Assembly: GCA_038501625.1 (NCBI GenBank)
Contig: JAZAYU010000003.1
Span: forward strand, 5,780,796-5,844,795
Length of the DNA stretch: 64,000 bases
Source of the DNA: Corbicula japonica
Lineage: Eukaryota; Mollusca; Bivalvia; Venerida; Cyrenidae
Direction: 5' to 3'
The notes under the pieces are model-generated. The model was not told the DNA's origin, ran no database searches, and saw only the letters and a list, made by a program, of their open reading frames with translations. The position numbers and the translations under genes are program-made. Each line of letters begins with the position of its first letter. Within the stretch, counting starts at the first letter, position 1. This document shows positions 1 to 64,000 of the stretch, piece after piece.

Positions 1-312
1 ATTTAAGTATATATTTTAAGGACTACATCACACGCTTCAAAATTAAATGTTTCAGTAGTAACTTCAAAAACTTCACACTTTTCACAAGAAAATAGGGATC
101 AAATCAAAGGCCTAGAAGTTTGAGATACATCAATTTCACAAAATGCAAACAATTAACACAGTATATTCTCTAAATGCGATACATGCCTTTTTAATTCAGT
201 TATTGTTTTTCTAGTTAAATTGATAGTAATTTAAAACAAACTAAAAGATAAACGATAAAAAGTGCTGCTTTTTGCTTCAACATTTCATAGTGTATGTTAT
301 TTTTAAGATAAT

Positions 313-426
313 TGCCCAAGGTTATAAAACTGAGATTGGAAACAAGTCTCAAATCTCAAGCATCTGAGCCAATCAGATGCTTCAGATTTGAGACTGGTTT
401 CCATGCTCAGTTTTATAACCTTCAAC
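313..426. repeat. Fold-back (hairpin) element, copy 1
   Basis: An imperfect inverted repeat that starts GCCCAAGGTTATAAAACTGA and closes with TCAGTTTTATAACCTTCAACC. The arms also share CAAATCTCAAGCATCTGA and its complement around a short centre. It belongs to the same family as the copies near 2744, 11649, 17100 and 55353. No coding capacity is seen. The family looks like a short non-autonomous fold-back or MITE element. Confidence 0.8.
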
Positions 427-2743
427 CAATGTAACCAATGTAAAACTTGAGCTTCACCTTTACAATCTTTCTTGTCAGGGCTTGAAGTTTATGCAAAACA
501 TAGAAAATACCTTAATGATAACGGTTTATTGGATCTTGCATCATTGTTTTCAAGAGTTAAAGTCCATAAGCACAATTTCTGTAAATTCAACTGGAGTCTA
601 TTCTCACATTAATTTTCATTGTTAACAAATCCAAGTCCGACAAGGCCATAAGATATCTTAAGGAAAGACTACATGCATCGAACACAGCAACTACTCGTGT
701 GACTTGAGTCTTATTATTTACAATGGTGTATTAAAGCCTTTTTCTCATAAATGCATACCGTTACTGATATTTACATATTTCGTCGACGATAACGCATTTC
801 TCCGATTATGATTCGTGGTAGGTATTTGGGACGATTATTTTATTATGCGTTTTATCGCAGCAACACTTTGAACAAGTAGACGCTCTGCCACATTGGAATT
901 CGAACGCTGATAATATGACAATAGAACTTGCTAAATATCTTCATTTATCTGTTCTTTGCGAAGTAATGTCTTCTGGTATAAATTATGGCTGCATCGACAA
1001 TTTTGAATGTGAAAGCTCTCATATTACCGTTATATTAAATCTGATATATTTCTGGATTATTCTGAACTCTATTCTAACAGCATGAAGTATGTCGTAAATT
1101 GTATCAAAACGATCAAACGTTACGAGCAGTCGCATTACACTTCAGTTTTATGTTGTCATATTTTCTCTTTTATCATATCCCCATACTCATTACTAACTGG
1201 TTAATCTGTTTTCGGAATGCAAGCAAATTTCATTTCATCCTGTTGATATCTCATAAAGCTTTTATAAATATAATCATACACTGCTCGAACTGTGCGAACC
1301 TTTTCCGTGTCTTCATTATCAGCATGGAATGCCCTTGAACCACGCAAAATATGCCCTCCGACAATGTTCTGATTTAATTTCTGACTTCATTTTTTTAATG
1401 TTTCATATGCACAATAACACTGCTGTATTTTATTTTATAAATTATGCAACGTTGAAGATGCTTGAAACTTTTCTTAAGATGGACTTTTATTATTTTAGCA
1501 AAGAAAATAAAAGTGAAACCTTATTACGCGTATTTAGCAAAATTTTTGGCGGCCATTCAATTTGTGCTTAGTAGTAATGTATGTTTGTGAAGATCTTATT
1601 AACAGATAAGAAGACAAAGTTTATATGCAGCCTGGTCAGAAGGTAGTTTTCTGACATTAAGAACTCATAGAACATGTTTAAAACAATTTGACCTTATCCA
1701 CGCTAAATGTTACATTTCTAATATTTTAGAAAAAATTTCTAAGGAACCAATTAGAGGGTAGAAATCTTACACATGTAGAAACCCATTTAGCAACACCAAA
1801 ACAATGAAAAAAGTACTTTAATAAAATAGAACATCTATTTAATAAAATAGAACATGTATTAGGATTTTCAAGAAATTCAAGAAAAATTTACTTCCGGGTC
1901 TACTTGCGGATTGACGGTAAAACATTAGCACTTAAAAGTTCTGACATTATTTTGACAGATGACCGCAAAATATTGTAAATAAGTGTTTATGTGATATCTG
2001 TATCATTTTTCTCGTATTTTAAACAGCCATTACAGAGTTTTTGTGCAAACGGTATTTTCTTTTTGTATGTGTCTGTTCATTATTCTAACATTATTTTGAC
2101 AAATTGGCACTTATGATTGTAGATTAACATATACTTATTTCATGTATTAGATGTTTTGGTATATTGTCCATGAATTTCAGAGTTCTCATGCAAATGGTTT
2201 TTCTTTTGTTTAGTATGTGCTTGGTAATGAGCACATGGATTAGACTTAACTGACCACTCAAACATTAGTACATCCTTAGATAAATACATTTCTTCACTAA
2301 AATCTAGGTGGCAATGTGTATTTTCCCAAAAATTCATTTTTGAAATTTTAATCAGTTATCGCCATTTGCAACGTTTGTGATACCTTAAGACTTGTTATAC
2401 TATTTTGACCAAAACTATATCATCTCTACAGTAATTACTAGCTCTTATGTGGATGGGCCATAATCTGTCTCGCATATCTATATCATTCACGTATTTTTGT
2501 TCTTGTTAAGATTTAAATTTGTGAAGTAATCTACAGAAGGAACCTCATGCTACGTTTTTATTTCAATAACATGTACTGACGCGATTTTGAAACTGTTCAT
2601 CGGAAACATACATGGTAAAATGTTAGAAAAGTACAAAAATGATGTCTTAAACACACAAGGACAATTGTACAAAAAATTTTTAAGATGTTTTGACAGGCAA
2701 GTATCAGATTAAGTGTATTATTATGTATATGTACAATGTATAC
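427..2743. other. Non-coding stretch
   Basis: AT-rich DNA with only short, unconvincing reading frames. A short tandem duplication of AATAAAATAGAACAT lies near 1820-1858. I see no exon, RNA gene or recognisable element. Confidence 0.5.
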
Positions 2744-2850
2744 TTGCCCTAGGTTATAAAACTGAGCATGGAAACCAGTCTCCATTTCTGCCAATCAGAT
2801 GCTTGAGATTTGAAACTGGTTCCCAATCACAGCTTTATTCCCTTCAGCCA
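2744..2850. repeat. Fold-back (hairpin) element, copy 2, degraded
   Basis: This starts TGCCCTAGGTTATAAAACTG and ends CTTTATTCCCTTCAGCC, with the inner motif CCAATCAGATGCTTGAGATT. It is recognisable as the family at 313 and 11649, but the left arm has lost its inner part, so the hairpin is shorter and less perfect. Confidence 0.75.
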
Positions 2851-4724
2851 CTATGCACAGTTTGAAAGTCGCGTCAGTACTTTGAACTGTTGTGATAACT
2901 CAATCAGCATCCAAATAGAGAAAAGAAGAAAATGAAGCGAAAGGATATGAAACTGAAAAATAATATATCAATTTTCAATCATCACCTTAAAACTGTCGAA
3001 CGTAACAAAAAAGTAACATATAAAAGAACCGGAGGGTTTACGCATTAGAATTCGTATAACTGCCTTGCCGCTGGCACCTCTAAATAAATTTGTCTGTGTA
3101 AAAGTCTTGCCTTGTCAAGAAATTAATCGCCGTATTATTACAAACTAATTACATGAATTTTTGCAACATTTCTTAGAATTTTAAGTTCATAAAGTTCGTT
3201 CATTATTTCACTATCAGAATGTTATCCAAATGTGGCACATAATATTATCAGTCTCTTACACTGCAGCATATCCTCGGGGATTCTCATCAGCTGATGACAA
3301 GACCATTTTAAGATAGTCGTTATTAACGAGTAAAAGAAGCAATCAGTTCAAACAATATTAGACCATGAGAAGTTCGCGAAATCGTCTGCTTCAAATTCAT
3401 ATCAAATTTTACTAGTCTAGATTTTTTTAATTAAGAAATAAGCCGTCTATGGTTATTGCAGAAATAATCCAAAGCCCAAAACAACAGAAATGTTTAACAG
3501 AACTCTTGCTGACTTGACTTTATTTTTACGTTTTATCAAACCGTAAGAAAAGTTGTTTTTACAAAAAAAAGCAACGAACAGTAACAGATTACGTTCCTTT
3601 CTTAAAAGTAAATATTTGCAAATCCGGCCGAAGAGACGTTTGTCAGAAGAATACTGGATTTTTTATTAGCAATATTGAATACAGTTGTTTCTGTCGCAAT
3701 TATTATCAAATACGGCCGTAATTAGCTTTATGTTATGTAATGTTATGTTATGTTATGTCAAAATTCTATTTCGTTATGTTTCGCTAATTGTTTTTTCGGT
3801 TGGGGCAAACCCGTTCATAGGGACCATGGAATGTTATAAATCCAAAAATACCGAAGGTAATGTGTTAAAAATTATATAAATAATTATTGCGAATTCATTT
3901 ACCAATAAAAATTCCTTTTATGTACCTGAAAACGCTTTTTTTTCCTTTGATTTTCCTTGAAATTTCTAATTTCAAAATTATTTGATGAAATAGTACTCTT
4001 TAATCATTTTCCTAGAAGTAATGGAAATAAGCAGCCGAACTTTTCATATAAAGGTAGAGAATGAAAGGCAGATCGAAATTCGAATTAATACTGATTAATT
4101 TCATTATTTACGCGATTTTATTGTGATCCCAAGATTTTTTTCAAGCCGGCTATTCTTAGTGTTTACAAAAGATTTTAACATTCCACAAACTACATTTACT
4201 TAAACAACTTACTTTATTTTCACGTTGCAGTTGTTGTATTTATTGATGGTATAAGATTGCTTGTACATTATGATAGTTGCTGTGATTAAGTTATAAATTT
4301 CCATTATTAATTACCTTAATAGAAATCATGAAATTAAAAAAAAAAGTCTAACCTCATTGTTACGTCATGGATAATAGGAGCTCTTAAACTCAAAGTTTCA
4401 CAGAGAATCTCTTGAAGTCAAAGATTTATTTATTAAAAAGCACACTCGCTTTGATCGGCACCAGCTCGAATTGGTTTCGAGTCTGTGCTTGATGTTAATT
4501 ATGAACTTTTGAAACTTCAAAATGTTTTACGCCGCATCACCCCGCAGGATTAGTAAGAAATCGCCATAACAAAACAAAGCAATGTAAACAGGGGGTTTTT
4601 ATTCTAGAGATTTCTAGAAATGAAATTTAAAAAAAACACCAGTAATAGTTATATCTCCTCATTTAAGATGTATTCGTTTAAAGCCAATTCTTTAAGCTCT
4701 CCATGATTTCCTTTGTTCTTGAAC
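2851..4724. other. Non-coding stretch with small repeats
   Basis: No gene is recognised. There is a short TTATG tandem run at about 3731-3757. A fragment at about 3795-3860 (GGGGCAAACCCGTTC, GGGACCATGGAATG, AAAATACCG) resembles part of the dispersed repeat at 41358 and 50101. Confidence 0.45.
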
Positions 4725-4726
4725 TA

Positions 4727-6151
4727 CACTGACACGATTTAAAAACGCAAAAGGCATTTTCATCAGCTATTCTGTTTCTGCAGCCTCGATCGGCACCATA
4801 TTTGGGGACATAAATGATACAATGTATACCCTTCACGCCCCACCAATTTTGTCGTGCCAAATGTAAACCTCTCGGGCATTTGAGCCGCCCTTCACAAAAT
4901 GCACGTGCGTCTCGTGCACTTAAACCACGCGGAAAATCAATGCGATTTTTTGTGTGTAAATTGGCACATTGATTTACTCTCTGAAAATCAAACACAAACT
5001 ACGGATATTTTTCGTTTGCAAAATGCCGAGGCTTACTTTTGCACAACGGAACCAAGCTTTGGGGCTTTTGGCCGGCGGGGCTACGCTAACAGAGGTAGCT
5101 AGACGGTTTAATGTCGCCGACTCGACGATTACAAGGTTAGTGACACGTGTAAGTGCTACTGGAACAACTGCAGACCGCCCACGCCCCGGACAGCCACGTG
5201 TAAGAAGTGTACGTCAAGACAATTATATACGGCAACGTCACTTACGCAACAGATTTGCGACGGCTCAGTCTACTGCAAATGCCATGGTTGGTAATCGTGG
5301 ACGGTCTATACATCGTGACACAGTGATAAATCGCCTGAGAGAACGTGGGATTCACTGTCGTCGTCCTGCGCGGTGCCAGGCTCTCACCCAACGTCATCGC
5401 CTTGAGAGACAACGTTGGGCTTTAAACAACCGCCGACGGCAGTGGGACAATGTCGTTTTCAGCGACGAGAACGCTTTGCAAACAATTGTGTACGTGAAGT
5501 GTACCCATACGGCGGTGGGGGCGTCATGGTCTCGGCAGCGATCAATACCAATTTTAAGTCTGACCTGGTTGTTTGTAACGGCAATTTGAATGCAAGACGG
5601 TATATCGACCAAATCCTTCGACCCCACGTCGTGTCCATCTTCCGTCAACGTCAGGGACTAACGTTTATGCATGACAATGCTCGTCCGCATACAGCAATAG
5701 TCACAAGACAGTTCTTACAGCAAAACAATGTCCCGGTGTTACAATGGCCGGCTCGTTCCCCTGATTGTTATCCAATTGAGCATATGTGGGACGAGCTCGG
5801 TCGTAGGTTACGTCAACGTCCTCAGGCCCCTTATACCGTCGACGAGTTGTCGCAGGCTCTCCTGGAGGAATGGAACAATATTCCAAGGCGCGTATACCGC
5901 AATTTGTGCACATCCATGACACGTAGAGTGCAGGCCGTGTTGAACAGTAACGGTGGTCATACGCGCTATTGACTCAACGTGCATTTAGGCACAATGAGAC
6001 GTCAGTCCAAGCAAAACTCAAGACTTAAAAGGTTATTTTCTTTTCTGTTATGTCTACACTAGTTAAGTACACAGTTATACATGGTTATACATCGGCTATG
6101 TGGAATATATCCTCTGTAAAAGTACTTTTGCGTTTTTAAATCGTGTCAGTT
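4727..6151 (+). mobile_element. Tc1/mariner (DD34E) DNA transposon, decayed
   Basis: The element is bounded by inverted repeats: ACTGACACGATTTAAAAACG at the left and its complement at 6131-6150, 26 bp matching in all. TA dinucleotides flank it at 4725-4726 and 6152-6153, the expected Tc1/mariner target duplication. It contains one transposase gene broken by an internal deletion. The length of about 1.4 kb is normal for the family. With a broken transposase this copy could move only if another copy supplied the enzyme. Confidence 0.93.
5023..5972 (+). pseudogene. Tc1-family transposase pseudogene
   Basis: This was a cut-and-paste transposase. The start is taken at MPRLTF (5023), after which an N-terminal helix-turn-helix (AEVARRF-like, TLTEVARRFNVADSTITRL) and a PRPGQPR linker follow. 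The catalytic domain shows FSDE, then HDNARPH, then PIEHMWDE, with exactly 34 residues between the second Asp and the Glu, which defines DD34E. The frame changes at about 5470: the first half reads through FSDEN and the second half resumes at RFANNC in another frame. The segment usual between these motifs (about 15-20 residues) is missing, so this is a deletion plus frameshift. The C-terminal half ends with a stop at 5970-5972. It cannot make a full enzyme. Confidence 0.92.
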
Positions 6152-6153
6152 TA

Positions 6154-6901
6154 TTTGTTGCTGCTTTTATTTGTTGTAGCATGTATTGTTTGAATTTATT
6201 ATGACTTGAAACATGCTCAATTACACATTTTGCAAACACTTTCATGTGCATTCGAGATAGTTTAATAAGATCTTATTATCTGGGTATGAGATAAGAATGC
6301 ATCGCTCTTGAGAATTCCGTTTGAAATCACTCCTGCTAAGTCTAGAGTGATTGTATCTTTTTTGAGGCAGTTCTCCCGTATCTTTACGTCAGATTTCATA
6401 ATATAAATAATTTTTCCACCTGCGTTTGGTCTGGGACTATATTTTTCATTGTGCTTTCAAGACTTCGTATACCAATATATGTTATTTGCTCTTTTACATG
6501 TTCGTTACTGATGAATAACAATAAACAAACACGAGGACGAAAATAAATCTTTGCTTTCTTCTCTTTCAGAACCTGACTACGTAAATAAATATTTGATGAA
6601 TACCAGATAAAAGGAAACACATTTTAAAAGTGTTTTAATGGGACAAAAATACGTCTATTAATACGTAGTAAAATATTTAAACAACGTTTTCGCCAAATAA
6701 ACGAAAGTAGCAAAGTTTGTGAGTGATGGATTATATCAATAAAGTCGGTTGGGTAACGGCTTAATGGAGATTGGAAATTGGACGTGACGGAGGCATTGCT
6801 GTAAATATTTTACTAAACAGTTTATGAGATCTTTGATTGTGGTTTGTTTCTTCTTCAAACTGGTGAATAACAATTGTGTGAAGATGGTTTAAATACGCAT
6901 A
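6154..6901. other. Non-coding stretch upstream of the Ig gene
   Basis: AT-rich sequence between the Tc1 element and the first coding exon of the two-Ig gene. The promoter and 5' UTR of that gene probably lie here, but I can point to no convincing core promoter motif. Confidence 0.4.
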
Positions 6902-6980
6902 ATGGAATGTGCCTGGACGACTTGTATGTTCATTGTATTCTTTATATGGAAAATGATTAACATCTGTACGGGAGGATTTG
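6902..6980 (+). other. Coding exon 1 of the two-Ig gene (signal peptide)
   Basis: The ATG at 6902 opens MECAWTTC followed by a strongly hydrophobic run and ends CTGGF. The donor GTAAGTATAG starts at 6981. The exon ends in phase 1, which matches the acceptor at 8788. This start was chosen because it alone gives a signal peptide in frame with the Ig exons. Confidence 0.8.
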
Positions 6981-9900
6981 GTAAGTATAGAATGTTTTTA
7001 TGTTTTGCATTTTTTTAAAAAGCAGTATAAAACTGAAAATAGAGGAATGTGAATTTTGTTGGGTAACTGTCCAAAACACAAAATCTCTCCACACGGCCAA
7101 CAAACAGGTCGATGCAATATCCTTTCAATATTAAAAAAAATATAAGTAACGTGCGCAACGGCATTCAAAGAGTTATACAATTAATAACAGCACTGATTGT
7201 ACGTTAGGGGAGGCATTTTTGCGGCCGCCACATGGCACAAACAAGCCTTCTGTCATTGTTAAAAAGATGAAAAGGAACTTTGAAAGCAACCGAGCACGGC
7301 AAATACCAAATATCAAAGTTTTACATTGATTAATGTAGTCTTATTGTTCTTTTCTCGATATACCCGGTAAATGATATTAAATTTTATGTTCATAGTTATT
7401 TACTATTGACATAGTTTTGTAATACTTTTTTTGGTTACAGTTGATAGATATGTATGATGTAATATGTTAAGTTGCTACAAGTATACATTATGTTAGCCAT
7501 AGCTCTGTTTCAAAAATAGTGTGTTATTTACATAAATGTTATAAACATTTTTGCTGTCTACAAGTATATTTACTTCGCCTCCGACGACTATGTTATTAAA
7601 GATTCGTTGGCAACAACTCTGTCGTCAGAGATTGTGTTGTGCACGTCCACGTTGCTACTTTCAACAGCTGCGTTGGCTAGAAAGTCTTTGTTTGCTAAAT
7701 GTCTGTTAGCATAGAATTCGCTGTTCCCAGCTAGGAGAAAATAAGTACTGTTGTTTAAAAATGTGTTATCAAATGTTTAAGAAATCTCCGTCTTTCCAAA
7801 ACTGTGTTTTCTGTATTTCTGAAAAAGAAAAAAAATTAATGTGGTCTCGGATTTTCGTTTTTACGTGTTCTGCTTTCTAAGATGAAAATTATTCCTGTCT
7901 CTTTTGTTTCTGTTCTGTTCATGTCTTTGGGGGTGTTTTCAATACAAATTTTCTGTTATTAGATTCACTGCTATTAACGCATAAATAATGACTCATTAAA
8001 TATTTAAAATCTTAAATGACTTCAAAACCGTTCCATTATGAATCAAGCAGTTTGATTTATGATATGCATGCATTCAGATGCATTAGTTGGCCCAGATGAG
8101 CTGATTGACAACTTGGTTGAAAATTTTAACACTGTGCGAGTGCTCTTTCGACATGTATTATTAATTAAAACCGATGGCTTCAATTCCGCTCGATACACAG
8201 CAGCAATAATGGTGTGATATGTTGAATACATACAAGAGCAACAAATAAAATAGAATCATGATCAGATGTTGTTCCAGACTTTTACATACAGTATGTGTTA
8301 TATTCTCATGTTGATGAATTCATATATATTCAGTTTATGTTCATATTCGCCATTTTAGACACTCGTACTTTACTGGAAACCACAACTACAAAACCTGTAC
8401 CTTCGCTAATGTTGAAATTTTAGTAGAGAATATATCGAACACATATTAGAAAAGGAAAAAAAAAACAGTTCTAAAGGAAATCAAGTAGTTAAATTACAAT
8501 TAATAGGTATAATTGTTTAATGAAGTAAAAACATTTATCGAAGGATTATACATTTTTATTTCAGACTACGTTAAAAACTACGTTATTATATATCAATAAA
8601 ACATAAATACGCATACGAGTACACATTTTTTATTTAAGACTATGTTAAAAACTACGTTATTATATATCAATAAAACATAAATATGTATACGAGTACACAT
8701 TTTTTATTTAAGACTACGTTAAAAACTACGTTATTATATATCAATAAAACATAAATACGTATACGAATACACATTTTTTTATTTCAGCTGAAAGTTTGTT
8801 TCCGAGTACTCCAGCCCCTGAATTTTATCCTGCACCTTACAACGTTAGTTTTCACGTCGGTGACAAGGCAGTCCTCAGCTGCAGTATCTATAATCTCGGG
8901 ACGAAAACGGTACGTAAAGTTAGTTATTATCCACATGTTTTGCTACTGTGATAACTCGTTTATTGCAATATGTAAGTATGTTACTTGTTATAAAATCTTT
9001 TGTAAAAATAATCATTCAAAGAATCATTTTTCTCTGTAGGACAAGGTTTTTTGCAGATGGACTATTGTTCTATAATATAATTCTGCTGCCTAAAATTTTA
9101 TTGCACAATGTTTACGTGTGTGTGTGTGTGACCCTCCACTAAATATATGATTACAACGGAAATTTAATATCGCTTTTGTTTTTATATTTACATGTTTAAA
9201 TTTGCACTTGGAAGTGTATCATATAGGTTAAATATAATGACACTTATAATCGGAAGTGCATAATCCTTAGTATTGCTAGGTCTAACGCTCGAATTGGTTA
9301 AGTCATACACTTAGTATTAACACTGTTAACCCTAGCTCTTAACATTGCAAACGAAAAACTGAATCTTTAGAACTTTCAGTTTATTTTATTCCGGACGTCG
9401 TGGTACAATATACGCGGTAACTCATGCTTACATGTACTACTGTAACTTCGGTGACTTTAAGTTAAGCTAAAGCTCTGTAGGTATAACTGCGTTAAATAAA
9501 TGCTTTAACATGTAAATAGTGTAAATAGTGATAACATTAGATGGTCAACGAGTGTTTCAAAAGTTTTTATTGTTAAACTGCGTAAAAGTTTTCAAAAATA
9601 GTGTGAGACTATAATGAAAGCGCTAATTTAAAATAATCGTTTGTCCCGGTTAGCTCAATTGGTTGCGTCGTCGGATTTGCAAGGCTAGGAGCTGTCGCCG
9701 TGACGGTGCTGGTTCGCTCCCAGATAGAGGCAATATGATTTTAAACGGAAGTTCTCAGACAATGATGAATATTTAAATGATGCATTTTAAGTCTTCAACA
9801 TACGAAAGGTCATACAACAGCAAAATGTCATTCAGTGTAAATGAATTTCATTTTCCTAGAATTGACCTAGACATATTCGAGCTGTTGTTAGAATGTCAAG

Positions 9901-12900
9901 GACATTGTGAAGAAGGTATTGCTATTTTTCTCTAATTTTCACTTATAAATGTTTTCGATATCGCTCAAATTTGTCAATATAGTGCTATACTTCATCTTTA
10001 TTTTTCTTTACGATGTTCATTTTGAAAAAAGTTTTCACAAACTTAGAAAAATTACATTTTCCTGTTTAAAGTTAGTTTTTCTTACGGAAAGCGGACCGTC
10101 TTATGAAAACTGTTTCCCAGCACTTTTATAAAGATGTGCTTATCTTCTGAGAGAATACTTCTTATTATTTAACAAATGCGTTTACCGCTTTTGCTTATTT
10201 TCGGCAAGATATGCTTAAACGTTGATGGTATCGCATTAAATCGAAAACGATGCAAATATAATTGAAATTTGTCTTATCAACGAAAACGCGTTTAAAATTT
10301 GAATCTTGAAATAATCTAACTAAAATCTTCTAAACTTTCTCGCATTCCAGGAAAAAATATCTGCCATATGCCTTTTATTTATGGACACCAACATCGTCTT
10401 CAACTTATCAAATAAATTCATTTAGCATGTTTCTATAACAATTTGATTTTAGAGATATTTGAAAATGGACGAAAAATCACAGACTCTTAAATTGAGTTAT
10501 TGTAAAGAGCTTTTATTAAAGCCACAATAAACTTGCCAAAACGTTTTTTTTCATTGTGAAAATTAATTAACCACGTTGACCCTTTTCAAAAGAAAGTATA
10601 AATGACCAACTATTTATGTCCTCAAATAATCCCCAATCATTGAGACCCGGTCCGAATAGTATTTTTGTAGCACACAAAATTACTAATCAATGTTTACAAT
10701 CACTCGGCGAAAAGTTATCGGGTTTTTTCCGTAAGTGGACCGTAAGAACGCAGTGAGGTCATTCTGTATAATTAGCGACCTTCGCCTGCCGAGAGTTGCC
10801 GAGAATCAGCTCGGAAAGATTCGCTGTTTGTTTTGTAAACAAAATAAATGATCCGAAAAACGCCCAAAACATGCTGTAAATCAATACGATAATACCCTTT
10901 TCTTATTGTAAGGTTTATTTTTTGTGTTATTATTCATACAGGTGAAATCTAAAATGTTTTGGTTAATACAAAATATGCTGTTTGGCAAGTTTATTGTGGC
11001 TTTAAGCGCTATCACACTTAATATAGCACCGCTTGTTCGAATCTCATGATCATGATAAACACATCGACATAACAATGTCAAGGTCAGAAGGTTAGATATT
11101 TGGTTACAAAAGAAAACAAATGCTTAAATTTACAAAACAATAATAATTTTTACAGCACAGTCGTACTAATTCTGCTAAACTCTATCAGTAAAAATCAGAA
11201 TGTTAACAACTACTCTTAAGTTTGTGTTGCACATCTTAAAGCTTGTTTTTGTCTGGTGCTCAAAACACTTTTCTTTTACTAAAACGAAACTTATTTAAGC
11301 ATACTTCAGAAAAGTAATGTTAATACGTCATTTTGTAATTTAAGGTGCATTATTAAATATCAGCGATGTGTATAAGAATCGTATGCGTGCAGGATATAAA
11401 TAAAGAATAATTGCATCCCAAGGGACAAGTTACTCCCGCATATGGTACCAAGGCTCTGCCTAAGTACCATCTCAACAGACGTCCTGAAGAATAAGCGTTT
11501 TCCTTTTCAACCTCCAGGATGTGTATATATCAGTTTCAGTCTTGAATATCAGTTTCTTTTACACCTGCCATCGTGTTCTTGCTGATTTCACACCAGGTGC
11601 TCTAGTCTCGGCAAGTTCATCGAGTACCTACGATTTTCGTCGAATCTGTGCCCAAGGTTATAAAGCTGAGCATGGAAACCAGTCTCAAATCTCAAGCATC
11701 TGATTGGCTGAAATGGCGACCAGTCGCCATTTCAGCCAATCAGATGCTTGAGATTTGAGACTGGTTTCCAAACTCAGCTTTATAACCTTCAGCCCTGATC
11801 AAAACATGTACCACAGGTCTTTGACTTGGAAAGCAAGAAAACATTCCCTAGCTTCTTTTATTTCAATGTAGTGGCTAAATTTTGGCGTTTTTAAATCTAC
11901 GATAAAATTTTAAGATAAACGATGACAGTATTTTGGGACAAGAGCAAATCAGATTACAGCACTCCTGGTAGTCGATCAACAACAGATGTTTCAAATACCG
12001 CAAAGATATTAATGCGGTATTATTTTCAGAGACCTGTTTGAAATCGAACATAATTAGGACTCTGGGGAGAAACAAGAACTCTCTGATCAAGAATTTATCT
12101 CATAATAGCACATCTATCAGAAATAGCACTCGATTTTGTATTTAAACAATTTTGCTTGTAAAAACTTTCCGTCAGAAGAAAGTTTCATTGAATAGATCGA
12201 TGATAAGGCACATTATGCTTAAAAGCGTTATAATTTCGAAATAATCCATGTTGAAAATGCTTGTTGTTATGGGTTTATAATATTGCGATATTAAATTCAA
12301 TCTTTATCGTTCATTAATCCGTCAGTCGCTGGGATGTTTATAACAAGTTTAACAGACAGTATCCCACACTAAAATAACATATATCACGTTTGCTTTAGAC
12401 ATTCAATTGCTAACTAAACTGGCGCAGGGAAACTATAGTGTGTATTCTGAAAATAATCCGTATTTGTTTGCTCCTTTTAAAATTGATACAAAGAGATCAT
12501 CGACAGTCATCGAACATCGAAGTTTTGTTGAGTATGTTGAACAGTAAATTATCTAGATCAGCCGACACATCTACCTTCTTTAGATCTACACTGTCCACTT
12601 TCAGATTCATTAGGTAATGTTTATCAAAGGACCACCGATGTAGATCCAGATCAGAGTGCACAGATGTGCCAGCTGTTCTGAATCTAAACTGGTTACATAT
12701 AGAAAAAGGTATATAAGAGCAACTCAACATTTCCCCCAACACATTACAAATACTGTTCCAACGCAGACAAAGGTATATGGTTATAATGGAACCTCCATTG
12801 TGTCATAGTCATTTAACGTTTCAACAAGTTTTCAGTCGTTATTTCATTACGAAACAAAAAAATGAAAATAGTAATTGAAAATAGGTAGTTAGTACTTTCC

Positions 12901-15900
12901 TTCGAATGCTTACTACAGTGTACATCATTTCAGCTACATAGTTATATTCTTTATGACAATAATGTTAATTAATTGGTTTTAGCATAACTGTTGTTGTGCC
13001 AAAAGACATAATTTGCTTAGATAAGTCGAATGTATGTTGTTCAGACTTCATAATGTAAGATACTGTATTATCAACTTAATAATCGAAAAATAAAGAATAC
13101 TTTAATACACAATATTGTGACCGTTGTTACAATTCTTAAAGTAAAGATGTATTAAGTTTGATCCATTTCCGAATACTTTGAACCGAATATTTAAATTTCA
13201 AACTACGGCTATGCATGATTTTTAAGAAACCTAGATGAATATCATGATCTTTAAGCTGATGGCGACAGTCTTGATCCTGATAGATCATGATTAAATTGTC
13301 AATCAACAGAAAACTAAAATTTCGGATTAAATGTCAGACTTAATATTGGATTTCATTTCGCAAGCAATTTGAACAAAATCTCCGAAGTGAAGTATTTATG
13401 TAAATGTCGTCACTCGCTCATCCTAGGGTTGGTGGCGAAAATCGGGCCTGTTAGATTTCATATTTAATTTTTCATATTTTTCAGCGTCCTTGCCTATAAA
13501 GATTGCATACGTGTTCATATGGTAATTCCGTTTAATACTGCATGAAAATCGAAAAGCTCTTCACCTATTGTTGCATTGTTTCATTTTGGTCTCATACCAC
13601 TGTCCAGATAAATCCAACACTCGTTGAATCACATTCCGCGTTTTCCGTTTAATTGCTTGAAATTTTTATAAAAAGAGTCAAAGCTGATCCCCTAGACCAG
13701 GCTACTTTTCTTGATCAAAACATACGTTGACAGTATTGTCACTGGAACTTTGCAGAACATTTTTTTCGCTTCACCAGCAGTAATGGTTGTGCGCGATTCC
13801 CACCCGTGTTATATACTGACGGACTTTACAAACGCATCACTGAAATAGAGATCTTAATGTGTACACTGATGCATCAGAATAAATTACAAGTACCTTTCAA
13901 TATTTTATTGGTATGGCAAAATAAAAATATCTGGGTATTGTTTGGAAGGGTTCGTCAAAGGTAGTATCCAGATTTTGGTTTAAATAATATATAATAGCTT
14001 GTTTTTCTTCATAGTAACCACCTTAAGGAAATACCTGAAAAAATGGGTGATGCGTATTATGTTCGGTAGTGCCATTTTGAGCTTATTGAAAAAAATTCTG
14101 TCTGTCCTTCCTAATGTATGTTTGTTTGTTTGTCTCTTGATGCAATATTTCATGCCTCGGTCTTGTCTGTCTTTTATATTTTGTATTTATATAATTGGGT
14201 CGATGCATTAATCGCTCTTTCTGTGCCAGTCTCCGTAAGAATTATACTTAACAAATTAAATTATGATTATTTTTGCAAAGAACACCCGGGAATTGTATTA
14301 GTTATCAAAGACTCAGACACCTGTTGATTTCTGCAGCAACAAGAGTTCCTATGGAATTTTAGGATAAGATAAGGATTTTGATTAATAGTTTTTATCTGTT
14401 ATAACTAACATTAATTTCACCAGAGATATTTTGATAGCTTAAACATGTGTGCAATCATTCTAAAATGCTACTTGCGAATGTTGAGTCTCAGTGGAAATGA
14501 TCGGAACAGAAACCCGTTTCATCTTAAAAAAACAACCTTTTAACACAAATAACATCACATCACATGCTTAACAGACAGTTAATGAATAAACTTATTCATA
14601 TCGTATTCTATATTTGGTCCGGTTTCCTTTTTTACATTTTCGTTTTACTACTGTTTTAACAGGTTGTTTGGAGACGCACGGATAGTTCATTTCCTCTCAC
14701 TTCCGGAACAATGACAGTTATTGATGACAAACGCATACAAGTTGCGCATGTCGAATATAAGAACCAATGGGATCTTCACATAAAAGATGTCAAATTGGGA
14801 GACAGAGGTGTTTATGAATGCCAGATCTCGTCGAAGGATAGGACTGTCAGGCGAATAATTACTCTTAATGTTAATGGTATGACATTTATGCACTTAACAT
14901 ATTTTAAAATTTAGGGTATTTTGTTATGTATCATATTGTATCTTTAATAAACATGTGTGATGGTATTTAATGTCTATTGCTAAAACATTATTAACAATAT
15001 GGTAAGATGATGCAATTTTATACCCACGCGAAACAAAATAATACCACAGTACTCCAAATTCCGCATTGTGTAGTATAATAAAAAGCGTTAGAAGAGTTTT
15101 CCTTAAAGCGAAAAGTTTTGTTAATTTAAAAAGTTAAAAATGCAAATTTGAAAGCCACCGAACACGACAGTTAAGAAAATATTGCAAGCTCGGTATGATT
15201 GAGCTTGACCATTTACAATAAAATAAAAAGTTACATCTAAAACAAGTAGTTTTATTCATCCCAAACGGTGTGCATATGACAGTGGGGAAGGAATCGTCAG
15301 TGTGGTATTTTAAGATTAACACCATTCCATCATGGGCAGCTAAAGGTAATAGAATAAAAAAAAGTGCTTGACCTAAACAAAATATCAATCTGCAAAATTG
15401 AATAATTAGCATTTTGAAAGAAGGTCTCTGAATATAAATTTTGCCTATCTTAATGTAGGCGTCAAATTCGGAAATTATAAGGCAATGACCAAAATGATTT
15501 GTTCTGTGATATCAAAACAACCAATACAAATTGTTTCGCAATATTTAAACATAGTTTTTAAGTTTTTATACGAGTACGATTAACCAGAACCACGATTTTT
15601 AAAGATCGTATATGACAACAATATCATCGCTATTGATTAACAGGCCATTTTAAGTCTACTATCACGTTTATTAAAAACACTGTTTTGAAGGCTCGATTTG
15701 ATCGAGATTTTTAAAGAATAAAAATTAAAGTTGTAAAAATTACTGCCTGGATTACACTGGACAGTTTGTAGAGAACCTTCACAAAATAATGCATTAGTAA
15801 TGCCGGCTGTTCACGAGAACTGGTTCAGACAAATAATATGTTAACCTTTTACACAAGGAGTTAAAATATTCTTACCTATTCAAAAAGATTCTTAGACTAC

Positions 15901-18348
15901 TAATGTTCATCTTGTTATTTTTACAGAGCCCAAGGTCGAGATACCAGAAATCAATATAACTGAACCCCAATATGTTGAACGTGGCGAACCAATTGTGCTT
16001 CAGTGTAATGCTACTGGCGATAACTACCCACCAGATGAAATGGACTGGTTTAGAAACGGCCAGAAAATTGCCTCAAAGATTTCTGAAGGAATACATATAT
16101 CAAAACAATATGACATATCCAAGCGGAAATTTACAAGTGTTCTAAAAATAGACAGAGCAGCAATGGAAGATGACGGCACCTACGTGTGTCGTTCTTCTAA
16201 TATGCAAATCACAAGTACAAAAGTGAATGTATTAAATGGTAAGTACATTTAAGGGTAAAACAATTCAAAGTTGCTGTAATTTGATGCTAGAACATCAAAA
16301 GTACAATACCGCCTTGGCGTGTTTCCCGGCGATGTTCCTCGATTTTCAGAACTGGAAATTGCCCGCTACAAAACCGGCTGACACCGACCGGACGTTTTAT
16401 TGTCTTCTGGTGTTTAAATGACCGTTTGTTTTCTACGCAAAATATTTCCATTGAAAGCAAACCAGAAAAAACAGTCACCTTCAGAATTCAGATTCTTTGC
16501 ATTTCACATAACCATTTAACAGGTAATAGAGAGAACATGTTTATGATATCAAAAATTCAGTATACAAAAAGTGTTATAGTTCAAGAAGAGCCACATTGAT
16601 CAAACACTGCCTCCTCACACAGTCAAAACTGGAGAGGAAAAAAGAGCACCTGCTTATTTTATGATCAATTCCAAAAAGACACAACAAACAATTAACACAA
16701 AAAACACCAAACTACATGTTCCGCGGTTACAAAATTGAAAAGCTTAGCGGCAAAATATAATTATTGTCTTTGAAAAACACGCTTTAACAATCATGTACTT
16801 TTTGGACTTATCGACTTATTTGAAAAGCAATATGTTGCACGATTTGAGCAATAGTGTAAATAATTTGTAAAAGATCCTGAGATTTAATCATGCACGTTAG
16901 AGATTCATTTATTTACACAGAAAATTTGATAAAGCGTTATATTTTATCACATATACAGTACCATCTAATTCATATTACCATGTGAATGTCAAATGACGCG
17001 ATGTTTCGAACACTTCTCGTAGGAACACTATGCCAGTCACGCCATTGAGTCACGAGTTGTAATAACGATATAAAAGAAAATGTTAGGAACAAACTGGTCT
17101 GAAGGTTATAAAGCTGAGATTGGAAACCAGTCTCAAATCTCAAGCATCTGATTGGCTGAAATGGCGACCAGTCACAAAAAAGAAATTATTCTTTGTCAAA
17201 TTTTAAACTAGGTTCCGGGTCTCTTACCTGACACTTAATTAATTACTTTTAACAGGTCAAATAATTTACACAAGAGATAATGATGATAAAATTAGATTAA
17301 GATTTTTAAATACAGACAATAGATTTAAATTAAAGACACTAAGTTTATTCTTGGACATTATTAGAAAACCCATAAATTCATGACAAACTATATTTCAAGG
17401 ACAGCAAAATATCATAAAATTATATCACAGTACATTTACTTTTTTTATAATTACTAATAATAACTAACTATTATATGCATGTTCTTTTCCATACACACCT
17501 AATGGTTTTGTACATAATCCAAATCAATATATTTTCTGTATACACGATTATTGCTTAAGCATTATAATTTCGTTACAACTACACATATTGTGTAATATAT
17601 GTTGAATTAATGTTTCCAATTATGTTGTCGTCAATTATTATCATAATGTATATATTTCATGTTTTTGCTATTGTTGCTGTCTGTATTAAGAATCTTAGCA
17701 TGTAAATAAAGTTTTGAAGTTTAAAGTTTAAAATTTCTGCCATAGTCGTTTCAAACAGGTCGATGTGGAAAGTAAACATCACCAAAACTCGATTATAAAC
17801 TTCAAACACAATAATTTTGCCTCTGTTTTCATGTGGCTATTCCTGCTGTACATATTTCTTTTTTTTTCAAGATAATAACTAAGAATAATACTTTGGATGT
17901 TTCCTATTTTTGCACGTTATGTAAGTATGCCGGTAAGTGTTATTGTATTCACATTAAATAATGTTCTGCTTATTTATTTTTCAGCCGAATCTTCAAATAT
18001 GAAAAGAGGTATTTAAAATGTTTTACTGTATTTCTTCATGTTTAAGCATTTAAATTTATTGTTGTGGTTTTTAAACTTTAAAATTGCTTATTGTAAAGCA
18101 GACAGGACAATAAAATTTATTTCAAACATTGATATCAATTGAAAGCATTACAGTCTTTATTATTAAAGTTTTATCCTCATTTATTTATATATTTATTTAC
18201 AGGAACGGCGGGAGAGCATGGTACGGAACAACTAAGCGCGTATTCTTCTTCATCAACATATTTTCACATCAAAAGAACAGTGTTAATTGATGTAATCTTA
18301 ATGTTTATAACCCGATATATATGGACGTCATCCTACTTTGTTTCGTGA
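6902..18348 (+). CDS. Two-Ig-domain cell-surface protein (zig-8/DPR/lachesin-like), six coding exons
   Basis: Six coding exons join without a frame break: 6902-6980, 8788-8909, 14663-14876, 15927-16238, 17985-18008 and 18203-18348. All introns are GT-AG. The product is about 298 residues. Residues 1-26 form a hydrophobic signal peptide (CMFIVFFIW core). Ig1 covers about 40-138, with Cys58, Trp70 and the DRGVYEC motif ending at Cys120. Ig2 covers about 140-242, with Cys165, Trp179 and DDGTYVC ending at Cys226. Likely N-glycosylation sites are NVS45, NIT148 and NAT166. The tail is Ser/Thr-rich, then hydrophobic (TVLIDVILMFI), which suggests a GPI signal or a membrane anchor. The family acts in neuronal recognition and adhesion outside the cell. 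Lachesin and IgLON proteins usually have three Ig domains, whereas zig and DPR proteins have two, so the latter fits better. The exact orthologue is unproven, and further 5' non-coding exons are possible. Confidence 0.88.
6981..8787 (+). other. Intron 1 of the two-Ig gene
   Basis: GT-AG intron of 1.8 kb. Its 3' end carries the three-unit 74-bp repeat described separately. The rest is AT-rich and I see nothing else in it. Confidence 0.7.
8564..8787 (+). repeat. 74-bp tandem repeat, three units, each ending in a splice-acceptor-like tract
   Basis: Units begin at about 8564, 8638 and 8712 with GACTACGTTAAAAACTACG (GACTATG in the second) and contain TATATCAATAAAACATAAAT. Each unit ends in a T-rich tract plus AG (TATTTAAG or TATTTCAG). 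The last unit ends at the true acceptor of exon 2 (8787), and a further TATTTCAG precedes the first unit at 8563. The units are nearly identical, so the expansion is young. Use of the first acceptor would read D-Y-V-K-N-Y and hit a TAA after about 11 codons. Confidence 0.9.
8788..8909 (+). other. Coding exon 2 of the two-Ig gene (first half of Ig1)
   Basis: Acceptor TTTATTTCAG, donor GTACGTAAAG at 8910. It encodes the mature N-terminus and Ig1 strands A-B, with VGDKAVLSCSI and NLGTKT. It starts in phase 1 and ends in phase 0. An intron between the B-strand Cys and the C-strand Trp splits Ig1. Confidence 0.85.
9642..9745 (+). repeat. tRNA-derived SINE
   Basis: A tRNA-like head: GTCCCGGTTAGCTCAATTGG (A box) followed 40-50 bases later by CTGGTTCGCTCCC (B box), ending GAGGCAATATGATTTT. 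The cloverleaf is not canonical: the anticodon arm region is disrupted and the acceptor stem does not pair. It matches the two minus-strand copies at 48.2-48.66 kb, so it is a SINE and not a tRNA gene. Confidence 0.75.
11500..11625 (-). repeat. Fragment of dispersed repeat family A, inverted
   Basis: TGCCATCGTGTTCTTGCTGA and CACCAGGTGCTCTAGTCTC are the complement of the segment at about 57735-57790 (AGCAAGAACACGATGACAGG). The same family is seen at 24.4, 57.3 and 61.8 kb. No coding capacity. Confidence 0.7.
11649..11796. repeat. Fold-back (hairpin) element, copy 3, near-perfect palindrome
   Basis: About 148 bp. The left arm GCCCAAGGTTATAAAGCTGA and right arm TCAGCTTTATAACCTTCAGC mirror each other through a centre of GGCGACCAGTCGCC. 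The inner arms contain CTCAAGCATCTGATTGGCTG and its complement. Transcribed, it would form a long double-stranded hairpin inside intron 2. Confidence 0.92.
14663..14876 (+). other. Coding exon 3 of the two-Ig gene (second half of Ig1)
   Basis: Acceptor TGTTTTAACAG, donor GTATGACATT. It encodes VVWRRTDSS through DRGVYECQIS to LNVN. The C-strand Trp and F-strand Cys are present. It starts in phase 0 and ends in phase 1. Confidence 0.88.
14877..15926 (+). other. Intron 3 of the two-Ig gene
   Basis: GT-AG intron of about 1.05 kb, AT-rich. I see no repeat or gene in it. Confidence 0.7.
15927..16238 (+). other. Coding exon 4 of the two-Ig gene (Ig2)
   Basis: Acceptor TTATTTTTACAG, donor GTAAGTACAT. 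It encodes the whole second Ig domain: EPIVLQCNATG, the C-strand DWFRNG, and EDDGTYVCRSS. Phase 1 at both ends, so the exon is symmetrical, as is usual for one-exon Ig domains. Confidence 0.9.
16600..16705 (+). repeat. Fragment of dispersed repeat family A
   Basis: CCTCCTCACACAGTCAAAAC and ACAAACAATTAACACAAAAA align with 57380-57465 (CCTCCCCACACAGTCAAGAA, ACTAACAATTAACAAAAATG). Short and diverged. Confidence 0.55.
17100..17174. repeat. Fold-back element, copy 4, left half only
   Basis: GAAGGTTATAAAGCTGAGAT through CTGATTGGCTGAAATGGCGA CCAGTC matches the left arm of the copy at 11649 up to its centre. The right arm is missing, so this is a half-element that cannot fold back on itself. Confidence 0.85.
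17240..17735 (+). mobile_element. 5'-truncated LINE copy (3' UTR only)
   Basis: From about 17305 this aligns with the 3' end of the LINE at 34195-34590, with shared blocks AATAGATTTAAATTAAAGA, AGCAAAATATCATAAAATTA and AGCATGTAAATAAAGTTT at the end. It lies in the same orientation as the Ig gene. Only untranslated sequence is present. The 5' truncation is typical of target-primed insertion. Confidence 0.88.
17985..18008 (+). other. Coding microexon 5 of the two-Ig gene
   Basis: Only 24 nt, flanked by TATTTTTCAG and GTATTTAAAA. It encodes AESSNMKR and is symmetrical (phase 1 at both ends), so skipping it would keep the frame. It lies between Ig2 and the C-terminal tail. Called from splice sites and phase only; transcripts would be needed to prove it. 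Confidence 0.6.
18203..18348 (+). other. Coding exon 6 of the two-Ig gene (C-terminal tail)
   Basis: Acceptor TATTTATTTACAG. It encodes a small, polar stretch (TAGEHGTEQLSAYSSSS) followed by a hydrophobic end and a TGA stop at 18346-18348. This fits a GPI-attachment signal, though the Arg in the hydrophobic part is unusual. An AATAAA at 19400-19405 is a possible but distant poly(A) signal. Confidence 0.72.
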
Positions 18349-18870
18349 TACTGGGAGAAACGCCTTTAGTGTTTGAAATAATAGTAAAGCATTGTACTGA
18401 AAGACAGTGGGTTTTTAGTCAATTAAATTCGCGAAATGATAAAAGATGAAGTTCAAAATGTTTGTATATTTTCAGGGATCACGTTATATGTTATTGTTGT
18501 TTAGAATAGAAAATAGTGGAAGAAATATTCTACGAAAATCTACAATGTGAACTCAAACTGAAGTCTTTTCACTTTGATTAATTGTGAAAAACATCTTATA
18601 GTAAAGTGCACAGGATATAAGAATATTATGCATAGCATTGTATTTACAATTATAAGACCAGGAACAATTGTAACTTAAGAAAACTCTAATATTTTATTAA
18701 CAATTTGGTAAATCGTTTTACTTAAAATAAGTTTTGGACTTTGAGCACATGGTTTCAGTGATAATATGAAGTAACTTGAAATTCAGTTTAAATGTGTGGT
18801 ACATTTCGTCTTCACAAATCAGCTGTTACAGAGACAGTCCATGATATTTATTTATTTATATTATTATTTT

Positions 18871-18930
<60 letters not shown>

Positions 18931-20659
18931 TGTTATTGATTTCAAAAGAAAAGCAACCCCATCGCATCACCAAATATTAAATACAAAAGCTCCGAGTGAT
19001 ACCATGTCATTTTAATGTACGTCACATTTATTGGGGTCGACATTACTTCGGAACGAATAAACGGTATTTTATGTTCAGTGTAGTGTGTCGTATGATGATT
19101 TTCCAAAACAACCATATTGGCTGATAGCGAAGCGATAGAACGTACATAGAAGAAAGATATAAAATCATTTGCACAATTTAGACAAAATTTACAATGTATC
19201 GTGGTAAGGAAACTATTTGCATATCTTATTAGTATATGTGTGAATAAGTTTTGGACTGTCACTTTAATATTAAAAATTGACTGCCACAGAAAGTTATCGA
19301 GATACAGAAATATATCTTCAATTCAAACTTCTGATCATCAGAAGTTATTGTCGAGTATCCTATATTAGGAATATATTATTGGTTCATTTTGATTTCATGA
19401 ATAAATGTTACAAAATATTATTTGGCATCGTAAGTGTAACAATGTGAAGTTAGTTTATGTTTCTGAAAGTCGTATGAGGCGTGTTTTGCTTCAGACATTG
19501 CATACAATAAAAAATACGCAAGAGAGACATTTTGTTCAATCCCTAAACAGCATGGTGAAAATAGTGAAAATACTTAAGTGGGTCAGGACATCGTTCTTTC
19601 CATCAACACACACAGGCTCAAGAATTGCCTAATACCTATTCACAAATTTAGTTATGTTATCTTATTGAAATGTACACATAAATCAAATCATGTTCACATG
19701 AGTACCATTATATAAGAATGAGTTGTTGTCGGTTTTTGCTGTTATTTGTTAATTTTTTGTTTAGTTTTTTCTGTTGTTTTTTTTCCAAAAACTACCATTA
19801 TAAGAAAAGAAATTGAACGAATCTGATTTGTTTAACTACAATGTATTTGATTTTCTTTCCAAAGTCTGATATTTTATTTGCTTTAAATGCCATATGTCTT
19901 CTATTTATTTGCTTCCATATGTCTTATCATTACTTTCATATGACGATGGTACATATAGTTTCAATGTGTATTACCGTTATTACGCTTTTAAACCTTTGAA
20001 AAAAAATTGTCTTTCACAATTCAACATTATGTGATATCTGTGAAAAATGTGTAATTTTTAGTAATGTATTGTAAGATAACAAGTAGCTTTATAGTTTTTG
20101 TTACCATCTGTCATCTTCGAATGTTAAACATGATATTTTATTAGTCCAGAAATGTATTAATACAGCTGTATAACAACCTTACTTTTTTGTTGTATAGTAC
20201 TTACGTGTATTATTAATGTCTTTAAATAATCTAGTTTTCATTATTTATACGCCCAACTGAAACTAACAAGTTTACCTTCAATCTTGTAGACTCGCAAAAA
20301 TTGACGCAGCAAATTTTAAAATTTTATTAAACAAAACATTCTGGAAACTCCTTATATACGCATAAAGAGCAAATATTTGCACTAAATCAGAATATACAGT
20401 CTTGGTTCATAATTGTTCAATTTACATAACCAACAATAGATTCAATCTTACAATTTGCATATTCACTATTTGCAGGCTTTCCTCAGATTGCATGTGAGAA
20501 TAGACATAAAAATTTTCTGTATAACAAGGTTATTTCAGCTGTGTCAGAGTGAAATGTAACCGTCCATAATTTAAATCGGTAGTAGCCAGATTGTACTTTT
20601 TCATAATACGTGTATGATTTGTTTGAACACAGGTACCTGAAGTGCCATCAGAAAACATC
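18349..20659. other. 3' flank of the Ig gene, non-coding
   Basis: Probable 3' UTR followed by intergenic AT-rich DNA. Apart from the TTA microsatellite at 18862-18931, I see no element or gene. Confidence 0.5.
18862..18931. repeat. (TTA)n microsatellite
   Basis: A T-run followed by about 17 TTA units. The poly-Tyr reading frame across it is an artefact. Confidence 0.95.
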
Positions 20660-21524
20660 AACATCACGGTGCCTACCCATATCGGCTGTTTCTTTGCGAA
20701 ATTCGCTATATCGGCTGTTTCTTTGCTTCGGCAACGGCTATTCTTTGCTAATAACAATGGATGGAGAGCATATGTCAGAGATTCCAGACGCAAATGTTAC
20801 AGATATAAGGTATATTGTACAAAAAAGGTTGTGCACGGAACATTAGAATGTCTAAACTATGCATTGTAGTGTTTACTTTTTAAATGTCGGCGATTGTGGC
20901 CGAAGTCGCGATGAAACTAGTTGACGATACACAGACGTAGAGCACAGATCCAGCTTTTCTGCAGTCTATAACGAGTGTTTGCTTTGATATCTAACGTATC
21001 AAGCGATATATTATACTCATTTCTTCGATATTCTTCCAAAAATACTTACAAATAGGTAGAAATATTAATAGATTTATCCAAAACCCTTTACTTTCGGTTT
21101 AATTGGGGCACCGGCGGCCGCTCTGCTCACCAGTTTTTGATGCACAGGCTGACTCTCTACATTGCGCAGAGGTAGGCTTAACGATAATGACTACTTAGGC
21201 ACCTGTTTACACACTGTTTTATGGAGAATTTAGAATTTTGTCACTGTATTCTCCTTATTAGAATGTCAAATAACGTTACATGAGCAGGGGACTTCGAAGT
21301 TGAACGAGAAACCTTAAGGCTTATCGCAGCTGTGTTAATATCTTTTTTATGTAAGGTTGATGCATACATTGCTAAATGTTTATGAAAATGCTAATAGATA
21401 TGTTTAACAAAAATAAAGCTTTTCAAAACTTTAACAAGGTTAAACACATTTTTGATATGTACAGCCTATGTACATTCTATATTGCAGTTTTAGCACAGAA
21501 CTCCACTTGCCCATTTATTGGTTT

Positions 21525-21685
21525 ATTCGCCTGTTCATTCGTTCGTCCGTTCGTTCATCGTCCGTTTTCCATCAACCGAACGTCTGTCGCTAGTTCTATC
21601 TCTCATCCCTTCCTCCCTCTCTCCGTTCATTCGTCCTTTTATCCACCTGAACGTCCATCCGTCCGTCCATTCATATTTCTCCCTA
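21525..21685. repeat. Low-complexity TCCG/TTCG tract
   Basis: Irregular repetition of GTTCGTCCGTTCG and CATCCGTCCGTCC. The long reading frames over it are compositional. Confidence 0.7.
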
Positions 21686-21782
21686 GTAGTCCGTTTAATT
21701 GAACCTGTTCTATAAAATGATCATTTGGTTGTATAGCCTTACATTATATTATCTGAACAATTTTCTTTAAAATCACTTTTTA

Positions 21783-22018
21783 TACGCCCGTCGAAAATAG
21801 GTCATATTATGGGAACACCCATGGCGGCCAGGCGAGCGGGCATCCAACCTCTGGGCGGCGTCCACAGCGATGTCCGCTCAATAACTTAAACAGTTGTTGA
21901 CCGATCTTCATGACACTTAAGAAAAATGTTTGTGTTCATAGTATTTCGGCCATATTCGATAACCAGCGAAATCGCTCAAGCCACTACAGAGGTTGGACGC
22001 CCGCTCGCATGGCCGCCA
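21783..22018. repeat. Inner inverted repeat with ACGCCCGTCGAAA motif
   Basis: CATGGCGGCCAGGCGAGCGG near 21822 and its near-complement at about 21990-22018 flank a stretch containing GTTGACCGATCTTCATGACA. Dispersed repeats with this opening are, from memory, common in bivalve genomes. It may be a second element nested in, or carried by, the one at 20665. Confidence 0.55.
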
Positions 22019-22106
22019 GAGGCAATAGCCGTTGCAGAGGCAAAGAAACAGCCGATATAGCGAATTTCGCAAAGAAACAGTCGATATGGATAGGCACCGT
22101 GAACAT

Positions 22107-24425
22107 AATAATATATCATATACATGATTTATTTCTCCCTATATACCTATATAAGAAACACCAGGAAGGCAACTATAACCCACCCACTAACCACCCACTA
22201 ACCAGATACTAGAATTTTACATCGTTGTCACGTGGTTTTCGCTGGAGAAGAATATCCAAAAAACTGATATCTACTCAATATTCACACATGGTCGAATGGG
22301 ATATTATTAAAAACTCACTTGATGCGATTGCATTGCATTCCTTTTGTAATATGCATATGGAAGAATGTAAAATATGTTGTATCTCGATGGTTTCTGATGG
22401 CATTTCAGGTTTCAAAGCATCCGAATTGAGAAAGTACAGCATGACTAGCCTACGTGTTGGAGACGGTTTATGTAGATATTGTTTTATATAAAATTATTGT
22501 GTACCTCTGTTTGTAAGCCAGTGAACAATTTAATAAAACTTTAATTAATTGAGCATTTACTTGTTAACACATGTTATAAGTACTAATAAACTGAATTATT
22601 TCAAAGCTTTTTCTTACCTATATTAATTTTACTACCTTTAGATTGGAAGTGAAGTAGTTGATACCGCAGCTGAACCGCAGATTGTGAAGTTAATTTAACA
22701 TTTTGTTTCGTGGAAACACCTTTCATTTGATAATCTCATGCTGTTTTAAAGTCGAACCGAAAAACAAAGTTGTACACTTAAAAAGTTTTGGGAAATGTAA
22801 GTACGGAATAGACAGAATATCTTATTTCGGGTGGTTATCGAAACTCAAAATATTTGTTTCGTGCAAATCATGTGAAAAAAAATCAATAAAATCAAATCAA
22901 TTATGCAAAAGACTTTTTCGGGTACATCACACTTTTCGTCATTAAATTTTTATTCGGCATTCATTCAACAGAAGTTGTCGTTTTGTTAAGTGTATACTCG
23001 CATTTGATGTGCAAATAAAAATGCGCGTATCAACTAATACTATGAATACTATGAAATGAGAAGACCACACTGTTTTGAAGCATTTTGGGAGCAGCCATTG
23101 TAGTCGTCCAGTTAATCTTAAAAAAAATGATAACACCGTTGATGTATGAAGCACATCTCGTCCTTATGAGGAAACCATGCTGAAATACAACCTAAAATTG
23201 TTCATTAGGATCATTATCATGTCCGGAATAAATTCAGCTTCAGCAACATTTAACCCAAGAAGATCTGCACTTACTGTATTGTGCTTACGGGTTTTTAATA
23301 GCATAAATACACGGAACAAAGACTGATACCAGTAAATAGTTTGAAGAATTTCATTTCATATGTGCATTTTGAAATGGAGTCCCTTTTATGCATGGCTTAA
23401 AAGACAAGTAAGCAAGACCGGATACCAAACTAGACACCCTGCTGATAAAGCTTTATTCATAATTGACTCGGTTGAGCATAAACGCTTGATATGTAAATTA
23501 TTAGCCTTTTATTTAATATATGAAATAAAGTATTTTAAATTAAAAATCAACAAATGTCTTTTGTTTATAAAATTGCAAAGAAAAAGTGTTAATACGCCTT
23601 AGGTTTAATGTTCGAATTCAAAACTAAGCTTTGCATGCACATTAATTTATAATCAGGCATCGACGCTAGCCAATGGCGAAAGAGGAGCCGATGCATCGAG
23701 GCAAGAAAGACGGCCTACTGTTTCAAGCACATGGTCACAAGGAATACTACAATTAGTTGAAGTTTGCGAATAACTTATCGAACAATGTCGTTGTGATAAA
23801 TAAATGGTTATTAATATTCCACATTTAGGCCTATGCGGCAAAGGAAGCATTTACGAAAGGAGCTAGAGTCCAGAAGAAGCATATGTGCGTTAAACCCATT
23901 CTTTTTTGCAACGGGGCCGTCAGATTTACCGGAAGTCTTTATATGTAAACCTAAAAGGTTCAACAAATGGGTTGCGTAAGTGTTAAGTTGTTATATATTA
24001 ATTTTGCAGTTAAATATGAGTAAATTTCATAAATGTAAACATAATCTTACTTTCACATCTATGAACATTTACTTCATCATGATTTGTTTTGTTTTGATTT
24101 TAAGAAATAACTCACTTTATTTTAGTGTGAGTTTATGTTTTATTAAATAAGCAATATAAAACTGGCAGATACTTGTAATCAACTCTTTATTAACGAAACA
24201 ATTTTAAATTTAAATAGGTCGCTTACAACACTCCTCTCTACAGAAAATATAACAAGCGTCGAACCAATGAGGAATTAATTGAAGTTTCAAGAGATTTGTT
24301 AAAAAATTCAGCTTTTCTATTTCACTTTGATATTCAGTCAATCACTTGATAACGATAATTTTGATCTTTAGCCTTAGAAAATTATTTGTCGAATATTCAA
24401 TCTTTTGAAATGAAAAGAGACAATA
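22107..24425. other. Non-coding stretch
   Basis: No convincing exon or element. Short frames such as 22225-22491 (+) show no recognisable domain. Confidence 0.45.
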
Positions 24426-24805
24426 GGAAATACAAGTATCAATTTCAAAATAGTTGCCACTGGAGTTCAAGGTTCTAGGGTATACCAATCTTAGTAAGCT
24501 CAAACCCAGCCTTCAACCAGACAATGTTGCATGCCAAAGCACGAAAACTTGTAAAACATAAGAAGCTTATAGCACGGTCAAGCAAAACGGTGGGTTACTC
24601 AATGGTCTTACTGAGACCAAAGCCCTAGAAGTCAAATCAGCAATAACACGATGACAGGGACAAAATAAAAGATAGAACCCTAGGTTCTTTCACAAGATTT
24701 CCATAAAAACCTTCATAAACTTCTAAACCACTGCAAACGTCATGCAAACAAAGAAGTAAGCATAAAGATCAACTGTAGATTGGTAAATCACCAAGCAGGC
24801 ACGTT
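24426..24805 (+). repeat. Dispersed repeat family A
   Basis: This aligns over most of its length with 57500-57915. Shared blocks include CAATGTTGCATGC, AAACATAAGAA, AACACGATGACAGGGA and AAGCATAA-GATCAACTGTAG. No coding capacity. Probably a non-autonomous element of unknown type. Confidence 0.75.
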
Positions 24806-26384
24806 GGTATTCTTTTTTTAATATGGTTTTTAGAAAAAAAATGTGGAGAAATGTAAGTTGGCTTTTATTTTCTTTAGTTTTAAATCAAATGTCAACAAAA
24901 TCTTGGCTGAGAAAGACCTTGTTCCAGTATTGATTTTAAACTGCACTTATATTTTTGAATAAAATCAGCGATTAAACTTGCGAAAGGCTTTCCTTTACAT
25001 GTACTACCGATTACCCTGTTTTAAAATTTGTTTCTTTATTGCAAAGATTACGCTCATTTGATCTTTAATACAGTTACACGCTCTGGAAAACTAACACACT
25101 ATGAAATGTTAATACTGTATGATGTTGTACGCGAGACATCACCATCTAAAAAAGGGAAAAAATACAATATGAAATCTGTATTAAGACGAGCTATAAGGCG
25201 CATATTCATATACGGAAAAGCCAAATTAAAAACCACACATTTGCTATACACACCAACATAATTATACAGATGAAAACAAAGAAATTACAAAAGACATTAC
25301 AAACAATTACAACAAATGTAAACACGATGAATAAATGTCTTAAAATTGTCAGTGGAAAGTCATGTTGTCCATGGGGGATTAATCCCGGTTCCAGTGAAAA
25401 ACATGCATTTAATTATTATTTAATACAGATAAGTTGGCAATGTCTATGTATTGTGGGAGGCATATAGAGATTGCAAGCGTCCGAACGTCAGTACGTCCAT
25501 CCGTCCATACATGTAGTTCCCCAAATCTTGTGGCATCAACTCCTCATTAACTACCGGCGAAGTATTTTCGAATTTGCACAGATGATCAAGCAGGATGTGT
25601 AGATGATGGTAAAAAAAGATTTCATGCGACCATTTTTACCAGAGTTATGACCCTTTGTTACAAATGTGTTGAAGCATTTGGGGCATCAGTGATCGAGGAC
25701 ACATTGTAGTTTTTTTTACATTTTGTTTTACTTTTTCACAATATTAATGATTTCCGCGAGATCCTCGAGAAAAAAAACCGTCTTGCACGTGTACTCCTGC
25801 ATACCATATAGCAAATAACAGCACAAAGAAGTTATAACAGAGCTCTCAAGTTGCATAACTCCACTGTGCTACCAAAACGATGCGATAAGAAGTGGCAAAT
25901 AGTAGTTTTAACGCGTAAATTTGTCTTTACCAGCCTGACAGAGTTTATATTCTATTTATAACTGTAAACATCGCCCACTTATAATGGCCGACCAATAGAC
26001 GGTTAGGTAAACACTTCATCCGCAAGTTCTTATTTTAACAAACAATTACAAGTTTCCTAGGTGAATTTACTCCAACCAACCCATCTACTCAACTTTGTTG
26101 CACGCAAAAGTAAATAAGAAACTTATGGTACTGTTAAGCGAAACTAAACTGGTAGGTAACTCATCTCAAAGGGAAAATTCAAAGAAGCATTTACTTTATT
26201 AAAAATAATAGGAATACAAAAAGAGTAAGCGATAATTGTTATGTAGATTACCAGATCAAGAAAAAAGACACAAGGCGGGTATAACCACCAGAACCGGTGA
26301 AAGAACGAAACAGGTCACTAGGATTTAGAAAGGAACGACTGTTATCTGTCTAACAATGATAATAAATCCAGTGTTCCAAAATTT
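24806..26384. other. Non-coding stretch with dispersed-repeat fragments
   Basis: About 25490-25700 has ACGTCCATCCGTCCATACAT and CCAGAGTTATGACCCTTTGT, wording typical of bivalve interspersed repeats. About 26030-26180 resembles part of family A (CTCCAACCAACCCATCTACTC). No gene is seen. Confidence 0.45.
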
Positions 26385-26394
26385 GATCACAGTA

Positions 26395-27432
26395 AACCAG
26401 GAGAAATAAAAATACTTTGTTTAAATGTAGGTGGTATTCTTTCAAAACTTCGGATTCCTGAATTCATATCGTTTTTAAAAGAATATGATGTTATTGGTCT
26501 CCAGGAAACAAAAACTGATGACACCTATAGCTTACAAGTTGAAGGTTTCAAAGTGCATGTTTTAAACCGACAAATGTTATCCAGATATCGCCCCGGGGGT
26601 ATAGCTCTTTTAATCAGGAACGAGTCAGTGTAGATGCAAACTCAAAAAGGAAACTTATTCAATTTTTCACTATTTCAAAGCAAATTTATGGTAATGACAA
26701 TAGTAATCAAGACGATTTAAAGTGTGGAATTATTTATATACCACCCTCAGGTTCAAAATGTGCACACCCGGAACCTTTTTCGAAATACAAAATGAATTAT
26801 ATAGATATTGTTCAAATTGCAGTGATATTTTATAGTTTTGAGATTACAATGCTAGATGTGGTAATTTAGCTGATTTTGTTGAAGTTGACACTTTTTTATC
26901 TGATATGTATAATCTTCAATACGTCCAGGACGAAATGGTTGAAAGCTTAAGCGAGTTTAATATTTGTAATGTCCCAATTGTACGCCGTACTGCTGATAAT
27001 ACAGTTAATAACTATGGTCAACAATTGATTTATTAAAAATAATCTGTTATATTTCTTAAATGGAAGAATCGGACCAGATTTTGAAAAATCAAAACCTGCA
27101 TGCAGAAACGTAAGCACTGTAGACTATTTTGTTTCAAGTTCCGCCGTTTTTAAAAATGGCACAGATTTTTTTTGCGTTCATGATTTCTGTGATCTTTACT
27201 CAGACGTCCATTGCCCAATATTGTTAACACTGAAAAGCAAGTTTAACAAAAATACCACTCGGCAAAATTCTGAAAAAATATCAAGTATTAAAATATGGGA
27301 TCCAGATAAAAAGGAATTATATATCGAAAATTTTGACATTCTACGTTTGGTTGAAATCGAATCGAAATTAGATAGAATTACTGAAGAAAGAGTTTTTACA
27401 CAGTCTGCTATTGACGATATAGTAACCGACAT
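26395..27432 (+). pseudogene. LINE endonuclease (APE-type) domain, broken
   Basis: The APE-like endonuclease nicks target DNA for reverse transcription. Pieces in different frames show the order expected: KILCLNVGGI, YDVIGLQETK, GGIALLIRNE, DYNARCGN, GRIGPDFEKSKPACRN, VDYFV, and SDVHCPI near the end. At least three frameshifts or stops separate these pieces. The last open stretch (27221 onward) reads to VTDI, where the tyrosine-recombinase element begins. Confidence 0.87.
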
Positions 27433-27514
27433 TAGTAGTCACGAGACAAAGGTCATAACCTATTCTGCTACGTCATACAGCTGATGACGTAGCACTGCGT
27501 TCTTTGCTTGTTCA
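27433..27514 (+). repeat. Split direct repeat A1 (left end)
   Basis: 82 bp starting TAGTAGTCACGAGACAAAGG and ending TCTTTGCTTGTTCA. Identical to A2 at 31638-31719. It contains the near-palindrome TGCTACGTCATACAGCTGA-TGACGTAGCA, a possible recombinase or regulatory site. Confidence 0.95.
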
Positions 27515-27563
27515 CTCTGGGCGAGAGCACGCTTTTTCTTTACACGCCGTGTAAATTTTCTAT

Positions 27564-28313
27564 ATGGACGAAAAATTTGATAGATTTTGTGAGGACGTTA
27601 ATCACAGACTGTGTCAGTTGGAGTTAAAGGTTTCTGAGCGAACATATGTGTCAAATTCATCGCCGTTAGGGCCAAAATCGGATCGTTTTCCTGACAGCCA
27701 CGTGGAGCCGGTGGCCACCGGACACGCGCAGACTTGTGCCTCCGGTAGTGTTCATGATACCCAGGGGGATTTTCAGGCTTTGAAGGACTCTTTGGCACGT
27801 ATCAAACTGCCTCCCGAGTTGAGACTAAATGAATCCCGTCAAGGAATCAAGAAAGCAGACCAGCCTGTGTTGAACGTTTTAACACGATGCAGTAGATACA
27901 ACGAAACAGCAGTGCGTTTACTGTCTACTATTGAGGCAGGTCAGTCAATTACACAGGACACTTTAGATCAATTTATGGTAATTTTTAATGCGCAGTGCAA
28001 ATACCTGCAAGATGAATTCGCTGCTATTCTGGTCAATGGACAGTTTGATAGCTCAACGTCCAGGCTGTTTAGAGCTTTGCAACGCAACACGTCAGGTTTG
28101 AACCCGGAATCTCTAGATTCTTTACGCACAGCAGCTACGCTATCTGCAGCTGGTAGACCAGCTCGTGGATCCGGATCAATTCAGCAGTTTCGGGGTCGAG
28201 GACGAGGATCGTACGGCCGACAAGACGTGTTTCAGGGTTTTGCACAAAGGCAGTTTCCAAACAAGCGATTCAATAAGGATAACTACCACGCAACGGAGGA
28301 TAAGGACGAGTAG
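27564..28313 (+). CDS. Gag-like protein of the tyrosine-recombinase retrotransposon
   Basis: 249 residues, in the position where DIRS/PAT elements carry their nucleic-acid-binding structural protein. The first ATG (27564) lies 50 bp after A1. The N-terminal third is polar (MDEKFDRFCEDV). The middle is predicted helical with an LPPELRLNES motif and CSRYNETAVRLLST. The C-terminal 60 residues are rich in Arg, Gly and Gln (QFRGRGRGSYGRQ), typical of RNA binding. No CCHC knuckle is seen. It ends 82 bp before the RT frame. Assignment rests on position and composition, as these Gag proteins are poorly conserved. Confidence 0.75.
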   Translation: MDEKFDRFCEDVNHRLCQLELKVSERTYVSNSSPLGPKSDRFPDSHVEPVATGHAQTCASGSVHDTQGDFQALKDSLARIKLPPELRLNESRQGIKKADQPVLNVLTRCSRYNETAVRLLSTIEAGQSITQDTLDQFMVIFNAQCKYLQDEFAAILVNGQFDSSTSRLFRALQRNTSGLNPESLDSLRTAATLSAAGRPARGSGSIQQFRGRGRGSYGRQDVFQGFAQRQFPNKRFNKDNYHATEDKDE

Positions 28314-28395
28314 CAGTTGTTTCCCTTAGTGTGTTAAAACGTGTTTTAACAAGTAATCGAGTTTCTTCCCTTTTATCAGTGTTGTCAATTTATAC

Positions 28396-30261
28396 ATGTG
28401 TGTAAACAAATTAAAATCGTGTGTTGAGGCTTGGCACCAGATTCAAGCACCTGATTACGTGATTGAATGGATACAAAATGGAGTAAGCATTCCTTTTTCG
28501 TCTGATGTTGAATCATTTGAATTAGAAAACCATTCATTTAATTTTAAGCAGAGTTCATTTGTTAATTCAGAGATTGACAGACTTCTTCATTGTGGTTTTA
28601 TTGATATTTGTGGTGATAAACCACTGTGTGTAAGCCCCCTCGGCGTTGTACCAAAGAAGCGAGGGAAGCTTCGACTCATAACTGACTTACGAAGACTGAA
28701 TTCCCACTGTGACGTTCCAAAATACCGCAACGAGGATATTCGGGACACTGTGAAGTTACTTCAGCCAAGTGATTATTTTGTCAGTACAGACATAAGAGAC
28801 GGGTTCTTTCACATTCCAGTGCACAAAGATTTTCGTAAATATCTAGGTTTTAAATGGAACGGTATTTATTACTCTTGGAATGTTTTAGTTTTTGGCCTAT
28901 GTTGCTCACCATATTATTTCAACAAGATTGTTAGACCTGTAATTACTTATTTAAGATCTTTGGGGCTGCGTGTTACAGTTTTTGTGGATGATTTTCTTTT
29001 AGCAGCTCATATTTCATGTATAACTGATCACAAAGACTTGTTATTGCACACTTTACAGGATTTAGGTTTTTCTGTAAATTTTGAAAAATCTGTTTTGGTC
29101 CCTAGGCAATCTATAGGTTTTATTGGCTACACTATTTCTTCAGTAGGGTCAAAGTTGTTGGTTAAGGCACAGAGTCAGAGGGTGTCATCAGTAAAACACA
29201 CACTTAGACATATTTTAAAGCATCAGTCTGTGTCTGCCCGTACTCTGGCTAAAGCCTTGGGTAAATGTGTTTCGGTGGCCTGGGTAGTTTCCCCAGGTAA
29301 ATTATTTTTACGGAAATCATACAGGCTCCTAAGTTCTAGGTTATCTTGGGAGGATAAGCTTGTTTTGACTGCTGAGGTGACAGAGGAGTTACAGTGGTGG
29401 CTATCGTCTATTGATTATTGGAACGCTCGTGAAGTATGCGCAGAAATAATTCAGGCCCAGGTATTTACGGATGCCAGCGCACTGGGTTGGGGCGCGGTAT
29501 ACAACGGCAGAGTCGCGTCTGGGGACTGGAACAAACGCGTTTCATATCTGACATCAAACGAGAGAGAAATGTTAGCAATTTTAATGGCTTTGAAGGCTTT
29601 CGCGAGTCTGCTACAGGGTTTAACAGTTCAGTTTTTCACGGACAATATTACGGCCAGGGCTTATGTAAATCATATGGGAGGCCCGAGTCCCACCCTGTCT
29701 GCATTGGCTTTTGCAATATGGTCAGAGGCCACAGAGCTTGGGATCACGCTTCGTTGCGAACATATTGCGGGCGTCCAGAACGGTCAGGCAGATTACTGGT
29801 CGCGAACGCCAGACAAACACAATTGGATGCTACATCCCAGAGTTTTTCGGTACTTAGACCAGTTATATGGCAAACACACAATAGACAGATTTGCAAACTG
29901 CCAAAACACGCAGGTAGCTCGCTTCAACAGCCGTTACTGGGATCCTCTATCCGAGGGTGTCGATGCCCTTGCACAGGACAACTGGGGTTGCGAAAACAAC
30001 TATGTAAACCCCCCTTTTTGTCTAATACCTCGCGTTTTAGATGTTGTAGAAAAACAACAAGCACACGCTACACTTATCGCACCTGTCTGGAAAGCCCAGA
30101 CCTGGTTTCGTCGTCTGTTAAAAATGACAGTATCTCCACCACTGCAGCTCCCAAATTCTCACAATATATTTCGGGCAATGAGCGTGGCACTTCCGGAACC
30201 TCGTCGGAACCGAAAGTGGAAAATCTGTGCCTGGAGGATATATGGAGGGAAAATCTCTTAG
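28396..30261 (+). CDS. Reverse transcriptase / RNase H / methyltransferase-like polyprotein
   Basis: 621 residues, no break. Residues about 55-250 are the reverse transcriptase: PLGVVPKKRGKLRLITDLR, catalytic Asp132 in STDIRDGFF, and the FVDD box with Asp198-Asp199. Residues about 355-470 are RNase H, with Asp359 (FTDAS), Glu391 (NEREM), Asp416 (FTDN) and Asp466 (GQADYWSR) as the likely acid residues. Residues about 480-600 contain DRFA, QDNWGCENNYVNPPF (NPPF at 538-541) and APVWKAQTWF, which resembles the Dam-like adenine methyltransferase domain known from DIRS/PAT elements. No protease or integrase is present, as expected. The last 826 nt overlap the recombinase frame. The protein would copy the element's RNA into DNA. 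Confidence 0.93.
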   Translation: MCVNKLKSCVEAWHQIQAPDYVIEWIQNGVSIPFSSDVESFELENHSFNFKQSSFVNSEIDRLLHCGFIDICGDKPLCVSPLGVVPKKRGKLRLITDLRRLNSHCDVPKYRNEDIRDTVKLLQPSDYFVSTDIRDGFFHIPVHKDFRKYLGFKWNGIYYSWNVLVFGLCCSPYYFNKIVRPVITYLRSLGLRVTVFVDDFLLAAHISCITDHKDLLLHTLQDLGFSVNFEKSVLVPRQSIGFIGYTISSVGSKLLVKAQSQRVSSVKHTLRHILKHQSVSARTLAKALGKCVSVAWVVSPGKLFLRKSYRLLSSRLSWEDKLVLTAEVTEELQWWLSSIDYWNAREVCAEIIQAQVFTDASALGWGAVYNGRVASGDWNKRVSYLTSNEREMLAILMALKAFASLLQGLTVQFFTDNITARAYVNHMGGPSPTLSALAFAIWSEATELGITLRCEHIAGVQNGQADYWSRTPDKHNWMLHPRVFRYLDQLYGKHTIDRFANCQNTQVARFNSRYWDPLSEGVDALAQDNWGCENNYVNPPFCLIPRVLDVVEKQQAHATLIAPVWKAQTWFRRLLKMTVSPPLQLPNSHNIFRAMSVALPEPRRNRKWKICAWRIYGGKIS

Positions 30262-31247
30262 ATAAGGGATGGTCAAATGAACTAATTAATAGACTTGACT
30301 TTAGTTTGGCTAAAGGTACGTTTACTTCTTACAACAATGTTCTGGGTAAGCTGTATGTATTTTGTGCTGACAAAAAGTGCTTATTTCCACCTTCTGATAC
30401 TTGTTTATTAGCTGAATTCTTTTCAGACATTGCTAAGAGGTCAACTAGACCCAGTTCTGTGTTAAGAACATCGCTTGCTGCTATTGGGCATTTGTACAAA
30501 GCCAAAGAGCAGACTAATTTGGTTGAAGATCATTTTATTCGGCTATTTATTACAGGATTGGTCAAATCTGGGACCACTACCCCAATGACAAAATCAAAGG
30601 TAATGCCTATTAGGAACTTTAATGACATGTTCTCACTTTGGCCATGTAATCAAGACCTAGATGAGAAACGGTTAAGGTTAAAGTGCATAACCCTTTTAGC
30701 GTTGACTTTAATGCTTCGCCCTTCTGACATTGCTCCTAATGGTCGTATCTTTACTGCCGATGGGGACTCTAGCTTAATTGACTTCTCCACCGATCAGTTA
30801 CAGTTTTGTGAGGGTTATGCAAAAGTCACTTTCTTTGGGATTAAAAACGATACGTCTAGAACGGGTTTTGAGGTAGTTTTACCTGCAGGAAATAACTCTG
30901 ACCTTGACCCGGTAAGCTGTCTTAAATGTTACATCGAGCGCACCCAGAAGTATCGTGCTGCTGGGGGTCCTGTGTTTATTGGGCTTAAACATCCAAGAGG
31001 GGCTTTGAGGGCAGCGTCTATAGCCAAAATACTTGATGAGTCAATTGTGTTAGCTGGATTAGATGGTCAGGGTTATTCGGCTAAATCTTTTCGACCTACA
31101 GGAGCTACAACGGCTATTGCTGAAAATATAAATCCAGAGATAGTGCGTAAAGTCGGCCGTTGGAAAAGTTCAGAAGTCTTTTTCACACACTATGTGCATT
31201 CACAAACCCCTGCAGATTTCACTGACCTGGTGTTAGGACATGAATAG
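29436..31247 (+). CDS. Tyrosine recombinase of the retrotransposon
   Basis: Open frame of 603 codons, overlapping the RT frame in another register for 29436-30261. Recognisable recombinase starts near residue 265 (about 30228), so the first 260 codons may be mostly a shadow of the RT frame and the true start is unknown. From 275 to 380 lies a core-binding-like helical domain (GWSNELINRLDFSLAKGTFTSY). The catalytic domain shows Arg428 (LMLRPSDIA), Arg553 in KSFRPTGAT, Trp576 in GRWKSSE and the nucleophile Tyr586 (FFTHYVH). In the usual H-x-x-R box the His is replaced by Lys550. It would integrate the circular cDNA by recombination. Expression from an overlapping frame suggests internal initiation, a spliced RNA or frameshifting. 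Confidence 0.9.
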   Translation: MRRNNSGPGIYGCQRTGLGRGIQRQSRVWGLEQTRFISDIKRERNVSNFNGFEGFRESATGFNSSVFHGQYYGQGLCKSYGRPESHPVCIGFCNMVRGHRAWDHASLRTYCGRPERSGRLLVANARQTQLDATSQSFSVLRPVIWQTHNRQICKLPKHAGSSLQQPLLGSSIRGCRCPCTGQLGLRKQLCKPPFLSNTSRFRCCRKTTSTRYTYRTCLESPDLVSSSVKNDSISTTAAPKFSQYISGNERGTSGTSSEPKVENLCLEDIWRENLLDKGWSNELINRLDFSLAKGTFTSYNNVLGKLYVFCADKKCLFPPSDTCLLAEFFSDIAKRSTRPSSVLRTSLAAIGHLYKAKEQTNLVEDHFIRLFITGLVKSGTTTPMTKSKVMPIRNFNDMFSLWPCNQDLDEKRLRLKCITLLALTLMLRPSDIAPNGRIFTADGDSSLIDFSTDQLQFCEGYAKVTFFGIKNDTSRTGFEVVLPAGNNSDLDPVSCLKCYIERTQKYRAAGGPVFIGLKHPRGALRAASIAKILDESIVLAGLDGQGYSAKSFRPTGATTAIAENINPEIVRKVGRWKSSEVFFTHYVHSQTPADFTDLVLGHE

Positions 31248-31554
31248 GTGCAATGTTCTTACAGTACTTGTGTATGTGATTTGGATTATTCTGTAAGGCT
31301 ATAGGACATGAATATTTCAGAGATTTTAATAGGTCAGTCAGTATCTTGTAATACGGCCAGTTGATAACTGTATATATTGTCATTTTATTAGGTTTGTATT
31401 AGCCGTTTGCTTGTAAATATTTCGTTTCATATAGTAACAGTTAATGTTTAAATCTGTGCATATGCGGAGTTCTGTGAACCACCTTAAAGTCATTTGGTTT
31501 GTGTAGATAGATCTAATTTGTTTTTAAATGTCATTATAGGCAGACGTACTCATT

Positions 31555-31638
31555 AATATGGCATATGTGTTTTATTGTTAATTAAATAAAATTACACTAA
31601 AACTGTCCTTTGTCTTGGTGACGTATATTTAACAAAAT
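31555..31638 (+). repeat. Split direct repeat B1
   Basis: 84 bp from AATATGGCATATGTGTTTTA to TATTTAACAAAAT, identical to B2. Its last T is also the first T of A2. It contains AATAAA (AATTAAATAAAATTA), which may serve as the poly(A) signal. Confidence 0.95.
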
Positions 31639-31719
31639 AGTAGTCACGAGACAAAGGTCATAACCTATTCTGCTACGTCATACAGCTGATGACGTAGCAC
31701 TGCGTTCTTTGCTTGTTCA
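31638..31719 (+). repeat. Split direct repeat A2
   Basis: Identical to A1 over 82 bp. It directly follows B1, so this junction reproduces a joined right and left terminus. Confidence 0.95.
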
Positions 31720-31800
31720 GTTTCATGATGTTTAGTTAGTTGTTTGGTATGTCTGTTTGGTATATAAGTATGTATGTGTATATCGAGTGAACATGTAGAG

Positions 31801-31884
31801 AATATGGCATATGTGTTTTATTGTTAATTAAATAAAATTACACTAAAACTGTCCTTTGTCTTGGTGACGTATATTTAACAAAAT
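31801..31884 (+). repeat. Split direct repeat B2 (right end)
   Basis: Identical to B1 over 84 bp. Immediately after it (GGAATTTTGTTCGCC) the interrupted LINE resumes. Confidence 0.95.
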
Positions 31885-34200
31885 GGAATTTTGTTCGCCG
31901 AAAATTCTAAAGAAACTTTTGGTATGGTGCTTCGGACGAACCATAAGCCAAAACATAATAATAAATAAATAAATAAATAAAAATAATAAAGATTGTTATC
32001 GAATGAGGAACGTATACCATAAAACACGCAAATTATATAACAAATATAAAACGGAATATAACAAAGAACGCTTAAAGGAAGTAAGCAAAAAATACAAAGA
32101 AACGCTGCGTATCTCAAATAAAAACTTTAACTTAAATCGAATAAATGAACGTCGAAATCTAAAGCATGCAGACCCAAGACAATATTGGAAGATAATTAAC
32201 ACTGATTCTAGTAAATCGTCATATAGTGCAAATCTTGATGACTTTTACACATTCTTTAAAAACGTTAATGAAACACAAGTAAACGAAACCGAAACGGACG
32301 ACTTAAATTTATATTTAAATAACATGGAAAACGAAGAAATTAACAAAGAAATAAGCGAACAAGAAATATTAAAAGCGTCAAATTCTCTTAAAAATAACGA
32401 ATCGCCAGGTTGTGATAATATCGTAAATGAGCAAATTAAAGCAACTTTACATTATATGTTACCTATTTACAAGAAATTGTTTAACAGTACCTGAATGTTG
32501 GACAGTAGGCATCATTAAACCAATATATAAAAACAAAAGGGACCCCAAATTACCTGAAAACTACAGACCGATTTCATTACTTAGTTGTTTTGAAAAATTA
32601 TTTACGAGTTTTAAACAACAGACTTACAGCATGGGCGGATAAGGTTATCTTATTTCACATAATCAATCGCAATTTAGGAAAAATCATTCAACCGTTGACA
32701 ATTTATTTATTTTAAAAGTTTAATAGACATTGTGCATTTTGACAAGAAAAAAAATATTCTGCTGCTTTGTTGATTTTAAACAATGTTTTGACTCAATTTG
32801 GAGGATCGGATTATGAAAAAAAATTGTTAAATGAAAAGATAAACGGAAAATGTTTCAATATTATTAAAAGCATGTACAATAATATAAAATCGAAAATTCA
32901 AACAAGTGAGGGCAGCACCCCATTTTTAACTGTGTAAACGGTGTGAGACAAGGTGAGAATTTATCACCCTTTTTATTTAGCATATACTTAAATGACCTTG
33001 AATATTTCTTAAGGGACAGAAATATTAAAGGTATAAAAAAACATGAAATTGTTTATAATGCACATTTGTATTTTAAACTTTTGATATTGCTGTATGCAGA
33101 CGATACTGTTATTTTTAGCGATAATAAAACTAATATGCAGAACGCATTCAATTCTTTTAAACATTATTGTGACATTTGGAAATCAACAGTAAATGTTGAC
33201 AAAACAAAAAATATTATTTTTAGTAAAGGGAGAATATCCCAAAACAGAAACTTCAAAATAGGCACAGAAAATATTGAAACAATAACCGAGTACAAATATT
33301 TAGGTGTTTACTTTTCTAGAACAGGTTCTTTCACAAAAACGAAAAAATATTTAGCAGAACAAGCAAACAAGGCCATGTTTTCTCTCCTCAGAAAGATAAA
33401 CAACCTCTCGTTGTCGTACGATATACAAATAGATCTTTTCGAAAAAACAATAAAGCCTATTTTATTATACGGATGTGAAATTTGGGGGTTTGGAAATATT
33501 GATATTTTAGAACGAGTTCAACTGAAATTTTATAAATACATTTTTGGGTTAAATAAGTCAACACCAACTCATATGATTTATGGCGAGTTAGGTGTAATGC
33601 CAATAAATATAGAAATTAAGAAGCGAGTGATATCGTTTTGGACAAAAATTGCTGATAATACAGAAGATACTAATACAAAATTAGCACACAATGTTTACGA
33701 ATTTATTTTCAATCTTCATATGAAAAACAACGTAAAGTCAGAATGGATTAATAATGTTAAAACAATTTTGTGTTTACACGGATACTCAGGAGTGTGGTAT
33801 AGTCAAAGTTTTTATAAACAGGAAATGGCTTATAAAAAGTATTCATAGAAAATTGCAAGATAGTTTTATTCAAAGTTGGATGTCTGAAATAAATCGTAGT
33901 TCAAATAATTTATATAAAACGTATAAAACAGAGTTCAAACAAAGTAAATATATATATCAGTCTTACCCAGTTATCTCAGTAAATCGATGATGGCATTTTT
34001 TTACAAGAAATCACCATTTGCCCATTGAACTGGGAAGATGGAGAGGTATTCCTCTTAACGAAAGAAAATGTAATTATTGTGGAGATTTAGGAGACGAATT
34101 TCATTATATATTACAATGTAATCACTTTAATACCTTAAGATAAAAATTGTCAAACCCTTTTATTATAGGAGGCCGAATACACAGAAACTTAACAATCTTT
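31885..34200 (+). pseudogene. LINE reverse transcriptase and C-terminal region, broken
   Basis: This continues the LINE split at 27432. A linker (FAENSKETFGMVLRTN) leads into an AAAT microsatellite at about 31953-31985 that has disrupted the frame. RT blocks follow: NNESPGCDNI, VGIIKPIYKNK, LPENYRPISLLSCFEKL, DFKQCFDSIW (32770s), NGVRQGENLSPFLFSIYLN (32943 onward) and LLYADDTV, the catalytic box. The longest open piece, 32943-33848, runs on to LLYGCEIWGFGN and GELGVMPINIE. Near 34060-34130 a C-x2-C-x8-H-x4-C motif (CNYCGD to LQCN) is a zinc-knuckle-like end. Several stops and shifts (32494, 32640s, 33848) make it non-functional. RT blocks and APE endonuclease are clear; the clade is not assigned. 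Confidence 0.9.
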
Positions 34201-34595
34201 TAAATACAGAAAATAGATTTAAATTAAAGAGACTAAGTTTATTCATTGTCATCATAAGAAAAACCATAAATTCTTGACAAACTGAATTTCAAGGATAGCA
34301 AAATATCATAAAATTATACACTGTATAACTACTATTTTACTATATGCATGTTCTTTACAATACACACTTCTACTGTAATAATCCAAATCAGTATATTATT
34401 CGTATAAACGATTGTTGTTTAAGCATTATAATTTCGTTACAACTACACATATTGTGTAATATATGTCATTTCCAATTATATTGTCGTCATTGATTATCAT
34501 ATTTTATGTATTTCATGTTTTTTGCTATTGTTGTTCTTTGTATTAAGAAACTTAGCATGTAAATAAAGTTTGAAAGTTTGATTTCTCCGTATACC

Positions 34596-35340
34596 AATCA
34601 AAGACATTAAAATGTATGTTATCAGCGCACACTAATCACATTTTATCAAGACTTCTATACATAAACAAAAAACTACAAAACTATTACCTCGGTGCATTTT
34701 TGCAATGAACACTATTTTGCAATACATTTTATTAGAAAGTTTGTGGTTTAATATAGTAACGTAAAAAACTATAATTGCTTTTTAAAACCATTTGAAAATT
34801 GCAAACTAATTTTGAGTGAAGTACACAAATTAAGTTCAAGTAAGAAATAAACCGTTTTTTTTTTTGTCACAATCATTATCAAACCGAGCGGCAGTATTTT
34901 GATATTCCAATTGCATTGTCTGCAATGACTCTGCCCCAAACCGTGGCATAAATCTGTCTCTGCTGAGATCCAATTACTCCCCTTTGAATCATGCAATGCA
35001 AACACCATAGTAATTTATGGTAAATGATTGTAAACATAAGCGGTAATATTGCGTTATTTCTTCATTATTATGACTTTTATTCAAGTAAACTTGTCTTGGT
35101 TCATTCACAAACGTAATATCTACTCTGTCCTTTATTTTAACATTTCCTTCTATAATGTCGTTATCGATAAAACAGGTTTATTAGTTTTAACATATTTGAT
35201 TGCCTTCAGTTTTAGATGTGACATTATTTTAATTCACGAATACATACTATGGTAATAGGGTCTAATTACAAGTTCTTCAAACTTTAATGACAGTTCTTCC
35301 ATATATGATTTCATAGTACACGGGATAAATTTTGACGGTC
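34596..35340. other. Non-coding stretch
   Basis: AT-rich DNA between the LINE 3' end and the MITE-like element. Nothing recognised. Confidence 0.45.
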
Positions 35341-35990
35341 GTTTAAGAGCCCACTACACTCCTCAACTGCACGTTCATCGATAAAAATAAAATTATCAAA
35401 ATCTCAATAACGGCAAAATGCCGTTCAATGAAACTGTGCATAAATAAGTGTTACTAATGTATCTTTATTTTTTGTATATGGTAAGACTCGTGAGAACAGT
35501 AAAGAAAAATAGCGAGATCTCAAAATTCCCTTAACTTCTATTTACCTTAATTCACAAAAACTAAACAACACAAAACATCATTTTAAATGCCCACATGAGT
35601 AATATGATACTGACAACGATATTTTATGTCCTAGTGACTTACATATGTAAACTTTATAAGTTTACCTTCAATTTCCTGGTCGCTTCCTGGTCGCGTAAAC
35701 GGATAACAATCATTGATTTCTCTTTTAGTAGTTGAAAGTTCTTTACAAAGTACACAACATTTTCGTTCGAGTATCATTATACTCACGTGGGAATAATGAT
35801 TTTTATATTGTCTAGATTTTTTTAGTTAATGTAAATAGAATTTTAAGGAATTTTTAGATCTAGCCTTTTTTCCTTTACTTTTCTAACGTGTCTTCCTGTA
35901 TCATTGAACGACATTTTACAGGTAATGAGATTTTGATAATTTTCTTTTTATCGATGAAATTGCGGGGGAGGAGTGCAGTGGGTCCTTAAC
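35341..35990. mobile_element. MITE-like element with ~85-bp inverted ends
   Basis: Left GTTTAAGAGCCCACTACACT to about 35432 and right AGTGCAGTGGGTCCTTAAC (about 35900-35990) are inverted copies. Inner blocks TTCATCGATAAAAATAAAAT and TTATCAAAATCTCA have complements at 35935-35960. No reading frame lies between. I could not settle the target duplication. Confidence 0.78.
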
Positions 35991-38282
35991 ATGTAGTCAC
36001 TTTTGCGCATATATAGAGATAAAAACTTGCAAAATTCCATTTAATATCAAGAAGGTCTGGTAAATGACCCACATGATTGTATCAAAATACTGTTATTCTC
36101 TACAAATAAACGCTCTGATGCACGAATACATACTAGTTATATGATTCTATGACATTCATATAAAGATTATTACATTACAATTATATTGCTTTAAATGTAT
36201 AGATAATGTAAATTATTAAAATGTTTGAGGGGTTTGTTTCGTAAAAAAAAGCATTATCATACTATCATTTATAGCAAACACACCTATTTCTTTTGTATCA
36301 TTTAGTGCGATCTTCGTTGAATGATTTTCCAATAATCTGTATCACTTACGATGCGCATTTGCTGATTTTACAAGTTTATGCTTTTAGGTAAGATGGAGAA
36401 GTTCATCTACATATTTTGTCTATACAAATCGGGTATATTTGGAGAAATAATAAATCATGGCGTACAAAAACACGAAGAGAAAGACTTTATAGGTTATTGT
36501 TAGTTTGGAGGCTTGTATAAAAATTAAGCTGTCACGCCTAACGAAGCTGGGCGACCGTTTAATTTTTCATACCTCGAAATAAACTATAAACTGATAAATT
36601 GGCATACACATAGTTTACACAAATCAATTGCCAGAACAGTATTTTAATGGCTAGTATAAATGTATTATGAGAATATGTTAGAAAGCGAATGCGTTAATTT
36701 CTTTAACTGAACTCAGCATGGGAACATACTTGACTCTCAATTGAAGACCTTTGTGATAGTCAATCGTATGTTTGTCACGCATAGCTGCGTATGTATTTAT
36801 AATCGTGAACCTTGAGTTTCGAAACTATTACTTTTAAAAAAAACTTAGACTATGTTTATGAAATCCAAAACATTTTGGGACGACATTAATTATCGCTTGT
36901 TGTAAATTGTAGTTCTCAGAGCGGCCTGAGTATTAACTAATGAAGTCAGGTAGATCCAATTGTTTCGTGTCGCCACAATATAAAGGCACCGAGGCCCTTA
37001 TATTTCATAACGTATCATATTTCTGTAAGAAGCACTTTTAATACATGTTTTTACATCAAGCCGTTGTTCTTAAATCCGAAAGATATACTAAAATCATCTT
37101 TAAAAGAAAAGCCATAATTGAAACACATAGATCACTAGAAACATACAAATGATTGAGTTAACATGTTCAATAAATGATACAGTCTGGGTCGAAACTAAAT
37201 GCATGTTTGGTCTAATGTTTTGATGTTTAATTGATCAGCTAAAGTAGTCTTATTATTGTAAGAATAAAAATGATATGTTTCATCATCGCTAACATGAGAA
37301 TACCTCTCAAAACCAGTTTAAACATAAACATTTACTTTGATTTTATAACAGTACACAGTGCAAACGGTACTCTCCTTATTTTTGACCTGTTTACTATGTT
37401 TTTGTGACAATCAGTGCGCTGTATCCGGTAGACGATACAATCGGTTTATATACAAGATGTCTTATGTACAAGAGAATTTAGTTTTACCAGAGATTAACTT
37501 GTTAGAGAATTAAGATAAACATTTCTTAAATCTTGAAACTACTTAAGTCGTTGGTCTGAGTGTTTTGAGCATGCAAAAAATATATGATGTACTATTTCTA
37601 CATTGCCACAATCGAAGTATGTATTTGCTGTTAAGTGGTTGTTATAGAGATAAAAGTTCAGATTACTACATGTATTTCTAAGTCTGGAATGAATGAAAAT
37701 GAAATAATATTTATATAACACTGCTTTGAATTCTGATAATTTGTCAATTTTGCGAAAATTAATATCAAGACTGTTCCAAAGCTCTATAGCAGAGGGTACA
37801 ATATATAAATGATATAGAAAAGGTTAGGGTTTGACAGCTTTTTTAAAGATTCAATATCACCAGTTTTTAAAACAAATGCAAAATGTTGATTTCGAGTTAC
37901 TTCCAGTTTGTTCTATTTGTCGTTTGCTCTTAAATATAAAATTTATACGTTTACTTTTTTAGAAATATACAATAAAGAAACACAGATGAATGTTTCAAAA
38001 AATGTGTCGTTTTATGCTTTCCAGTCAATTATAAAAATTTCCCCTTGAAAAAAGTTTCATTGTTTTCAAACAGTGGAATATCATTTTTTTATTTTCACTG
38101 TTTTTTTCACGTTGGTACCCAAACGTGCATAACATTCCGAATGAGAACGTTTCGAAAACGTGCTTAAATTTGGGTCATGACGTCACGTAAGAAACAAACG
38201 CTTTTGGCGCCATTTCATGAATTTTTTTTTTGTCAAATTCACACGAATAGTGCACTAAAAGCATAAAATAAAAAGAAAATTT
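35991..38282. other. Non-coding stretch
   Basis: AT-rich. A minor hairpin (TATAAAAATTAA with TTAATTTTTCATA) lies at about 36514-36570. No gene is recognised. Confidence 0.4.
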
Positions 38283-38424
38283 GTTTTTACCAGTGAAAGA
38301 TAGAAATATATTTCACTCGTGCACTCCGGAATTATGTATTTTCACTCGTGGCTTCGCCACTCGTGAAAATAAAAATTCCGAAAGTCACTCGGTGAAATAT
38401 ATTTCTATCTTACACTGGTGAAAA
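38283..38424. repeat. Fold-back element, second type
   Basis: A hairpin of about 140 bp. The arms CCAGTGAAAGATAGAAATAT and ATATTTCTATCTTACACTGG close on GTGGCTTCGCCAC at the centre. The inner arms hold TATTTTCACTCGTGG. It lies about 45 bp beyond the stop codon of the LRAT pseudogene. Its sequence is unrelated to the 11649 family. Confidence 0.88.
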
Positions 38425-38469
38425 CAGATATCATCTATTAAATCTTTTACACAATTATCATCTACATAT

Positions 38470-40689
38470 TCATTTCATAATTATACTTTCAAAGAATCTG
38501 ATCCCAAACAATGCAATATATGGGCGCCATCTTGTTTCTCCGACTTGTTGGAGCGCTCGTTGGATTCGTTCGTCCCTTGAACAACAGTGTAGGTCAAGAT
38601 ACTTCATTATTGATAATTTGTCTTTATTTAAATCAACGTCCACCTCTAGTATTCTAGCTACTGAATCTTCAAATGTCAAAATTTCCATTTTAAACCTTCT
38701 TTCGTCGGTATGATCTAAAAATGTAAGAACCATTCCGTATTGTCCTTTGAGTTTTATTATGTCTCCCGCTTTTATTATGCTTTGTTGGTGAACTTCAATT
38801 TCTCTTACAAAAAAGGAACTCTTATGTTTTGTATTTGACTCCTCGGTAATGTCGTCATCCTGAGCAATATTGATGGTATTTTGTTCGTCATTTATTTTAG
38901 CAAACAACGCTACATGCCTGGAAGCATTTGTAAAAGGATTCCATTTAGTCTCACCTTTTCTCATTCTGGCACGCCCAACAACTTCTTTAGGTGAATATGT
39001 TTTCAAGTTGTATTCATTTAGTTTTACTATCTTTTCGGTTTTTGTATTGACATTCATATATTCTTCATGAACTGTTCGTGTTCCATATACGTTTCCACTT
39101 GGTATTCCATAATGAACGCATTTTATTCGTCCTAGTGTTTCGGCAAAAATAAAAAGGGGTCACTTCTGTCACAACAACTTCGTGCGGCGATCCCCAGTAT
39201 TTAAGTTTCAGTACGTCACCAATGACTATATTTTTAACTTTGTGAATTGGTATTTTTCTACAGGTGAACTGGGATTTAAAATTACCATAACGTTAGAGAA
39301 CTCCCATTGAAATGCTAAGGCCAAAACAGCCACAATTACTTTAATGGGCGTACCCGGAGATGGAGTAAGTAGTGGAAGTGCAATGTTAAGCAAAATGTAC
39401 GAGAGACCATTGCTAGAAAGAAAAATTCCAAATTTGGCCCAGAGTGTTATCATATCGTTTTTGAAACAAGACTCACACAATTTCTTTTTTGTCTTTCTTT
39501 TGTTACTTTTGTATGTTTTGTATATGCAGAATAGCAAGTACATAATGGATGTACCGCTCAACACTAAGGAAGGAGTAATCTGTAGCTTAAACGGTCCTGG
39601 ACCTACAATTGCCACAATTTCATCGGCCGAATTAACCAGGAAACGCCTAACATTCTTAAATACTGTGGACCCTGTCCCAGTTGCTTGAGATAACCACTCA
39701 CTGATAGATGCACAAATTCCATCGACCTGAAAGCTCTGACCGCCACCTACTACGCACCAAGTTGCAAAATGTTCGCAGTTGTATCCGAAAAGGTTGTATG
39801 ATTTTACTTTTTCTTATTTTGCTTCTCTTTCGAAGTCACTGGTTTTTCGTGGCGAACATATTTCTCCGAGTTATTTCCCGGACATGAATATTCAGTATCA
39901 TCGATACCCTTACTTGATTCTGCGAGTCGCACGATTACCTCAGATTTGATTCTTGAAATTGAATCAGTCCAATCCTCACCAACAGTAGTCGTCTTTGTAT
40001 CTCGCTTATCTTTTGAAAGTTTTGATTCTGCACGTTTTACGATTTCGTCAGGGGTGTATCAAGGGAGCCTATATTCGATTATATCGATCTCGTCCTTCTC
40101 GAGATCAATAGTTCGGTTTGTTTCCTCAATACAGTATCCTGTTTCAGATTGATTAAAGTGAAACAAAGCAAGTATTGCTTTTTTATGATTAGCTTCTATA
40201 ACATCCTTTATAATGGCATGGTGTGAATATAATCGAACAATCCTTTTACCTAAATTAAAAGTTAAATATTGCCCTGGCATTCTTATGTGTTGTCCTTTTT
40301 GAAAAGACAATGCGTTTTCGACTCTTTTATTAAAAGAACATGTTGCACATGCGACGCTGTCTGGAACACATGTTGATTCAAATTCTTCTCCGAGTGCTTC
40401 TTCAAATTTTTTAAAGGCGTCTTCATCGTTTTCTGGGTCACTAACTTTTAACAGCCGGTGGAGTTCTTTGCAACCATATTTATTTCTTAATGATACTGAT
40501 ATTTCGGAAAGCAATTCTTCTGGGCGTAAATCATCGTCACTTTCACTTCCGCTCGAATCGTTATTCTCGTGGGCGATATGATGTACGTTATTCAATGTTT
40601 TGGAAAGATCATAACTGTCAAGGTACTGTTCTTTTTCCGAAAAAAAAATCTTTTCTCAGCTTGACTCTTGGTGGGAACTTATAAGCCAT
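38470..40689 (-). pseudogene. LRAT-domain membrane protein, pseudogene paralogous to the gene at 59510-61594
   Basis: Read on the minus strand from ATG at 40689 (MAYKFPP), this follows the intact gene nearly end to end. Open pieces are 40595-40059 (acidic N-terminus, ACATCSFNKRVE, then KGQHIRMPGQYLTF), a middle piece with YNCEHFATWCVVGG, 39615-39226 (membrane block) and 39057-38470 (repeats 2 and 3, ending FFESI). Breaks: a frameshift near 40640 in a run of A/T, an in-frame TGA at about 40050 where the intact copy has CGA (CpG-type change), a shift near 39810, one near 39240 and one near 39150. The region before the Cys motif has about 50 extra residues with a second R-x-AES motif. It probably arose by gene duplication and then died. 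Confidence 0.9.
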
Positions 40690-40770
40690 TTCGTTTTTAC
40701 TGGAAATCAAATGCAACAAAACATAGATTAATAAAATTCAGCCATCTAAAAAGCAACTGCATATAAATTC

Positions 40771-40934
40771 GTGCGTTCGTGAGTGCGTTCGTGCGTGCGT
40801 GTGTGTGTGTGTGTGTGTGTGTGCGTGCGTGCGTGCGCGCGTGTGTACGTGCGTGCGTGCGTGCGTGTTTGGTGTGTGGGGGGGTGTGCATGCGTGCGTG
40901 CTTGCGTGCGTGCGTGCAGACGTGCGTGCAGACG

Positions 40935-40990
<56 letters not shown>

Positions 40991-41002
40991 TGTGTGTGTG
41001 TG
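40771..41002. repeat. (GTGC)n/(TG)n microsatellite
   Basis: About 230 bp of GTGC, TG and GTGCAGAC units. Reading frames on both strands (poly Cys-Val-Arg or His-Thr-Ala-Arg) are artefacts of the repeat. Confidence 0.97.
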
Positions 41003-41357
41003 TTGCGTTATAAGTACTTAGGAAAATCAATATTGAATAAATAAGTCTATACATAAAAAAATAATGGAATCGCATCACTTATATTTATCTTTTAAAGCCA
41101 AATGTACTTTCAGCTTTTATATTAAAACGAGAAATTCTATTGCATAATTGTATGTAAAATATCCCAAACAATTTTCAGTAAGGAAACAATGTAGCCTAAA
41201 GGACAGCAATATCCCCTGCTGCATTAGGGTATGTTGGAAAGGTTAAAGAAATTGTAAAGTGAAAATTTGTTATATTTTTCTATGAAATTTTTCCACACTG
41301 GGCTCACCATTAATAAATTGTATACTATAGTCCAAGTCAAAAAAGATTTTAATGTTT
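41003..41357. other. Non-coding stretch
   Basis: AT-rich spacer; nothing recognised. Confidence 0.45.
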
Positions 41358-41855
41358 CGGCCAGTTTAAAGATGGGTGGTTTCAATATCCCAGTCAATAT
41401 AAATTTGGATATTGCTCAATCACCCCCAAGGATATACTTCCTGCTTTTTAAATGTTGCCTTTGACGTGGTCTGTGATATGAACGATTTATATTCTAAGAT
41501 CCCCTCTCAAAATTCAATTCTGCTTAGTTCCGCCCATTGTTTTCTCGTTTAGGGCAAACTCATTCTTTTATCTGGGGACCATACGCCGCTGAACATGGAA
41601 TGGTATTATTCTGAAAATACCGCATTGAAGGTTCCATGTTCACCGCCATATGCATACCATCGTTTGGGATGGATCAAAATGTACTGTTTATTGGTGTAAA
41701 TATTGAGTTGCGCTCAACCCGGGGCTAGGCGGCGTGGGCAGTAATAAGCATTTCCATTACTGCCCTTGAACAGGCTCAATCAAACCGAGCCTGCAATATT
41801 TTCATATTTGTCGTGTTCGAGGGTCTTCAAAATTCCCTTTTCATCTATTGTGATT
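41358..41855 (+). repeat. Dispersed repeat family B, copy 1
   Basis: This aligns with 50101-50600 over about 500 bp. Shared blocks are AGATGGGTGGTTTC, CCATACGCCGCTGA, ATCGTTTGGGATGGATCAA, GGTGTAAATATTGAGT and CATTTCCATTACTGCCC. It contains a GAACAGGCTCAATYAAACC segment. No coding capacity. Confidence 0.85.
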
Positions 41856-41919
41856 ATATAACCTTACCTAGTTTTGCTTGCCGCTTAATTTTGCTGAAAC
41901 ATTGAACTCCCTCCCTTTG

Positions 41920-42312
41920 TAACCTTGAACCAGAGCCAGCACGATAGGAACATCGGCTGTGTACATTGTCTCAATCAGGAGAACATTTTACCAAACTTTC
42001 ATGAAATTCCTTCTAGGGGTTTAGAAGTTGTGGAGCGGACCTGAAATATTTAGTTCAGATACATGGTTCAGACCTATAAACACCACGGGTAAACTCAACC
42101 TTGAGCTGGCCAGATTGGAACATGGTTTCTTAACATTTTCTTGATGGGATTGAACATTTGATCAAAATTTCATAAAATTCCTTGTAGGGGCTAGTTGGTA
42201 CGGAGTGGACATAAAATTCATGGTTCTAACTTTTGAAGGTGACCTTGACCTTGAGCCGGCTAGGTTGGAACATGGGTTCTGCATATCGTCTTGGATGGGT
42301 GAAACGATTGAA
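41920..42312 (+). repeat. Imperfect tandem repeat, ~150-175-bp units
   Basis: Starts near 41922, 42099 and 42247 share CCTTGAGCYGGCYAGRTTGG (CCTTGAACCAGAGCC in the first). The first two units also share TTTCATRAAATTCCTTSTAG and GTGGAGCGGAC/ACGGAGTGGAC. The third is cut off. It reads like the GACCTTGACC-type interspersed repeats common in bivalves. Confidence 0.65.
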
Positions 42313-43189
42313 CATTTATTTTTGCAGCGCTTATAACAATTATTAATGTAAACACCTCGCATTACTCAACAGGAGCTTGTATGTTGTTCTGCCTTTAAGA
42401 ATCTTTACTTGCCTAGAAACTTCATTAAAAAGATGACAATAGAATAAAATGTTTATTTCTCTGTTCATGATTGGAAGTTCTTTAAAAGAACAAAACATAT
42501 CGTTGTATCAAATTGCAAAACATATCGTTGTATCAAATTGCCAATTTTGGCATTTAAATTGATGTTTCATGCTGAATTGGTTTAGTGTTTGTTTATTAAA
42601 TTATTCTCGTTTGGGATATCCATATTTGTTCTGGTGTTTACAGAAGTAAATAACGTTTTATGTTTATTACGCAAGGTTGTGTTAAGTGACTTTGCGCGAG
42701 AATACACAAGAATTTCGACGTTTAAAGGATATATAAGGTATGTTTATATGTTTGACACTCATGACACACCCGCCCGTCGGGTCTGCGTTTCTTGTTATCT
42801 TTGTTTTAAAGGACATAACCAGGTTTAGATCTTAATCAGAAATTCGTTTAAACACTGTAAAAGATAATTGAAGATACTTCATTTTAACATGTTTAAAATT
42901 GTTTAGAAAAGTAAACACGTTTATTGAAGATGCTTTACTCACTTTCAGTCGTGAGTAAATCAATTATTCACTAATTACATGTTCCTTTTCAACAACAAAC
43001 ACCGACAATTTAGGATATGGGTATTTATATTTGACAGCATTTCAATCGAGCAAAACAAAGAAGGGAATAGTTTCTAGGATGCTTGGACGGTAACACCGTG
43101 TATGAAAAGTTGATATGCTCGCATCAATTGCAACGATTTACTGAAATTTCTATCAAATATGACCATCAGACTGAAAAGCAAAGGCTTAT
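42313..43189. other. Non-coding stretch with short repeats
   Basis: A 24-bp duplication (AAAACATATCGTTGTATCAA) lies at about 42495-42540. One copy of a ~50-bp unit, TTTAAAATTGTTTAGAAAAG, lies at 42889-42938 and recurs at 48010-48059 beyond the satellite. Confidence 0.55.
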
Positions 43190-43986
43190 CGTCCCAGCCC
43201 AAAAACATATAATCAATCAATCAATCAATCGACCAACCAACCAATTTATCAACCTATCAATCAAATTATCAATCGATCAATTAATGAAATTATCAAAGCA
43301 ATCAACTTATCAATTAATCAACCAAACAATCAACGCTAAAATGTTTTGCTGTCCCTATAGACATAAACATCTAAAAGACTTTCCATAGTCGATTTATATC
43401 TCTGAAATTCCACTACAAAACTGATTTCGATTATTCCGAAAACGATCTGCAAGTGCATAAAAAATTACCAAAGTTAAAGTGACCAAAGCCAACGCGACAA
43501 AACAAAACAATGTATACAATCTATAATGATCTATACCACAAACGGCAAACATTTTCAAACATATTCAACGAATATTTTATCTTTGAACAACACGGCATAT
43601 CTAGTAAATTACAGTCTGAAGCCAAAATGGCTCACGACCTTATTCTATAAAATAATACTCAGATTCATAAGTAATATTAAAATTATAAGCATTTGTACCT
43701 CTTACATTAATGAATATTAAGAAAACACAATACTTATCCAGAGATGCCAAATGCCCTTTTCGATTTCCTTACAGTCTCCTAACGACTACCATTACGGTGT
43801 TAACACCTTCTGTAAAACCTTAAGTTTTCGGTTTTCCATGCTAAGTTCTGAAATAAAACACAATATGTCAATACTTTGTATTAACTTTACAAAGAGACAA
43901 TAGCCAACGCCACAAAACAGCACAGCCTGTCTCTGAAAGGTCAACGCCAAACAACGGCACAACCTTGTTTAATCAATCATAGTCAA

Positions 43987-45231
43987 GGGCTGTTTCAAAA
44001 AAAATGGCTGGTTTTGGTTTTCCTGGTATAAAAATGTACAACAAACAGTTACTTCCATTTTCCTACTTTGCAGAGGTGTCTCATCATGCCCTTTAAAGAT
44101 TTGTAAAGTTTCATCAAAATAGCACCATCCCTTAAAAAAATATTCTAAAATAAAGGGCAAAAAATGTCAGGAGTGTGACAAAAAAGTGTGACACTTTTCA
44201 AAATCACATTTGTTCAGACAATTATTTTACAGAAAGCTTGAGTAAAGACAAGTTTGTGTTGTTTTCGTTAAAGGTGCATGTATTAGGCATCAAATAATGA
44301 TAATACTAAGCATATTATACTTAAAGTAATCAAAATATATGCTATGAAGTCAAACGTGGTAGATTAGAAAATACCTCAAGAAAATCAATACCTCTTTGCT
44401 TTATAAATTAATAGGACTTTTAAGATTAATAGTACATAAGAAATGTTTTGTGTATCATGAAGTGTCATGTTTCTAGATGCAATAATTATAATATTATCAC
44501 CTCTATTGAAATTATATTTGTCTGCAGCTCCCTTCAGGGAATGTCAGCTAAATTTGTCAGGAGTGTGACATTATGCACATATTGCAATATTCTGTCAACA
44601 TATCCTTTACATGAAAACAAGAGCATGTTTTTTCCTAGAAGTCTATGTCATGTTTTGTTAAATCGTGACAAACAGGAATGGCCTTAGTGAAACATTTTTG
44701 AGTACACTGCACTTATATGGTTGTCAGGAGTGTGACACACTTTTTTAACAATATGAATTTTTTATCTTTATGCGTTAGCACACGTTCTAAAGCACTTATA
44801 TTTGATGCTTCAACATGTATTTGAACAGAAATACACATTTAAATAATAAGAAACAGTAATACTTGTATTTTAAGCACATAAATTAAAATTCTTTGATTTT
44901 TTTAATATAGGTCAATAAAGCTCCATAAAATTTTTATTCTGTCACATATGGGTATAACTTGATTGATTTTGATCACTGAAAAGACTGTACAAACATATGG
45001 ACCAACCAGTTTGGACTTTTTAAGAACTTAAATTCTTTACATTTTTTTCACTTTACTTGCCTTTTTTCAAATGACAATATCTCAGCAACCAGTTGACCGA
45101 TTTCAAAAATCTTTCAGATTTGTACTCAGTTTCAATAAACAAAAAATTCAGAATAACAAGTTTTGAATTTGAACGAACTTTAATTTTTCACTATTTTTTC
45201 ACTTTTCCAGCCATTTTTTTTTAAACAGCCC
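43987..45231. mobile_element. Non-autonomous DNA transposon, TCAA target duplication, inserted in the satellite
   Basis: The ends are inverted repeats: GGGCTGTTTCAAAAAAAATG GCTGG at the left and CCAGCCATTTTTTTTTAAAC AGCCC at the right (25-26 bp). TCAA lies directly outside both ends (43983-43986 and 45232-45235). Removing the element restores the satellite text ATAGTCAAGCGCC. It carries no transposase. A perfect 16-bp motif, TGTCAGGAGTGTGACA, occurs three times inside, at 44165, 44555 and 44722. A 4-bp duplication is known for the Sola and Chapaev superfamilies among others, but I cannot assign one. Confidence 0.9.
44165..44180. repeat. Internal 16-bp motif, copy 1 (others at 44555-44570 and 44722-44737)
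   Basis: TGTCAGGAGTGTGACA, with TGTCA/TGACA dyad ends. Three exact copies inside one 1.2-kb element suggest a protein-binding site, for example for a transposase. The function is inference. Confidence 0.8.
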
Positions 45232-47440
45232 TCAAGCGCCACTCAACGGCCTTTTCAATCAATCATGGTCAACGCCAAAAAACGGCACGACCTTTTCAAT
45301 CAGTCATGGTCAACGCCACAAAACGGCACGACCTTTTCAATCGATCATGGTCAACACCACAAAATGGTAGGAATCCATAATCAATCAAACAATTTATTTC
45401 AATCAAATCAATCCATATAATTAATTCAGTAAGGTCAATCAATTCAATCAAGTTAATGAGTTCAATTAAAAGTTAATCACTTCGACCAATACATTAAAAT
45501 ACTGAGCAGTTTGTAGTCCTTCTAGACTGTTAAATCAGAAACGACATGACTTTTACAATTAATCAACTTTCCATCAACATTATTTTAGAACAAATTATTT
45601 AATATCATCTTGTCAATGAATAACGTGATTATAATCAAACCCCAAAACAGCACGAACTTGTTCTATTAAATACTAGTTTCTTTAGTTATGTTAAAGTTAT
45701 AAGCAATAAGAGACTAAGTAAAATAAAAAAGAAACAGTACTTATTCTCATCCAATAACGCTAAATCTCTTTTGAATACTCTTTACCATCTCGTAGACTAC
45801 CGACGCGGTTTTAAACAACTTTTGAGAAACATTTAGCTGTCTGTTTTCCATGTTTTTTTCTGAAATGAAACACAATATGTAAAATCTTTGTAACAGTATT
45901 TAAAAGAGACAATAGCCAACGCTACAAAACAGCACAGCCTGTCTCTAAAGGTCAACGCCAAACAACGGCACAACCTTGTTCAATCATAGTCAAGCGCCAC
46001 TCAACGGCCTTTTCAATCAATCATGGTCAACGCCACAAAACGGCACGACCTTTTCAATCAGTCATGGTCAACGCCACAAAACGGCACGACCTTTTCAATC
46101 GATCATGGTCAACACCACAAAATGGTATGAATCCATAATCAATCAAACAATTCATTTCAATCAATTCAATCTATACAATCAATTCAAAAGTCAATCTGTT
46201 CAATCAAGTTAATAAATTCAACAATCACTTCAATCAATCCATTCAAAAATGTACAGTTTGAGTTCCCTCTAGGCTGTTAAATCAAAAACGACATGACTTT
46301 AACAAGTATTCAACATTCCAAAGACCATATTTCAGAATAAATTATTCAATATTATCTTGTCTATGAATTACGTGATTATAACAAAACCCCAAAACAGCAC
46401 AAACTTGTTCTATTAAATACTAGTTTCTTAAGTTATGTTAAAATTATTAGCAATAAAGGACTATGTAAAATAAAAAAGACACAGTACTTATTCTTATCCA
46501 ATGACGCTAAATCTCTTTCGAATACTCTTTACCATCTCGTAGACTACTATCACGGTTTTAACAACTTCTGCAAAACCTTTAGATGTCTGTTTTCCATGTT
46601 ATTTTCTGAAATGAAACACAATATGTAAAAACTTTGTAACAGTATTAAAAAGAGACAATAGCCATCACCACAAAACAGCACAGCCCGTCTCTGAAAGGTC
46701 AACGCCAAAAAACGGCACAACCTTGTTCAATCAATCATAGTCAAGTGCCACTCAACGGCCTTTTCAACCAATCATGGTCAACGCCAAAAAACGGCACGAC
46801 CTTTTCAATCAATCAAGGTCAACGCCACAAAACACCACGACCTTTTCAATCGATCATGGTCAAAGCCACAAAACAGCACGATCTTTTCAATCGATCATGG
46901 TCAACGCCACAGAATGGCATGAATCCACAATCAAATCAAATCAATCAAATAAATAAGTCAATAAATCAAGTCAAATCAATCAAGTCAATAGTTGCATTCA
47001 GTTCAATGAAGTCAATCTATTCAATGGAGTTTATTCAATCAATCAATTTCATTAAGCCAATCAATATATTCAAAATTTTGCTGTCTCTCCAGAATGTTAC
47101 ATCAAAAAGCGCCACGACCATTACTGTAACAATAATTTTACATTCAATCAACAAAATTCAGAGCAAATTATTCAATATAATCTATAGTCTAAAAAAGTAT
47201 GAAAACTTTTCGATTTTGATCAAAACCAAAACCAACCTGGCCATTCCTTTAAGTAATCGGTTTCCTAAATTATGTAAAAATTATAAGCAATTAGATGTGT
47301 ACAGTAAGACAAACAAGGTACTTATCTAAAATGATTCAAAATGCTCCTTTCGAGTATTCTTTACCATCTCGAAACGACTTCCTTTAAAACTTCTGGAAAA
47401 CATTTAGTTTTCCGCTTGCCATGATAAAGATTTTTGGACG

Positions 47441-48206
47441 TGGTGCCAAGCTTGTCTGTCCTCCGTTTTCATAATGTCTGAAAGGTCTTGTTCTTTCAGT
47501 TGAGATTAGTAGTTCTTCTTTTACACACCGGTCCAATTAATGAACGTTTTGCCCGAAAGTCAAGTAGTCCTCCGTGAAGTAAACTGTACACAAACTAAAT
47601 AAGTGACGCTGTCAAATATAAAACCTCGAGTGATATTTTAATACACAACCAGCCTTTAGATAGGCAACACGAGAAAAACGAGAGGCGGGAAACTATGATC
47701 ACAACAGGATAAACCGGACCAGATATCTATGCGCACAATAGACTATCCACACAGCAATCGTAACATGTAAAACGTGAATAATTTTATTCAATTTAACATG
47801 TTTGATATTGTTAGAATATTATATACGTTTTGTTGATAGTATAAGAAAGACAACTGTTAATCTCTGTTCTATAATAGTCTTGAAGGGGTTACGTCACGGC
47901 GTTGATTAAATACGCAACTTGACACGTGACTTGTGTTTGGTTTAAAGATATCACCATTAATGACGATACACGCACGTTATCAACACGTTCATTGCAAATG
48001 CTACATTTAAATGTTTAAAATTGTTTAGAAAAGTATACATGTTTATTGAAGATGCTTTATTTTAGCATGATTTGAGTTGTTTAGTATATTATTCACGTTA
48101 TTTAAGATGCTTTATTCTCTCTATCATTGTTATTATTCTATTCTATTTTAGTCTTATTGCAGAAAAGAGAGAAACTTGCAGATTAAGACGGATGACAGGA
48201 CCAGGT
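47441..48206. other. Non-coding stretch with ~60-bp tandem unit
   Basis: Two related units lie at about 48003-48060 and 48061-48118; both have AAGATGCTTTATT and TTGTTTAG. The first matches 42889-42938 on the other side of the satellite. Nothing else recognised. Confidence 0.55.
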
Positions 48207-48663
48207 GTAACAAATGATATTGCTTCTACCTGGGAACAAAACGCACCGTCACGGCGACAGCGCCTAGCCCTGCAATTCCGACGACACAACCATTTGAGTT
48301 TACCGGGACAAAGAAGGTTAATCGGATAGCCCTGATGTACGTTATCATCACTGCACTGCAACGGGTTAGTTTACTGATAACAGTAATGACTATATGTACG
48401 AGAGAGACTTTATACGGCCACCACACTGCACAAACAGCGCTACTGGGAATACAAATGATATTGCCTCTACCTGGGAGCGAATCCGCACCGTTACGGCGAC
48501 AACCCCCTCCGACGACACAATCAATTACGCTAGCCGGGACAAGCCCAAAAACGGTTAATCGGATAGCCCTGATATACGTTATCATCACTGCACAACATCG
48601 ACAACGGGTTAATTTACTGATAACAGTACTGACTATATGTACGAGGTGACTTTTTACGGCCAT
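48207..48663 (-). repeat. Tandem SINE dimer (241-bp period), tRNA-derived heads
   Basis: Two copies begin at about 48212 and 48453 with AAATGATATTGCYTCTACCTGG. On the minus strand each carries a tRNA-like head (TTGTCCCGG, then GTCGTCGG, then GTCGCCGTRACGGTGC and GATTCGCTCCCAG as B box in one copy), matching the plus-strand SINE at 9642. Between heads is a shared block with TGATGATAACGTAYATCAGG and ACTGTTATCAGTAAA. The overlapping ORFs are products of this repeat. Confidence 0.82.
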
Positions 48664-49436
48664 TTAAGCGCAAATTAAAAAATTACTTTAATTTTATTGT
48701 TTATAAGTACTGAAAATAAAGAAACCTTTGTCCTAAATATGGTGATGTTGTTGACTATGGGATGTATAGAACATTAGAGAATAATTGATTTACTCACTAT
48801 AACATAGTCAGTAAGTAAAAATAATTTTAAGGCATTTTTATGTCTAGCATTATATGTATTGTTCTGGCACTCTTCCCGCAGGTTTCTTCGGCCAGGTATA
48901 TGGCATCACTTATAAAATCCTAGCTGTCTGTGGGTCTTCCAGGGTCTTTTCGATGGCGTCGGCGAAGCGTTTGCGCATCAATCAGTTAGAGCTGATTACC
49001 AAAGTGATTACTTTCTATTGACGCGGGGTATATTATAAAAAAGTATACATACTAAGATAGAAAAACTGTCTGTCTTTTCGTTGTAAAAGATATAGCTGCA
49101 CCTCGTTTATAATGAAGTGTATATTGATAGTATGAATGAAATGAGTATATATTTCCAGTGTTCATAAAACTGTCAACTCAGAAGAACTCTGAAAAGTACG
49201 CACGAACGAATGCTTTTATATAGAGTTTTTGATTTTGACGTCAGTTTATGGTGGCTGATTTCTGACACTGCGTGTGTTTATGTCGACGAGGCGAAATATC
49301 GGAGTAACGAAAAAACAAAAGGTCGAAATTATGTGTGTTCGCCTTTTAATTTTATAGGCAAATACACGAAGTAACGAAACACTGTTGGCAAAATAACGAA
49401 AATCCAGAGGCGAACTCACGAATTTCTGTATTATTC
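48664..49436. other. Non-coding stretch, outer part of a GCGAAT-type repeat
   Basis: From about 49270 it contains phrases such as GAGGCGAAATATCGGAGTAACG and GGCAAATACACGAAGTAACG, which recur at 49810-49990. Probably part of the same inverted-repeat element family. No gene. Confidence 0.45.
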
Positions 49437-50009
49437 ACTTTTCGTGTTGGCGAGTATTACAACTGGGTTGTCGCCTTCCTTTTGTTGTGACTTCGTTTGT
49501 TTGCATCGGAAGGCCATCATACGATTTATTAACAGTTTTGACCTTTCACTACTTCGACAAGAACACAAGACAAATGGCTTCTTTCGTCCTTTCGTGAATG
49601 CGCCTTCAGGTTTGCTTTGGTTCTACTAAAGTGCGGAATGGAGTTCATTTCTCAAAATAAATAGGTCTTATCTATTTTAAATTTAATTCTATATAGTCAT
49701 ATAATGATGTGTTTATAGTCATATAATGATGTGTTTGATGAAAGACACTTTTTGAAATATTTAGTTATCTTTCAGTGTGCATGTTGAGAAAAATATGTGT
49801 ATGCTTACCAGAAGGCGAATACACGATAGACGAAATTACACATTTGTCGTGTGTTCATGTCGGCAGGTCGAAGTAACGAAAGGTAGATATGACGAAAACT
49901 GCTAATTTTGTCATGTGTTCACCTTTCGACTTACAAGGCGAATACACGAAGACATGACAAAAGGAGGGCGACGACACAAAGTTTGGATACCCGCCGACAC
50001 GAAAAGTGA
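49437..50009. mobile_element. Inverted-repeat (MITE-like) element
   Basis: Left CACTTTTCGTGTTGGCGAGT to TTTTGTTGTGACTTCGT and right ACGAAGACATGACAAAAGGA to CGCCGACACGAAAAGTG are inverted copies over about 65 bp. ATT lies just outside each end, a possible 3-bp duplication. The interior has a 22-bp duplication (ATAGTCATATAATGATGTGT) at 49693-49735. No coding frame. Confidence 0.68.
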
Positions 50010-50100
50010 TTAATACGAACGTTCCAAGTGGAAGGCCGCTAAGCTCGATATGTATGTTTATCGTACATCTAAAACTTCTTTTGTTTTTATAATATAATTC

Positions 50101-50600
50101 TGCCAGTTTTTAGATGGGTGGTTTCCACATTCCTTCCAGTAAAGATTTGAATATCACCAGAGGATATAGTTCCTAGTTTTTAATTTTTGCCTTTGGCGTT
50201 TTCTGTGTTATGAAGGATTTTTATTCTCAGATCACATGGTAAAATTCCATTCTACTCGATTCCGCCCATTTTTTCCTCGTTTAGGTTAAATTCTTTTCTA
50301 TTATCTGGGTACCATACGCCGCTGATCATGGAATGGTGTTACCCCATCGAAGATTCTTTGTTCACCGTCATATGCACCATCGTTTGGGATGGATCAACAT
50401 TGTACTGTTTGAGTTTCGTTATTGTTTATTGTTAAATGGTGTAAATATTGAGTCGCGCTCAACCCGGGCATAGGCGCGTGGGCAGGAAAATGCATTTCCA
50501 TTACTGCCCATGAACAGGCTCAATTAAACCGAGCCTGCGATATATTCATATTTATCGTGTTCAGTGATTTTCAAAGTAGCCTTTTTCATCTGCGATGGAA
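50101..50600 (+). repeat. Dispersed repeat family B, copy 2
   Basis: This aligns with 41358-41855 in the same orientation. It has a short insertion (GAGTTTCGTTATTGTTTATT) before GGTGTAAATATTGAGT that copy 1 lacks. Confidence 0.85.
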
Positions 50601-52604
50601 CTATAAATTATGATATAAGTACATATACAAATAACTGTAAAACATTTTTATCAAAAATCAGAGTCCTAGTTTCATACGAGTTCTTTAAACAGTGTGTGTA
50701 AACAAGTGTTTTTTATCAATTGATCGCCTTCAAAGATTTTAAAAATTTCACAATTGAAGTAATTTGATATTTAATATATGGTTTCAGTGGTGATCTCTGT
50801 TGGTTTTGAGTATCTGAGAAAGATTTTATTCTGTGAACCTGATGATTTGAAATGCCTGCGGAATAAATGTGATAAGAATGTTTTGATAGTTGTTCTAGAT
50901 AAATGTTACAAAAAAAGAAAAAATGTCATCAACATTCGACAAATGCTCCTGATTACAGCAGAGGTTTAGGGTCTATGTTACATATTGATCTTTACGTTGC
51001 AATTTTGATACGTTTTACGAGTCTGTCATGCAATCGTTATTTTGTAAACAACACCTTAAAAACTGAACTTAAAGATGCTTTTTTCAAAAACGCTTATGTC
51101 TCCCATCCCATAACCTTTCAAAATGAGAAATCATTTTTGACAAAGTTTGACATGATAATAAATAAATAAGTAGCGAAAGGGCTATGACTATGAACTTTGA
51201 CCAAGTGACCCCCAAAACTATAGAATCATCCTTTCACACAGGCCAACTGTAGATGGATTAATCACCAAGCATGCAGAGCGCTGTAGAATATCATGTTTGT
51301 ACCGTCCTTTAAGAATTTTAGATGTCTTTTACTATTAATGTGGAGAAATTAATACTGTTGTATCATTTAATTTTGCGGGGATCAAATTTCGCGCAAATGA
51401 CTTAAGTGATATTTTCGTGAGAGCTTAAATTCGCGCACTTGTATTCTTCTTACTACTTGCATTTATGGTGTCCTTCAAACAAATAAATGCCGTTTATTTT
51501 TGCGAGTGCATTTCACTGTGTCAAAGTCTGCTGTAAAGCCACTAAACAACAATAGCATGTGAAGACGACTACGATATTATACACGGTATCTCACTTTGTA
51601 AACCCCAACACGTGGTCGTTCATTTTCTTGCTGGATTTCGTGGAGTCAACATCGAGAGAAAACTTGTCATCTTCACTCCCTCCCATCCATATTTATAAGG
51701 AAAACAATAACAGCATACCAACGCGCACCATGACCTGTACGATAATATTCAAGTAATATAAATATGTAAAGATCTGTAGTCGTAATCCACATGTTCTACT
51801 GCTAGAATTTATCTTTCAGGCATATATATGTGCAGTAACAAGTCACGTACAGGAACAAGACAATCCGCATTAACGTGGACATGATTCACCGATCCTCAGA
51901 TAAAATGAAAACAAACAACTGCAACACCGGGGACATGATTTGCCAGGGTGAAGTCAAACCCCAGTCGATACCAACAATGTACAATACCATGGACAGTATC
52001 TGCTTCTGTGAAGCCAGGCCCAACTGATGAAACTTGATTAAACAAACACAAAAATTAGATATTAAATGACGTGTAACTGAAAAAAGTAATGCTAAAGCAT
52101 TCCAAAATTTGCTGCTAGACTAGAAACGTTTAACTGACAGACATTTATATTGATCAACATTTACATTCGATGTCGCGATTTACTTGCACAAACTGTGTGA
52201 AGCATGTACCTGTAATCTATTATCAGATAGCATAAGGATACACAATATCTCATTCATTGTGCACATATATCCGGAAAATTATTTCTTTCGTAAAAATCTA
52301 GATATAGCAAAACAAAAATTAAATAAACAAATGTAATGCTGTAAACTGTAACTGATTTTGGTTAAGAAGACAGTCAGGTGATATGTCGTTTTATAACAAA
52401 GAATGAATTAATGGCAAATGCGGGAAAATAAAATATTTGTTCAATTATCAACATTTATCAAAAATAACAAGGTTTATCAACTTTATTTGGTTAAAATTCT
52501 GCTGAAAACAACATTTAACGTACTTTTCGACACATGACTGTCTAGTTTTCGATAACGTACTATAAATATAAGGTTAAAATAAATACAAAGGGAAGTATAT
52601 TGTG
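50601..52604. other. Non-coding stretch
   Basis: A piece of family A lies at about 51195-51285 (AACTGTAGATGGATTAATCACCAAGC). A TTTCGCG-rich stretch at 51370-51440 resembles 53385-53450. Short frames at 50778-50969 and 51559-51756 show no known domain. Confidence 0.45.
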
Positions 52605-52975
52605 TATCCTTATCCTAATATTAATATAAAAATGTAATGTTCATCCAAGGTGGAGGAATCTGATTACTTTGCACTTTAGCTGGTACTCGGTTCCTCTACC
52701 TTCTGTATCGCTTTGCATCTTCGCTGGGATACGGCCGATGCTGAACATTACAAAATAACAGCGGAGATCATTTTAAAGAGAGGTTACTCGTTAGCGAACT
52801 CCCTTCGTAATTAACATTTGTCTTTGATTGAATAATACTTATTTTTTGACTAACAAAGATTGTGTAACCTTAGCCTTACATAGAAACAAAAAAATGTGAT
52901 GTTCATCCAAGGGGAAGGAATTGGATTACTCTGCATTTTGGCTGGTTTCTGGTTTCTCTTTCTTCTGTATCACAG
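52605..52975 (+). repeat. Direct duplication, ~262 bp apart
   Basis: 52628-52711 and 52890-52973 share ATGTTCATCCAAGG, GATTACTYTGCA, TTTGGCTGG/TTTAGCTGG and CTTCTGTATC. About 80 bp aligns at roughly 80 percent identity. Likely an old tandem duplication. Confidence 0.7.
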
Positions 52976-55352
52976 ACAAATTACACCAAATACAATCTTT
53001 GTGGGATTCAGTTTCCCCTTATATTTATATAAAATCATTATCATATGTGTTTTATATGTGCCATGTTTAACTTTTTATTTTGAAATAAAATATCGCGGCC
53101 TTATCCAATCATATAATTGTTTGTCTTTAATTAGTTGTACGTATAAGTAAGGTGGGTAAATAGGGCTGCTGTATTGCTGCGAAGAAGTCCTTGTCTCTAT
53201 AGTCTGGGGTTCGAACCTCCAGTATTAAAGCATGTCGGCATCCACATAACCAGTACACGCTATTAAAGCAAGTTACATAAGTCTTTATTTGAACCCGTCA
53301 TGTTTATTTACAACTCTCAAGAAAGAACATCCAGCCGTAACTTAGAGCAGCACTCGCATAAAATAAACAAGATATTCAATGGTTTAATTTCGCTACGGTT
53401 TGATTTCGCGCATATTTCCTAGCGCGAAATACGCGAAAATTAAACCACCGCGAAATATAATAATACCACAGTATTTGCCTTTTATTTCCTTTAGTTTATC
53501 AATCAAATCTCCATAAAAACAATGACTGAGAATTACTTTGTTGCAGTAGAAGTTTAACTGCATCTGTACTTTTTAATTAAAAGTGCGTATCGGTGATAAA
53601 ACTTGCGAAAAGGTTTACCTTAATTTGTTGTACCGATATCCCTGTTTTAAAAGGATTTCTGTCGTGCAAAGAAAACTTTCATGAAAATCTTTAATATAAT
53701 TTCAAGCTCTAGAAATCATTATTTTTGTTTTCATGTCCCTGAAATTCTGAGAAATTTCTTAAGAAATTAAGCATGAATAAATATCACAATAAAATACTAT
53801 ACAAATAAAATAATAATATAATAAAATAGCATTTGCTCTTACCGTCTTGACTTCCAATGTTTCACAAAATTTTCATCTTTCTTTTATGAAAAATGGGCCA
53901 CGACAGTCAGCCTAACCAATTACTTTTGTTTTAATCAAAGTCATGTGAATCAGGCCATGTAAGGGCAACTTTTTTCTTATGTGTTTAAGGTGCAATTTAT
54001 TTTCGAAATTTTAGTGATCGATTAAACAAAACAGCCACGTCGTGTTTGGCAGTGAATATATTCCGTTATAAGTTAAATGAGTCTCTAAAGTTCATATGAA
54101 AATAAACTCACAAGAATAATTCTCACATTGAACATGAGTTTGACAATCTTTGGCGAAACTGTTGATGCATTTGAAACTTGTATAAGAAAGACTGAAAACC
54201 GAACCTATTCTGACTAAATCCATTTTATTCAAAACGCGATGTAATACATGCATTAGGATTCACATAATAGAACATGCTGTGTTTGGCACTCGCAGAATCT
54301 CCTTCGATCCTTATAATAAATTCTTAAATTCTACTGTCAAAGTATACACCATCTTAGACAAAATGTAAACAACAAATACTTTTCAATAACAATTTAACCG
54401 TTTCACGTGAACTCCTTCCCGAAAATAGTACCTTTGGTATCTTCTTCTAATATAACAATCACAAAAGGCGTAATAATGACAAAGTTCTTTAATGAAACAA
54501 AAACAGATCCAACCCTAAATGACTTTTTCTAAGGACACATGTGCCGTATTATTTAATATAAATATATTAACTTAAACATGACACCGTTTGCTTACATTCG
54601 GGCTTCCGTAGACTGACCCGTGAAAGTTGTCAGTTTTTTAACGATATTTCAAAGTTAAAATTAGTAAACCATCTTGTTCTAAAATTTATTTGCACAATAT
54701 TTTTGGTTGTAAAAAGGGACACATAAACAAATTATAAAACGCTTCTGCCTGGGAAAAAGAGATGCAGATAAAACGTTCATGATTAAAATTAGCATGTTAT
54801 GACAATGAAAGTTCTAAATGACACAACTACTGAGATAAAAAAAAACAAAAGAAAAGTTGTTTTTGAAAATAACATTGAGTCGAAGGGCGTCTTAGTACAA
54901 TTAATGTGATTAGCAAGATGACACAGCTACTGATAGCCTTGCTTTATTACATTAAAACAAAAACAATAACTCATCGGTAAGACAGAATGTGGAAGTTTTT
55001 CAGAGAAATTCAAGCACCGTCGGAGCTAAAGAGTAAAACTTCCGTTGTTTTTTTTTTTAGTTTTTAAGTGTGATTCCACATCTAAAAAGGGGTATAGGAG
55101 ATGGAGGTCAGCAGAAAATATAAAAGCTTATTATAAAGAATAAACGATTGATATAATACTCGTACATGTAAATAATCAAAGCACTCTATTTGCAAAAACG
55201 ACCGAGGACCCATTGTTGATAAATTATTTTGTTTTCTTTGAAACATATGCAGTCACAGAGGACAAAGATGTCATATATTTTTGCTATTTCGGGGTGTTTG
55301 TATATGTTGTATATGGAGGTCAAATTAGAAGAGTAAAAGTCGCCGAGTCTGC
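52976..55352. other. Non-coding stretch
   Basis: A weak tRNA-like B box (GGGGTTCGAACCTCC) at about 53206-53220 is not part of a foldable tRNA. TTTCGCG-type repeat text (TAGCGCGAAATACGCGAAAA) lies at 53420-53450. Otherwise AT-rich. Confidence 0.45.
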
Positions 55353-55508
55353 ATCAGTGCCCAAGATCATAAAACTAAGTTTTGAGATCAGTCTCAAATC
55401 TCAAGGATCTGATTGGCTGAAATGGCGACTGGTCGCCATTTCAGCCAATCAGATCCTTGAGATTTGAGACTGATCTCCAGATTTAGTTTTATGATCTTGG
55501 GCACTGAT
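55353..55508. repeat. Fold-back element, copy 5, 156-bp near-perfect palindrome
   Basis: Starts ATCAGTGCCCAAGATCATAA and ends with the complement, TTATGATCTTGGGCACTGAT. The centre is GGCGACTGGTCGCC. The inner arms (CAAATCTCAAGGATCTGATT and complement) match the family at 11649 with ATC for GCA changes present in both arms, so the arms have changed together. Confidence 0.95.
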
Positions 55509-55699
55509 CTACAAACAGCTCTAAATGTGTGTGTGTATGCATCTATTGATATGAATGGCTAGCAAGTATTTACAATTCACAGTATGGCGGTCGTAGAGTA
55601 TAACCATACAAATTACAAATTACTCATTACTGATACAAGTATATAAACTGTTTCGATGGTACATAGTGACGAACACTATATACGAGTTTTCTGAGCAAC

Positions 55700-55805
55700 C
55701 TTTTGGGGGGTTATCCCAGCTAGCTCAGTCTGCCAAGTGTATTTGCGTTATGTGTTGCTAAGCGCTGTCTACGTACGGGTTTGATTCCCGGCGTAGACCT
55801 ACAGT
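55700..55805 (+). repeat. tRNA-derived SINE, probable
   Basis: GTTATCCCAGCTAGCTCAGT (A box TAGCTCAGTCTGCC) is followed 50 bases later by GGGTTTGATTCCCGG (B box). The two boxes fit a tRNA promoter, but the stems do not form a canonical cloverleaf, and a CTACGTACGGG-CGTAGACC tail follows. It is a different SINE from the one at 9642. Confidence 0.6.
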
Positions 55806-57344
55806 TCCATTCAAGAAAGAAATCCTAGCTTTTCGATTGGTAGATAAATATAATTGTTCTTCTGTAATAAAATAGTCCATTTTCAATGATCGATTGTTCG
55901 ATTTTCATAACATTTCTAAACATTCCTACAAGTCGAGTAATTTAGAAGTGTTGTTAAGCATACATAAAATGAAACGTTGAAAAAAATCAAACAATAATGT
56001 TTACAATATTACAGGCACTTTTTTCCTGTTGAGACTGAACAATGATACAAAAACATCGCCAATGAGCCTTCCATATTAGTTTATTCCACTCATTTATTTA
56101 AAATCACATGAAAACTCAAACTTTAACATGCATAGTACACTGCATAGTATGTTATTGGTTAAACATTTTTTCATGAATGAAGATTGATAAACATGATTCA
56201 GCAAATTTAAGCACACTGTATTAAAAGAACATCATTAAAATATACGGTTTTATTCACATCACATATGAAGATTTTATGGTCAAAGAATAGTACGTTTGAT
56301 ATTTTAGTACGAAAATTTCTATCAGACAAAATCCATTCCCGATTAAAACCTATTCTGTTTAAAACATTTACACATCTGAAAAAAATACTACTACACTACA
56401 AGAAGTTTCAGATAACTTTGCCCACTCGTGTGCTAAAACCATTGCAGAAAACAATAATAATAAGCTTAAACTAATAAGACAATCTAATCATTAAAAAGCA
56501 TCCACAAAATCGGCCTTCCTCTCCCCATCCCCTACCGCATCACCACTCATGCAAAGAAGTTCGGTTGTGAAGATCTTGCCCAAACCAACTCTTATATCAC
56601 ACCCATGCCATTATCACAGACGAAATCCAAATCCTCCCGAATCTGTAAGACCTATAAAATTTCCCAACTTCTTTCCTCCATTCGGAACCAACTTACTTGA
56701 TGTTTCTGTTTTGAATGGGAATTCTCACTAAACTTCTATCGCATTCCTTATATTTATAGACCAATGCAATTGTTTACTTTATATTGCCTTCATCCATCTT
56801 TAATTGAACATGTTATATTTTTTCTGTTTTGCTTGCTTTTTTACCAAAACCATAAAACTTTCATATTCTAATTTTACTATTTACCCATCATGTTATTATG
56901 GTAATTCTTCAAAATTATGAAAAGGCTGCTATAAAAAAAATTATACAAAATACTGTGCGTTCCCGAAGTGATGATATCTAAAAATAAAGTTAAAGACATA
57001 GATATAGTCACAAATCCCTATAGATTTATATAATTCGTTGGTTTGGAGTTCATCTACAGGAAGCTCATCTAACACGAACAACAGTTCATCTTACAGCTAC
57101 CGACCTTAACAGCGGAGCAGTCCTCAGTTGAAATGAGATAGGCGTCATGTTCACTAAATAAGTTGTCTACAATACTTAAGGAACAGCAGATATATGTTAC
57201 AAAATTCTGAAAAAAAATATGTGAATTTTATCTAATTCAGTTTTCTACAATCGGTTTCAGTTTAAGATGTCATTGTAAACTGTGTTTCATTTTGTATTTA
57301 TCGACAAAGTTAACGCCAAATTCTTCAAAAAAGGTGAAATATGT
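55806..57344. other. Non-coding stretch
   Basis: AT-rich. Frames at 56265-56474 and 56549-56731 (+) are open, but the products (MKILWSKNST..., MQRSSVVKIL...) resemble nothing I recognise. Not called as genes. Confidence 0.4.
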
Positions 57345-57915
57345 AGATCAGGAATCGCCACATTCAGAAAAAACAACCTCCCCACACAGTCAAGAAGAAG
57401 AGAGAGAGAGAGCATGGTTAATAAAATGATCAGTTTCAAAAGAGACACCACTAACAATTAACAAAAATGAGAACCCGAGGGGTTACCGCCTTGGAACGGT
57501 CAGTGGCAAATCAAATTGCCACTGGGGGTTTAAACCAGGTTCAAGGGTGCACCAACCTCACACTTGCCCCGACAGGTTCTCATATCACAAAACAAATACA
57601 AGTTGTCTTGGTGAAACAACTCCAACCCACTTATTGGCTCAACAATGTTGCATGCAAAAGCACACAAACATATAAAACATAAGAATCTAATAGCATTGAA
57701 AAGCCAAAGGGCGGGTACTCAATGATCTTACAGAGACCAGAGCTCCTGGAGTAAAATCAGCAAGAACACGATGACAGGGATAAAAGAAACAAATCGAGCT
57801 TCTAGGTTCTTTTAAGAAAAGATTTCCCCATAAACCTTCATAAACTCTTAAACCCCTGCCACCGTCGTGCAACCAAAGAGGTAAGCATAATGATCAACTG
57901 TAGAAGGGTTAATCG
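57345..57915 (+). repeat. Dispersed repeat family A, longest copy
   Basis: Starts near GATCAGGAATCGCCACATTC and contains GGTTACCGCCTTGGAACGGT, TTGCCACTGGGGGTTT and AACACGATGACAGGG. The first 230 bp reappear inverted at 61816-62060, and the second half reappears at 24426-24805 and, inverted, at 11500-11625. The two opposite copies at 57.3 and 61.8 kb bracket the LRAT gene. No coding frame of note. Confidence 0.82.
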
Positions 57916-59509
57916 AGATATTCTTGTACATACTGTAGTGTCTTACGTACTATTTGCTTTTTTTATTTCAAACCGATGATTTTTTTAAAAAATATCATCA
58001 AAAAAGACAAAAACTTGAGCGGAATGTCATGAAAAGGAAATATGAGAGAGATTAACTACAACATGTTCAACAACGAATTGAAATTTAACGATGTTTTCAA
58101 AGAAAAATAAAATGAACCGAAAGCAAAAAAAAACCTGAAATAAAACAAAATATCTCCAAAATCTGCGTTTATGTATAACTTTAATTTCATAAGGCTCTGA
58201 AGTACATTGTGTTATGAGATCATGTTGTTGTTGTTGTCTTCTGTTATTGTTTTCCATTTTTCGTCAAAACCTTTCAAAAACGAGATATAAACAAATGCAG
58301 ATAATTTTATTGCTCAATCTATGTCTTTAACTCATTTATTAAATTTGAGTATAAAAACAGCATAGCTTCCTTTTCATGATTTAAACTACTCACCTATAAT
58401 CAAGCTGGCCCTTTTAAGGCTCTTCCTTAAGTTTAGGGTTAAACAGAACTGTTTTAAAACAATGAACACATCCGATAATATTACACATTAAACTGGTGAA
58501 ATGTTAAATGTCAGAAATGTATTTAAAAATATAGATTTGTAAAGTTTATAAAATTGACTTTTTGTAACTTGATGAAATACATTTGGTTGAAAACGGATGG
58601 TAGTTTAATAAACAAGATATGACTTGTTATACTTATTTTTACGTAAATCACAATTTAAAAATAATCTATTAAACATGTGCCTTAAAAAATCTCTGAAAAA
58701 AATGACATTTTCGTGTTTTATCGGAACTTTAAAAAGTTAATATCAATCAGCATTGTTAAGATCCACGTTCTTTGAAAGATTTTAATATTTAATGTACATA
58801 AGTCTTCCATTTTTCATTAGATCATACATAATTGCGTTTTGTCGTGTGTTTTTATTGAAATAAATACAAACTTTACACAACTTAATGTTAATATTAATAT
58901 TTTCAATAATCGTCATAAATGATATTCATGTATATAATTGCGTAAACAAAATACACAATATGCTTTTGGGGAAAGGGTTTAAAATAGTGTCGAAAGTCAA
59001 CATCGTTTATTTACCTGATCATTATTAAGCCACTCTGGCTATTTTGAAGTCAACTCTGTTCAATTGCTTGAGCCTAACCTTGATAACCAGATCTTAACGT
59101 TGACACTTCGCAGAGTTGTTATTTATTTACTCACTTTCATCTCTGCAACAGACTGTTTTAAGTATGAAAATTTAATCAGGCTCTAACGATAGACACTAAC
59201 GTTACAATTTTACTTTTAAATAGACAATCAAACAGTCATTACCATAATATTCCTAACCAATGACAGAGGTGAACAGTAATTAGCCGATAGTGTAAGAGCA
59301 TGATGATGTCAATTTTGTCTAACTACCTGTTCAAAACCTTAACAAGTTGACTTTTATACTGCGGTTTGTTTCTAATTACTTGACCCTAACACTGACATTC
59401 TGGTTGCTGCTTTGTCCATATTTTGCCCTATTGCTTTATCCTTACTTTGACAACGGACTGTCTAGTTTCTACAGTGACTGCTTGATATCGTTGCTATGTT
59501 AAAGTAACG
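57916..59509. other. Non-coding 3' flank of the LRAT gene
   Basis: AT-rich. A minus-strand AATAAA (TTTATT on the plus strand) at about 59141-59147 is a possible poly(A) signal about 365 bp beyond the stop codon. Nothing else recognised. Confidence 0.45.
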
Positions 59510-61594
59510 CTACTTTTCTTCAACTTGACTGTTATTTTCAACAATACTTTCAAAAAATCCAGCTTTTGTAAGAAAAAATCTTCTTTTCCCTATTTCCTTG
59601 CGCGCGCGTTGAACCCGTTCTCTCATGGAATAACAACGTGTTTCGAGATATTTCTGGATAAATATTCTATCGTTGTTCAAATTAACTGAAATCGTTGAGG
59701 TGCTTGAAAAAAAGTTTTTATATAACAGAACCTCGATTTCAAAGCATCTTTTGTTGATCGAATCCTCATCAGAGACTTCAAGCACCATACATGTTCTGTT
59801 ATTCAATTTTATGATATGTCCAGGCCGAATCTGGTCTCGATGGTGAACTTCACTCTCTCCAACAAAAAGTGAACTTTTGTGTTGTGATGATAATTGCCCG
59901 ATAGCATCGGATTTGGCATCTGGACGAGAACTATCACTTTTCGTGTCATCTTCCTTTACTTTAGCAAAGAATGCTAGGTGTTCTGATCTGTTCGTCAATG
60001 GGTTCCATTTGGTTTCACCGTTTCTTAGTCTTGCACGTTGAACAACTTCCTCTGGTTTGTAAGTTTTTAAAACACTATCGTCCAGTTTTACAATCTTTTC
60101 TTTCTTTGTATCTACAATCATATACTCTTCCACAATTTGCCGTGTTCCGTATATTTTTCCATTAGGTATTCCATAATGAACACATCGTATGCGACCTTGT
60201 GTTTCATCATAAACAGTATTGTGTACCTCTGTCACAACAACTGCATGTTTCAATCCCCAGTACTTTACTTCAAGAACATCACCAACTTCAATTTCGCTTA
60301 TTTTGAGCACTGTTTTTTTCTCACATACAAACGGAGATTTTAAGTAATCAATGAGCTTCGAAATCCCCCACTGTAATGCAAGAGACAGAAAAACCAGGAC
60401 TATCATTATCGGTATACCGTAACCAGGTACAAGCAATGGAATAGCAAAGTGCACCAAAATGTACGACAGACCAGAGGTGGTTAAAAATGCTGCGCATTGA
60501 GCCCATAGTTTTGTCATTTTGTTTTTGAAACAGGTATTACACAAACTTTTGTTTTTCTTTTTTATGCTTACTATTGTTTCCCCAATGCAGTAGATTAAAT
60601 ACAACAATGCTGTTGCACATGCAAAAACACCGGGGAGGTGTAACCCCGCGTTGAATCCAGTGGCTATCTCATCAGCGGAATTTAAAAGTAAGCGCACAAT
60701 AAACCTTGTAACAGTGGCACCCATTCCTGTTAGGTTAGAAAACCATTTACCTACTGATCTAAAGAACCCTTGCACCTGAAAACTTTCGCTTTCACCTACC
60801 ACACACCAAGTGGCAAAATGTTCGCAGTTTTTGGAAAACAGGTAATACTTTCCAAATTTGTTTTGATCTTCGTAATCTTTTGAAAGCATCGATTCGGCGC
60901 GCCGTACAATTTCTTCAGGGTTGTGTCTAGGGCGTTGATATTCTATAACATCGATATCGTCCTTGTTCAGATCAATTATTTCAGTACTTTCATAGATTTT
61001 CATTTTATCGTCAACTTTATGAAAATGAATCAAAACAAGTTCAGCTCTATTAAGACAAGTCCCCTTAACTTCTTTAATAATTGCATGATGTGAATACACA
61101 CGAACCTGTTTCTTGAGCATAGTAAATGTTAGATGCTGTCCTGGCATTCTTATGTGTTGTCCTTTTCGAAAAAGGGTAGTTGATTCCACCCGTTTCTTTC
61201 TGGAACATGTTGCACATGCTACTTCATCATGGTGTTGCTCACTTTTTATTTCTTGTTCATGTCCAAAGTCATTATTCTCCAGCACTTCGTTGAAGGTTTT
61301 CAAAGCTGTTTCGTCATCGACTGGTTTACTTACTTCGGAGAGCTTATTTTGCAGCGTACTACCATATTCATTTCGCAATACTGTGGTTATTTTGGAAAGG
61401 AATTCTTCAGAACTTATTTCATCTTCATGATCACTGTAGTCAGAATCGTCGGTTTCTTTCTTGTTTTCCAATGACTGAACTTCTTCTGCAAATGTTTTCT
61501 GATCATCACACTTCTGAAATAAATCTTCATCCTCCGAGACCTCCGACAAAGAAACGGGTCTTTGCTTGTTCACCGGTAGATATTTGTAAGCCAT
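59510..61594 (-). CDS. LRAT-domain membrane protein with one intact and two degenerate LRAT-like repeats
   Basis: 694 residues in one exon. LRAT/HRASLS enzymes are NlpC/P60-fold thiol acyltransferases or phospholipases acting on lipids at membranes. Residues 1-125 are acidic and low-complexity, then ACATCSRKKR. Repeat 1 (about 145-268) has the opening GQHIRMPGQHLTF, His169/His170 (SHHAIIKEV), His190 and the Cys motif NCEHFATWC (Cys257), so it could be active. Residues about 320-410 hold three hydrophobic segments. Repeat 2 (about 431-547) keeps the His (KHAVVVTEVH, VHYG), but the Cys is Ser537 (NRSEH). Repeat 3 (about 582-682) has lost the His and the Cys. The start at 61594 (MAYKYLPV) is chosen because the pseudogene at 40689 begins MAYK and an acceptor-like TATTTTTCAG lies 10 bp upstream. 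An upstream ATG at 61714 is open but probably intronic. Confidence 0.9.
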   Translation of the reverse strand: MAYKYLPVNKQRPVSLSEVSEDEDLFQKCDDQKTFAEEVQSLENKKETDDSDYSDHEDEISSEEFLSKITTVLRNEYGSTLQNKLSEVSKPVDDETALKTFNEVLENNDFGHEQEIKSEQHHDEVACATCSRKKRVESTTLFRKGQHIRMPGQHLTFTMLKKQVRVYSHHAIIKEVKGTCLNRAELVLIHFHKVDDKMKIYESTEIIDLNKDDIDVIEYQRPRHNPEEIVRRAESMLSKDYEDQNKFGKYYLFSKNCEHFATWCVVGESESFQVQGFFRSVGKWFSNLTGMGATVTRFIVRLLLNSADEIATGFNAGLHLPGVFACATALLYLIYCIGETIVSIKKKNKSLCNTCFKNKMTKLWAQCAAFLTTSGLSYILVHFAIPLLVPGYGIPIMIVLVFLSLALQWGISKLIDYLKSPFVCEKKTVLKISEIEVGDVLEVKYWGLKHAVVVTEVHNTVYDETQGRIRCVHYGIPNGKIYGTRQIVEEYMIVDTKKEKIVKLDDSVLKTYKPEEVVQRARLRNGETKWNPLTNRSEHLAFFAKVKEDDTKSDSSRPDAKSDAIGQLSSQHKSSLFVGESEVHHRDQIRPGHIIKLNNRTCMVLEVSDEDSINKRCFEIEVLLYKNFFSSTSTISVNLNNDRIFIQKYLETRCYSMRERVQRARKEIGKRRFFLTKAGFFESIVENNSQVEEK

Positions 61595-61606
61595 AATCTT
61601 CCATCT
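61595..61606 (-). promoter_or_regulatory. Putative 3' splice acceptor just upstream of the LRAT start
   Basis: On the minus strand GATGTATTTTTCAG ends at 61605, followed by ATGGAAGATT and then the start codon. A 5' UTR intron ending here would remove the upstream in-frame codons. Confidence 0.5.
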
Positions 61607-61815
61607 GAAAAATACATCATGCGTTCCATTTATTAAGAATAATTTGTCTTTTAAAAACGCAAAATACCGATTAATGATTGCTTTGTTCACCTCTTTGTTA
61701 GTATGACGTGACACCTGTTTAAGATATCATTAAGATTATAAACGGAAATATTGAAAAATATCGTAGAAGCTCAATTTGTACCTTTTATGTTTGTTGATTT
61801 AACTCGACGTGATTT

Positions 61816-62060
61816 TTGGGGCAAGTATGAGGTTGGTGCACCCTAGAACCTGGTATAAACCCCCAGTGGCAATTTGTTTTGCCACTGACCGTTCCAAGGC
61901 GGTAACCTCAAGGTTTCTCTTTTTCGTTAATCGTTTGTAGCGTCTTATTTGAAATTAATATTCTTAAAAACACATGCTCTCTTCCCCTCTCTTCTTTTTC
62001 GCTTCGTTGGAAGGCCGTGTTTTCTGAGTGTGGCTATTCCTGATATGCATATTTTACTTT
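61816..62060 (-). repeat. Dispersed repeat family A, inverted copy
   Basis: The complement of 57350-57573. Shared blocks are AGGAATMGCCACA, GGTTACCGCCTTGGAACGGT, CAGTGGCAAA and GGTTSAAGGGTGCACCAACC-like text. It lies about 220 bp upstream of the LRAT start. Confidence 0.82.
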
Positions 62061-63010
62061 TTATATCATTAAGGTCACATTACAGAGCCATAAAGTACTT
62101 TTTTTATTTGTCTTGTGCTTCTGCTTGCAACACTTTTGAGAAGCGGATGTGTTAAAATTAATTCGTTCCCGAACGGAACTTGTTATTAATAATATCGAAA
62201 ATCATATAGAAATGTCATTTAAATGTGTTTTCATTATTCAAACTACATATAATATGTATTAAACATATGTTTATATGTTGCAAAGGTTTCAGGTAAAGAC
62301 AATTGGAAAGCAATTAAAATATTGTAAAAATGTTAAATAATTTAAGAGTGAGAGCGTTTTACTTTAAATAGTAAAGTCTTCAGTAAGTTTTAATAAAACA
62401 TCGAAAGCTGTTGTTCATTGTGAATAATATAAAAATATACCCAACAAAAAAGGTCTGCACACACGTGTTCTTTTGTGAAAATTTCATAATGTAGCAAATA
62501 ACTGGTATAAATACTTACATTTGTGTAAATACTAATTGTTTGCGGAGTTAAAGACGAAAACAGAATAAAAATTAATTGGTAAATAACCAAGAAATATCAG
62601 TTTGAGTATGATAGGGGTCAACAGTCAAAAGTTGCAAAATTCGCTGTATCAAGGTAGAAGTGTGAAATCTATGCAATCATCAGTTTTATAGCAATTATAA
62701 GCATGCACTGTGATGATGGCAGCAGGAAGTAATCAAAAGTTGACACCAAGCAATTCCAGAACATTCAAACTTAAAATGTTATTAATTAAATTATCATATT
62801 GTCTCACTTATTGACCTAAAGGTAAAGATATGTCAAAACAGTTTAGCGATGATTCGAACAGTTTCCATTCTGTATTAACGAGTCTTAGCATCATATTGAT
62901 TAAGTGTATAAAATTAACCAAGAAATGCAAATTTTAACACCAAATCTTATTTGAGAAAAACACAACTGCATTGTTTGTAATTTAAATTAATGTATTTCTT
63001 ACTGTCACCA
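62061..63010. other. Non-coding stretch
   Basis: AT-rich, no element or gene recognised. A minus-strand frame at 62390-62590 shows no known domain. Confidence 0.45.
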
Positions 63011-63100
63011 AGGAAGGCCGGTGTGGTTCGACATTTGCCAAGACTGTCAAATTAACCAATTTGACCGTCATGACAAACGTCGAACCACACCGGCCTCCTA
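63011..63100. repeat. Fold-back element, third type
   Basis: AGGAAGGCCGGTGTGGTTCG and CGAACCACACCGGCCTCCT are inverted, and the arms continue inwards to GTCAAATT and AATTTGAC. About 90 bp in all, with a few mismatches. It stands at the left edge of the GCGGCCTAGCGG satellite. Confidence 0.88.
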
Positions 63101-63103
63101 GTG

Positions 63104-63205
63104 TGTGAAGTTAGCGGCCTAGCGGCTTGGCGGCGTGAAGTTAGCGGCCTGGCGGCGTGAAGTAAGCGGCCTGGCGGCGTGGTAAGCGGCCTAGCGGCGT
63201 GAAGA
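63104..63205. repeat. Short tandem repeat, GAAGTTAGCGGCCTGGCGGC units
   Basis: About five units of 22-28 bp built from GTGAAGTTAGCGGCCTAGCGGC and variants. The minus-strand Pro/Leu/Thr/Ala/Arg-rich frame here is the repeat in translation. Confidence 0.85.
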
Positions 63206-63249
63206 TGGCTGCCTTTATCACAATTTAGGTTGATCTTAAAAACGGATTG

Positions 63250-64000
63250 GAATCTATTTTTACAGCATATAATGTAAATTGCAGGGGTGTATAAGAAAGT
63301 TATCGACATAATTTAGCTTTCATTTTTTAAAATAAATTATTTAACAAAGTTCTAGCTTATCTGCAAAGACGACTCGGAATCTCTTTGTACATTTACTCCC
63401 ATGTACTCTTTGTAAATTACATTTCAGTTGATGATTTAGTAAAATATCAACAAGAACTAGCTTTGATTTTTTTTAACTTTTCGAAGCCTGGCGGCCTAGC
63501 GGCCTAAACTTAAAATTTATCATAATTTATGTTTATCTTAAAAATGTCTTGAAATCGATTTTTTCAGCATATAATGTACACTTCAGGGGTGAATAAGCAA
63601 AATATCAACAAGAACTAGCTTTGATTCTTTTTAAGTTTTCGAAGCCTAGCGGCCTACCGGCCTAAACTTAATATTTATCATAATTTATCTTAAAAACGGC
63701 TTGAATTCGATTTTTACAGCATGCAATGTACATTTCAGGGATGATTAAGTAAAATATCAACACGAACGAGCTTTGATTTTTTTTAAGTTTTCGAAGCCTG
63801 GCGGCCTAGCGGCCCAGCGGCCTAAACCTAATATTTATCATAATTTTTGTTTAAAACGTCTTGAAATCGATTTTTTCAGCATGTTATGTACATTTCAGGG
63901 ACGAATAAGCAAAATATCAACAAGAAGTAACTTTTATTTTTTTTTAAGTTTTCGAAGCCCTGCGGCCTTGCGGCCTAAACTTAATTTTTATCCAGGGTCT
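63250..64000. repeat. ~150-160-bp satellite, continues past the window edge
   Basis: The phrase CAGCATATAATGTACA and variants starts at about 63263, 63565, 63717 and 63877, so the period is 151-160 bp (the first gap is twice that). Each later unit holds AAAATATCAACAAGAACTAG, GTTTTCGAAGCC and then GGCGGCCTAGCGGCC in changing numbers. The array is cut by the end of the window. Confidence 0.88.

What the first reader, a model, noticed from the sequence alone, without database searches (positions are those of the whole stretch)
27433..31884. Young, apparently intact tyrosine-recombinase retrotransposon with split direct repeats and a methyltransferase-like domain
All three frames are open, and the repeats A1/A2 (82 bp) and B1/B2 (84 bp) are identical. 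The B1-A2 junction shares one T and equals the joined element ends, the arrangement expected from a circular intermediate. There is no target duplication. Combining PAT-style split direct repeats, an NPPF methyltransferase-like motif and this ORF order in a mollusc-like genome is worth classifying. Repeat identity suggests recent movement.
Basis: partly seen in the sequence, partly recalled or inferred. Interest (0 to 1): 0.78.

Follow-up and report, generated by a model that had tools for sequence, protein, structure and literature searches.

The report
Young PAT-like jumping element in mollusc
A recently moved, apparently complete jumping gene of the uncommon PAT-like kind, which copies itself through RNA and inserts with a recombinase, sits inside an older mobile element of a mollusc-like genome; it is a good specimen of a known kind rather than a new kind.

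Summary
A1/A2 (82 bp) and B1/B2 are identical; between them lie gag, a reverse transcriptase-RNase H-methyltransferase ORF and a same-strand tyrosine recombinase. The 1.07-Gb genome gave nine further close loci: one complete, one lacking its last ~120 bp, three cut at 1.8-2.1 kb, one internally deleted, two solo A2-spacer-B2 copies and one apparently permuted copy opened at the inner B1|A2 junction, which fits a circular intermediate. Left ends are fixed and the base after the right end varies, so T31884 is best read as host and the element as 4451 bp. In the pol tree, split-direct-repeat elements of this genome form one group (100/99), apart from its inverted-repeat DIRS1-like elements. It is PAT-like; the gag zinc finger of Pat1 was not found in 39 gag proteins, and 121 relatives' recombinases have K or R where the DIRS1-like ones examined have H. 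The methyltransferase folds most like PCIF1, slightly ahead of Dim1/KsgA, but is Dam-like by sequence. PAT-like elements are already reported in molluscs: new member of a known kind.

The parts
27433..27514 (+). A1, left terminal split direct repeat; starts TAGTAGTCACGAGACAAA; holds an 11-bp palindrome (27466-27494)
   Evidence: 82/82 to A2; exact left end in 10 of 10 close copies, window included; RNA fold of 27433-27575 z -3.1
27564..28313 (+). gag-like ORF, 249 aa, RG-rich tail, no zinc finger found
   Evidence: relatives in Dreissena polymorpha and Holothuria; zinc-finger pattern in 0 of 39
28396..30261 (+). pol ORF: RT (28648-29136), RNase H (29458-29655), methyltransferase (about 29797-30258, NPPF at 30007-30018)
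30216..31247 (+). tyrosine recombinase domain (frame open from 29433, overlapping pol); conserved R, K, K in place of the usual H (31083-31085), R, W, Y (31191-31193)
31555..31637 (+). B1, inner copy of the right repeat (83 bp)
31638..31719 (+). A2, inner copy of the left repeat; the B1|A2 junction equals the joined element ends
31609..31655 (.). imperfect inverted arms TTTGTCTTGGTGAC (31609-31622) and GTCACGAGACAAA (31643-31655) on either side of the B1|A2 junction; candidate recombinase binding arms (inferred)
   Evidence: also present in the diverged copy L013
31720..31800 (+). spacer between A2 and B2 (81 bp)
31801..31883 (+). B2, right terminal repeat (83 bp); T31884 best read as host base
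27029..27432 (+). left part of the host LINE-like ORF interrupted by the insertion
31884..33848 (+). right part of the interrupted LINE-like element, with an RT domain in 32910-33845

Best explanation
A young, structurally complete PAT-like tyrosine-recombinase retrotransposon (order DIRS) in an animal, mollusc-like genome. Proposed cycle: the RNA is reverse transcribed by the RT/RNase H; the inner B1-A2 copy serves as the template that bridges the two ends (model for split direct repeats, recalled; its existence is mentioned in PMC6681497), giving a circle with a B2|A1 junction; the recombinase acts at a B|A junction flanked by inverted arms and inserts the circle at an apparently unspecific site without duplicating it. 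Shown: anatomy, copies, fixed left end, no visible target duplication, grouping. Inferred: circle formation, recombinase action at the B|A junction, and that the methyltransferase acts on the element's own nucleic acid.
For: Repeats identical; domains; close copies at different sites; same anatomy in a diverged copy and a second family; one group in pol and recombinase trees; an apparently permuted copy (C57) that begins with A2-spacer and ends in body-B1 between unrelated flanks, as expected if a circle opened at the inner junction; Cre-like fold of the recombinase; distinct pol variants in five copies against the window are 7 silent and 4 replacing, p = 0.004.
Against: No transcript, circle or transposition data. 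No ATG near the recombinase start. The permuted copy is also internally deleted with 203 bp of foreign filler, so a two-event origin is possible. Distinct recombinase variants show no purifying signal (2 silent, 5 replacing), nor do gag variants on their own (3 and 3, p = 0.14). The inner junction's inverted arms lie asymmetrically about the join. No named PAT, Ngaro or Repbase sequence could be put in the trees.
Confidence: 0.9

Rival explanations
1. It is a Ngaro-like element that has split direct repeats by descent.
For: Ngaro also has A-pol-B-A-B repeats (PMC3783388 passages); Ngaro and DIRS types are reported in bivalves (PMC10294476, one passage).
Against: A methyltransferase domain is present, which Ngaro lacks by definition (PMC3266345, PMC4157794); pol matches methyltransferase-bearing DIRS1-like elements at 30-35%.
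Confidence: 0.04
2. It is a DIRS1-like element whose inverted repeats were rearranged into direct ones.
For: RT, RNase H and methyltransferase are 26-39% identical to DIRS1-like elements in the same genome; some published trees do not separate the two kinds cleanly (PMC6681497, PMC4157794 passages).
Against: 5 split-repeat rows group together (100/99) apart from 8 inverted-repeat rows; recombinases share only 16-21% and differ at the catalytic H.
Confidence: 0.05
3. The near-identical copies were made by recent segmental duplication or gene conversion, and the element no longer moves.
For: Only one other complete copy was found (C112), and its pol carries frame-shifting insertions; 4 of 10 copies lack the right end.
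Against: The left end is exact against unrelated flanks in 10 of 10 copies; silent changes dominate in pol.
Confidence: 0.06

Closest known systems
PAT-like retrotransposons (Pat1-like, echinoderm form; reported in Lottia gigantea)
   Same: gag, RT-RNase H-methyltransferase, same-strand recombinase; A1 at the left, B1-A2-B2 downstream of the recombinase (PMC4157794 section 7)
   Different: No zinc finger found in gag, here or in 38 listed relatives, some of them partial; Pat1-like elements are described with one
Toc3 (algal PAT)
   Same: Split direct repeats, methyltransferase, gag without zinc finger, recombinase not inverted (PMC4157794 section 7)
   Different: Toc3 was found in algae; this group has animal members (Dreissena, Holothuria, Amphiura). 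Sequence relation not testable here
DIRS1-like elements in the same genome
   Same: RT, RNase H and methyltransferase homologous, 26-39% identical
   Different: Inverted repeats; recombinase 16-21% identical with catalytic H
Ngaro / VIPER
   Same: Split direct repeats and recombinase (PMC4157794, PMC6681497 passages)
   Different: No methyltransferase by definition
PCIF1/CAPAM cap adenosine methyltransferase

Membership tests
PAT-like (order DIRS) | Split direct repeats A1 / B1-A2-B2 | tested here: met
PAT-like (order DIRS) | Methyltransferase domain in pol | tested here: met
   Pfam Dam 28.2 bits against cut-off 28.1 for whole pol, 32.2 for the domain alone; methyltransferase fold
PAT-like (order DIRS) | Tyrosine recombinase in place of integrase | tested here: met
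   Cre-like fold, best E 4.9e-11; Pfam Phage_integrase below cut-off, 20.8 of 27.1 bits
PAT-like (order DIRS) | RT groups with PAT references | not testable with these tools
   No named PAT sequence was available; grouped with split-repeat elements by anatomy only
Pat1-like, echinoderm form | Zinc finger in gag | tested here: not met
   0 of 39 gag proteins match the one pattern used
Pat1-like, echinoderm form | Internal repeats downstream of the recombinase | tested here: met
   B1-A2 at 31555-31719, recombinase ends 31247
DIRS1-like | Inverted terminal repeats with internal complementary region | tested here: not met
   (its only inverted pair is internal, 21 nt, 76%); contrast
Ngaro | No methyltransferase domain | tested here: not met
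   domain present
VIPER | No methyltransferase domain | tested here: not met
   domain present
PCIF1 methyltransferases | Match to the PCIF1 family model or fold | tested here: inconclusive

The most novel reading that the evidence does not exclude
The methyltransferase domain carried by PAT-like and DIRS1-like elements and the eukaryote-only mRNA-cap enzyme PCIF1 share a direct ancestor, and in this split-repeat group, where an NPPF-type motif is often kept, the enzyme still methylates adenine in the element's own RNA or cDNA.
Probability: 0.12. Interest if true: 0.7.

Novelty: new member of a known kind. Interest (0 to 1): 0.36.

Why it matters
It gives a complete, recent PAT-like element with several near-identical insertions in one genome, including solo and apparently permuted copies that make the circular-intermediate model testable across junctions. 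The group also offers two testable enzyme questions: a recombinase with K or R at the usual H, and a methyltransferase whose nearest solved fold is PCIF1, an enzyme described as without prokaryotic homologues (PMC8868631, passages).

Tried and rejected
Relatives in viral contigs: two scans, pol and recombinase alignment, confirmed none. Rfam at gathering thresholds and tRNA scan of the window: 0 matches. Bacterial-type promoter/terminator scan of 27400-27600: not informative for an animal. PDB sequence search with the methyltransferase domain: 0 matches at E <= 10; with the profile of alignment A3 the best 60 of 238 shown were RT-type matches. NCBIfam: one weak phage N6A methyltransferase hit far below cut-off for pol, none for the recombinase or for L049's pol. 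Right-truncated copies as a sign of an oriented mechanism: 4 of 10 copies lack the right end and 0 of 10 the left, but four events are too few and a search with the right end did not complete. T after the right end: 8 of 13 in two families, p = 0.03 at T = 0.33, not pressed. Recombinase exchange between groups: identity drops more in the recombinase (16-21%) than in RT (26-33%), suggestive only. Empty site from other LINE copies: not checked, because the genome search with the flank did not complete; in the part's output that was shown, among fetched loci the left flank hit only loci that overlap the window itself and the right flank hit only parts of L037.

Papers: PMC3266345, PMC6681497, PMC10294476, PMC5633606, PMC5890265, PMC3783388 and PMC8868631 were seen as passages; PMC4157794 as passages and section 7. 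All other papers: search listing only. The bridging role of B1-A2 in detail and the tolerance of tyrosine recombinases for K at the H position are recalled.

Full report
What is there. The window carries two pairs of identical direct repeats, 82 bp and 84 bp, around three open frames on one strand. Pfam finds RVT_1 (3.8e-22), RT_RNaseH (1.1e-5) and Dam methyltransferase (1.7e-6, 28.2 bits against a cut-off of 28.1) in the middle ORF, and a sub-threshold Phage_integrase match (3.7e-4) in the last. Structure models back both weak calls: the recombinase (mean pLDDT 91) matches Cre-loxP structures best (E 4.9e-11), and the methyltransferase domain (mean pLDDT 95) matches adenosine methyltransferases.

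Copies. The window lies in a genome of 1,069,688,145 bases in 1630 contigs. Besides the window, nine close loci were found with a pol probe and a left-end probe, fetched and aligned. C112 is complete (4456 aligned bases, 99.7%), with frame-shifting insertions in pol. C31 (99.4%) stops inside the spacer at element position 4331. C68, C132 and C460 keep the exact left end and stop at positions 2146, 1943 and 1796. C6 keeps positions 1-438 and the last 31 bp. C74 and C119 are solo A2-spacer-B2 copies, the latter with a 27-bp deletion. C57 begins with A2 and 37 bp of spacer, continues with 203 bp of other sequence and ends with body 3408-4205 and B1 (99.1% there). A further locus, C16, is a diverged relative (63-69% over the aligned coding stretches) with the same layout and broken frames. 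Another hit, C12, matches only part of A at 76% and was not counted. A search with the right-end probe did not complete, so copies without any A repeat, gag or the probed part of pol would have been missed.

Ends and target. All 10 close copies, the window included, begin exactly at TAGTAGTC after unrelated flanks. Six of 10 have an exact right end; four are cut short. In the second split-repeat family the left end keeps its junction base C in 6 of 6 left ends seen and the base after the right end varies. The simplest reading is that the junction base belongs to the left end, that the base after the right end is host sequence, and that nothing is duplicated. Keeping one T lets the interrupted LINE frame run on as ...IVTDIGILFAENSKETFGM..., but no other LINE copy was available to confirm it.

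Mechanism. The B1|A2 junction and the element's joined ends are the same 165 bp, with imperfect inverted arms around the join that are also present in C16. This fits a circle whose B|A junction is the recombinase site. Such a circle holds two equivalent junctions, so some insertions should be permuted. C57 has that arrangement, though its internal deletion leaves a two-event origin possible. Solo copies fit recombination between A1 and A2, by the host or by the recombinase. Circles of DIRS-1 have been reported experimentally in a Dictyostelium mutant (PMC5633606, passages).

Classification. Searching the genome with pol gave 72 matches from 70 scored of 2229 first-look candidates, so counts are lower bounds. 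Among the 23 loci L034-L056 examined for repeats, direct repeats were seen in L034-L041 (8), inverted repeats in L045-L056 (12), and neither in L042-L044 (3); L042 proved inverted once two flanking stretches were fetched. In the pol tree of 38 rows the 5 split-repeat rows lie on one side of a 100/99 branch and the 8 inverted-repeat rows on one side of another; L043 was labelled inverted by its 99.8% identity to L042, and several rows are near-copies of each other. The recombinase tree of 24 rows splits likewise at 100/100, over very long branches. The few relatives that carry an organism's name in the lists include Amphiura and Holothuria (recombinase), Amphibalanus and, farther off, Pleurodeles (pol), Dreissena and Holothuria (gag); most rows have no name. 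Lists showed the best 120 of 190 pol and 120 of 370 recombinase matches, and all 38 gag matches.

Differences from the published PAT scheme. No gag zinc finger in 39 of 39 proteins (window and 38 relatives, some partial, one identical to the window's) by one pattern. The residue at the usual catalytic H is K in 117 and R in 4 of 121 recombinases (window and the 120 listed), and H in all 7 inverted-repeat recombinases put in the tree (several are near-copies). In pol, the motif position begins with N in 89 of 121 rows and has no letters in 10; it reads NPPF in 38, NAPF in 28 and NPPW in 14, so a full motif is common but not universal. Whether named PAT elements share the K could not be tested.

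Methyltransferase. By fold, PCIF1/CAPAM chains rank 1-4 in Foldseek (E 3.0e-3 to 3.6e-3, none below 0.001) and 1-6 by Z (11.5-10.4), with human Dim1 next at 10.1 and KsgA at 9.8, so the lead is small. By sequence the domain is Dam-like (30 of 49 rows) rather than PCIF1-like (2 of 49); the DIRS1-like L042 and L045 also show PCIF1 matches below cut-off. PCIF1 is described as eukaryote-only with an NPPF motif (PMC8868631, passages). No paper in the held library had PCIF1, retrotransposon and DIRS together; the domain has long been called Dam-like (PMC3783388, PMC5890265, passages). A common origin with PCIF1 is possible and untested.

Novelty. PAT-like elements are reported from Lottia (PMC3266345, PMC4157794, passages) and DIRS and Ngaro types from bivalves (PMC10294476, one passage). 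This is a new, well-preserved member of a known kind.

Noticed in passing
window 4960-5972 (+): Two overlapping ORFs that read like a frameshifted Tc1/mariner-type transposase (by eye, no search made).
   Followed up: no
window 38470-40655 (-) and 59510-61726 (-): Two related protein-coding stretches sharing NCEHFATWCVVG motifs, which recall LRAT-like domains; possibly a local duplication (by eye).
   Followed up: no
window 45246-46911: A 41-bp tandem repeat in three arrays (45246-45364, 45950-46122, 46697-46911).
   Followed up: no
window 27466-27494 and L034 around 560-590: Palindromes with TGACGT cores (CRE-like, recalled) in the A repeat of both split-repeat families; could be a promoter element or a hairpin.
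   Followed up: partly
protein lists: For many relatives the longest contig is 4.0-4.7 kb, about one element; circles or collapsed repeats could give this.
   Followed up: no
L048-L053 and L056 (C46, C163, C3, C44, C70, C1335, C223): A DIRS1-like family with inverted repeats and several nearly identical copies, 99.7-99.8% in the two pairs compared, also recent.
   Followed up: partly
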